Source of the DNA: a virus
DNA: 37,968 nt
IMG/VR virus record: IMGVR_UViG_3300045006_000162
Coordinates: 1 to 37,968 of that record
Strand: one strand, 5' to 3'
Part shown: in pieces, positions 1 through 37,968 of the stretch
How positions within the stretch are numbered: the first letter of the stretch is position 1
How the letters are laid out: each line of letters begins with the position of its first letter
Program-made: the position numbers and the translations under genes
The notes under the pieces: generated by a model
What the model was told of the DNA's origin: nothing
What the model saw: the letters and a program-made list of their open reading frames with translations, nothing else
The model's database searches: none

Positions 1-1829
1 ATTATAAATTTGGCGTTGTATCATCTGATACTACTTCCACAAATAGAGAAGATGACATTAAAGGATTTGATAGAGCTTACGACAATTCTGATCCAACATT
101 TTCTGAAGTGGATGGTAATAGATCTACTATATTAAATGATTGGCATTTGTACGATCCTGCTGTTTTTAATAGTGAATGGAATTTGGGATTTGGTCAAAGC
201 GGTCCGGAGGTTCAAGCTTTAAAAACTAGTTTCATGAATGAAATGGCTTTATATGGATTTTTATTCAATCTTCCAGAATTCATATTAACAAGATTTTTCG
301 GTGGAATGCACGGATTGAATCCATTAATTCCTATTTATATTAATAACATTCCAGATAATATTCCTCCTATGGAAAATATAGTTGTTTATGAAAACGTTGC
401 TATATCTGGTTCAACTCACGGTACTCCAGATGGAGCCAGGATTGATCAAAGCTTACCTCTTGATGCTTTTTTACCATTTTCTTTAAAACCGCCACATCAT
501 TTAGATGAACACATAGAAACAGATTTCAAACCAAAACAGTATCTCGACGGACAAGTTATACCATTCGAATTGAAACCAAAACAACCACTTGAAGGATATA
601 TACCATTTGCTTTAAGACCTCCGCAAAAGTTATCAGGTAAACTTGAGTTTGTAATTAAACCAAAACAGCCTTTAGATGCTAGAATAGATACAACTCCGCG
701 ACCATATGAGCCGGTGCTTGGAGTTATTGACACATCTTTTCATCCAAAAGATAAATTAAATATTATACTAGATATGACGCCACGAGAGCGCACAATTCAA
801 TTAAATCGTTTATATGAAAATACGTATGAACAAAGAGAAATTGATTTGGGATTATTATATACTGCTGTAACTAAAGAACATTTGTTGCCTATGTTATATT
901 TATATTCAGAATTTAATAAATTCAATAATTTATTAAATTATAAAGTTTATAACAACGCTGTTACAGAATTAAAACCATTGGACGCTAGAATCGATCAAAC
1001 AAAAAGATTATTAAATCCAATGGAAATAATATTTAAATATGATAATAATATAGATATGGAGAAAACTATAGATAATCTACTAGCATATAATAACAATGTT
1101 ACAAAATTACATAACATAGACGTTATAGAATTGTATGGAAAACCATTGCCTAGACCATCTTTTGCTATATCTAGAGTATATACAAATAATGAATTTGAAA
1201 GAGAAAGAGCTCAAATTAAGCCTTTATATAACCAATATATACAAATGCAGGAGAAAAAATTATTAGAAATAGATCTTGGAAGTGTTGATACAAGCATAGA
1301 ATACAGAATGAATCCAAAAATGGGTTCTGTATATACAGTAACAGATATAGAAAAGAAATTATTGGAGCCTATTAAGTTATATCAACCACCAAAAAAATCT
1401 CTGATAGAATTTGATCTTGGTGAACTTTATGAAAAATTCAAATATAGAGGCAATATTTTTATTCCAAAATTGAAACCGATGATTGAAGAAGAGAGAGAAA
1501 GAAAGAATGTTCTTGAATATGACGATAGATTGGAAATACAACCATTTAAGAGAAATAAAAATATACTAAATCCTAATGAGGAAGAAAGAAAGAGAGAAGC
1601 CGCAAAAGATTTGGAGGAAAGAAAAAAGAAAGACGAAGAATATAGAGATCTTCACGGTGATAAAATTAATCAAAAAATTCCAATAGAAGAATTGTTTGAA
1701 AGAGAAACTATTGTGACAGATGATGATAAAGAAAGAGAAAGAAGATTCTTGGAAGGTCAAAAATTAGAAACTCGTGAAGATCAAAGTTTAAGAGAAAAGA
1801 AGAGATTAGATCATGAAAGACTTAGATAA
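1..1829 (+). CDS. Baseplate/tail-associated structural protein, 5' end outside the window
   Basis: The reading frame is open from base 3 to the stop at 1827-1829. A GTG at 108 is a possible but unsupported start, so the gene most likely begins upstream and at least 608 residues are visible. The middle part (about bases 430-720) carries imperfect repeats of roughly 16-20 residues built around K-P-K-Q-P-L-(D/E) or L-K-P. A related L-D-A-R-I-D element recurs near 970. The last 120 residues are very rich in Glu, Arg and Lys and probably form a charged helix or coiled coil. The stop overlaps the start of the baseplate hub gene by 17 bases, which suggests translational coupling and a tail or baseplate role. 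I recognise no family. The function is inferred only from its neighbour. Confidence 0.75.
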   Translation, partial: YKFGVVSSDTTSTNREDDIKGFDRAYDNSDPTFSEVDGNRSTILNDWHLYDPAVFNSEWNLGFGQSGPEVQALKTSFMNEMALYGFLFNLPEFILTRFFGGMHGLNPLIPIYINNIPDNIPPMENIVVYENVAISGSTHGTPDGARIDQSLPLDAFLPFSLKPPHHLDEHIETDFKPKQYLDGQVIPFELKPKQPLEGYIPFALRPPQKLSGKLEFVIKPKQPLDARIDTTPRPYEPVLGVIDTSFHPKDKLNIILDMTPRERTIQLNRLYENTYEQREIDLGLLYTAVTKEHLLPMLYLYSEFNKFNNLLNYKVYNNAVTELKPLDARIDQTKRLLNPMEIIFKYDNNIDMEKTIDNLLAYNNNVTKLHNIDVIELYGKPLPRPSFAISRVYTNNEFERERAQIKPLYNQYIQMQEKKLLEIDLGSVDTSIEYRMNPKMGSVYTVTDIEKKLLEPIKLYQPPKKSLIEFDLGELYEKFKYRGNIFIPKLKPMIEEERERKNVLEYDDRLEIQPFKRNKNILNPNEEERKREAAKDLEERKKKDEEYRDLHGDKINQKIPIEELFERETIVTDDDKERERRFLEGQKLETREDQSLREKKRLDHERLR

Positions 1830-3600
1830 GCTATGGTTTGGTTTAGTTGAAGATAATAAAGATCCAGATAGATTGGGAAGAGTGAAAGTAAGAGTACAAA
1901 GTGTATTTGATGATATACCACTCGAAGATATTCCATGGGCCAGCCCAATAAAAACTTTGAGCGCCAGAGCATATGAAATGCCAGCGGTCGGTAAAATAGT
2001 GTCCGTTCTCTTTCCAAATGATAATCTCTATGAGCCATATTATATGTACTCTGATCATTATAATACAAATTTGGGGAAGAAATTAACAGATTTAAGTGAT
2101 GATGAATATGTTGGCTTTGTGGCGTTGGTTTTTGATCAACGCACTAAAGTGTATTCGGATGATACTGAATTAACTATGGATTATTTATATAATAAAATAA
2201 CAATAACAAATGATAATATAAATCTAGAGTTAAAAGATAATAATAGAAAATTAAATCTTGGATGTCAAACTGCTTCACAACAAGCCGTTCTTGGAAATCA
2301 TTGGTTTGATTGGTTTGATAAATTCGTAGCGTGTCTTGTTAAACCAAATTCATTAATTGGAAATTTGAATGCTCCTGTTCTTAAATCAGAATTGGAACAA
2401 TTATTGGTTGAATATCAATTAAAAAGAGAGACTTTCGTTTCTGATCATGTTTATATAGTAGATGATAATAAAGTGGATAAATTAGAAATGAAATACAATA
2501 GTCCTATAATGGATGATGGAGTTAAAATAAATAGTGATTCTGTAGCTGGAAATAATTTTGGAGACGAAAACAGTCAAAATTTATCACAAAGTATAAAGGA
2601 TCAAAAAGATAAAGAATTAGATAAACTTATGGACGCTGCACCAAGCGATCTTAAAAATCAAGAAGATGTAAAGGATCTTACAGAGGAAGAAGCTGCTAGC
2701 GCTAAAACAGAGGACACGTCTGTTCAAAATATTTATTCAGAAGTAGTTAATAATCAAGAAAATGAAATAACAAAAGAAGAATATGACGCTAAAAGAGCTA
2801 AAGAATTGCAAACGCTCATAGTTTATGAGGATGTTGATGAGCAACAAGATGCTGATGATATAATTTATGATCTAGAAATAAGCGGACAAGTGTCAGAAGA
2901 CGTCATAACAGAATATGAAGACAGCAATGTTGTATTCCTAGCTCCCGATGATAGTCATTATGTAGATAAAACAGAGCCAAAAACTACAACTCCTACTGAG
3001 CAATTTACACCCGCTTCTACTTCCGATTGTAAAGATATTAATGTAAACAATATAACAGCTAACATGCAGTTAAGTACCAAATTTAAATTATCAGATTTGT
3101 TGGGTAATTCTAATGCTGATTCTAAAAATTTTATATTACATGGTGGATCTTCAACACAAAATGGTTTATCTAGAGATCAAATAGTTTGTAATCTTAAAAA
3201 TTTATGTGTTAATTGTCTTGATGGAATTAAAACAAAATATCCAGGAATGTATATTTCAAGCTCATTTAGAACAAACGGATCATGCGCTAGATCTAGTAAT
3301 TCGTCACAACATAATATAGGACAAGCTGTTGATTTTCAAATAAAAGGGCTAAAACATAAAGATTATTACACCGTGGCTAATTATGTGAAAGATTATGTTA
3401 AAAATTATGATCAATTATTATTAGAATATAGAACAAGCGCCAATCATCCTTGGATCCACATTTCTTACACAAATGGAAAAGATAGTAATTTCAAATCAAA
3501 TAGAAAAATGAATATTACTATGTATAATGATAAATCTTATCAAAGACCTGGCAATCGTGGATTTACTAATTTAGCTAGCACTGATAATACTGTAACTTAA
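1813..3600 (+). CDS. gp5-like baseplate hub/spike protein with C-terminal M15 peptidase domain
   Basis: This 595-residue protein has three parts. Residues 1-90 look like the OB-fold of phage baseplate spike proteins (gp5/VgrG type), with W-F-G-L-V-E-D followed by D-P-x-x-x-G-R-V-K-V-R-V. A long acidic, low-complexity linker spans about 210-410. The C-terminal domain has the layout of an M15 D-Ala-D-Ala carboxypeptidase-like enzyme: S-S-F-R, then S-Q-H-N-I-G-Q-A-V-D with zinc ligands H500 and D507, then H-P-W-I-H-I-S with H549 as the third ligand. In T4 gp5 the cell-wall enzyme is a lysozyme, so here a peptidase seems to take that place and would cut peptidoglycan cross-links during tail entry. 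It overlaps the preceding structural gene. Linker length and exact domain edges are uncertain. Confidence 0.85.
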   Translation: MKDLDKLWFGLVEDNKDPDRLGRVKVRVQSVFDDIPLEDIPWASPIKTLSARAYEMPAVGKIVSVLFPNDNLYEPYYMYSDHYNTNLGKKLTDLSDDEYVGFVALVFDQRTKVYSDDTELTMDYLYNKITITNDNINLELKDNNRKLNLGCQTASQQAVLGNHWFDWFDKFVACLVKPNSLIGNLNAPVLKSELEQLLVEYQLKRETFVSDHVYIVDDNKVDKLEMKYNSPIMDDGVKINSDSVAGNNFGDENSQNLSQSIKDQKDKELDKLMDAAPSDLKNQEDVKDLTEEEAASAKTEDTSVQNIYSEVVNNQENEITKEEYDAKRAKELQTLIVYEDVDEQQDADDIIYDLEISGQVSEDVITEYEDSNVVFLAPDDSHYVDKTEPKTTTPTEQFTPASTSDCKDINVNNITANMQLSTKFKLSDLLGNSNADSKNFILHGGSSTQNGLSRDQIVCNLKNLCVNCLDGIKTKYPGMYISSSFRTNGSCARSSNSSQHNIGQAVDFQIKGLKHKDYYTVANYVKDYVKNYDQLLLEYRTSANHPWIHISYTNGKDSNFKSNRKMNITMYNDKSYQRPGNRGFTNLASTDNTVT

Positions 3601-3604
3601 AACA

Positions 3605-3940
3605 TCATTTTTTCTTCTTTTTTCTCTTTAAGACCATACACCATTTATTATCTAGTTTCGCCCAAAAATTATGACCCTGCGGACTGTTAGTCCAATTGAA
3701 AGGGTCGGATATATATTGAACCGGATTTCTTATATCAAAAGTTTCAGGATAATTCATACAAGCTGGGTCTAGTTTTTTATTTTCACAATTTTCTATATAC
3801 TCTTCCAAACAATTATTATCTATCAAAAATTTCCTAAGTTCCTGATTTGTAATAAAATCATCTGGCTCTTCTTCAACTTCCATGTCTTCATCTTCGTCAA
3901 AATATGACTCTTTTAAATATTGAGAATATTTTTTAATCAT
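3605..3940 (-). CDS. Small acidic protein with capsid-targeting-like N-terminus
   Basis: This 111-residue protein starts M-I-K-K-Y-S-Q-Y-L-K-E-S. That is a short basic/aromatic peptide ending in L-K-E, the pattern cut by the prohead protease in T4 internal proteins. A strongly acidic stretch (D/E-rich, residues 14-28) follows, and the tail ends in K-R-K-K-K-K-K. The middle part has Cys and Trp residues but no motif I know. It converges on the baseplate hub gene with only four bases between the two stops. A TTAATATATAG box lies four bases before the ATG. I infer a late-expressed, possibly head-packaged protein. Function unknown. Confidence 0.75.
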   Translation of the reverse strand: MIKKYSQYLKESYFDEDEDMEVEEEPDDFITNQELRKFLIDNNCLEEYIENCENKKLDPACMNYPETFDIRNPVQYISDPFNWTNSPQGHNFWAKLDNKWCMVLKRKKKKK

Positions 3941-3944
3941 GAAA

Positions 3945-3955
3945 CTATATATTAA
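3945..3955 (-). promoter_or_regulatory. Candidate late promoter box TTAATATATAG
   Basis: On the minus strand TTAATATATAG is followed by TTTC and then the ATG of the 111-residue gene. If the AT box occupies the -10 position as TATAAATA does in T4 late promoters, transcription would start at or next to the A of ATG. Confidence 0.5.
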
Positions 3956-4003
3956 AAACTATTTTCAAAATTTTGAATAAATATAGAAAATAATAATTAT
4001 CAA

Positions 4004-4972
4004 ATGGCTATTAAAAATCAATTGTGGTGGAGAAAATATCGTCCAAAGACTGTAAATAACATGGTCTTATTACCAAGAATAAAAAAAGTTGTTGAAAACG
4101 GTATTCAACAAGATATGATATTTTATGGACATCCTGGAACTGGAAAGTCAGCTTTAATAGAAATTCTACTTAAAGATAAAAATTACATGAAGATAAACGC
4201 TTCAATGGAAAATGGAATTGATACATTAAGAGACAAAATAACTGATTTTTGTGAATCAATGCCAAGTCCTTTTGTAAGAAGCGAAGATAAAATGAAATAT
4301 GTTTATTTAGAAGAATTTGATAGAACAACTCCAGCATTTCAAGATGGTTTTAAAGCTTTTGTAGAAAATTATGATCATAAAGTTAGATTTATTATATCTA
4401 TGAATGATATTACAAGAGTTATTCCAGCTCTTATATCAAGACTTAAGCCGCAAGTATGTTTCAATCCAGCCAATGAAGATGAGAAAGCATATTTGATGAA
4501 TGGATATTTTAAATATTTATTATCCATAGTGAAACACAATAAATTAAATATAGATGAAGATATCATAAAGAAAGTTATGGTTACTAATTTTCCAGATCTC
4601 AGAGCGTCTGTTCAAGAATTACAAACGATGAGCATAACTGGAACCGACAATGTTCAATATGTAATAAGAAACATTGAAGTTTTCAATTTCATTCTTAATG
4701 GAAAAAATGATTTTTCTGATAATTTTTATTTTGTGATGGATAATTGGGCAAATCAACCAAAAGATCTAATAGATATTTTAAGCAGACCGTTTTATAATTA
4801 TTTATTAAATAATCACGGTCAAATAATAAACGAAAAAGGATTTGAGTTATTAGAATTAACTAAAAAATATAATGCTGAATTTGAATTTACGACAGATCCG
4901 CCTTTACATGTTTTCTCACTTATTTGTGAAATGAAATCAATTTTAATTAAAAAAACTAGTTATTCCGTTTAA
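4004..4972 (+). CDS. 44: Sliding-clamp loader ATPase (T4 gp44-like)
   Basis: This 322-residue AAA+ ATPase opens and loads the DNA polymerase sliding clamp. The start W-W-R-K-Y-R-P-K-T is typical of clamp-loader large subunits. The Walker A motif is G-H-P-G-T-G-K-S (42-49), Walker B is Y-L-E-E-F-D-R (101-107), sensor 1 is I-S-M-N-D near 131-135, and the arginine-finger motif is S-R-L-K-P (145-149). Length and layout match T4 gp44 (319 residues). The partner small subunit (gp62) and the clamp (gp45) are not in the window. It stands alone on the plus strand between a convergent baseplate gene set and the minus-strand accessory run. The 3' end overlaps the end of a small reverse-strand gene. No Shine-Dalgarno sequence is seen; AATAATTATCAA precedes the ATG. 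Confidence 0.93.
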   Translation: MAIKNQLWWRKYRPKTVNNMVLLPRIKKVVENGIQQDMIFYGHPGTGKSALIEILLKDKNYMKINASMENGIDTLRDKITDFCESMPSPFVRSEDKMKYVYLEEFDRTTPAFQDGFKAFVENYDHKVRFIISMNDITRVIPALISRLKPQVCFNPANEDEKAYLMNGYFKYLLSIVKHNKLNIDEDIIKKVMVTNFPDLRASVQELQTMSITGTDNVQYVIRNIEVFNFILNGKNDFSDNFYFVMDNWANQPKDLIDILSRPFYNYLLNNHGQIINEKGFELLELTKKYNAEFEFTTDPPLHVFSLICEMKSILIKKTSYSV

Positions 4973-5062
4973 AATATAAACAAAAAGTAATATTGCTATT
5001 ATTGCAACTCCAATAATTAGGCAGTACCATAATTTTTCTTGACCAGTCGATCGATCTTTCAT
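4943..5062 (-). CDS. 39-residue single-span membrane protein
   Basis: This short gene encodes M-K-D-R-S-T-G-Q-E-K-L-W and then a hydrophobic segment of about 21 residues (C-L-I-I-G-V-A-I-I-A-I-L-L-F-V-Y-I-L), ending S-F-F-N. It is a likely one-pass membrane peptide with a cytoplasmic N-terminus. Its ATG overlaps the stop of the PspC gene in a TAATG junction, a strong sign of coupled translation. Its 3' end overlaps the 3' end of the clamp-loader gene on the other strand by 30 bases. It is the last gene of the long minus-strand run. Function unknown; a role at the membrane beside PspC is inferred from the coupling. Confidence 0.65.
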   Translation of the reverse strand: MKDRSTGQEKLWYCLIIGVAIIAILLFVYILNGITSFFN

Positions 5063-5283
5063 TACAAATAAGATTTTATTCTATCACTCGGAAGCAATAT
5101 CCATAAGAGAATATACATAGCAATACCAAAACCATAGCAAAAAATAGAGATAAACCATAAAGTTCTTACAAAATATGGACTAATTCCAAAATGATCGGAT
5201 ATAGCACCACAAACTCCACCTATAATGGTGTTATCATAAGTTCTTATTATTCTATCAGTATTTTTTACTTCTTTGGATTTCAT
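5062..5283 (-). CDS. PspC-domain membrane protein
   Basis: This 73-residue protein is almost entirely one PspC domain. After a polar N-terminus it reads G-G-V-C-G-A-I-S-D-H-F-G-I, then a double hydrophobic stretch (about 34-66) ending L-L-W-I-L-L-P. In bacteria PspC senses or answers inner-membrane stress together with PspB and PspA. A phage copy may stabilise the membrane during infection or modify the host phage-shock response. The gene begins with an ATGA overlap on the end of the GIY-YIG endonuclease gene and ends in a TAATG overlap with a 39-residue membrane protein, so the two membrane genes look like a functional pair. Family call firm, role inferred. Confidence 0.85.
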   Translation of the reverse strand: MKSKEVKNTDRIIRTYDNTIIGGVCGAISDHFGISPYFVRTLWFISIFCYGFGIAMYILLWILLPSDRIKSYL

Positions 5284-6218
5284 ATTTCTCTTTCTTTTAA
5301 AATTCTCTCTATAACTCTTCTTCCGAATTTAAAATCTCTTTGTAATTTATTAATATTTTTACATTCACGAAATTTATTTATTATTTGTTTTTTAATATTA
5401 TCATCTACTTTAATAAACATTGGATTTTTTTCTCCAATTTTCGCAGATGATAACTTTTCCTTATATTTTTTCAAGATTTTATCAGCTTTTTCTTTACCAT
5501 ATTTTTTTATCCAGTATTCGTATTGAGTTTTATTAAACATAGGATTTTTATCATTTTTTCTATCTATAGATCTATTTATTTCACAAAATTTATTGTAATA
5601 ATTTGGATCTTTATATTTAATCTTTAAGCTCTCACTTATTTTTTTATTTTTTTTATTTTTTATTTCTTTTTTATAAATTGGGTCATTTTTCATTTTAAAT
5701 TTATGATTTTTAATATCTTGTTTTTCTTTGTATATTTCATCCGCCTTTTCTTTTCCATATTTATTGATTAAATCTTCATATATCTTTTTATTAACTTTTT
5801 CTGTTCTCTTTTCAATTCTTTCTTTCATTAATTTTTTAAAAGATTCGTCTTTGTAATTATTTTTAACTTTTTCAGAAATTTTCTTTTTGATTTCAATTAA
5901 ATTTGGATGATTGCTTATCCAGTCTCCGCCCTTTCCACCGTCTGCTACATTATACCCATTTTGGTTATATTTTGATTTGAAATGATCAATATAAAATATT
6001 TCTTTATCATTCAATACAACTTCGTTTTCAATCTCTTCCACAATTTCCCAAATAAAATTATTTGAACCATATTTTCTTATAGCTTTATGAAATAAATAAT
6101 TAGAATTTTTATACAATGCTAAATATTCGTGCATATATTTTCTATTTTCTAAAGTCTTGTCAGATTTACCAATGTAAATTTTATTATTTGAAATGTTTAT
6201 AACTTTATAAATTATCAT
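5280..6218 (-). CDS. GIY-YIG homing endonuclease with NUMOD3-like repeats (Seg-like)
   Basis: This 312-residue protein begins with a GIY-YIG nuclease domain. I-I-Y-K-V-I-N, then K-I-Y-I-G-K-S, lie in the first 20 residues, followed by R-K-Y-M-H-E-Y and a conserved N-x-x-F-I-W-E-I strand with the metal-binding Glu. The rest is Lys-rich and holds NUMOD3-like DNA-binding elements: K-N-P-M-F-N-K and K-N-P-M-F-I-K, each near a Y-G-K-E-K-A-D-(E/K)-I repeat. This is the build of free-standing phage enzymes such as the T4 Seg proteins, which copy themselves into rival genomes by double-strand break repair. It sits inside the accessory run between methylglyoxal synthase and PspC but has its own promoter-like box upstream, as expected for a late intruder. 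Confidence 0.9.
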   Translation of the reverse strand: MIIYKVINISNNKIYIGKSDKTLENRKYMHEYLALYKNSNYLFHKAIRKYGSNNFIWEIVEEIENEVVLNDKEIFYIDHFKSKYNQNGYNVADGGKGGDWISNHPNLIEIKKKISEKVKNNYKDESFKKLMKERIEKRTEKVNKKIYEDLINKYGKEKADEIYKEKQDIKNHKFKMKNDPIYKKEIKNKKNKKISESLKIKYKDPNYYNKFCEINRSIDRKNDKNPMFNKTQYEYWIKKYGKEKADKILKKYKEKLSSAKIGEKNPMFIKVDDNIKKQIINKFRECKNINKLQRDFKFGRRVIERILKEREI

Positions 6219-6236
6219 ATTTATCCAATTTTTAAA

Positions 6237-6247
6237 TTATATATTAA
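6237..6247 (-). promoter_or_regulatory. Candidate promoter box TTAATATATAA
   Basis: TTAATATATAA on the minus strand lies 18 bases before the ATG of the GIY-YIG gene, in the 52-base gap after the methylglyoxal synthase stop. It matches the recurrent AT box of this window except for the last base. Confidence 0.4.
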
Positions 6248-6270
6248 AATTTAAAAATGGTTTTTTACAT

Positions 6271-6720
6271 CTACATCTTGTAGTTGAATCTATTCAAATA
6301 ATCATCATATGATTTTATAACTTGTTTATAATTATCGTTAAACAAACTTGAAGATATAATAAAATCGGCCGTTGATCTATTGCACGCTGTCGGAACATTA
6401 TACAACACACAAATTCTAAGAAGCGCCTTCACGTCAACGTCGTGACTCATTGTGGTTAGTGGATCATTGAAGAATATTACTATATCTATTTCAGATTCGG
6501 ATATTAAAGCTCCAAGTTGTTGATCTCCTCCTAACGGACCACTTTTCAACAAAGATATCTCAACATCTTCTCCTACAACTTCTTTTATTAATCTACCAGT
6601 TGTTCCTGTGCACACTAATTTATGATTTAATAAAGTGCTTTTATTAAATTCTACCCACTCTATTAAATCTTTTTTACAATTATCGTGAGCGACAAGAGCT
6701 ATATTTTTTATATTATCCAT
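6271..6720 (-). CDS. mgsA: Methylglyoxal synthase
   Basis: This 149-residue protein matches the full bacterial methylglyoxal synthase, which converts dihydroxyacetone phosphate to methylglyoxal and phosphate and bypasses lower glycolysis. Key parts are present: V-A-H-D (H12, phosphate site), T-G-T-T-G (39-43), S-G-P-L-G-G-D-Q-Q with the catalytic Asp at 66 (Asp71 in E. coli), F-F-N-D-P-L (D86) and H-D-V-D-V-K-A-L-L-R with H93 and D96 (H98 and D101 in E. coli). The end T-A-D-F-I-I-S-S is also conserved. So the enzyme looks active. Its ATG overlaps the stop of a small membrane-protein gene by 8 bases. It would be an auxiliary metabolic gene that diverts host triose phosphate or makes a toxic electrophile. 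No neighbour in the window belongs to the pathway. Confidence 0.95.
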   Translation of the reverse strand: MDNIKNIALVAHDNCKKDLIEWVEFNKSTLLNHKLVCTGTTGRLIKEVVGEDVEISLLKSGPLGGDQQLGALISESEIDIVIFFNDPLTTMSHDVDVKALLRICVLYNVPTACNRSTADFIISSSLFNDNYKQVIKSYDDYLNRFNYKM

Positions 6721-6877
6721 TTTCTTTTTCTTCCATATATTGAAGCGTTATATAATATCCCATACAAGAAAACCAACCAATTAGAAAATCAAATTTCAGA
6801 TGAGTTGAATAAGATATGATTCCTAAAATAATCATTATTATAAATGATATCAAAAAAGCGTATAAATATTTTTTCAT
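6713..6877 (-). CDS. 54-residue membrane protein with two hydrophobic segments
   Basis: The reading frame starts M-K-K-Y-L-Y-A-F-L and runs into the start of methylglyoxal synthase, overlapping by 8 bases. Two hydrophobic stretches are visible (about residues 5-22 and 29-46), separated by S-Y-S-T-H-L-K-F-D, and the tail is acidic (E-E-K-E-N-G). That fits a small hairpin inner-membrane protein. The position between a 41-residue gene and mgsA, with tight junctions on both sides, supports real translation. I recognise no family. Confidence 0.6.
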   Translation of the reverse strand: MKKYLYAFLISFIIMIILGIISYSTHLKFDFLIGWFSCMGYYITLQYMEEKENG

Positions 6878-6881
6878 AATT

Positions 6882-7007
6882 TTAATAATATATTTCTGGT
6901 ATAGGATCTTTTTCTAAAGCCTGTTTAACAATTTTACAAACAACATCACAGTTTGCATTAACAACCAAATCTTCTGGAAAAAATTCCATTTCATCGTAAT
7001 TCATCAT
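6882..7007 (-). CDS. 41-residue acidic protein, unknown
   Basis: A short frame starts with two ATG codons (7007 or 7004) and encodes M-N-Y-D-E-M-E-F-F-P-E-D-L-V-V and then N-C-D-V-V-C-K-I-V-K-Q-A-L. The second half could form an amphipathic helix. Two Cys residues are spaced C-D-V-V-C. It lies four bases upstream of the next small gene in the same direction and 72 bases downstream of the TTL-like gene. Coding is supported by tight packing and codon use, not by homology. Function unknown. Confidence 0.5.
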   Translation of the reverse strand: MMNYDEMEFFPEDLVVNANCDVVCKIVKQALEKDPIPEIYY

Positions 7008-7079
7008 TTTTTTATTTTTTACAAAGTTAATAAATTATTTTTATTCCCATCTATTTTTGATCAATCAGTTTTTTCTATA

Positions 7080-8345
7080 TCAATAAATTTTATAAAATCC
7101 GTTATTTTTTGTTTTTGTTTTTATTAAATTCAACAATTCAAATACATCTCTTTGCACTTTCAAACCGTTTCCAGACTTATAACCCACAGGATAACATTTT
7201 TCGACAAGATTTTCAGCCATATAGAAATCTTCTAAAGAAAAGATTAATTTGTCGAAAGTAGAATCTTCTTTTGGTGACATATCTGGTCCTTTGTTGCATT
7301 CCAAAAGATATGGATTTAAATCTTTATCCACTATAAAATCTGTTCCAAATATTTGAACACAAAGATTATCATCCAAGTTTCTATGCTCACCGAAATACGG
7401 TTTTACCGCATCCAAAACTAAACGCATCTTTTCATTTATTCTTTCAAATAAAATATTTGGATTTTTATATCCATTATCCAATAAATAAGTTTTCAACTGC
7501 TTCATTGTCATAGGATTATCATCATAAACTTTAAGATCCAGATTATAACTTGTTATGTTATTTTCAAAATCTAGTGTTGAATCATCATATTCTTTATTGC
7601 TGTATATACAAGTTCCATATTTATTTATGTACCCCTCGAGAACTCTATTTTTAAAAGTAAGAAGAAGATATATTCTCAGATTAAGTTTTCTTTTATTTAC
7701 TAAAAGAAGATTGCGTTTATATTCTTGAACTAATGTAAATTCATTATCTTTTGCTTTACGAATTTCTTCTATATCTCTTGTTAATTGTATTCCTTCTTTT
7801 CTTTGTTTTCTTTTTTTAAGAATATAGATTTCACCTTCTTTGTATCTTTCTTCAAATAATTTTACGTGCTCTTCATTCACTAAAACAAACGTCTCAGGCA
7901 AAAGGGTTGCGGCTTTATTTCTTCCATAAGTTTTTTCTAATATATTCCATAGCCAAGTTTTTCCAACTAAATTATCACATCCCTCAATTCCAAATATAAT
8001 TTGATGATCACTAGTTGGTTTTAGATGTTCTAATTCAATTTCAATCCTATTGTATCCACTAGGGACGTATATGTCCCAATTATCATCTTTATCCAAAATT
8101 TCATAGAATTTATATTTCTTTAAAATTCTACTAAAAACATTTCCACCTTCACAATAATATGTTTTATATTTTCTAGGATCTTCTTTTATAATATCAGAAA
8201 ATTTAGGCAAGCTCATATATTTATGATAAATATTGATTATAGCATCGGCCACCTTTTTATCTTTATCAACAAGATATCTAAATCTGTCTGTTTTGGTTCT
8301 ATAACCATCAATCAGCTTTGAAAACAATGACATTGGATCAGACAT
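7080..8345 (-). CDS. Tubulin-tyrosine-ligase-like ATP-grasp protein
   Basis: The 421-residue protein carries an ATP-grasp ligase domain of the tubulin-tyrosine ligase (TTL) type in its second half. Visible elements are Y-I-L-K-K-R-K-Q-R-K-E-G-I (174-186, nucleotide-binding Lys), L-V-Q-E-Y (205-209), K-L-N-L-R-I-Y-L-L-L (220-229), F-G-T-D-F-I-V-D (333-340) and L-L-E-C-N-K-G-P-D-M (347-356), where E349 and N351 should bind magnesium. TTL-family enzymes ligate an amino acid, often Glu, Gly or Tyr, to a protein tail. The first 110 residues match nothing I know. Its start overlaps the stop of the R2K ATP-grasp gene in a TAATG junction, so the two ligases are almost surely made together. The substrate is unknown. 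Confidence 0.82.
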   Translation of the reverse strand: MSDPMSLFSKLIDGYRTKTDRFRYLVDKDKKVADAIINIYHKYMSLPKFSDIIKEDPRKYKTYYCEGGNVFSRILKKYKFYEILDKDDNWDIYVPSGYNRIEIELEHLKPTSDHQIIFGIEGCDNLVGKTWLWNILEKTYGRNKAATLLPETFVLVNEEHVKLFEERYKEGEIYILKKRKQRKEGIQLTRDIEEIRKAKDNEFTLVQEYKRNLLLVNKRKLNLRIYLLLTFKNRVLEGYINKYGTCIYSNKEYDDSTLDFENNITSYNLDLKVYDDNPMTMKQLKTYLLDNGYKNPNILFERINEKMRLVLDAVKPYFGEHRNLDDNLCVQIFGTDFIVDKDLNPYLLECNKGPDMSPKEDSTFDKLIFSLEDFYMAENLVEKCYPVGYKSGNGLKVQRDVFELLNLIKTKTKNNGFYKIY

Positions 8346-9196
8346 TATTTTTTAATTTCCCAAAAATCGTTATATTTTTCAATTACTAAATCATTCATCG
8401 CACTGACAATCAAATCTTTGTCCATGTGATATAATCCAGCACAACATAAAGAATTTATTTCTATTACTCTATATTCTTCATCGCCATCAAAATCTACACA
8501 AGCGATGTCTATTGTATAAGCCGGATCTGGAAAATCTGTTGGTAAATTTTCTATGACAATATTAGCAAAAATAAGAGCTCTTTCATCTACAGTTCTTTCC
8601 TCTGTTTTTTCTCCATTCATCATATAAACACAACCATCCACCACTTTCCCATTTATTACAGCAAATCTGCTTTCTTTTAAAATATTTTTACAAGGAGATA
8701 TGACAACTAATTGATCTATATCTACTCCGCCATAAGAATTTATAAGAGTTTCATATTCAGATTCAAAATTATCCATGTTTATAATTTGTCCCGGAAAAGT
8801 CTTATATCCATTTGACGGTCGAATGAATATTTTTGATTCAAAATAAGATTTCCACCTTTTCAAATCATTTAATCCCATCATACGATAAGTTGAATTTAAA
8901 AGATGTTTACCAAACATACCATAATATTTATAGCACTCATAATTATCTATCGTAAGAAATATACCCGGAACGAAATCAGTTTTTGCATATAATTCTCTTC
9001 CACGTTGGAGAGATCCATAAAAAATGGTACAATCTTTATTTGTGAATTTATTTTTAATTTGTTTATTGAAATTGAATTTTAAATGATCTGTATCATCGAA
9101 CAAATAACATTTAGCCCCCGATTTTTCAATCGCTGCGACTAATTGTTCCTCATACTCGGGAAACATATGTTTTTCGACAATCCAAACTGGTTTCAT
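8345..9196 (-). CDS. ATP-grasp protein, R2K-clade-like peptide/amide ligase
   Basis: This 283-residue ATP-grasp enzyme resembles the R2K clade found in phages and bacteria, predicted to be amidoligases acting on peptides or proteins. Seen in order: F-I-R-P-S-N-G-Y-K-T-F-P-G (124-136, the clade Arg and Lys), K-N-I-L-K-E-S-R-F-A-V-I-N-G-K-V-V (170-186, the second Lys/Arg region), Y-T-I-D-I-A-C-V-D (227-235) and R-V-I-E-I-N-S-L (243-250), whose Glu and Asn bind metal. The N-terminal 90 residues probably form the pre-ATP-grasp domain. It is joined by a one-base overlap to the TTL-like ligase. The reaction (amide bond formation with ATP to ADP) follows from the family. The target is not evident. 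Confidence 0.8.
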   Translation of the reverse strand: MKPVWIVEKHMFPEYEEQLVAAIEKSGAKCYLFDDTDHLKFNFNKQIKNKFTNKDCTIFYGSLQRGRELYAKTDFVPGIFLTIDNYECYKYYGMFGKHLLNSTYRMMGLNDLKRWKSYFESKIFIRPSNGYKTFPGQIINMDNFESEYETLINSYGGVDIDQLVVISPCKNILKESRFAVINGKVVDGCVYMMNGEKTEERTVDERALIFANIVIENLPTDFPDPAYTIDIACVDFDGDEEYRVIEINSLCCAGLYHMDKDLIVSAMNDLVIEKYNDFWEIKK

Positions 9197-9269
9197 TTTC
9201 TTTTTCTATTTATGAAATGCTAAAATCATAATTAGTGTAATAAAAATTAATAAAAATTTTATTGGTTTT

Positions 9270-9521
9270 TTAATATCCTGGATCTTCTGTTGGCGGTCTA
9301 TGATCTGGATGGTTCATATAATCATCCATTCTTTTCATCAAAGCTTTAGCCGATTTGTAATCTTGTCCCGTGTACTGTTGTAAAATTGCTATAGTATATT
9401 CTTCAGTAATTTCCTTAGCGTTATACACGCTGATTACATTTTCAGCCACATCATCGAAAGATACATGGTCGTCGACCATTGTAACAAAAGATTTGCTATT
9501 AAGTTCTTTTGTAAGATTCAT
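9270..9521 (-). CDS. 83-residue protein, unknown
   Basis: I do not recognise this protein. It is mostly helical by appearance, with an acidic middle (V-D-D-H-V-S-F-D-D-V-A-E-N-V) and a second helix around Y-K-S-A-K-A-L-M-K-R-M-D-D-Y-M. It ends with a proline-rich tail, H-R-P-P-T-E-D-P-G-Y. No cysteines or membrane segment. It lies 20 bases downstream of the 84-residue membrane-anchored gene and 73 bases upstream of the R2K ligase, in the same direction, so it belongs to the long minus-strand unit. The 9197-9269 gap holds no convincing gene, only a short hydrophobic frame without a start codon. Confidence 0.65.
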   Translation of the reverse strand: MNLTKELNSKSFVTMVDDHVSFDDVAENVISVYNAKEITEEYTIAILQQYTGQDYKSAKALMKRMDDYMNHPDHRPPTEDPGY

Positions 9522-9541
9522 TTATTCAAATTTTTTAACAT

Positions 9542-9796
9542 TCACTTTATCGAATTATAAATTATATTTTTTTGATACCAACCTATAATAGTTTTATCTT
9601 TGTAATTGACAACTACAGAATCAACGTTCATTTTTCCTGTGAATTTACCATCAAATCCGTAATAATGTATTTCTGCCGACTTCTGAACTTCAACAGTTGT
9701 TGGTTTCTTATGATTATCTATGAATGGATCAATGACAAAAACATCAAGAAAAATATAACCAATTACAAATATTATTCCTATCCAAATGTGTTTCAT
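9542..9796 (-). CDS. Membrane-anchored small protein, unknown
   Basis: The 84-residue protein has an N-terminal hydrophobic segment (residues 4-24, I-W-I-G-I-I-F-V-I-G-Y-I-F-L-D-V-F-V) after M-K-H and no obvious signal-peptidase site. It is probably anchored with the rest outside the cytoplasm or, less likely, inside. The soluble part looks like beta structure (I-H-Y-Y-G-F-D-G-K-F-T-G-K and V-D-S-V-V-V-N-Y-K-D-K-T). An AGGAG Shine-Dalgarno sequence seven bases before the ATG, rare in this window, supports the start. That ATG overlaps the stop of a 30-residue gene in ATGA. Function unknown. Confidence 0.7.
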   Translation of the reverse strand: MKHIWIGIIFVIGYIFLDVFVIDPFIDNHKKPTTVEVQKSAEIHYYGFDGKFTGKMNVDSVVVNYKDKTIIGWYQKNIIYNSIK

Positions 9797-9885
9797 AAAT
9801 ATTCTCCTAAAATTTCTTTTTTAATTGTTTTATATTTTCCATTAACGAGGATAAAAGATTTTTTTCTTGTAATTAATTTTTTCAT
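9793..9885 (-). CDS. 30-residue basic peptide, unknown
   Basis: A short frame encodes M-K-K-L-I-T-R-K-K-S-F-I-L-V-N-G-K-Y and then K-T-I-K-K-E-I-L-G-E-Y-L. It is strongly basic with no membrane segment. The stop overlaps the next start as ATGA, and the Shine-Dalgarno sequence of the next gene lies inside its last codons, the usual layout for coupled phage genes. It may be a real peptide or mainly a leader for the next gene. Confidence 0.45.
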   Translation of the reverse strand: MKKLITRKKSFILVNGKYKTIKKEILGEYL

Positions 9886-9942
9886 TATGATACAAAAGTA
9901 TAAAATAAAATTGAAAATACAAAATTATTATTCAATTAGTTA

Positions 9943-11565
<1,623 letters not shown>

Positions 11566-11631
11566 TTAATAATTATTTTTTAAATATTCCATTGTTTTAG
11601 CTTCTAAAACTACATCGTGTAAATGTCTCAA

Positions 11632-11889
11632 TCATTTTTTTTTGAAAATATGAATTTTTTTATTTTCATCATCTTCTTTGTGTTCTCTATAAAAATCTAC
11701 CATTCTACCAATAGCAAAAGATTCACCATCACTAAGAAATTTATGTTTTTGATCGAGATAATCAGCAAGCTCATCCATCGAAAATTTATTCCAATCGACA
11801 AACGTGCATTTTTCAGAAACCTTTATATCGTCTTTATCTCTATTTGGATCGGTTTCTTTCAACCTATCTTTTTTATAATTCCATTTCAT
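11632..11889 (-). CDS. 85-residue charged protein, unknown
   Basis: This is an unrecognised, strongly charged protein. It starts M-K-W-N-Y-K-K-D-R-L and contains a helical middle (F-S-M-D-E-L-A-D-Y-L-D-Q-K-H-K-F-L-S-D-G-E-S-F-A-I-G-R). It ends in a Lys tail coded by a nine-A run just before TGA. Its start overlaps the stop of the 57-residue gene as ATGA. In-frame after the TGA, a further 21 codons stay open up to base 11571, starting with TTG. That may be a tiny separate peptide or chance. Function unknown. Confidence 0.65.
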   Translation of the reverse strand: MKWNYKKDRLKETDPNRDKDDIKVSEKCTFVDWNKFSMDELADYLDQKHKFLSDGESFAIGRMVDFYREHKEDDENKKIHIFKKK

Positions 11890-12059
11890 TTTTGTTTAAT
11901 TATTTTATTTGACGGAATTGTTTTTTCTTCTGCTTTTGCGTAAAATCCAAAATCTCTAAGAAGTTGAGTATTGGCTTCAATTCTTTTAACTTTTTTATTA
12001 TGATTTTTTTTATTTTTATTAAAGATTTTTTTTATTCTTTTTTTAGCTGATCTTCCCAT
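11886..12059 (-). CDS. 57-residue very basic protein, unknown
   Basis: The frame begins ATG inside the end of the preceding gene (28-base overlap) and encodes M-G-R-S-A-K-K-R-I-K-K-I-F-N-K, a Lys/Asn-rich stretch, then I-E-A-N-T-Q-L-L-R-D-F-G-F-Y-A-K-A-E-E-K. About one third of the residues are Lys or Arg, so it could bind nucleic acid. A resemblance to small ribosomal proteins is only compositional. The stop overlaps the start of the 85-residue gene in ATGA. The good fit at both ends and the sensible protein sequence argue for a real gene. Confidence 0.6.
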   Translation of the reverse strand: MGRSAKKRIKKIFNKNKKNHNKKVKRIEANTQLLRDFGFYAKAEEKTIPSNKIIKQK

Positions 12060-12253
12060 ATATTTTCTTTATTTTTTGATTGAAGTTTTTCGAAATTACG
12101 ATTTATTTTTTCCATAGCTTCTTTTATGGTATCACCATCTCCAGAATTTGGATCTCCAATATTTATTTTTTCTAATTCATCTTCTTTTACAGGCGAAGAA
12201 TTGTCAAATTTCAAAATATTTTGAAAAGAGCTTATTCCATACCATTTTTTCAT
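12032..12253 (-). CDS. Small protein with tail-fibre-type G-D-x-I-x-x-A-x-x-K-I-N-x-N-F motif
   Basis: The 73-residue protein has an N-terminal part M-K-K-W-Y-G-I-S-S-F-Q and a central motif I-N-I-G-D-P-N-S-G-D-G-D-T-I then K-E-A-M-E-K-I-N-R-N-F-E-K-L. That element (G-D-x-(L/I)-x-x-A-F/M-x-K-I/V-N-x-N-F) is common in phage tail-fibre and other virion proteins, where it forms a short helical connector. Here it stands almost alone, so the protein may be a small virion component or an adaptor. It lies 16 bases after the M28-type peptidase gene. Function is otherwise unknown. Confidence 0.7.
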   Translation of the reverse strand: MKKWYGISSFQNILKFDNSSPVKEDELEKINIGDPNSGDGDTIKEAMEKINRNFEKLQSKNKENIWEDQLKKE

Positions 12254-12269
12254 ATTATTATATTATTTT

Positions 12270-13088
12270 TTAGAACCAATGTCCATATCTATATTCATCA
12301 TCTCCATAATCCCATCTACTATATCTATCAATATTTTTATCTTTTGTTTTATCTCCAATTGGAAGAGACTCCCAATCCATAAGACAAGCAGCTCTTGCCA
12401 AATCAGATAAGAATTTTATATCTGTTCGCTCGCCGTGTGAGTGCTCGCCAAAATAACCAACCGACAAATTTGTCACTTCGGGTATAATACCAATAAAAGA
12501 AGCGCTATCTGTAAATATACCAGTTGAATCTGGAACATATTTAAAACTTGAATTTTTATCATTTAACATTTTTGCCAAAGCTAACGCAAATTCTTGACTA
12601 CATCCGCGTCTTCCGATTTGGTGAGTAATAACTGAATGGTAAGCTCTTCTGTCAAAAGACACCATTCTATCATAATCTAAAAAGAAATTTCTATCTTTTT
12701 GAATTATACAATGAGCTCCTACCATGCCACTTTCTTCACCTTGAAAGAAATAATAAGTTCCTGGAACTTTTCTGTAAATCATATAAAGAAGAATGGTCAT
12801 TCCATTCTTATCATCACCGCCAAGAACACTATAGCCGTCAGTAGAAATCATATTACCTTGAATAACATGATTTACTTTCTGATATCTATAACATGCAGTG
12901 TCCATATGACAAGTAAAAATAGTTCTGCTGTCTCCTATTGTCATATAATAATTACCGCATCCATCTTCTCGAATTCTTTTTGGAAAATATTTCTCTAGTG
13001 TATACTCCATACCATATGGAATTGTGTATGAAGTTAAATCTAAAAATAATTGTTTTATGTTCATATTTTTCTCTATTATCTTTGCCAT
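12270..13088 (-). CDS. M28/M20-type zinc aminopeptidase-like protein
   Basis: The 272-residue protein has every ligand of a two-zinc exopeptidase: T-C-H-M-D-T (H61, D63), L-G-G-D-D-K-N-G (bridging Asp 92), Q-G-E-E-S-G-M-V-G (E118 and E119, catalytic base and ligand), S-F-D-R-R (D146) and G-E-H-S-H-G-E (H216 or H218). It lacks the lid domain of larger M20 enzymes and is nearer M28/M42 in size. It should remove residues from peptides in the cytoplasm, as no signal peptide is seen. The start at 13088 overlaps the previous stop; an internal ATG at 13064 (M-N-I-K-Q-L) is an alternative. Such a peptidase is unusual cargo for a phage. Its substrate is unknown. Confidence 0.85.
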   Translation of the reverse strand: MAKIIEKNMNIKQLFLDLTSYTIPYGMEYTLEKYFPKRIREDGCGNYYMTIGDSRTIFTCHMDTACYRYQKVNHVIQGNMISTDGYSVLGGDDKNGMTILLYMIYRKVPGTYYFFQGEESGMVGAHCIIQKDRNFFLDYDRMVSFDRRAYHSVITHQIGRRGCSQEFALALAKMLNDKNSSFKYVPDSTGIFTDSASFIGIIPEVTNLSVGYFGEHSHGERTDIKFLSDLARAACLMDWESLPIGDKTKDKNIDRYSRWDYGDDEYRYGHWF

Positions 13089-13303
13089 CTGTATTTATAA
13101 AGTCCTGCAATACTCAAATCAAACAAGATATTCTCCAAATCTTCTGAATGTGGAATATGTCCGTTTGTGTTGTAAAATAATCTCTCAAATCTTTTTGGAT
13201 TTTCTTTTTTGATTTTGTAGAAATAAATTTGAATATTACCTTTTACATTCGGCAATTCTTTCAAGATTTCTTGAGTGAGTTGTTGATAAGTTTGTTCTAT
13301 CAT
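13076..13303 (-). CDS. 75-residue protein, unknown
   Basis: I do not recognise this protein. It begins M-I-E-Q-T-Y-Q-Q-L-T-Q-E-I-L-K-E-L-P, a likely helix, followed by a strand-like I-Q-I-Y-F-Y-K-I-K and a basic segment N-P-K-R-F-E-R-L-F-Y. It ends Y-K-Y-R-W-Q-R. Its stop lies inside the start of the peptidase gene (13-base overlap), so both are probably translated from one message. It is 47 bases downstream of the next gene up. Confidence 0.65.
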   Translation of the reverse strand: MIEQTYQQLTQEILKELPNVKGNIQIYFYKIKKENPKRFERLFYNTNGHIPHSEDLENILFDLSIAGLYKYRWQR

Positions 13304-13350
13304 ATCTATATTTTTGCAAAATTACAATTTATAATTAGAATAAAAAAATT

Positions 13351-13701
13351 TTATTTTAATATTTTGTCAATCAATTTTGTTCTTCTTTCATTTATTACAA
13401 TATTTGGATTTTTATGAATTTTTATTGCCATTCTTTTTATGACTTCTGTGTAATAAGCAAATACTGTAGATTTTTTATTAGTTTTGTTATAATTTTTCCA
13501 ATTATCTAATAAATATTCATAAGTATAGTTTACATATAATTTTTTTGTTCTTAAATTTATAAATAACCAATTTTTCTTTGTTACTACCGTTTCTGTCATT
13601 CGAAGCAACATTTTTTTCAAATTATCTGTTGCAATCCCACTCTCTGATGATTTATCGAATTCCAATTTAAGTTCTTCTACATCCATATATTTAGTCCCCA
13701 T
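13351..13701 (-). CDS. 116-residue protein with C-terminal R-T-K-L-I-D-K-I-L tail
   Basis: The body is unrecognised: an N-terminal acidic helix (M-D-V-E-E-L-K-L-E-F-D), then T-K-K-N-W-L-F-I-N-L-R-T-K-K-L-Y-V-N-Y-T-Y, and a helical, basic second half. The last residues, R-T-K-L-I-D-K-I-L-K, are shared with three other unrelated small genes (ending at 17260, 17450 and 18447) and always close the protein. It is the first gene of the long minus-strand run. Divergent from the 191-residue gene, with 76 bases between the starts. Confidence 0.7.
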   Translation of the reverse strand: MGTKYMDVEELKLEFDKSSESGIATDNLKKMLLRMTETVVTKKNWLFINLRTKKLYVNYTYEYLLDNWKNYNKTNKKSTVFAYYTEVIKRMAIKIHKNPNIVINERRTKLIDKILK

Positions 13702-13763
13702 ACGTCGTTATAAAAGTTATCTTTTTTATCTTATTAAATTATAAAAGTTTTAAAACAGAAAAA

Positions 13764-13773
13764 TTATATATAG
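13764..13773 (+). promoter_or_regulatory. Candidate late promoter box TTATATATAG
   Basis: AAATTATATATAG ends at 13773 and GATT separates it from the ATG at 13778. The four-base spacing equals that of the boxes before 3940, 14365 and 30671. Confidence 0.5.
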
Positions 13774-13777
13774 GATT

Positions 13778-14353
13778 ATGATAAAAAGATCTCATTCTTA
13801 TATAAAAGAATCTGCTTCTACAGAATACAATATTGGAGATCATGTTGTGGTCAATGGAAATGTAGATGGTAAGATATTCAATGATTTTAAAGGCACCGTG
13901 TCAGACAAAGCGATTCTTATAGTATTTACAGATAGAGATGAAAACGGTAAATGTAAATATTATAAATATAAAGGAATATCTTATTATATAATAGAGGAAG
14001 ATTGGTGGGTGTCGCCGTACAATTTAAGTTATACGAAAATGCCAAAAAAAATATATTCAAAAATTGATCCTTATGGTGAAGAAAATTGGGAGGAAGAAAT
14101 TACAGAAACATTATATGTTTCCTCTTTAGGAACAGAAATTAAAAAATTAAAAAAAGAATATGATATAGTTGGAGAATTAAAAATAAATGCTATTAGATGT
14201 GGTAATTATAATCTTGCTGCTGTTTGTAGAGCTAAAGAAAGAACTTTATCAAAAAGACTCAAAAAATTAATAGAAAAAGGAGAAGAAGAAAAAGAAAACG
14301 ATGGGGGGAAAATAAAATGGTATAATAAAGGAAATTTTGAAGAAGAAAATTAA
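13778..14353 (+). CDS. Protein with capsid-targeting-like N-terminus, P-Y-G-E-E-x-W motif and UVR-like C-terminal helix pair
   Basis: The 191-residue protein starts M-I-K-R-S-H-S-Y-I-K-E-S, a predicted prohead-protease site after I-K-E. Residues 17-90 look like a small beta-barrel (Y-N-I-G-D-H-V-V-V-N-G, K-G-T-V-S-D-K-A, Y-Y-I-I-E-E-D-W-W-V) of SH3 or KOW style. Next comes D-P-Y-G-E-E-N-W-E-E-E (97-107, bases 14066-14089). The end holds a helix pair with N-Y-N-L-A-A-V-C-R-A-K-E-R like the UvrB/UvrC motif. The last residues K-W-Y-N-K-G-N-F-E-E-E-N resemble the tail of the gene at 14703. The AT box lies four bases upstream. I infer a late, possibly packaged protein. Confidence 0.8.
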   Translation: MIKRSHSYIKESASTEYNIGDHVVVNGNVDGKIFNDFKGTVSDKAILIVFTDRDENGKCKYYKYKGISYYIIEEDWWVSPYNLSYTKMPKKIYSKIDPYGEENWEEEITETLYVSSLGTEIKKLKKEYDIVGELKINAIRCGNYNLAAVCRAKERTLSKRLKKLIEKGEEEKENDGGKIKWYNKGNFEEEN

Positions 14354-14360
14354 TATATAA
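14350..14360 (+). promoter_or_regulatory. Candidate late promoter box TTAATATATAA
   Basis: TTAATATATAA overlaps the stop of the preceding gene, and GAAT separates it from the ATG at 14365. It has the same four-base spacing as the boxes at 3945, 13764 and 30657. Confidence 0.45.
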
Positions 14361-14364
14361 GAAT

Positions 14365-14706
14365 ATGAAAATTAAAAAATATACAGAATTTTTAAATGAA
14401 GCTGATGCACCAGCTCCAGCCCCAACATCAGCGCCTGCGGTGCAACCAACGGCTCAGCCATCAGCACAACCAGCACAAGCACAACCATCTGGAATCACTC
14501 AAACAGAGCAACCACAATCGACAGAAGAAAAAAGTGGAGATCTTTCTAATTATAATAACGAAAGCGCTACAAAATTTCCAGATACAGTTAAGAAAATGGT
14601 TGATATGCTGAAAGATATGGATAAAGAAGGTCTTATTAAAGTAAGAAATGTTATAGCTGAGGTGAAAGGCATGGGAGACGCAAAAGCTGAAATAGGTAAA
14701 TTATGA
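14365..14706 (+). CDS. Small Pro/Ala-rich protein with capsid-targeting-like N-terminus
   Basis: The 113-residue protein starts M-K-I-K-K-Y-T-E-F-L-N-E-A, very close in pattern to the T4 internal protein start M-K-T-Y-Q-E-F-I-A-E-A, with a predicted cut after L-N-E. Residues 14-45 are a flexible linker of Ala, Pro and Gln (A-P-A-P-A-P-T-S-A-P-A), richer in C and G than the genome around it. The C-terminal 50 residues form a likely helix pair (D-T-V-K-K-M-V-D-M-L-K-D-M-D-K-E-G-L). The stop overlaps the next start as TTATGA. This is the best match in the window to a packaged head protein. Role inferred. Confidence 0.8.
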   Translation: MKIKKYTEFLNEADAPAPAPTSAPAVQPTAQPSAQPAQAQPSGITQTEQPQSTEEKSGDLSNYNNESATKFPDTVKKMVDMLKDMDKEGLIKVRNVIAEVKGMGDAKAEIGKL

Positions 14707-15179
14707 AATCTTTCGAAAATTTTTTAAATGAAGAATTAAGAAAATTATCAATGTCAGAAGCTAAACCAGAAGTTAAATTACTGACATTGAAAGGCGATGA
14801 TTATGAAACTGCGAGTTATTACGACAAAAATATAATATCTTTAATGAAAAGTAAAATGAACATAGAATCCAGAAATTATATTTCAGATTTAATAGAAGCG
14901 ACTAAAGGGAAAAAAGTTCTTTTTTATAATACAAAAGACGGACAAAGCATCAAAAAAGAAAGAATATCTTTGGGTGGATATTGGAAAAAAGATCAATTTA
15001 GTATTGATGGTTGGCAATTTATGTTAAAAGGTACAAAAAAGGATTATGTTGTTAATATGTTCAATCATATAGGATATTATGATAAAGCAACTAAAATATC
15101 TAAAAAATATGAACCTAAAACCACTGTAAAATGGTATAAAGGTGGTGGCAAATTTGGAGATGAAGAAGAATGGTTGTAA
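14703..15179 (+). CDS. Protein with capsid-targeting-like N-terminus, unknown
   Basis: The 158-residue protein starts M-K-S-F-E-N-F-L-N-E-E with a predicted cut after L-N-E. The rest is unrecognised: I-S-L-M-K-S-K-M, then G-K-K-V-L-F-Y-N-T-K-D-G and S-L-G-G-Y-W-K-K-D-Q-F and W-Q-F-M-L-K-G-T-K. It ends K-W-Y-K-G-G-G-K-F-G-D-E-E-E-W-L, which resembles the C-terminus of the 191-residue gene two places upstream (K-W-Y-N-K-G-N-F-E-E-E-N). It begins in an ATGA overlap with the Pro/Ala-rich gene, so the two are translated together. Confidence 0.8.
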   Translation: MKSFENFLNEELRKLSMSEAKPEVKLLTLKGDDYETASYYDKNIISLMKSKMNIESRNYISDLIEATKGKKVLFYNTKDGQSIKKERISLGGYWKKDQFSIDGWQFMLKGTKKDYVVNMFNHIGYYDKATKISKKYEPKTTVKWYKGGGKFGDEEEWL

Positions 15180-15210
15180 AATTGATATAATAAAAAAACA
15201 TGAAAATTTT

Positions 15211-15591
15211 ATGAAAAATATAAAGACATTTGAACAATTTGATGTAAACGATCCTTATGGTGAGGAAATAGACGCTGATTTATCATTATCTCAAGATGAT
15301 ATCCCATATGATGAAATAACAGGTATTGATGATCTTATAGATATTGATGATCTTTATAATGTAATGGTTAACTACTTAGAGCAGGCTAATATTATTTATT
15401 GTAATTATGTTAATGAAAACCCAGATGAGATAGATAACTGTACATCTCCAGAAGACGCTATGGAATGTCTTGGTGAAATTGAAGAAGATCACGGCCTATA
15501 TAGCCAGGCTCAAGAATTGTTGAATAGAATTGATGAACTTCAGGATCAAATAGATAAAATAGAATCTGAAGAATATTTCAACGATGATTAA
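15211..15591 (+). CDS. Acidic protein with N-terminal D-P-Y-G-E-E motif
   Basis: The ATG at 15211 is preferred over the longer open frame from 15142, because it gives M-K-N-I-K-T-F-E-Q-F, in the style of the small-protein family here, and avoids a 38-base overlap. Residues 14-19 are D-P-Y-G-E-E (bases 15250-15267), with no Trp after them (I-D-A-D). The rest of the 126 residues is highly acidic, with I-D-D-L-I-D-I-D-D-L-Y and a C-terminal coiled coil (Q-E-L-L-N-R-I-D-E-L-Q-D-Q-I-D-K-I). There is no L-x-E cut site at the N-terminus. It converges with the gp46 gene, overlapping its end by four bases. Function unknown. Confidence 0.75.
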   Translation: MKNIKTFEQFDVNDPYGEEIDADLSLSQDDIPYDEITGIDDLIDIDDLYNVMVNYLEQANIIYCNYVNENPDEIDNCTSPEDAMECLGEIEEDHGLYSQAQELLNRIDELQDQIDKIESEEYFNDD

Positions 15592-17270
15592 TTTTCTTTT
15601 ATAAATGAATATCCATTTACTTTCTCAACATTAATTACTCTATCAAAATGAACTGTATCAAATTTTAAAGGTGTCGCTATTATTACATTTATATCATTTA
15701 TTTCAGAAAACTTACGCAAAACTTTTAAAATCAAATCAACATTCTCATCATCAACTGATGCGAAAACTTCATCCATAAATAAAATGTTTGTTTTCTTGTT
15801 CATGCTAATAACCATTTCCATATATGATAAGGCAATAGCCACGTTTATTTTTCTAGCTTCGCCCGTAGATAATGATTCTACATGAATATCATCAATATAT
15901 CTTTCTTTAATTATAGCGTCAAAACTATCGTCGAGTCTTACATTATATTTAGATTCAAGCTCGATAAGATATCTAGACAAATGTTCATTTATAGGATCTA
16001 CAACCGTTTTTATAATACCACGTCTTATTCCTTTTTCTGATAATATTTCTACAAGTTTTTCGTATTTTAATATTCTTTTGTTTAGATTTTCTAATCCCTT
16101 ACTATATTTTTCATTCTCTTTTTCTAGAATATCTATATTTTTATTTAATTCACCAATTGATATATTGTTAGAAACTTTATCGCGAATATCTTTCAGTTCT
16201 CTTTTAATAATATCATATTGAAATTCTTTATCATGAATTTCTTTTAACATACCACCTCTCTCAACCACTTTTGAAGAATATTCTCTTTTTAAGTTATTAA
16301 GACTCTTTTTAATTTCTAATAAATCTTTTGAAGCCTCTCTATATTCTTCTTCTAATTTGGCTAACTCCTCTAAATGCGAGTCGTCTGTTAGAATCGTTCC
16401 ACAAAACGGACAATTTCCCGAGCGAAATATGTCTAATTTTTTTGATAATTCTTCTAGTTGAAGCTCGTCTGACATTATTTTATTTCTTTTTCCTTGTAAA
16501 ACTTCCTTTTTAGAAACAATATCAGGCCAAGTTAATTGAAGATTTTCTTTCATCTCACGAATTTCGCTTTTGAGTGTTATATAACTATTTTTATATTCTA
16601 ACATTTTTTCTTTATCAATTTTGCTTCCTGTTATTTCTAAAATGTTTTGAATATTATTCTTATATGTCTCAACAGTGTTTGTATTTGTGAGAACCATCCC
16701 CTCAAGTTTTTCTCTACGTTTATATTCATTTTTCAATAATTCTTTTGCTATTGAAAAATAAATATCTATTTCATCGATATTAAATAATTTATTGAGAAGT
16801 TTTCTTTTTGTATCTGTATCAAGATTAATGAAATTGGCAAAATCGGCTAGATTTAATGAAACAAGAGATTTATAAGTATTATATTCTATGCCTATAATAT
16901 CATCTTTTTCATATTGTTGCATCAACTCATATTTATCTGTCCTATCGACATCATTTACATTTATTTTGAATCCTTTTGGACTGAGCTTTCTATTTATAAC
17001 TACATTATCATTATTCCAATTTACAAAATCTATTTCAACTTCAAGATTTTTGTTTGTTCTATTTGGAAGTATATAAGATGGAACACGTTTAGTGTTCTTA
17101 CCTCTTACTATATTAAAAAGAGCAAAATCAATAGACTCTAGTAAACTACTTTTACCATTTGCGTTTTGACCATTTAAAAGTATAAGACTACCACCTTTGT
17201 TAAAAGATAGTTTTTGTAAAGCGTTTCCATAGCTTTTAAAATTTCTAAGACTTATAGAGTTAATTATCAT
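15588..17270 (-). CDS. 46: Recombination endonuclease subunit, T4 gp46/Rad50-like
   Basis: This 560-residue SMC-like ATPase works with a gp47/Mre11 nuclease to resect DNA ends for recombination-dependent replication. Walker A is G-Q-N-A-N-G-K-S-S (34-42). Two coiled-coil arms flank a zinc hook, N-C-P-F-C-G (C287, C290). The signature is L-S-T-G-E-A-R-K (467-474), with Thr where Gly is usual. Walker B is I-L-F-M-D-E-V-F-A-S-V-D, followed by I-I-A-T-P-L as the switch region. Its length equals that of T4 gp46. Its start codon lies inside the last codons of a 65-residue gene. The gp47 partner is not in the window. Confidence 0.95.
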   Translation of the reverse strand: MIINSISLRNFKSYGNALQKLSFNKGGSLILLNGQNANGKSSLLESIDFALFNIVRGKNTKRVPSYILPNRTNKNLEVEIDFVNWNNDNVVINRKLSPKGFKINVNDVDRTDKYELMQQYEKDDIIGIEYNTYKSLVSLNLADFANFINLDTDTKRKLLNKLFNIDEIDIYFSIAKELLKNEYKRREKLEGMVLTNTNTVETYKNNIQNILEITGSKIDKEKMLEYKNSYITLKSEIREMKENLQLTWPDIVSKKEVLQGKRNKIMSDELQLEELSKKLDIFRSGNCPFCGTILTDDSHLEELAKLEEEYREASKDLLEIKKSLNNLKREYSSKVVERGGMLKEIHDKEFQYDIIKRELKDIRDKVSNNISIGELNKNIDILEKENEKYSKGLENLNKRILKYEKLVEILSEKGIRRGIIKTVVDPINEHLSRYLIELESKYNVRLDDSFDAIIKERYIDDIHVESLSTGEARKINVAIALSYMEMVISMNKKTNILFMDEVFASVDDENVDLILKVLRKFSEINDINVIIATPLKFDTVHFDRVINVEKVNGYSFIKEN

Positions 17271-17457
17271 TTAATATTTTATCTATTAATTTTGTTCTGT
17301 TTTTATTTTTTAAATATCCAACTAAGAAATCTCTTACATTTTCATCACACTCAGCAATATATTCCAATTTACCATCTTCCATTAATTCAAATATAAAAGG
17401 TTTTCCTCTATATTCTATTTTATGTATTCCGAGGACATTTAAATGCCATTTATTCAT
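17260..17457 (-). CDS. 65-residue protein with R-T-K-L-I-D-K-I-L tail
   Basis: Unrecognised small protein. N-terminal M-N-K-W-H-L-N-V-L-G-I-H-K-I-E-Y-R-G-K-P-F-I is probably two beta strands, followed by E-D-G-K-L-E-Y-I-A-E-C and a helix D-F-L-V-G-Y-L-K. It closes with N-R-T-K-L-I-D-K-I-L-N-D-N, the tail found in three other genes. The ATG of gp46 lies within the codons of L-N-D-N, so this tail also spans the next translation start. Its own ATG overlaps the stop region of the 91-residue gene in the same way. Confidence 0.7.
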   Translation of the reverse strand: MNKWHLNVLGIHKIEYRGKPFIFELMEDGKLEYIAECDENVRDFLVGYLKNKNRTKLIDKILNDN

Positions 17458-17725
17458 TTAATATTTTATCAATTATTTTTGTTCTTAAGACATTTATGGT
17501 TTCTTCTGGTGAATAAAAATATTTTTCCAAATCTTTACTGCATCCAAATGACCATTCGTTGCTTGGAAAAGAACAATTCGAAGGATTAATTTTATCTTTT
17601 ACAAATATAAATTTATCTGTGAAATAATAACATTCATATAAAGAATCTTTTATAAATTCACACCTTCTTCTACCATATTTTATGTCAGCATCACGAATAA
17701 TACTTTTTTTACACAGAACTTTCAT
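17450..17725 (-). CDS. 91-residue Cys-containing protein with R-T-K-I-I-D-K-I-L tail
   Basis: Unrecognised. It begins M-K-V-L-C-K-K-S-I-I-R-D-A-D, continues with K-Y-G-R-R-R-C-E-F-I-K, then aromatic strands (L-Y-E-C-Y-Y-F-T-D-K-F-I-F-V) and N-C-S-F-P-S-N-E-W-S-F-G-C. The five cysteines are not in a clear zinc pattern. It ends L-R-T-K-I-I-D-K-I-L-N-E. It starts with an ATGA overlap on the end of the 194-residue gene, and its stop overlaps the start of the 65-residue gene. The chain of overlaps suggests one message down to gp46. Confidence 0.7.
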   Translation of the reverse strand: MKVLCKKSIIRDADIKYGRRRCEFIKDSLYECYYFTDKFIFVKDKINPSNCSFPSNEWSFGCSKDLEKYFYSPEETINVLRTKIIDKILNE

Positions 17726-18306
17726 GTCAAATCTTCTATTCTCATTTTTTGTAAAAGAGCATACAAAACAAACGCATGACCCATTTTCATTTTTGGATCG
17801 TTCATCACTTCTGTTAAACTCTTTCCCATTTTTATATGATTATATCCGTCAAAATCGATCAAATAAATATCTTTCTTTGTATGGCGATAAATATATAAAA
17901 GTTTTTTAAAAGCTTTAGTTGATTTTACACCTCTAGCGTATAATGGAATGTATATCTTTTTTCTCGCTGTTATATAATCTAATTTTTCCCCATTCCACCA
18001 CGAGTACAAAGGCACTGCTCCTTTTCCCATTGGATAACGATAGGCATAACTAGACTTCCATCCTTTTTGAGCCCATTCAAAATACTCAGGTTTTGGCTCA
18101 CCATTATTATCATATTCTTTATAAACTTTAGAAAATTGCCATCCGTTTTCTACATTCTTAGCGTAATAATTATCATATAAAGGACCGCATGGAACTACAA
18201 ACGGGGAAAGTCCTTTTGACCAATCATCAGATCTTGATGTTGTATCTATCACTATTGCAGTATCTGGCAAAGATAATTTATTTCTATATGTTTCTACATA
18301 TAACAT
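17722..18306 (-). CDS. 194-residue globular protein, unknown
   Basis: A well-formed soluble protein that I cannot name. It has many Trp/Tyr residues and motifs that look conserved: S-R-S-D-D-W-S-K-G-L-S-P-F, Y-P-M-G-K-G-A-V-P-L-Y-S-W-W-N-G-E-K-L-D-Y, A-R-K-K-I-Y-I-P-L-Y-A, I-Y-L-I-D-F-D-G-Y-N-H and M-G-K-S-L-T-E-V-M-N-D-P-K then M-G-H-A-F-V-L. The phrase N-D-P-K-x-K-M-G-H-A-F-V reminds me of a family of uncharacterised phage and bacterial proteins, but I cannot confirm it. The ATG follows directly on the stop of a 34-residue gene (TAAATG), and the stop overlaps the next start as ATGA. Confidence 0.75.
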   Translation of the reverse strand: MLYVETYRNKLSLPDTAIVIDTTSRSDDWSKGLSPFVVPCGPLYDNYYAKNVENGWQFSKVYKEYDNNGEPKPEYFEWAQKGWKSSYAYRYPMGKGAVPLYSWWNGEKLDYITARKKIYIPLYARGVKSTKAFKKLLYIYRHTKKDIYLIDFDGYNHIKMGKSLTEVMNDPKMKMGHAFVLYALLQKMRIEDLT

Positions 18307-18411
18307 TTATGGTAAAGTTTTTTTAATGAATTTTTCAGTCATTCTCTTTTGATTTTCGCCCGAATAAAAATCTTTATTTAATATTTCATTGTGTTTCATT
18401 TTAATTTTCAT
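18307..18411 (-). CDS. 34-residue basic peptide, unknown
   Basis: A short frame encodes M-K-I-K-M-K-H-N-E-I-L-N-K-D-F-Y-S-G-E and ends N-Q-K-R-M-T-E-K-F-I-K-K-T-L-P. The stop is directly followed by the ATG of the 194-residue gene. It is basic, with a probable C-terminal helix that faintly echoes the R-T-K-L-I-D-K-I-L tails nearby. Coding is supported by position in a tightly packed gene run; no homology is known. About 35 bases separate it from the gene upstream. Confidence 0.45.
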   Translation of the reverse strand: MKIKMKHNEILNKDFYSGENQKRMTEKFIKKTLP

Positions 18412-18446
18412 AAGTCTTCTCTTTCTATCTTTTCCATAATTTCAAT

Positions 18447-18869
18447 TTATTTTATCATGTTATCAATTAATATTGTTCTCTTTATATTTTGTATTTCTCT
18501 TTTTGATAAATATCTACATTTTATATTTTTGGCAATCCATTTATCTTCTTGTCTGTGATTATTTATTATCGAGCACGTTCCATCTTTCAAAAAATAAATA
18601 CTCATTAATTTATATTTTCTAAACATTATTCTGTATATAGAGTGTCCTTTTATTAATTTACTATCTTTAAAATAATTTTGATCCTTCATAAATGCATTAT
18701 TACCGGGATATTTAATTGGCAGTAATTCACATATTCCTTCTTTTTTTCTATAAATCTTTTTTCTTACATGCTCCAAAAGAACTAATTTAACGTCATCAGT
18801 GTCATCAATATCAATGAAATCAGGATGAGCTTTTGTAAATTTAAAATAACTTATTTGTTTCATAATCAT
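18447..18869 (-). CDS. 140-residue protein with R-T-I-L-I-D-N-M-I-K tail
   Basis: Unrecognised basic protein with many Lys, Ile and Tyr residues. Its start may be ATG at 18869 (M-I-M-K-Q) or 18863 (M-K-Q-I-S-Y-F-K-F). Parts include D-F-I-D-I-D-D-T-D-D-V-K-L-V-L-L-E-H and H-S-I-Y-R-I-M-F-R-K-Y-K-L. It ends K-R-T-I-L-I-D-N-M-I-K, a diverged form of the C-terminal tail shared with the genes ending at 13351, 17260 and 17450. It is the first gene of the minus-strand run that ends with gp46, and it diverges from a membrane-protein gene. Confidence 0.7.
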   Translation of the reverse strand: MIMKQISYFKFTKAHPDFIDIDDTDDVKLVLLEHVRKKIYRKKEGICELLPIKYPGNNAFMKDQNYFKDSKLIKGHSIYRIMFRKYKLMSIYFLKDGTCSIINNHRQEDKWIAKNIKCRYLSKREIQNIKRTILIDNMIK

Positions 18870-18902
18870 TATATAAATAAAAAGAAAGATGGTTTGAGAA
18901 AA

Positions 18903-18912
18903 TTATATATAG
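18903..18912 (+). promoter_or_regulatory. Candidate promoter box TTATATATAG
   Basis: AAATTATATATAG lies in the 57-base divergent gap; 14 bases separate it from the ATG at 18927. The box is nearly palindromic, so it might also serve the reverse gene. Confidence 0.45.
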
Positions 18913-18926
18913 AAATAGAATAAATT

Positions 18927-19640
18927 ATGGAATATTTAAAATCATATAAACAATTAAACGAAGAAGTCTTAGATGTTAATTATGGAATAGATTTAACACA
19001 AAGATTTTTAGAAAAAATGCCAAAAGATCCAGAGGAACCTGCTTATAAAAGATTAAAAGAAATAGCAAAAAACGGAAATCTTTATAAATATTTAGTGAGC
19101 GGAGATAAAAAATTGACATTTGGAATGTTGAAAGCTTTACACGCGGACGCTCTAAAATTTAAACAAAATAGAGAACTCAAACAAGGTATTCAAAAATTTT
19201 TTTGGCGAGCTATTCCATTGGCTCTGGCTCCGGTTTTCTTTCCTATATGGATTATATCTCAAATTCTTGGAGCAACAAGAGCTTTTAATAAAATTATGAT
19301 ACAAGTATTAAAAATGGATAATCATCATTATCACGGTTTTATTCTCAATATAATAAATAAATTTATGGATTTATCAGAAGGCGAAATTGAAAGATTTCTT
19401 GAGGAAGATTGGTTTTATAAATCTTTTGCCATAGAAAAAGGTCTTTTAAATATGGTAAAAAAGGAGCATATAATAGAATTTAGTTATTATATAATTAAAA
19501 AAATTAAATATCAAAGTGACGACGCTATTGTTCCCTCTTATTATATTGAGAATGAATTTAGAAAATTTTTAAATCGTAGATTTCGTTTAGAACCTCCTTT
19601 ATTATTGAAAAGGAAATCTAATAAGCATGAGAATTTTTAA
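18927..19640 (+). CDS. Membrane-segment protein with capsid-targeting-like N-terminus
   Basis: The 237-residue protein starts M-E-Y-L-K-S-Y-K-Q-L-N-E-E, with a possible prohead-protease site after L-N-E. A basic region (about 60-92) leads into a strongly hydrophobic span (A-I-P-L-A-L-A-P-V-F-F-P-I-W-I-I, residues 95-112), then G-A-T-R-A-F-N-K-I. The rest is helical, with an acidic segment D-L-S-E-G-E-I-E-R-F-L-E-E-D-W-F-Y and a Lys/Arg-rich tail. A membrane-inserting protein behind a packaging peptide would suggest delivery into the host envelope on infection, but that is inference. Flanked by minus-strand genes on both sides. Confidence 0.75.
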   Translation: MEYLKSYKQLNEEVLDVNYGIDLTQRFLEKMPKDPEEPAYKRLKEIAKNGNLYKYLVSGDKKLTFGMLKALHADALKFKQNRELKQGIQKFFWRAIPLALAPVFFPIWIISQILGATRAFNKIMIQVLKMDNHHYHGFILNIINKFMDLSEGEIERFLEEDWFYKSFAIEKGLLNMVKKEHIIEFSYYIIKKIKYQSDDAIVPSYYIENEFRKFLNRRFRLEPPLLLKRKSNKHENF

Positions 19641-19654
19641 ATATTTCAATATTT

Positions 19655-19843
19655 TTAAGGCATCCAATCCTGAGCAACTTTAAATTGATCATCAAAATTA
19701 ATATCATCTTTGTGCCATTCTTGTTTCTGACATTTTGGACATTCTATCAAACTAATATTTGTAGGCCATTCGAAATTGTTTCCACAATCACATTCTATAT
19801 TAAGAATATTGATTTGTGAACTCCATTTAGTTAAAATTTTCAC
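19655..19843 (-). CDS. Small zinc-ribbon protein
   Basis: The 62-residue protein has a four-cysteine zinc-ribbon pattern: I-E-C-D-C-G-N-N-F in the first half and I-E-C-P-K-C-Q-K-Q-E-W in the second, about 15 residues apart. The first knuckle is C-x-C rather than C-x-x-C. The rest is short: an N-terminal K-I-L-T-K-W-S-S-Q-I-N-I strand and an acidic tail ending Q-D-W-M-P. Zinc ribbons of this size bind nucleic acid or proteins. The start overlaps the stop of the 102-residue gene in ATGA-like fashion. Specific role unknown. Confidence 0.75.
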   Translation of the reverse strand: MKILTKWSSQINILNIECDCGNNFEWPTNISLIECPKCQKQEWHKDDINFDDQFKVAQDWMP

Positions 19844-20148
19844 AACATAGTTAGTTTTTTTATATCATCTTCTACTTTATCGTAGATTTCTTCAAATTCA
19901 TTCTGTATGATACCTAATATTTCATCAGCTAATTCCATTCTTTCGTCTAAATCATCGCTAGCCAATAAATCTTCTACTAATCTAGTTATATCTGGATTTT
20001 CCAAGTTTTTTAAAAATCTTATAATATTTCCACCTGGCTCATAATCCAAACTTCCTTTTTCTAATTTATCATCTCTATATTTTTCCTCACTATAAGGATC
20101 AATTTCTTGATTAGTTTGCTCAAAATATTTTTTAATATACTTGCTCAT
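19840..20148 (-). CDS. Acidic helical protein with N-terminal D-P-Y-S-E-E-K-Y motif
   Basis: The 102-residue protein starts M-S-K-Y-I-K-K-Y-F-E-Q-T-N-Q-E-I, like the small-protein family here, then has D-P-Y-S-E-E-K-Y (residues 17-24, bases 20077-20100). This is a divergent version of the recurrent motif with Ser for Gly and Tyr for Trp. The remainder is acidic and helical: N-P-D-I-T-R-L-V-E-D-L-L-A-S-D-D-L-D-E-R and I-I-Q-N-E-F-E-E-I-Y-D-K-V-E-D-D. The start is 24 bases past the topoisomerase stop. A TTAATATATAC box lies across that stop, 17 bases upstream. Function unknown. Confidence 0.75.
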   Translation of the reverse strand: MSKYIKKYFEQTNQEIDPYSEEKYRDDKLEKGSLDYEPGGNIIRFLKNLENPDITRLVEDLLASDDLDERMELADEILGIIQNEFEEIYDKVEDDIKKLTML

Positions 20149-20165
20149 TTAAAATTTATTTTTAA

Positions 20166-20176
20166 GTATATATTAA
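20166..20176 (-). promoter_or_regulatory. Candidate promoter box TTAATATATAC
   Basis: On the minus strand TTAATATATAC overlaps the stop codon of the topoisomerase gene and lies 17 bases before the ATG at 20148. Confidence 0.4.
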
Positions 20177-23100
20177 AATTTAATTTTGGATTTTAATTCT
20201 TGAAGTTCTCCTATCCAAATATCTGTTTCTGATGTCTGTTCGAGTTTCTTATGTTTTTCTTTGAGTTTGTCATAATCTTCTTTTATTTCTTGTAATCTAT
20301 CTTTTGTGAATGAAGATATATACATATTTAATAAATATCCATAAGAATTTTCGACTCTTTCAAACTTGTGTTTTTCTAATTCTAAATCTAAAACTTCTCT
20401 TGATTTTTTATAAACAATAATATCACCATCTATAACAAGTTTTAAAAACTTTATTTTGTTTTGAGCAATTTTTATATCTTTTTTCAATTGTTCGAGTTGA
20501 TACGCTTTTCTTTTGACGTAATATTCTATTCTAACTTTACAAAAATCATCTATTATCTCATATTGATCGTTATATTTTTTTATTTTACATTCTTCGTCAA
20601 ACAAATGCATGTTTTTTGTTGGAATATATGTTTCTATGCCAAGTTTTTTATGAACATCGTCATTTTTATAAAGATCATCCATGTTCTCTTTTGTCAATAC
20701 TAACTTTATATCTATTTCAGTATCAGTGCAATTCTTTGAATAATCTTTTATCTTTTTTTCTTCTATTAATTTCTCGAGTTTTTCAAAATATTTATGATTC
20801 CACATTCCTATTGGAAGCTCTTTTATTCTAATTACATTAGCATTTAATTTTTCATAAACGCCGCGTGTTATGTATCTACTATTATCTTCATCATAAATAA
20901 TATCTCCCTTAAATCCTTTATAGAATGGAGATATATTTTTACATTTTTTTCCTTGAATTTTATTGGATATATAAGCAATCAAATCTAATGGATTAAACAT
21001 TGGAACATTACTCGAATAACCACTTCCCAACCCAAACGATCCATTTACCAAAACCATCGGAATAATTGGAACGTAATATTTAGGCTCTATTTGTATTCCA
21101 TCATCATCTAAATATTCTAATATATCATTATCTTCTTTTCTAAAAATATAAGGAGTTATATCGCTCAATCTTGTGAAGATATATCTTGGCGATGCATTAT
21201 CAGATCCACCTTTTATTCTTGTTCCAAATTGACCCTTCGGTAATAATAAATTTATATTATTCGTTCCGACAAAGTTTTGAGCCATTCCAATAATTGTTTC
21301 TTCTAAAGATTGTGGGCTATGGTGATACGCAGCCATTTCAAACACAGCTCCATATAGAGAGCTTACTTTTATTTCATTTTTAACATTTTTCTGAATCATT
21401 GTATAGAAAGTCTTTCTCTGACTTGGTTTAAATCCATCCACTACATTTTGAATATTTCTAACATTATTATACATTGAATATTCAATATATTCATCATTAA
21501 TGAATTTATCATAAGTTTGTTTGAATGAAAATTTATCAATGAAATCGGCTGGTTTATATTTCTTTAACCACTCTTTTCTATCATCAGATCTTTTATCATT
21601 AAAAATCAAGTCAAAAAGTTCTTCTGTCTCTGGTTTATCATAATGAAATCTAACAAGATGCTTATTTATCTTTCTAAAAAATTCTTTCATCTCGTCTGGT
21701 TGAATAGTGCCTAATCCTTTGTAATATTTTATAAACCATTCTTTTGTATTAGTCTCATTTTTCCATTTTTTATAATCTGCCAGTCTATAAAAATATTTAT
21801 ATACTTTGCCTTTTTCTACTTTTACTATCGGTGTTATAAATTCATAAATGAAATCTAATTTCAATAACTCGGGCCAAAATATATCAAATATATTCATCAA
21901 CAGACCTTTGATATGTTTGCCATCAGCATCTTCATCAGAGAAAAGAACTATTTTTCCATATCTGAGCTTCTTAGTGTCAGTATATTTTTTACCAAATTCA
22001 AGTCCTAAAATATTAATAATATTTTTAACTTCTTCATTTTTACCTATATCCGCAAAAGTCATTCCTCTTACATTCAAACCAACTCCTTTTAACGGAAAGT
22101 TTCCATAATAATTATCATCTACCTCAGAAAGACCAGATATAACTGAAGATTGAGCAGAATCGCCTTCAGTAAGCATCAAACAACATTTTTCACTTTCAGA
22201 TGTTCCCGCCTTTGAAGCGTCATTAAGTTTAGATATTTTTATCTTACTTCGTGTTATCTCTTTTTTAGTATTAAATTCTTCTTTAATCATAAGAAATTTC
22301 ATAAGTTCTTCTATCATTTCGGAAGAAGAAATCTTTTTGATCAAATTATCGGAAACTTCAGGTGCAACAACTTTACTTATAAGATTTTCTTTGGATTGTG
22401 TATCAAAATCAGGATTAACTATTTTTGTATTAACAAACATAAACATATGATTTTTAATATCATTTTGTTTAATATTTAGCTTTTTGTTTCTTTTTAAAAG
22501 AGTTTCTTGTATCTTTTTTGTTATTTGATTAGTAATGGAATTAACGTGAGTTCCACCGTTATAAGTAGATATACCATTAACCATTGAAATTTGATTAAAC
22601 GAATTATCTAATGATTTTGAAACACCAATTTCCCATTTATCATCTAATTTTTCATAAAACATCTCACTCTCACCTATAAACATTTCCATATAGGATTTGA
22701 AGTTCTTTGTAGGAATTTGAACACCATTATAATATACTTTAACTTTATTACAATATACAGACACATCAATGCAACGTTTTATAAAGATAGATTCAATTTC
22801 ATCATCTATACAGTCTAGTTCAAAACGTTTAAAATCCGGATAAAAGGTTACTTTGGTGAATTGTTTTTTAGAAGCTTTTATCTTGGGCTTATTTATCTTA
22901 TTTAGATTGTTTTCAAATACTTGTGTATATTTTTTCTTCCCATCACAAGTTTCTAATATGAATTTTTTTGAAAATATGTTTGTCAAAGTGCATCCCATTC
23001 CGTTCTGCCCTCCCCACATTCTTTCTTCCTTTTCATCAAAATTGGAACCAGCCATCAAATGCCCAAAAACCATTTCTGGTATATAAATTTTTTCCTTTTG

Positions 23101-23424
23101 ATGAATTTCAACTGGAACTCCAGGACCATCATTTTCTATTGATACACAATCTTTTGTAACTTCAACTTTAATATATTTAACTTGATTTGTTCTTATATAA
23201 TGATCGGAAGCGTTAGTAAGAATCTCGTCGAAAATTTTTAAAAACGCAGCGTTATAACTAGTTGGTTTATTGACAATCTTAATATTGTTCAGTTCTTTTG
23301 GATCATCTATTACGAACAATGATTTTGTTTCATTAACTATAGATCCTATATATATATTGGGTCTAAGAAGAACATGTTCCTTGTGAGTAAGTTTTTGATA
23401 TTTTTCAGAATTGCTTTTAACCAT
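20173..23424 (-). CDS. Single-chain type II DNA topoisomerase (T4 gp39 + gp52 equivalents fused)
   Basis: The 1083-residue protein holds a complete type II topoisomerase that passes one DNA duplex through another with ATP. The GHKL ATPase comes first: E-I-L-T-N-A-S-D-H near 66, D-G-P-G-V-P-V and G-G-Q-N-G-M-G-C-T. A transducer follows. The TOPRIM domain has E420-G-D-S-A and S-D-E-D-A-D-G (D497, D499, D501). The breakage-reunion domain has the catalytic tyrosine in N-A-S-P-R-Y748-I-F-T-R-L, with C-terminal coiled-coil arms. T4 splits these parts over genes 39, 52 and 60, while eukaryotic topoisomerase II and some large viruses use one chain as here. It lacks the gyrase C-terminal wrapping domain, so relaxation and decatenation are expected. 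Confidence 0.95.
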   Translation of the reverse strand: MVKSNSEKYQKLTHKEHVLLRPNIYIGSIVNETKSLFVIDDPKELNNIKIVNKPTSYNAAFLKIFDEILTNASDHYIRTNQVKYIKVEVTKDCVSIENDGPGVPVEIHQKEKIYIPEMVFGHLMAGSNFDEKEERMWGGQNGMGCTLTNIFSKKFILETCDGKKKYTQVFENNLNKINKPKIKASKKQFTKVTFYPDFKRFELDCIDDEIESIFIKRCIDVSVYCNKVKVYYNGVQIPTKNFKSYMEMFIGESEMFYEKLDDKWEIGVSKSLDNSFNQISMVNGISTYNGGTHVNSITNQITKKIQETLLKRNKKLNIKQNDIKNHMFMFVNTKIVNPDFDTQSKENLISKVVAPEVSDNLIKKISSSEMIEELMKFLMIKEEFNTKKEITRSKIKISKLNDASKAGTSESEKCCLMLTEGDSAQSSVISGLSEVDDNYYGNFPLKGVGLNVRGMTFADIGKNEEVKNIINILGLEFGKKYTDTKKLRYGKIVLFSDEDADGKHIKGLLMNIFDIFWPELLKLDFIYEFITPIVKVEKGKVYKYFYRLADYKKWKNETNTKEWFIKYYKGLGTIQPDEMKEFFRKINKHLVRFHYDKPETEELFDLIFNDKRSDDRKEWLKKYKPADFIDKFSFKQTYDKFINDEYIEYSMYNNVRNIQNVVDGFKPSQRKTFYTMIQKNVKNEIKVSSLYGAVFEMAAYHHSPQSLEETIIGMAQNFVGTNNINLLLPKGQFGTRIKGGSDNASPRYIFTRLSDITPYIFRKEDNDILEYLDDDGIQIEPKYYVPIIPMVLVNGSFGLGSGYSSNVPMFNPLDLIAYISNKIQGKKCKNISPFYKGFKGDIIYDEDNSRYITRGVYEKLNANVIRIKELPIGMWNHKYFEKLEKLIEEKKIKDYSKNCTDTEIDIKLVLTKENMDDLYKNDDVHKKLGIETYIPTKNMHLFDEECKIKKYNDQYEIIDDFCKVRIEYYVKRKAYQLEQLKKDIKIAQNKIKFLKLVIDGDIIVYKKSREVLDLELEKHKFERVENSYGYLLNMYISSFTKDRLQEIKEDYDKLKEKHKKLEQTSETDIWIGELQELKSKIKF

Positions 23425-23445
23425 TAGAATTGTAAAGTTTTTTCT

Positions 23446-23455
23446 TTATATATTA
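23446..23455 (-). promoter_or_regulatory. Candidate promoter box TAATATATAA
   Basis: CTAATATATAAAG on the minus strand lies about 21 bases before the topoisomerase ATG. It is a looser match to the recurrent box. Confidence 0.35.
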
Positions 23456-23480
23456 GAATCGCTGAGTTTTGTTTCATTTT

Positions 23481-23552
23481 AATTTTTAATATATAGATTT
23501 GATGATAACACAATTTAATTTTTAATATATAGATTTGATGATAACACAATTT
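23481..23552 (+). repeat. Perfect 36-base tandem duplication of promoter box plus start codon
   Basis: The 36-base unit (23481-23516) is repeated exactly at 23517-23552. Each copy holds TTAATATATAG, a five-base spacer, an ATG and four further codons (I-T-Q-F). The first ATG (23502) reads into the second unit and stops after M-I-T-Q-F-N-F. Only the second ATG (23538) opens the 172-residue gene. Confidence 0.95.
23522..23532 (+). promoter_or_regulatory. Candidate late promoter box TTAATATATAG (second of two copies)
   Basis: The box is five bases before the ATG at 23538. An identical box at 23486-23496 precedes the abortive first ATG. Confidence 0.5.
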
Positions 23553-24056
23553 GAAAAATTTGAATTAAAAAATCTTTTTAAGAAGAATTATAAGAAACTT
23601 TCAAAAGGATATGAATTTGTTCCAATAATAGATGAATTAGGTGAATATATTGCTAGAAACTGGAACGGTCCTAGAGTCATTAATGTCAATAGAGATGTTA
23701 TTGAGGAATATTCTAGATTATCATATGAATATGTCAAAGAAAATTTATTAGGTAAAATAATTAGATTTGTGCCCGAGAAAAAAAATTTCAAAGTCAATAA
23801 TATGGTTAATGTGGAAGGCATTATGGGAGGATATATAGATATGCCATTTCCAAAAGAAGGTTGTTTATATATCAAATTAATAGATATACATAAAATAAGA
23901 AATTATAATTTAATTTATCATTTCGTATCCGACGAATACTTGAAATATTTAATAAGTTGGCAAACTATTAATAATACGTGGATTGCTAAAAGAGTAAATA
24001 GAATAATAACCAAAGAAGATCCTTATGGTGAAGAAGATTGGGAAACGGATCAATGA
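23538..24056 (+). CDS. 172-residue protein ending in D-P-Y-G-E-E-D-W motif
   Basis: ATG at 23538 is chosen over the TTG three bases upstream. The N-terminus M-I-T-Q-F-E-K-F-E-L-K fits the basic/aromatic style of the small-protein family but has no clear L-x-E cut site. The body is unrecognised, with L-G-E-Y-I-A-R-N-W-N-G-P, L-L-G-K-I-I-R-F-V-P and N-M-V-N-V-E-G-I-M-G-G-Y-I-D. It closes with K-E-D-P-Y-G-E-E-D-W-E-T-D-Q (motif bases 24018-24041), so here the motif is the C-terminus. Promoter box and start are duplicated upstream. Confidence 0.8.
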   Translation: MITQFEKFELKNLFKKNYKKLSKGYEFVPIIDELGEYIARNWNGPRVINVNRDVIEEYSRLSYEYVKENLLGKIIRFVPEKKNFKVNNMVNVEGIMGGYIDMPFPKEGCLYIKLIDIHKIRNYNLIYHFVSDEYLKYLISWQTINNTWIAKRVNRIITKEDPYGEEDWETDQ

Positions 24057-24079
24057 CGATAAAAACCGGGAAATATAAA

Positions 24080-24089
24080 ATTATATATA
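24080..24089 (+). promoter_or_regulatory. Candidate promoter box TTATATATAG
   Basis: AAATTATATATAG lies 18 bases before the ATG at 24108, in the 51-base gap after the 172-residue gene. Confidence 0.45.
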
Positions 24090-24107
24090 GAGTAAAGAAA
24101 CGAATAA

Positions 24108-24383
24108 ATGATCAAGAAATTTGAAATATTCTTAAATGAAATAATAAAATTCGATTTCACTGAGTGGAAAGAAATAGAAGATTTAAAAATCAGTGAAATA
24201 GATCTTAATAGAGAATTTTTAGATTATGAAGAAAATTTTTTAATCAATCATGGTTTAGTGAGACGAGAAAATATTGATGACAAATCTCCATATTTCGTTG
24301 AGCCTGATCAAAATAATTATTATAATTTAAAGATTAAAAAAAACGCTGAAAGAAAGAAAGAAATTGGGGATATCAAAGAATAA
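24108..24383 (+). CDS. Protein with capsid-targeting-like N-terminus, apparently cut short at a GAAA repeat
   Basis: The 91-residue product starts M-I-K-K-F-E-I-F-L-N-E-I with a predicted cut after L-N-E. The body is acidic (F-T-E-W-K-E-I-E-D-L-K-I-S-E-I-D-L-N) and stops 18 bases after a (GAAA)4 run. The frame one base back stays open from that run to 24730 and carries the family's P-Y-G-E-E-Q-W motif, but it has no ordinary start codon. One extra GAAA unit would join the two into a 208-residue protein with the same N- and C-terminal features as its neighbours at 23538, 27280 and 27990. So this is likely an off-state, a frameshifted gene, or a sequencing indel. Function unknown. Confidence 0.65.
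   Translation: MIKKFEIFLNEIIKFDFTEWKEIEDLKISEIDLNREFLDYEENFLINHGLVRRENIDDKSPYFVEPDQNNYYNLKIKKNAERKKEIGDIKE
24348..24363 (+). repeat. (GAAA)4 tetranucleotide run at a frame break
   Basis: Four exact GAAA units lie in the coding sequence just before the early stop at 24381-24383. Gain of one unit (+4 bases) shifts translation into the downstream open frame without meeting a stop. Confidence 0.9.
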
Positions 24384-24394
24384 TAGGAGAAAAA

Positions 24395-24730
24395 ATAAGA
24401 ATCTGGTATGAAATTAAAATTGATATTAAAGGAAAAGAACCAGGTAAAGGCCAGTATTCTTTATCACAAGATATAGAAACTAATAATAAAGAAGAAAGAT
24501 TAAAACTTTTAAAATGTTTGATTAGAAATTTATACGTTTTTATGAATAAAAAAGGCTTAGATCCAGATAGCATTATAAAAAAAGAAGAAGAAAAAATAAG
24601 AAAAGAACAAGAACAAGCCGATCTTAGAGATAAAATGAGATGCGTTGATCCGTATGGTGAAGAACAATGGGAAAAAGATGATGTTGGTCAGCAAGAGGCG
24701 GGGGGCTTTTGGGGGTCCAAGTGGAGCTAA
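24395..24730 (+). CDS. Downstream half-gene with V-D-P-Y-G-E-E-Q-W motif and no standard start
   Basis: This frame is open from base 24350 and encodes R-I-W-Y-E-I-K-I-D-I-K-G-K, a helical part (E-E-R-L-K-L-L-K-C-L-I-R-N-L-Y), a Lys/Glu helix, then V-D-P-Y-G-E-E-Q-W-E-K-D-D (24647-24670) and a Gly-rich end A-G-G-F-W-G-S-K-W-S. No in-frame ATG occurs before 24542; TTG at 24518 is the first usual alternative. AGGAG at 24385-24389 sits five bases before an ATA codon at 24395, so non-standard initiation is possible. The other reading is that it is the C-terminal half of the gene at 24108. The last 45 bases are unusually G-rich for this genome. Confidence 0.55.
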   Translation: MRIWYEIKIDIKGKEPGKGQYSLSQDIETNNKEERLKLLKCLIRNLYVFMNKKGLDPDSIIKKEEEKIRKEQEQADLRDKMRCVDPYGEEQWEKDDVGQQEAGGFWGSKWS

Positions 24731-24775
24731 CGGGAACCAGCGATACATCAGGAAAAAGTTATTTAGAAGATTTAT

Positions 24776-26485
24776 TTAATATATAATCAATTTATATTTT
24801 AAACTACCAGAATCATATATTCTAAAAATTTTACGTTCTAACATTATTTCGTGCTCAGTTTTATTTGCGTCGAAACCTTCTTTTATCAATTTGTCTTTTC
24901 TAAAACCAAATCTATGAAATCTTTTATCGCCTATTATATAATAATAATTTGGTTGAGTTTTATATTCGAATTTGAATCCTAATTTTTCATAAAGATTTCC
25001 TCTACTCCATGATCTATCCGCGTAACTTATTATTTCTTTTGGATGGTAATTTTTAATAAAATATTTAAATAATTTAGATGCCCCACCTACAACATTAATG
25101 TTCAATTTATTACAAAATCTCAACATTTCATATATCCCTTCTGATGCTTTTTGACCCATAGAATTTCTAAGATTTCCAAATGTCATTAAAGAAATTAACT
25201 TTTCATTATAAAATAAACCTATTTTGATCCTAGAACCAATAAATCCTTGTAAATGATTTTGTTCTAGAAATTCTCTAATCGATTTATTATCTGAAATTTC
25301 TCTAATTTGACATTTTCTGGCATAGATTTTTCTTGATTTGTTTATTAAGTTTAATATTCTAGATTTAACGATATCTTGTTTATATATCCAATCGTCTTCA
25401 TATATGTGAATTAATTTAATATCATGTTCTTCTGCAAGTTCTGTTTTTTCTATATGATAGTCGCTATTCAGATTATATTCGCTATGCCAGAATAATCCAT
25501 TAAATTCGAACCCCAAATTTAAATCTGGAAGATACATGTCTATTTCTTTACCGATGGCGCTTTTATTGTTGAAATCAATTTTTTCTTTATAAATATTTTT
25601 TATAAAATCTTGTAATTGTATTTCATATCCACTATTTGAGTATGAAGATATTGGATTACATATGGTACATAATTCTGTTTTCAATTTGTCTCTATTTTTA
25701 AAAGTTTGATAATCAATATCATAAATATGATTTCTATTACATTTAACTTTGATCATTCTTTTATTTATATTATAATCTATAATATTATAATTTTTATATT
25801 TTTTTAAGAAATTAAATTTTTTTGTATTGTTCGTTCTTTCGATAATTTCTTTATTTTGCATTGGGTTCTCATATCCATATTTTTTTAAATTTGTCTTTTT
25901 AATTTTTTCTCTATTTTTCAACGCATTATCATATCCATTATTTTTAAAATTTGTCTCTTTAATTTTTTCCTTTATTAGTTTATTTTGAATAGGATATTCT
26001 ACTCCATATTTTTCTGTCATTCCTTTTCTCATGAGAACACTATTTTGTAGTATGCTTTTGATTCCGTATTTTTCAATATTAGTTTTTTCTTGTTTTTTCT
26101 TATATTCCTCTAACTGAGAAGAATGTTCTACACCATATCTTTTTATATTAGTTTCTACTATTTTATTTTTAACAATCTGATTTTGTTGTGGATAAATTGA
26201 TCCATATTTTTCTAGATTAGTCTTCTCCCATTTTTCTTTAGAACATTTCTGACAATAATATTTCTCTACACAACCACTAGTTATTTTATAATACGTTCTA
26301 TATTCCATTTGTTTTTCTTTTTCACATATATCACATTTTGTTGAAATAACAACATGACTTCCTTTCATTAATTGATAAGGTTTTATAGTTATAATATCTT
26401 TCATTTTTATATTATTAAATAATTTGCTATACTCTTTTATATTTGTAGAATTTATAGCAACGTTAACTTTTTCGCTTAGTATCAT
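24776..26485 (-). CDS. Free-standing homing endonuclease, PD-(D/E)XK/Vsr-like core with GNAT-like C-terminal domain
   Basis: The 569-residue protein has three parts. The N-terminal part has a zinc-binding C-D-I-C ... C-Q-K-C module and then six or so repeats of T-N-x-x-K-Y-G-x-x-x-x-x-Q, a DNA-contacting array common in phage homing endonucleases. A second C-T-I-C pair leads to the nuclease core with G-K-E-I-D-M-Y-L-P-D-L-N-L-G-F-E-F-N-G and L-F-W-H-S-E, like Vsr or EDxHD enzymes. The final 170 residues (L-M-T-F-G-N-L-R-N, E-M-L-R-F-C-N, G-G-A-S-K-L-F, A-D-R-S-W-S-R-G) resemble a domain often attached to these nucleases. It is inserted against the direction of its neighbours and has its own promoter-like box. 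Confidence 0.82.
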   Translation of the reverse strand: MILSEKVNVAINSTNIKEYSKLFNNIKMKDIITIKPYQLMKGSHVVISTKCDICEKEKQMEYRTYYKITSGCVEKYYCQKCSKEKWEKTNLEKYGSIYPQQNQIVKNKIVETNIKRYGVEHSSQLEEYKKKQEKTNIEKYGIKSILQNSVLMRKGMTEKYGVEYPIQNKLIKEKIKETNFKNNGYDNALKNREKIKKTNLKKYGYENPMQNKEIIERTNNTKKFNFLKKYKNYNIIDYNINKRMIKVKCNRNHIYDIDYQTFKNRDKLKTELCTICNPISSYSNSGYEIQLQDFIKNIYKEKIDFNNKSAIGKEIDMYLPDLNLGFEFNGLFWHSEYNLNSDYHIEKTELAEEHDIKLIHIYEDDWIYKQDIVKSRILNLINKSRKIYARKCQIREISDNKSIREFLEQNHLQGFIGSRIKIGLFYNEKLISLMTFGNLRNSMGQKASEGIYEMLRFCNKLNINVVGGASKLFKYFIKNYHPKEIISYADRSWSRGNLYEKLGFKFEYKTQPNYYYIIGDKRFHRFGFRKDKLIKEGFDANKTEHEIMLERKIFRIYDSGSLKYKLIIY

Positions 26486-26509
26486 ATATAAAAGAAATTG
26501 TTTTTTCTT

Positions 26510-26520
26510 CTATATATTAA
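26510..26520 (-). promoter_or_regulatory. Candidate promoter box TTAATATATAG
   Basis: On the minus strand the box lies 24 bases before the ATG of the 569-residue endonuclease. It is back to back with the plus-strand box at 26540. Confidence 0.4.
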
Positions 26521-26539
26521 TATTTTCAATTAGTTTTAT

Positions 26540-26550
26540 TTAATATATAC
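26540..26550 (+). promoter_or_regulatory. Candidate promoter box TTAATATATAC
   Basis: TTAATATATAC is separated by GTTCACT from the ATG at 26558. Confidence 0.45.
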
Positions 26551-26557
26551 GTTCACT

Positions 26558-27274
26558 ATGCGTATATCATCACAAAATAGTCAATTTATATTCCAATTCC
26601 CTGTGGATTTTATAACACCATATCTTTATGATAAATTTCAAATATGGCTCGATAATATGCGTATGCAATATGACAACGCTCTCGATTATTTAAACTCTAC
26701 AATAAAAGAAATAGTATTTCCATCCATATCTTATGAAAATGTTAAACAGCCTTTATATGGAGGTAAAACTGTAGAGATGAAATCGGCTAAAAATATTTAC
26801 GATTCATATCAACACGAATTAGATATAACTTTTAGAAGCGTCGATTCACATACTAATTATTTTATGATGCAAGAGATTATGAATGAATATTATCTTAATA
26901 CAAGAAAACCATATATACCATATTTTAATTTGAGTATATTAGATAAAAATGGAGATTTAATTTATACCGTTCTATTTAAAAACATATTATTAAAAGCTCA
27001 AGGCGAACAGCGTTTTCAATATCAAAAACAAGATTTTGGTGAGCAAACTTTTTCTATAACGTTTGCTTACAACTATTTAGATATTATTTGGGAAATTAGA
27101 AAGAGCCCGAAAGAAGAAAGTAAGAATATGTTTGATTTGCCATTGGGGCAAGGATATTGGGAAAGAAGAGATAAACCAGATTGGGATATAAGTGTTATAC
27201 CTGTGAGCAAACAAAGAAAAAATCCAATAATTTATCCTGATGAACGCCCAACACAAGGATCATCACAAGTATAA
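26558..27274 (+). CDS. Probable tail-tube-fold or baseplate protein
   Basis: The 238-residue protein begins M-R-I-S-S-Q-N-S-Q-F-I-F-Q-F-P-V-D-F and alternates strands and helices. It has V-F-P-S-I-S-Y-E-N-V-K-Q-P-L-Y-G-G, then H-E-L-D-I-T-F-R-S-V-D-S-H-T-N-Y, then F-N-L-S-I-L-D-K-N-G-D and F-S-I-T-F-A-Y-N-Y-L-D-I-I-W. That order (a ring-loop strand, an I-T-F strand, a conserved final strand of F-x-I-T-F-x-Y-x-Y) is reminiscent of the gp19/gp54 tail-tube fold. I have no full-length match in mind, so this is a structural guess. It is followed six bases later by a small targeting-peptide gene. Confidence 0.5.
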   Translation: MRISSQNSQFIFQFPVDFITPYLYDKFQIWLDNMRMQYDNALDYLNSTIKEIVFPSISYENVKQPLYGGKTVEMKSAKNIYDSYQHELDITFRSVDSHTNYFMMQEIMNEYYLNTRKPYIPYFNLSILDKNGDLIYTVLFKNILLKAQGEQRFQYQKQDFGEQTFSITFAYNYLDIIWEIRKSPKEESKNMFDLPLGQGYWERRDKPDWDISVIPVSKQRKNPIIYPDERPTQGSSQV

Positions 27275-27279
27275 AAAAT

Positions 27280-27873
27280 ATGATAACGTCGTTTAACGAA
27301 TATATAACAGAATCGAAATTTACTGATACTATTAAAAAAATAATAGAATATCCAGTAGTTAAATTCATAGAGAATAAAGTCAAGGGACTTAGCGATGATG
27401 AAAAATTATTAAAAATAGCTAAAATAGCTAGAAATATAGACAAAATATTTTGTGCTAGCTTTTCTTGGTATTATTATACAATATTTTTTATGGCTTCTTT
27501 AATAGGAACACAAATACCACATTTTATTAACAAAGTACCTCAAACTAATGCTACCACGAAAATTTTTATTGTTTCTTGTATTTATCTCTTTGGATTCTAT
27601 TGTTATATAACTCTTACTAAAAAATATAGAATGCTTGCAAAAGATTATTATAGAAAAATTAGAGCAGCTTATGTTAATTCCAAAAAAATTAATAAAATCA
27701 ATGATGATCCCTATGGTGAAGAGAATTGGGGAGATGAGTTGGAAATAGTAGCTAAAGCAAATAAAATTAGATATCATAGAGGCAAACTCCTAGGCGGAGC
27801 TAATGAATTTTGGGAGGAATATATGCCATTCTTTGGAGTTGGAAAAGATAAAGCGGATGTTCGACCAGATTAA
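27280..27873 (+). CDS. Two-span membrane protein with capsid-targeting-like N-terminus and P-Y-G-E-E-N-W motif
   Basis: The 197-residue protein starts M-I-T-S-F-N-E-Y-I-T-E-S with a predicted prohead-protease cut after I-T-E. An amphipathic helix follows. Two hydrophobic spans come next, W-Y-Y-Y-T-I-F-F-M-A-S-L-I-G (about 62-78) and I-F-I-V-S-C-I-Y-L-F-G-F-Y-C-Y-I (95-110). Then a basic helix and N-D-D-P-Y-G-E-E-N-W-G-D-E (141-153, bases 27706-27729). The tail has G-G-A-N-E-F-W-E-E-Y. If packaged and cleaved, it could be a membrane effector delivered with the DNA, but no direct evidence is available. Confidence 0.8.
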   Translation: MITSFNEYITESKFTDTIKKIIEYPVVKFIENKVKGLSDDEKLLKIAKIARNIDKIFCASFSWYYYTIFFMASLIGTQIPHFINKVPQTNATTKIFIVSCIYLFGFYCYITLTKKYRMLAKDYYRKIRAAYVNSKKINKINDDPYGEENWGDELEIVAKANKIRYHRGKLLGGANEFWEEYMPFFGVGKDKADVRPD

Positions 27874-27890
27874 AAAATCAATTTTAAAAT

Positions 27891-27901
27891 AAAATATATA
27901 C
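27891..27901 (+). promoter_or_regulatory. Candidate promoter box AAAATATATAC
   Basis: A weaker version of the recurrent box, five bases before the ATG at 27907. Confidence 0.35.
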
Positions 27902-27906
27902 GAAAT

Positions 27907-27975
27907 ATGAAAAGAATAAAAAAATTAACAGAAGAAATAGGTTTTGATTATACAGAAAAACCAAGTGGGATATAA
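27907..27975 (+). pseudogene. 22-codon truncated copy of the start of the gene at 28496
   Basis: The frame encodes M-K-R-I-K-K-L-T-E-E-I-G-F-D-Y-T-E-K-P-S-G-I and stops. The intact gene 590 bases downstream starts M-K-I-K-R-L-T-E-E-I-G-F-N-Y-T-E-K-P-K. The DNA is also closely alike over about 55 bases, then the match ends abruptly. It looks like a leftover of a duplication in which a 167-residue gene came to lie between the two copies. It keeps a promoter-like box and could still make a peptide. Confidence 0.65.
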
Positions 27976-27989
27976 ACTAATTTTATTAT

Positions 27990-28493
27990 ATGTTAAATTA
28001 TGAAAATTACATACAAGAACAGAAAAAATATAAACCTGGAATAAGTAGAGATTTTTGGAATGCTCCAAACTGGTTTTCTATGGGGAGAATAGTAATTTAT
28101 AGAAAATGGATAAAGATGATAAATTATATATTTCATGACGTATTATATAATAAAAGAGGAGTTGTTGTAAATGAGGTAGATCCATATGGAGAAGAGAATT
28201 GGGATGATGATAATGATATTCAAAACGATCAAGAATTAAAAGATATTATATGTAATTTTTTTGAAGAATTTCTACCTAATACATCAACTCCAGAAAGGAA
28301 TATGAGAAATATTATTGAAGAAATTCAGGAAAATAAATATAAGATTGAGAATATTGTGAGATTATTAAAAATTATAAAAATTTATCTTCAATATTTTTCT
28401 CCAAAAGAGATGAGTTTTTATAAATTGGGGTCGAATAATACTCCTTGGATATTCCATATAGTCAAATCAAATACAGTCAAATTAAAAAAATAA
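27990..28493 (+). CDS. Protein with capsid-targeting-like N-terminus and P-Y-G-E-E-N-W motif
   Basis: The 167-residue protein starts M-L-N-Y-E-N-Y-I-Q-E-Q with a predicted cut after I-Q-E. A basic aromatic part follows (F-W-N-A-P-N-W-F-S-M-G-R-I-V-I-Y-R-K-W-I-K). Then V-D-P-Y-G-E-E-N-W-D-D-D-N-D (residues 63-76, bases 28179-28202) and a helical C-terminal half with F-F-E-E-F-L-P-N-T and a basic end. It lies between the truncated and intact copies of the L-T-E-E-I-G-F gene. Function unknown. Confidence 0.78.
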   Translation: MLNYENYIQEQKKYKPGISRDFWNAPNWFSMGRIVIYRKWIKMINYIFHDVLYNKRGVVVNEVDPYGEENWDDDNDIQNDQELKDIICNFFEEFLPNTSTPERNMRNIIEEIQENKYKIENIVRLLKIIKIYLQYFSPKEMSFYKLGSNNTPWIFHIVKSNTVKLKK

Positions 28494-28495
28494 AT

Positions 28496-28774
28496 ATGAA
28501 AATAAAAAGATTAACAGAAGAAATAGGTTTCAATTATACAGAAAAACCAAAAGAAGAAAAAGTTTCTCAGAAAAAGAAGAAAAAAGGAGATTTTGGAGAT
28601 ATAAAAGCTCTTCTGTTTATATTAAAGCCCGTCTTGAAAGAAGCCCACGACGCAGGCAAAGTTGGAAAAAGTTTTGATGATTGGTGGAATGAATATACTA
28701 ATTTTCCACAAATTTCACAACAACCAGATGAGGAATCGCCGGTTGGTAAGAGTGTTATTGGATTTAGACACTAA
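28496..28774 (+). CDS. 92-residue protein with L-T-E-E-I-G-F N-terminus
   Basis: ATG at 28496 is preferred to the longer open frame from 28445 because it gives M-K-I-K-R-L-T-E-E-I-G-F-N-Y-T-E-K-P, which matches the truncated copy at 27907. It has a possible cut after L-T-E. A Lys-rich part (Q-K-K-K-K-K-G) is followed by a helix (I-K-A-L-L-F-I-L-K-P-V-L-K-E-A-H-D) and K-S-F-D-D-W-W-N-E-Y. It ends S-V-I-G-F-R-H. I know no family. It begins three bases after the previous stop. Confidence 0.75.
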   Translation: MKIKRLTEEIGFNYTEKPKEEKVSQKKKKKGDFGDIKALLFILKPVLKEAHDAGKVGKSFDDWWNEYTNFPQISQQPDEESPVGKSVIGFRH

Positions 28775-28833
28775 ATCGTATTTTTTTAAACTTATTAATT
28801 TTCCGCCGATATAATTTCATAAATACGATAAAT

Positions 28834-29997
28834 ATGATAGAAACTTATGACAAGATAGAAATGATCTTAACTAATGATTTTTTCGAGAAACTCAAAAACG
28901 AAAACAAAGTTTTCAAGTACAAAAACAAAAACAAAAACATCTCTCTAACTGAAGATTATCTTTATTTTCTGAAAAGATTAGAAGAATCCACATCCCAGTC
29001 TTTCAAACAAATTGAAGAAGGCGAGATAGTCGAAGGCACTATTGTTAATATTGATAAGAAAGAAATTATTATCGATATTAATTTTAAAGACAATGTATTT
29101 GTCGAAAGCAAAACTATTGATCAAGACATGTTTCAAAATTTACATGTTGGCGATCCTATTAATGTTATGATTATTGAAATCAGTGATAATCCTTATTATA
29201 TAAAGGGATCATTGAACGATCTTCTAAAACTTAATATTTCTAATATAATTAAAGAACATTTTAACGAAGAAAAACCTTTTTACGCTACTGTAAAAGAATC
29301 ACAACCAGCTGGTTATTATTTGGATCTTGAGGTTGAAGGGCAAATCGTAGATGCGTTTATGCCAAACACATTAGCCGGAGTTAATAAATTATATGATCCA
29401 AATTCAATAGTTGGACAAAAATTTGAGGTAATGATTGAAACTCTGGAACAAGATAAAGGAATTTATGTTGTAAGTCGTAAAAAATATTTGGAGACTCTTA
29501 TTCCAGAACGTATTAAACAGTTAAAAAAGGAATGGATTAGAGAGAAAGGTAAAATTTATGAAGGCAACATTACTGGAACAACGCCGTTTGGAGCTTTTGT
29601 CGAATTTTGTGAGTATTTAACGGGCATGATTCATCGCTATAATGTGAATCCAGAGTGGCAAACAGATGAAAAATGGGCTACGTTGAAACCAGGAATGGAT
29701 GTTAATTTTTATATAAAGGACATAATAACAAGAAAGAACAAGATTATTCTTACTCAAATTATTAGAGAATCTTTATGGGACACTATCAAAGTCGACGACG
29801 TTATAAAAGGCAAAGTTATTTCTATAAAGCCTTTTGGAGCTCTTGTTCAGTTGGATGAAGAAACCAACGGATTAATACAAAATACTTATCTTCAAAAAAA
29901 TAAAATTGATCTGAAAATGGGTCAAGATATTGAAGTTAAAGTAACCAGTATCATGAAAGATGAACGTAAAATTAATCTATCTTTAGTTATAAAATAG
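28834..29997 (+). CDS. Ribosomal protein S1-like protein with four S1 domains
   Basis: After about 55 residues without a match, the 387-residue protein holds four S1 (OB-fold RNA-binding) repeats near 61-126, 145-215, 237-311 and 319-387. The last two are clearest: G-K-I-Y-E-G-N-I-T-G-T-T-P-F-G-A-F-V-E and I-K-G-K-V-I-S-I-K-P-F-G-A-L-V-Q-L. Bacterial S1 binds mRNA at the ribosome and matters most for messages without a Shine-Dalgarno sequence. A phage copy could favour phage messages or act in RNA processing. It is shorter than six-domain host S1. It is preceded by AT-rich sequence without a ribosome-binding site and followed by a long inverted repeat. Confidence 0.9.
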   Translation: MIETYDKIEMILTNDFFEKLKNENKVFKYKNKNKNISLTEDYLYFLKRLEESTSQSFKQIEEGEIVEGTIVNIDKKEIIIDINFKDNVFVESKTIDQDMFQNLHVGDPINVMIIEISDNPYYIKGSLNDLLKLNISNIIKEHFNEEKPFYATVKESQPAGYYLDLEVEGQIVDAFMPNTLAGVNKLYDPNSIVGQKFEVMIETLEQDKGIYVVSRKKYLETLIPERIKQLKKEWIREKGKIYEGNITGTTPFGAFVEFCEYLTGMIHRYNVNPEWQTDEKWATLKPGMDVNFYIKDIITRKNKIILTQIIRESLWDTIKVDDVIKGKVISIKPFGALVQLDEETNGLIQNTYLQKNKIDLKMGQDIEVKVTSIMKDERKINLSLVIK

Positions 29998-30026
29998 AAT
30001 TTGTTGAGTCGACGGGATTAATATAT

Positions 30027-30082
30027 AATATTTCTATATAACCCAAAAGAACTGTTTCCTTATTAAGTTATATAGAAATATT
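30027..30082 (+). repeat. Perfect 16-base inverted repeat with 24-base loop
   Basis: AATATTTCTATATAAC (30027-30042) is exactly complementary to GTTATATAGAAATATT (30067-30082). The loop has CCAAAAGAACTGTTTCC. It lies between the S1 stop and the YkuK-like start, 27 bases before the ATG. TTAATATATAA at 30018-30028 could start a leader that contains the stem. Terminator, RNA stability element and operator are all possible. Confidence 0.85.
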
Positions 30083-30109
30083 TTTATATGCGAAATTAAT
30101 TTAAAAAAG

Positions 30110-30592
30110 ATGAAGAATTTTAAACTTTTCGGTGGGCAGGAATTAGAGAACCTTGGTGAATATATATTGGAGTACTACGCAAAATATCCCGATATAAAAT
30201 TTTATGTAGGTACTGACTCTGCTCAATATGGAAAAGTAACTAAATATGCTACAGCTTTAGCTATGTTGCATCCAGGTAAGGGTGTTCATGTCGTATTTAA
30301 AAGAACTAGCGTTCGTAGAGAGCGCGACATGTTTACTCGTTTGTGGAATGAAGTTGAATTTACACGCGAAGTAGCTGATTATGTACATGAAATTCTAAAG
30401 GATGTTTACAAGCATAAAGACGGTGAAAAAATTCCTACTATTCATCTAGACTTCAATAAATCTCCAAAACATAAATCCAATATAGTTCATGACTTATCCG
30501 TTGGATATATTAAATCTTTTGGATATAAGGTTGAAACAAAGTCAAGTAGCTGGTGTGCAACGTTTTGTGCAGACACTTTTGTTAAAAATTAA
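30110..30592 (+). CDS. YkuK/DUF458-family RNase H-like protein
   Basis: The 160-residue protein fits the YkuK (DUF458) family, predicted to have an RNase H-like fold. The marks are F-Y-V-G-T-D-S-A-Q (first acidic residue), a V-V-F-K-R-T strand, R-L-W-N-E-V-E-F-T-R-E, T-I-H-L-D-F-N-K-S-P-K-H-K-S-N (second Asp) and S-V-G-Y-I-K-S-F-G-Y-K-V-E-T-K-S-S-S-W-C-A-T. The biochemical role is not settled even in bacteria; nuclease activity is a prediction. A likely leader with a strong inverted repeat precedes it and an intrinsic terminator follows, so it may be a single-gene unit. Confidence 0.85.
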   Translation: MKNFKLFGGQELENLGEYILEYYAKYPDIKFYVGTDSAQYGKVTKYATALAMLHPGKGVHVVFKRTSVRRERDMFTRLWNEVEFTREVADYVHEILKDVYKHKDGEKIPTIHLDFNKSPKHKSNIVHDLSVGYIKSFGYKVETKSSSWCATFCADTFVKN

Positions 30593-30612
30593 TATTTACA
30601 AACATTTTTTTC

Positions 30613-30642
30613 AAAAAAGAGGATTTTATATCCTCTTTTTTT
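30613..30642 (+). terminator. Rho-independent terminator after the YkuK-like gene
   Basis: AAAAAAGAGGA pairs with TCCTCTTTTTT around a short loop (TTTTATA), giving an 11-12 base stem with a run of T on the 3' side. It lies 20 bases after the stop at 30592. Confidence 0.85.
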
Positions 30643-30656
30643 ATGGTCGCAAAAAA

Positions 30657-30666
30657 TTATATATAG
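30657..30666 (+). promoter_or_regulatory. Candidate late promoter box TTATATATAG
   Basis: AAATTATATATAG is separated by ACAC from the ATG at 30671. It directly follows the terminator, which supports a new transcription unit starting here. Confidence 0.55.
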
Positions 30667-30670
30667 ACAC

Positions 30671-31033
30671 ATGATAATATTATTTGAAAATTTTGTAAAT
30701 AATAAGAAGTATTATAAAGTGGTCACACAAGATTTGAAATCTCTTGGGCTTAGAAAAAATCCTACTATAATGACATTTCCAGTTGGTAAATGGATATTTG
30801 AACCAAAACCAACAAAAGACAAAGGTGGGTGGGGCGGAACTGGTGGAATTTGGGTAGCTAATAATATACACGATGCAAAAGGATTATTAAAATATTTAAG
30901 AAAAAAGGCTCTTAAAGAAAATAAACCACAGTTTACAAAATGTAGATTATTTGAAGTTGAGATAGGCAATATTTTATATTCCAATTCTTATAGAACAAAA
31001 ACAGATAAAGTTAAATTAATTAGAGAGATATGA
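30671..31033 (+). CDS. 120-residue protein, unknown
   Basis: The N-terminus M-I-I-L-F-E-N-F-V-N-N-K-K fits the aromatic style of the small-protein family but has no L-x-E site. The body has Y-Y-K-V-V-T-Q-D-L-K-S-L-G-L, F-P-V-G-K-W-I-F-E-P, a Gly-rich G-G-W-G-G-T-G-G-I-W-V and C-R-L-F-E-V-E-I-G-N-I-L-Y-S-N-S-Y-R-T-K. The alternation of strands and the Gly-rich loop suggest a compact enzyme-like or binding fold, which I cannot name. It is the first of three plus-strand genes joined by ATGA overlaps. Confidence 0.72.
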   Translation: MIILFENFVNNKKYYKVVTQDLKSLGLRKNPTIMTFPVGKWIFEPKPTKDKGGWGGTGGIWVANNIHDAKGLLKYLRKKALKENKPQFTKCRLFEVEIGNILYSNSYRTKTDKVKLIREI

Positions 31034-31461
31034 ATCACATTTTTTCATTTAAATTATTTACTGAAAGTGTAAGAAATTTCTCTTATTTACTTGATAAAGA
31101 TGAGCTAACTGACTATCCTGTTGAGAAAATAGATGAATATACTTATAAAGATATATACAAAACGCCGCAAGCTTTTGACACAAAAGAAAGAAAGTATATT
31201 TTACTTTATACAAAAGGATCTGAGTGGCTTCCATCTCATAAAACACCGACATTTTTTACATATAGTCCAATAAGAAATATAAATTATAGAATTGAAAAAT
31301 ATCACGCAAGATTAAAGGGAGAATCGCATATATTATATTTTATAAAAGTAAGCAAAGGCGACGAACAATCTATATACTACAGCACTAGTTTAATATCTTG
31401 TTTTAAAAAAATGGATGAATTGACAAAATTAACAAAAAAGGTATTAAAAGATTGGTTATGA
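31030..31461 (+). CDS. 143-residue protein with capsid-targeting-like N-terminus
   Basis: The protein starts M-N-H-I-F-S-F-K-L-F-T-E-S, with F-T-E (or L-F-T-E) as the likely counterpart of the L-x-E site. The body is rich in Tyr and Lys: Y-T-Y-K-D-I-Y-K-T-P-Q-A, R-K-Y-I-L-L-Y-T-K-G-S-E-W-L and S-H-I-L-Y-F-I-K-V-S-K-G-D. It ends with a basic helix, L-T-K-K-V-L-K-D-W-L. It opens in an ATGA overlap with the gene before and closes in another with the gene after. Its start is alike to that of the next gene (both M-N-H-I). Function unknown. Confidence 0.75.
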   Translation: MNHIFSFKLFTESVRNFSYLLDKDELTDYPVEKIDEYTYKDIYKTPQAFDTKERKYILLYTKGSEWLPSHKTPTFFTYSPIRNINYRIEKYHARLKGESHILYFIKVSKGDEQSIYYSTSLISCFKKMDELTKLTKKVLKDWL

Positions 31462-32117
31462 ATCATATAGATACATATGAGTTGTTTATTATCAATGAAA
31501 GTTTTGATTATAAGCTTTATGAAGGTAAAATACATAGAATCTATAGAGATATACAAAAAGATATAACAAAAAGATTGGGATTAAATTTATATCTTGTTGG
31601 TACTTTTCAAATGGGTATTGTTGCTTTATGTCCTATTGTAGATGCCTTATTAAAGAATGCTCATATAGTTGTTACAAAAGAACAAGTAGTTTTGTTGGTT
31701 ATTTTTGCAATAACTCAAATATTAAATCTTATGCATGATGATGTTGAGAAACTTAAAAAAGAATTACAACAAGACGGTCTTATTTATATTGTTAAAGAGG
31801 TTAAAGAAACATTATTATCTTTAAATAAAATATTTGTGTTTGTAGCTAGAGCTTTTGGTAAAATAGTAAATGTTTTCACAGATCTAATAGGTTATCTAAG
31901 TTTAGCTATTCCTTTATATATGGTTATTGTAGAAATGATTTCGAAAGAAGGATTGAGTATAGAAACGTTTTCACAGAAGGTGGCTATGCTCGGAGTTGGA
32001 GTTGGAACATTCACTGTAAAATCTATTATAAGAGAAGTTTCTAATAAAATAAAAGAAAGAAAAAATAAAAAAACCAGAGAACTTATGGAATCTATAAAAA
32101 TGTTAAATCAATTGTAA
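31458..32117 (+). CDS. Multi-span membrane protein with capsid-targeting-like N-terminus
   Basis: ATG at 31458, within the TTATGA overlap, is preferred to TTG at 31452. The 219-residue protein starts M-N-H-I-D-T-Y-E-L-F-I-I-N-E-S, with a possible cut after I-N-E. Hydrophobic spans lie at about 43-65, 77-92, 143-160 and 176-189. Between the second and third is a charged helix (D-D-V-E-K-L-K-K-E-L-Q-Q-D). The end is basic (N-K-I-K-E-R-K-N-K-K-T-R). This would be an odd passenger for a capsid unless it inserts in the host membrane after injection. Function unknown. Confidence 0.75.
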   Translation: MNHIDTYELFIINESFDYKLYEGKIHRIYRDIQKDITKRLGLNLYLVGTFQMGIVALCPIVDALLKNAHIVVTKEQVVLLVIFAITQILNLMHDDVEKLKKELQQDGLIYIVKEVKETLLSLNKIFVFVARAFGKIVNVFTDLIGYLSLAIPLYMVIVEMISKEGLSIETFSQKVAMLGVGVGTFTVKSIIREVSNKIKERKNKKTRELMESIKMLNQL

Positions 32118-32128
32118 AAAAAGCTTAT

Positions 32129-32154
32129 GAAATTGGTTTGAAAAAACCAATTTC
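32129..32154 (+). promoter_or_regulatory. Perfect 11-base hairpin with GAAA loop over the endonuclease start
   Basis: GAAATTGGTTT (32129-32139) pairs exactly with AAACCAATTTC (32144-32154), leaving the tetraloop GAAA. The putative TTG start of the endonuclease (32138) lies in the stem. Such a hairpin could block initiation on long messages, as hairpins do at some T4 homing endonuclease genes. Confidence 0.6.
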
Positions 32155-33370
32155 ATTTCGAAGAGAAAAAGATTTTAATCCAACTAATAAATGGTCTCTT
32201 GATGAAATTGAATATTTAAAAAATAATTACTTCTCAACTCCAAATATAAATTTATCAAAAAAACTTAACAGAACAGTTAATGGAGTTATTAAACAATCTG
32301 TTAAATTAAACTTAAATAAGGACCCTAAAATAAAATCAGATTTCATGATTAATAGAAATAAAGAAATGGGTAGAGATTTAACATTTGATTTACTAAAGAA
32401 CATCGCTTTGAAATATAGAACTAGAGGAGAATTTCAATCAAAAGATGGAAGCGCTTATCAAACTGCTATAAGAAGTGGAGTTTTAAAAGATATATGTAAT
32501 CACATGATTGATTGTAACTATAGTACCCCTCAACTAATCTTATATAAAATATTGAAAACAATTATAGACCCGAACTGCCTTTATAATTATAGAAAAGTTA
32601 TATATCCGTACGAAATAGATATATATTCAGATAAATTTAAATTAGGGTTTGAATATAATGGGAAAATTTGGCATAGAGAAGATACAAATTCTTTTATTAG
32701 AGATACTATAAAAAATGAAAAATGTAAAGAAAAAGGAATAACTCTAATAACTATAATTGAAAATAATAAAGATTATGAGAATGATATAAAAAATCAATTG
32801 ATAGATAATCTCAATTTAATAAATAATGTATCTAATTTATATATAACAAAAGAAAACATATTAGATGTTAAAATTGATTATGATTCTCTTTTACACGATA
32901 AAAGAAATATAAAAGATATATGTTTAAAATATGATGATTATTCTATATTTAAAAAAGAACAACCAACAATATTTCATAGATTAAAAAATAATAAATTATT
33001 GGATGAATATACATCTCACATGAATAAGAAAGTTATATGGGATGAAGAATCTCTGAAAAAAGAAATATCTAAATATAAATTTTTATCTGATTTTACTAAA
33101 AAATCGAAGGGAGCTTATTTACATATTATAAGACATAATATGAAACACCTTTTATTACCTTTGGAAAAGAAAAGATTGGAATCAATGACTGATGAACAAA
33201 TATTAGATATTATTAATAATTATGAATACTATTCTGATTTTAAAAAAGAGCAGCCTAGAATATATTCTCTTATTAAAAATTCTAAGAAATGGTATTTAAT
33301 ATCGAAATTGAAAAGAGAATTTAAAGAAAATTTAATACTAAGATTTTCAAGTTACATTAAATTAAATTAA
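32138..33370 (+). CDS. Homing endonuclease-like protein with Myb-like HTH and Vsr-like nuclease core
   Basis: The product of about 410 residues has an N-terminal helix-turn-helix (N-K-W-S-L-D-E-I-E-Y-L-K-N-N-Y, then K-K-L-N-R-T-V-N-G-V-I-K-Q-S-V-K-L), a nuclease core (Y-P-Y-E-I-D-I-Y-S-D-K-F-K-L-G-F-E-Y-N-G, then K-I-W-H-R-E-D) and three C-terminal repeats of the type S-x-F-K-K-E-Q-P-x-I-(F/Y)-x-x-(L/I)-K. The start is uncertain: no in-frame ATG precedes, and TTG at 32138 is the first usual codon, with open frame back to about 32075. A strong hairpin covers the TTG. The core resembles that of the 569-residue enzyme at 24776, but the flanks differ. Confidence 0.78.
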   Translation: MKKPISFRREKDFNPTNKWSLDEIEYLKNNYFSTPNINLSKKLNRTVNGVIKQSVKLNLNKDPKIKSDFMINRNKEMGRDLTFDLLKNIALKYRTRGEFQSKDGSAYQTAIRSGVLKDICNHMIDCNYSTPQLILYKILKTIIDPNCLYNYRKVIYPYEIDIYSDKFKLGFEYNGKIWHREDTNSFIRDTIKNEKCKEKGITLITIIENNKDYENDIKNQLIDNLNLINNVSNLYITKENILDVKIDYDSLLHDKRNIKDICLKYDDYSIFKKEQPTIFHRLKNNKLLDEYTSHMNKKVIWDEESLKKEISKYKFLSDFTKKSKGAYLHIIRHNMKHLLLPLEKKRLESMTDEQILDIINNYEYYSDFKKEQPRIYSLIKNSKKWYLISKLKREFKENLILRFSSYIKLN

Positions 33371-33465
33371 TTTATAATTTAATCCTTCTCGAAAAATTTA
33401 AACCACGATCGGTCGAACAGATACCTTTAAAAACAAAAAGAATTAAGAAAGGAGAGTAAATATAA

Positions 33466-33490
33466 AAGGGGGAGCTAAAAACTCCCCCTT
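33466..33490. terminator. Bidirectional terminator between convergent genes
   Basis: AAGGGGGAG pairs with CTCCCCCTT around CTAAAAA. T-rich tracts follow on both strands (CTTTTT on plus, TTATA on minus). It separates the plus-strand endonuclease from the minus-strand Ser/Asn-rich gene family. The remaining 95 bases of this 124-base gap hold no gene. Confidence 0.85.
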
Positions 33491-33494
33491 CTTT

Positions 33495-34064
33495 TTAATT
33501 TTCCCATTGCTCTTCATCAAACGGATCTATGTGTCGCATAGCTTTTTTCTTTTCCTCTCGTTTTAATTCCCATTCAGTTCTTTCAGCATTTATTTGATTT
33601 TTTATTAATTCTTTTTCTTCGGCCGAAATTTCTTTTTGTTTAAAATCATTTGCTAAATCTTTTAATTTGTCTTCTTTTACAAATGTGATGATTCCTTCAT
33701 CAGGTCCGCCTCGTGTTTCAGATATAACTAAACTCTTCATTATTGTTGGTATGGTGTACATATCGTAATAATTTCTATTTTGACTATTTTGATACATACT
33801 ACCTTTACTTATATTCTTTTTAAATCTTTGAATAAAACCATCAATATATTCAAAAGGAAGAATTACTTTTTGGACTGGTGCCTTTACGTGTTTATTACCA
33901 ACTTTAACATATCTTGGAAATTCTTCATAGTGTTGCTCACGATAAGATTTTCTTATTTCGTCTAAGTGAGAATACACAAACGCATCAACATCAAAATTAT
34001 TCGGAATTAGAATAACATAACTTGTTGAGCTACTATTACTTACAAAACCACTTCTTATTTTCAT
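33495..34064 (-). CDS. G-F-V-S-N-S-S paralogue 4 with C-terminal D-P-F-D-E-E-Q-W motif
   Basis: The 189-residue protein starts M-K-I-R-S-G-F-V-S-N-S-S-S-T-S-Y-V-I, the N-terminus shared by four consecutive genes. After it comes L-I-P-N-N-F-D-V-D-A-F-V-Y, similar to the next paralogue (Y-L-P-N-D-F-D-F-D). A Gly-rich R-G-G-P-D-E-G-I-I-T-F segment matches E-G-D-G-I-I-R-L in that paralogue. A charged helix leads to the end H-I-D-P-F-D-E-E-Q-W-E-N (33504-33527). The start overlaps the previous stop in ATGA. I know similar N-termini from uncharacterised bacterial and phage proteins but no function. Confidence 0.82.
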   Translation of the reverse strand: MKIRSGFVSNSSSTSYVILIPNNFDVDAFVYSHLDEIRKSYREQHYEEFPRYVKVGNKHVKAPVQKVILPFEYIDGFIQRFKKNISKGSMYQNSQNRNYYDMYTIPTIMKSLVISETRGGPDEGIITFVKEDKLKDLANDFKQKEISAEEKELIKNQINAERTEWELKREEKKKAMRHIDPFDEEQWEN

Positions 34065-34606
34065 AATTCTTTAAATTTTTTTACTTTATTCGATTCATTT
34101 GATTGATCGACATATCCTTTTAATTCATCGTCATCCCATTGTTCTTCACCATAAGGATTTATACCCTTCATTTTATCTTTTAATATTTCTCTTCTTATTT
34201 TTTTATTAGATACAACGTCTTTGAATTTATTATTAATTTCTCTATTTTTATTATCTATTGAAGCCATTTTATCAAATATTTCTTTATTGATCAGTCTAAT
34301 AATTCCATCTCCTTCGTGACACGCTTCGTGCTCCACAAAAAGTATATAATCTCTAAGAAATTGATATAATCCCCAGAATTTCTGACCGTTCTCTCCTTCG
34401 TAACAAACACCACTTTTTTTAAGTTGATCTATATCTAATGAAGTTATTCCTTGAATTTCTTCATAATAATAATTTTTCTTCTTTTTATTTTTGATTTTTT
34501 CCATTTCAGATTCCATAACAGAATCAAAATCAAAATCATTTGGCAAATATATCAAAATGAAATTTGATCCACTACTATTACTTACAAAACCAGTTCTTAT
34601 TTTCAT
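34061..34606 (-). CDS. G-F-V-S-N-S-S paralogue 3 with N-P-Y-G-E-E-Q-W motif
   Basis: The 181-residue protein starts M-K-I-R-T-G-F-V-S-N-S-S-G-S-N-F-I-L, then Y-L-P-N-D-F-D-F-D. The middle has Y-E-G-E-N-G-Q-K-F-W-G-L-Y-Q-F-L and H-E-A-C-H-E-G-D-G-I-I-R-L-I-N. Then a charged helix and I-N-P-Y-G-E-E-Q-W-D-D-D-E (34136-34159), with Asn in place of the usual first Asp, followed by about 22 more residues. It pairs with paralogue 4 as the more similar of the four. It starts 16 bases after the preceding stop and ends in an ATGA overlap. Confidence 0.82.
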   Translation of the reverse strand: MKIRTGFVSNSSGSNFILIYLPNDFDFDSVMESEMEKIKNKKKKNYYYEEIQGITSLDIDQLKKSGVCYEGENGQKFWGLYQFLRDYILFVEHEACHEGDGIIRLINKEIFDKMASIDNKNREINNKFKDVVSNKKIRREILKDKMKGINPYGEEQWDDDELKGYVDQSNESNKVKKFKEL

Positions 34607-34622
34607 TTTATTTAATTATTTT

Positions 34623-35030
34623 TTAATATTCCCATTTTATATCGTTGTCATCTACTTTTGCGACGTAACGCAAAAACCAATATAAATCAAAATTATCCAT
34701 AATAGTTCCAAGATGTATCATTTCATCTGTTTCCTTTAAAACTTTCCATTTATCATGCTTAGATATACGATAACTACCATCTCCCCAATTAAGATTTAAA
34801 GCGTCTCTGAGTTTTTCAATAGAAATTTCTTTTTCGTCCCATTCCTCTTCGCCAAAAGGATCTTCTTTACTATAAATTCTTTTTTGATTTTTCTTTTCTT
34901 TTTCTAAAAGTTCATAACAATATTCTACATGATTTTTAATCATATAAATTTGCTCCTCTGTTAAATTTTTTTTGCTTATAATATAACTAGATGAGCTACT
35001 ATTGCTTACAAAACCAGTTCTTATTTTCAT
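34623..35030 (-). CDS. G-F-V-S-N-S-S paralogue 2 with D-P-F-G-E-E-E-W motif
   Basis: The 135-residue protein starts M-K-I-R-T-G-F-V-S-N-S-S-S-S-S-Y-I-I, then S-K-K-N-L-T-E-E-Q-I-Y-M-I. The motif K-E-D-P-F-G-E-E-E-W-D-E (34839-34862) is at about residues 55-66. The last third has L-G-T-I-M-D-N-F-D-L-Y-W-F-L-R-Y-V, matched in paralogue 1 by L-W-T-I-M-D-N-F-D-I-R-W-F-L-E-N-V. So paralogues 1 and 2 are a recent pair that share the whole layout, and 3 and 4 form another. It is joined to paralogue 1 by an ATGA overlap. Confidence 0.82.
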   Translation of the reverse strand: MKIRTGFVSNSSSSSYIISKKNLTEEQIYMIKNHVEYCYELLEKEKKNQKRIYSKEDPFGEEEWDEKEISIEKLRDALNLNWGDGSYRISKHDKWKVLKETDEMIHLGTIMDNFDLYWFLRYVAKVDDNDIKWEY

Positions 35031-35449
35031 TTTATTCCTATACTTTTATGAAAAGCGTCTATAGCTTTTCTTTTACTTTGTTTCTTTATGTCTATTGGAT
35101 CTACTTCAACTACATTTTCTAAAAACCAACGAATATCGAAATTATCCATTATTGTCCACAAAAAAAGATTATTTTTTCTATTTTCAACTATCCATTCATC
35201 TCCTTTATTTATATATTCCATCATCATTTCCAATTTTCCAAGACCATCCATATCTTGCCAATTTTCTTCGCCATAAGGATCAATATTTTCAAATTCATTA
35301 AATTTAACAATTTTTCTATTTTTAATAATGTTTTTACAAGTTTCTAGTTGATGATTTATCATATAAATCTGTTTCTCTGACAAATTTTTTTTTGATACAA
35401 TGAAACTCGATGCACTACTATTACTAACAAAACCTAATCTTAATTTCAT
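35027..35449 (-). CDS. G-F-V-S-N-S-S paralogue 1 with D-P-Y-G-E-E-N-W motif
   Basis: The 140-residue protein starts M-K-L-R-L-G-F-V-S-N-S-S-A-S-S-F-I-V-S-K, then K-N-L-S-E-K-Q-I-Y-M-I-N. The motif N-I-D-P-Y-G-E-E-N-W-Q-D lies at bases 35258-35281. The conserved W-T-I-M-D-N-F-D-I-R-W-F-L block follows, and a basic tail ends G-I-K. It opens with an ATGA overlap on the 90-residue gene, which makes five genes in a near-continuous coupled series. The Ser/Asn run after G-F-V looks like a small, exposed or modified segment, but no function is known. Confidence 0.82.
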   Translation of the reverse strand: MKLRLGFVSNSSASSFIVSKKNLSEKQIYMINHQLETCKNIIKNRKIVKFNEFENIDPYGEENWQDMDGLGKLEMMMEYINKGDEWIVENRKNNLFLWTIMDNFDIRWFLENVVEVDPIDIKKQSKRKAIDAFHKSIGIK

Positions 35450-35718
35450 ATAGTTTCAATTGTTATTCTTACTTTTTTACCAAGAAATTTGCTCAATTCT
35501 TGATGTTCCATTTCATCTTCATCCCAAGATATAATATCCACGTGAATTTCGCTCGACTTGTTTCCTATGCTAGCGATTTTAGCGCATCCACCATCCTCGC
35601 TTCTGAATTCATTTCCATCAAGTTCTATATAACCATGCTGTGGAAGTTGATTAGGAAAATTTGCTTCAAATACTATTCTGTTTTTATTAAAATTAAATTG
35701 TTCGATGATATGTTTCAT
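35446..35718 (-). CDS. 90-residue beta-rich protein, unknown
   Basis: The protein starts M-K-H-I-I-E-Q-F-N-F-N-K-N-R-I-V-F-E-A and is largely strands: H-G-Y-I-E-L-D-G-N-E-F-R, C-A-K-I-A-S-I-G and S-S-E-I-H-V-D-I-I-S-W-D. It ends K-V-R-I-T-I-E-T-I. This reads as a small beta-barrel or ubiquitin-sized fold without known motifs. It is the first gene of the unit with the four Ser/Asn-rich paralogues, next to a TTATATATAG box 18 bases upstream. The stop overlaps the start of paralogue 1. Confidence 0.7.
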   Translation of the reverse strand: MKHIIEQFNFNKNRIVFEANFPNQLPQHGYIELDGNEFRSEDGGCAKIASIGNKSSEIHVDIISWDEDEMEHQELSKFLGKKVRITIETI

Positions 35719-35736
35719 AATAAAAATTATTTTCTA

Positions 35737-35746
35737 CTATATATAA
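35737..35746 (-). promoter_or_regulatory. Candidate promoter box TTATATATAG
   Basis: On the minus strand the box sits between the radical-SAM stop (35750) and the ATG at 35718, with 18 bases to the ATG. It would drive the 90-residue gene and the four paralogues. Confidence 0.5.
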
Positions 35747-35749
35747 TTT

Positions 35750-36817
35750 TTAAATTTTATAAATTGGACAGTCTCTATTACATTTTAATAATTTTTCTTT
35801 AAATTCTTTTGTCTTTTCATTATACCAAACATCTTTAAGAAAATCATTACAATTTACAACCGATATACCTTCTTTCCAATCTTCATTTTCACAAAAACTA
35901 CATGGATAATAAGCGCCATCAATAGATATGTATGTTGAATAAATGGCAGCTTCGCATTTTTCTACCATTGTTTCCATCATCTTATAATTACTTCTTCCCT
36001 CAATAGCTTTTAAAAATTTAGTGCTTCCACAACTATCAAAACCAATCGGTATATTATTTTCTATTGCTTTATCTACAATTTTAGTAAATTTTTCTTGACT
36101 TAATTGTGTATAACCACATTCTGCGGCTCTTCCTTTTGTTTTAAGTGAAAGAAAAACAATGGCATTTAATTTTTTTAGACGATCATCTGTTTTTATATCG
36201 TCCAATGTTTGCATGGCATCTTCAAAAGTTTCCTCACTCAACATAAAATGAATATTTGTTTGTTTTAAACCTCTATCTGTCAATTCTTTAACAGCTCTAT
36301 ATGTTAAATCTTTATCATATTTAGATATGGCACAAGCTCCTATAAAAGAAGCTATTTTATCATAAAGCTCACTTGTCATTCTACCGCCATTAATAGTTAT
36401 ATTTGGTATTATACCTTTGATATGACAATAATCTATGATTCGCCACAATTCAGGATTCCCATCGATATTTCCTATTCCAAGTGCTATTTGCGTTACAGAA
36501 GGCGGAAGTTTATTCAATATTTTTCTAAAAGTATCAAATGACATATTTTTGCCTTTTGGATTATTTGATTTATAACAAAATTTACATAGACCATTTACTC
36601 CATTACAAATAGTTGATATTTCTATATCTGCAATCTCTGGAAGACCAACAGATATGTCTCCATCGTCTTCTTTTGTTTTACCCCAGCGAACAAAGAATCC
36701 GTTTTTCTTATTAAATATAAAATTATAGCTTTCGCTTTCTAAAATTTTTGTATTCTTGTCTTCGATTATTCTGGCTATTTCATCATTAGACAATTTTATT
36801 TCATAATGTTTGTTCAT
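35750..36817 (-). CDS. Radical-SAM enzyme with Cys-rich SPASM-like C-terminus
   Basis: The 355-residue protein has a radical-SAM cluster motif with unusual spacing, C71-N-G-V-N-G-L-C78-K-F-C81 (C-x6-C-x2-C rather than C-x3-C-x2-C). Then come a typical barrel with G-N-I-D-G-N-P-E-L and T-I-N-G-G, and a C-terminal Cys set (C263, C288, C306-x2-C309, C323, C346-x3-C350) like auxiliary iron-sulfur domains of the SPASM type. Such enzymes often modify peptides or proteins by radical chemistry. The gene lies two bases after the SET-domain gene and directly upstream of five coupled small genes, four of them with one N-terminal signature. The substrate is unknown; those neighbours are candidates. Confidence 0.87.
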   Translation of the reverse strand: MNKHYEIKLSNDEIARIIEDKNTKILESESYNFIFNKKNGFFVRWGKTKEDDGDISVGLPEIADIEISTICNGVNGLCKFCYKSNNPKGKNMSFDTFRKILNKLPPSVTQIALGIGNIDGNPELWRIIDYCHIKGIIPNITINGGRMTSELYDKIASFIGACAISKYDKDLTYRAVKELTDRGLKQTNIHFMLSEETFEDAMQTLDDIKTDDRLKKLNAIVFLSLKTKGRAAECGYTQLSQEKFTKIVDKAIENNIPIGFDSCGSTKFLKAIEGRSNYKMMETMVEKCEAAIYSTYISIDGAYYPCSFCENEDWKEGISVVNCNDFLKDVWYNEKTKEFKEKLLKCNRDCPIYKI

Positions 36818-36819
36818 GA

Positions 36820-37218
36820 TTAAATAATTTTAGTGTGAGTTCTTCCATCTTTCCAATAATTTTCATCTCCGTAATAAGTGCATATTTCATCATCTTTTTT
36901 AATATTTTTTATAGCAAAAAAAATGAACAATTCATTTACGTCGTCTGTTTCCCAACTGGCATTAGGTGAATTGGAATGATTATAAATACAAGCAAAACCA
37001 AACGGTATAACTTGATTATTTGGTCTGGTTCTTGGGAAATTAAATCTATAATCTATAAATATAGAAGAAGCTTCATTAGCTGATGTTGGAATTTTTAAAA
37101 AATATGTCTCTTCTAATATTTCACCCGCTTTTATATCTTCTCTGGCGAATACTCCCCAACCGTGTATTGGAGATCGTCTTACCTCGAGTTTGGTATTAAA
37201 AATTAATCTATCTTTCAT
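36820..37218 (-). CDS. SET-domain protein, predicted lysine methyltransferase
   Basis: The 132-residue protein is a bare SET domain. The parts are G-W-G-V-F-A-R-E-D-I-K-A-G-E (20-33, SAM site), F-A-C-I-Y-N-H-S-N-S-P-N-A (75-87, the N-H-S pseudoknot motif) and F-A-I-K-N-I-K-K-D-D-E-I-C-T-Y-Y-G-D (101-118, catalytic Tyr). Its size is near the 119-residue viral SET protein of chlorovirus PBCV-1, which methylates host histone. Here a bacterial or phage protein would be the target. The stop is two bases before the radical-SAM start, so the two are likely made together. No post-SET cysteines are seen. Confidence 0.87.
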   Translation of the reverse strand: MKDRLIFNTKLEVRRSPIHGWGVFAREDIKAGEILEETYFLKIPTSANEASSIFIDYRFNFPRTRPNNQVIPFGFACIYNHSNSPNASWETDDVNELFIFFAIKNIKKDDEICTYYGDENYWKDGRTHTKII

Positions 37219-37239
37219 TGAAAAAATGGTTCTGTTTTT

Positions 37240-37249
37240 TTATATATAG
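37240..37249. promoter_or_regulatory. TTATATATAG box in the divergent gap
   Basis: TTATATATAGCG lies between the SET gene and the leucine-rich-repeat gene. The box reads almost the same on both strands; its distance is about 22 bases to the minus-strand ATG and 34 bases to the plus-strand ATG. Confidence 0.35.
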
Positions 37250-37283
37250 CGAATAACTAATATTGTTTAAAAGTAAAATAATT

Positions 37284-37968
37284 ATGATAAAAAAATTTAA
37301 AATATTCGAACAAATTAGAGCTGAAATAGATCCGTATGGTGAAGAAGACTGGGAAGTGGACAATTTAACGCCTGTTCTACAAATTGCAAGAAAACAAGAA
37401 AAACCATTTGATGAGATAACAACTTTATATTGTTATGATAATCAATTAACTAGTTTGGAAGGAACAGAAAACTTGGTTAATCTTCAGCGTTTTTCTTGTT
37501 CTTATAATCAATTAACTAGTTTAGAAGGAATAGAAAACCTGGTTAATCTTGAAGTATTTTCTTGTAATAGTAATCAATTAACTAGTTTAGAAGGAATAGA
37601 GAACCTGGTTAATCTTAAATATCTTTATTGTAATGATAATCAATTAACTAGTTTGGAAGGAACAGAAAACTTGGTTAATCTTCAGCGTTTTTCTTGTTCT
37701 TATAATCAATTAACTAGTTTAGAAGGAATAGAAAACCTGGTTAATCTTAAAGAATTTTATTGTGATAATAATCAATTAACCACTTTAGAAGGAATAGAGA
37801 ATCTAGTTAATCTTCAACGTCTTTATTGTAATGATAACCAATTAACCACTCTAGAAGGAATAGAAAACCTGGTTAATCTTCAAAGTCTTTCTTGTGATAA
37901 TAATCAACTAACTAGTTTAGAAGGAATAGAAAACATGGTTAATCTTGAAGTATTTTCTTGTAATAGTA
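37284..37968 (+). CDS. Leucine-rich-repeat protein with N-terminal D-P-Y-G-E-E-D-W motif, 3' end outside the window
   Basis: The open frame starts M-I-K-K-F-K-I-F-E-Q-I-R-A-E-I, then D-P-Y-G-E-E-D-W-E-V (16-25, bases 37329-37352). From residue 50 it is a run of at least eight 22-residue repeats of the form N-Q-L-T-S-L-E-G-I-E-N-L-V-N-L with variable Tyr/Phe/Cys positions between (F-S-C-S-Y, L-Y-C-N-D). Repeats of this kind make a curved beta solenoid that binds proteins. The DNA units are 66 bases and nearly identical. The gene continues past the edge. The N-terminus is like that of the candidate cargo proteins but has no clear L-x-E site. Confidence 0.85.
   Translation, partial: MIKKFKIFEQIRAEIDPYGEEDWEVDNLTPVLQIARKQEKPFDEITTLYCYDNQLTSLEGTENLVNLQRFSCSYNQLTSLEGIENLVNLEVFSCNSNQLTSLEGIENLVNLKYLYCNDNQLTSLEGTENLVNLQRFSCSYNQLTSLEGIENLVNLKEFYCDNNQLTTLEGIENLVNLQRLYCNDNQLTTLEGIENLVNLQSLSCDNNQLTSLEGIENMVNLEVFSCNS
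37435..37968 (+). repeat. Tandem 66-base repeats in the leucine-rich-repeat gene
   Basis: Eight 66-base units are visible, the last cut by the edge. A 116-base stretch at 37435-37550 recurs exactly at 37633-37748 (198 bases, three units, later). A block at 37551 recurs at 37947 (six units). This shows recent multi-unit duplication. Confidence 0.9.

Follow-up and report, generated by a model that had tools for sequence, protein, structure and literature searches.

Two ATP-grasp ligases of different families are encoded side by side in the genome of a phage related to the largest one known, the 735-kb Mahaphage LR756501. One belongs to the tubulin-tyrosine ligase-like (TTL) family and the other to the R2K clade. 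The explanation that we favor, with moderate confidence, is that these are two protein-modifying ligases, recruited separately, that share an operon, the R2K enzyme being directed at a host protein and the TTL-like enzyme at the C-terminus or acidic tail of a protein. The most likely reaction for the R2K enzyme would be ligation, in the course of infection, of amino acids or of a short peptide to a protein of the host, and for the TTL-like enzyme the addition of at least one amino acid to the C-terminus, or to an acidic tail, of some protein present in the infected cell. R2K enzymes have already been reported from jumbo phages, and the phage enzymes have been predicted to modify host proteins (PMC7824862, PMC4431377). 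What R2K enzymes do is a question of interest in jumbo phages and equally with regard to eukaryotic CDC123. TTL-type genes, on the other hand, are almost never seen in phages. The same phage lineage carries a protein motif, DPYGEExW, that is real and lineage-wide, and which may outweigh the ligase pair in importance.

The overlapping ligase genes

The stretch of DNA that we analyzed, referred to as the window, is the entire 38-kb virus fragment IMGVR_UViG_3300045006_000162 (positions 1 to 37,968). The upstream gene of the pair encodes the R2K-clade ligase (8345..9196, minus strand; 283 amino acids) and is followed by the gene for the TTL-family ligase (7080..8345, minus strand; 421 amino acids). 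The two ORFs meet in a TAATG stop/start overlap (8343..8347, minus strand) with one base in common, as an earlier note on this DNA had described. That note had also assigned the proteins to the TTL and R2K types, both of them peptide-bond-forming ATP-grasp families, and the Pfam scores of both are above cut-off. The TTL-like protein matches PF03133 (E-value 8.7e-25; 88 bits, cut-off 20.1) and, among PDB sequences, vertebrate TTL and TTLL6 across the ATP-grasp core (E-values 1e-9 to 3e-9). The R2K protein matches R2K_2 (2.1e-9; 37.9 bits, cut-off 26.2), R2K_3 (5.9e-9; 36.8 bits, cut-off 26.3) and PHROG 7313 (8.8e-47).

The earlier note further held that the two enzymes are made together. We infer that they are probably co-transcribed on one transcript, and to this extent the claim stands. 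However, the overlap itself proves little, because overlaps of 1-8 bases are found at 10 of the 35 junctions between same-strand neighbors within the window.

Upstream of the pair are genes for GroEL (9943..11562, minus strand; C-terminus ...QQPMY) and a zinc metallopeptidase (12270..13088, minus strand; PHROG 4191, 9.7e-60), which are 77% and 71.9% identical, respectively, to their LR756501 counterparts, the peptidase also being syntenic there. Downstream of the TTL gene lies one for a protein with a methylglyoxal-synthase-like (MGS) domain (6271..6720, minus strand; Pfam MGS, 8.7e-14). Elsewhere in the window, genes for a SET-domain protein (36820..37218) and a radical SAM/SPASM protein (35750..36817) adjoin on the minus strand; these are possible further protein-modifying enzymes of the same phage.

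Active-site residues

The TTL-like enzyme shares with the TTL/TTLL family (PF03133; PDB 3tig, 6vzq) the whole ATP-grasp core. Its metal ligands D336, E349 and N351 (E349-C-N351) are kept in both phage enzymes, i.e., those of the window and of LR756501. It differs from the family in being phage-borne, in having its own N-terminal region and in one residue of the K-x-D-x-R motif of TTL (K198, D200, R202). While K220 and R224 preserve the Lys and Arg of this motif, the Asp, present in TTL and TTLL6, is replaced by Asn222 in the window enzyme and likewise by Asn in that of LR756501. TTL carrying both K198A and D200A serves as a dominant-negative (PMC10987652). Since K-x-D-x-R is a functional motif, homology to the TTL family stands, but tyrosine-ligase activity is not to be assumed, and Asn222 may lower the activity or alter the use of donors.

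The same substitution and the same dominant-negative mutant could be taken to mean that the protein no longer has ligase activity and now serves as a binding protein. We consider this unlikely, given that the metal residues and the Lys and Arg corresponding to K198 and R202 are all retained. Moreover, the active-site region is nearly unchanged between phage copies that are 65% identical overall, and such constancy indicates that these residues are under selection. The strict conservation of the remaining TTL residues thus argues against decay.

With respect to the R2K enzyme, comparison to R2K-clade ligases (R2K.2, DUF4343), whose family features are two RAGNYA lysines (or Lys/Arg), E-x-R and E-x-N (PMC4431377), reveals the same domain order, an E-x-R motif (E175-S-R177), an E-x-N motif (E246-I-N248) and the second RAGNYA lysine. 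In an alignment of nine phage members, this lysine (K132) is invariant, and the E-x-N Asn is missing from several relatives. The window enzyme differs from the clade in its TTL gene neighbor and at the strand-2 Lys position, which is Arg126 here and Arg in 8 of the 9 aligned phage members. The earlier note's description of the metal-binding motifs as intact therefore holds for E-x-N, which is kept in both enzymes, but has to be qualified for the Asp-to-Asn222 change in the TTL-like enzyme and the Lys-to-Arg126 change in the R2K enzyme.

Both genes encode real ATP-grasp ligases, which are probably active and probably co-expressed. Single-sequence AlphaFold models of the TTL and R2K proteins (pLDDT 35 and 36) were too poor for use.

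Distribution and linkage of the two genes

Among 50,697 phage records, searched up to an E-value limit of 5, the sole matches to the TTL-like enzyme were LR756501 and LR756503, which are two records of the 735-kb Mahaphage. The window and LR756501 enzymes are 64.8% identical. No TTL was found in plasmids, no close relatives of either ligase emerged from scans of viral and genome contigs, and the limited set of literature that we searched contained no report of a phage TTL-family enzyme. R2K relatives, by comparison, occur in 47 phage records, mostly of jumbo phages, many of which carry R2K without TTL.

The surroundings of the TTL gene are partly conserved in LR756501, where SbcC, peptidase, GroEL and TTL follow one another in the same order (identities of 72% for the peptidase, 77% for GroEL and 65% for TTL). 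However, three unrelated small ORFs there take the place of the window's R2K gene and two other small ORFs. The sole R2K detected in LR756501 lies about 300 kb from the TTL locus and is only 27-30% identical to that of the window, which is closer to the R2K of the 462-kb phage LR756500 (125 bits, versus 77 for LR756501). The neighbors of R2K genes vary: the LR756501 gene follows an HD-domain gene and a 111-amino-acid gene, an order also seen in a motif-bearing contig (G016); in LR756500 a PARP-family gene is located just upstream (L128:6220-7494 and 8001-8897); and next to the R2K gene of phage Phosso is one for a T4-type RNA ligase, a GNAT gene also being close by. Because of this variation, we regard R2K as a mobile accessory gene that is found among other candidate host-modifying genes. 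The R2K-TTL junction is lineage-specific and, with one comparable relative, gain of R2K in the window and its loss in LR756501 are indistinguishable.

These data bear on the proposal in the earlier note that the pair forms a two-step protein- or peptide-tagging system, for which conserved co-occurrence of the genes was the suggested check. The linkage is absent in LR756501, which has TTL without an adjacent R2K, no other TTL was found, and R2K is present in many jumbo phages that lack TTL. Since related phages keep the ligases unpaired and, as set out below, the motif follows neither of them, a two-step system is not supported.

Separate recruitment does have a precedent against it, in that R2K.2-R2K.3 operons of firmicutes and actinobacteria encode two ATP-grasp ligases acting in sequence (PMC4431377). 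The window resembles these operons in having two different, adjacent ATP-grasp ligases in one operon, but differs in having a TTL as the partner and in a pairing that the nearest relative lacks. Many ATP-grasp pairs are known to make small peptides (PMC4431377), and the pair might accordingly produce a small peptide metabolite rather than modify a protein. Next to the pair, there is neither a transporter gene nor one for an acyl carrier or another biosynthetic protein, and the pair is not conserved. To our knowledge, moreover, the TTL-family members characterized so far all act on proteins. For these reasons we think it improbable that the product is a small peptide, and we continue to favor two separately recruited protein-modifying ligases.

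Candidate acceptors of the TTL-like enzyme

Phage tubulin was ruled out as the acceptor. The tubulin family PF00091 had no match in LR756501, a complete relative from the enzyme's own lineage and the scope of this search (the window being a fragment of just 38 kb); of the 14 control genomes, 13 were positive. This sets the phage enzyme apart from the TTL/TTLL family, and its acceptor would presumably not be tubulin. The target of a TTL without detectable tubulin would show what else TTL-type chemistry does.

A candidate acceptor is the C-terminal tail of GroEL. The only conserved neighbors of TTL in LR756501 are GroEL, the peptidase and SbcC, and the order of GroEL and TTL is the same in both phages. 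Both GroELs (window 9943..11562, minus strand; L001:7326-8939) end in PMY, which replaces the usual Met-rich end, even though the preceding tails differ. Tyrosine is the last residue in about 4% of ORFs, and the final residues of the GroELs from five phages that lack TTL are M (three times), D and E. It is therefore conceivable that the TTL-like enzyme modifies the neighboring GroEL tail in a cycle of the tyrosine type, in which the nearby metallopeptidase might take part. Nevertheless, the pattern comes from only two related phages, and phage GroELs adjoin many genes. No GroEL was found in the other motif-bearing contigs or the other Mahaphages, so the GroEL-TTL neighborhood has been compared once only. 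The peptidase is also common among phages without TTL, occurring in 368 phage records, nearly all of them lacking TTL, which weakens the idea that TTL and peptidase are a dedicated add-and-remove pair. On balance, we see modification of the GroEL tail as a doubtful prospect.

The DPYGEExW motif and its relationship to the ligases

The earlier note had reported that a PYGEExW motif is common in this genome. This observation is real: there are 8 copies in the window, plus one PYGEE without the W, and 103 in LR756501, versus 0 for the reversed pattern. Many copies also occur in about 30 IMG/VR contigs, and the lineage as a whole has 253 instances in 212 distinct predicted ORFs. Asp precedes the P in 250 of the 253, and D, P, Y, G and W are nearly fixed in addition to the glutamates. 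Synonymous codons vary freely among the copies, which implies that the motif is selected as protein sequence. As regards a host origin of the motif, 257 Gb of genome contigs yielded 35 single matches, versus about 30 expected by our own pattern estimate, and we rejected this possibility.

The motif is located at the extreme C-terminus, shortly after the N-terminus or between domains, with up to seven copies per protein. None of the recognized enzymes in the window carries it. On the plus strand of the window, it reads DPYGEENW at 14069..14089 (ORF 13778..14353), 27709..27729 (ORF 27280..27873) and 28182..28202 (ORF 27990..28493), and DPYGEEDW at 24021..24041, the C-terminus of ORF 23535..24056, and at 37332..37352, behind a capsid-targeting-like N-terminus (ORF 37263..>37968); a further DPYGEExW copy is at 24650. 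On the minus strand are NPYGEEQW at 34136..34156, in an ORF with an NSSS-type N-terminus (34061..34606), and DPYGEENW at 35258..35278 (ORF 35027..35449).

The earlier note had viewed the motif as a natural acceptor of the ligase pair, and R2K and TTL could in principle jointly build a peptide tag on the motifs of phage proteins. The motif, TTL and an R2K are all present in both the window and LR756501, and in 95 of the 212 ORFs the motif lies at most 5 amino acids from an acidic C-terminus, as in TTL and RimK targets. However, there are zero copies of the motif in six R2K-carrying jumbo phages that we examined, and no true TTL was found in 29 motif-bearing contigs, which are fragments; weak matches to the TTL model in two of these (G007, G020) are due to a RimK-like enzyme. 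In addition, the gene pair is not conserved, and the near-fixed D, P, Y, G and W fit a binding motif. We thus conclude that this pair probably does not use the motif as its acceptor, and joint construction of such a tag strikes us as very unlikely. Both phages in which a TTL is known also have the motif, so there may be a link between TTL and the motif, although these two phages share common ancestry. No motif, GroEL or TTL was found in three other complete Mahaphages.

The RimK-like enzyme is a third ATP-grasp protein of about 520 amino acids (Pfam RimK, 6.4e-21; minus strand, L126:1159-2739 and LR756501 86987-88531). Like the window pair, it is a probable amino-acid-to-protein ligase (L126, L134-L137), but it is encoded by a gene separate from them. 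It occurs in LR756501 and three motif-bearing contigs, the other tested contigs, all fragments, being without it, and in 0 of the 6 motif-free R2K phages. If any ligase reads the motif, the RimK-like enzyme is a better candidate than R2K, although its co-distribution with the motif is likewise confounded by common ancestry. That DPYGEExW is a genome-wide address tag, covalently extended by the TTL-like and/or RimK-like ligases, appears highly improbable to us; if true, its presence on more than 100 proteins in the lineage of the largest phage would constitute a phage-encoded protein-tagging code.

A different role is suggested by the N-termini of the motif-bearing proteins. N-termini of the T4-like capsid-targeting type (for the role of this peptide in T4, see PMC9026906) are found in 55 of 193 motif ORFs and in 66 of 934 motif-free ORFs, compared with about 2 and 8, respectively, for shuffled N-termini. 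Motif-bearing proteins are about five-fold enriched in such N-termini, although these numbers are approximate, since the pattern is home-made and the ORF calls come from a simple script. This enrichment favors the view that the motif would act as a docking or packaging signal for virion-carried proteins, and DPYGEExW is probably such a signal not described before.

Variant motifs also occur in the window, namely DPFDEEQW (ORF 33495..34064), DPFGEEEW (34623..35030) and DPYSEEKY (19840..20148); the first two ORFs are tandem paralogs starting with MKIR(S/T)GFVSNSSS. Three contigs of about 3.3 kb from Bacteroidetes/Bacteroidales MAGs (L148, L170, L175) show the motif at almost identical positions and are probably phage contigs binned with their host. 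Finally, one 892-amino-acid ORF (L118) has seven copies of the motif between domain-sized stretches, resembling seven fused single-domain proteins.
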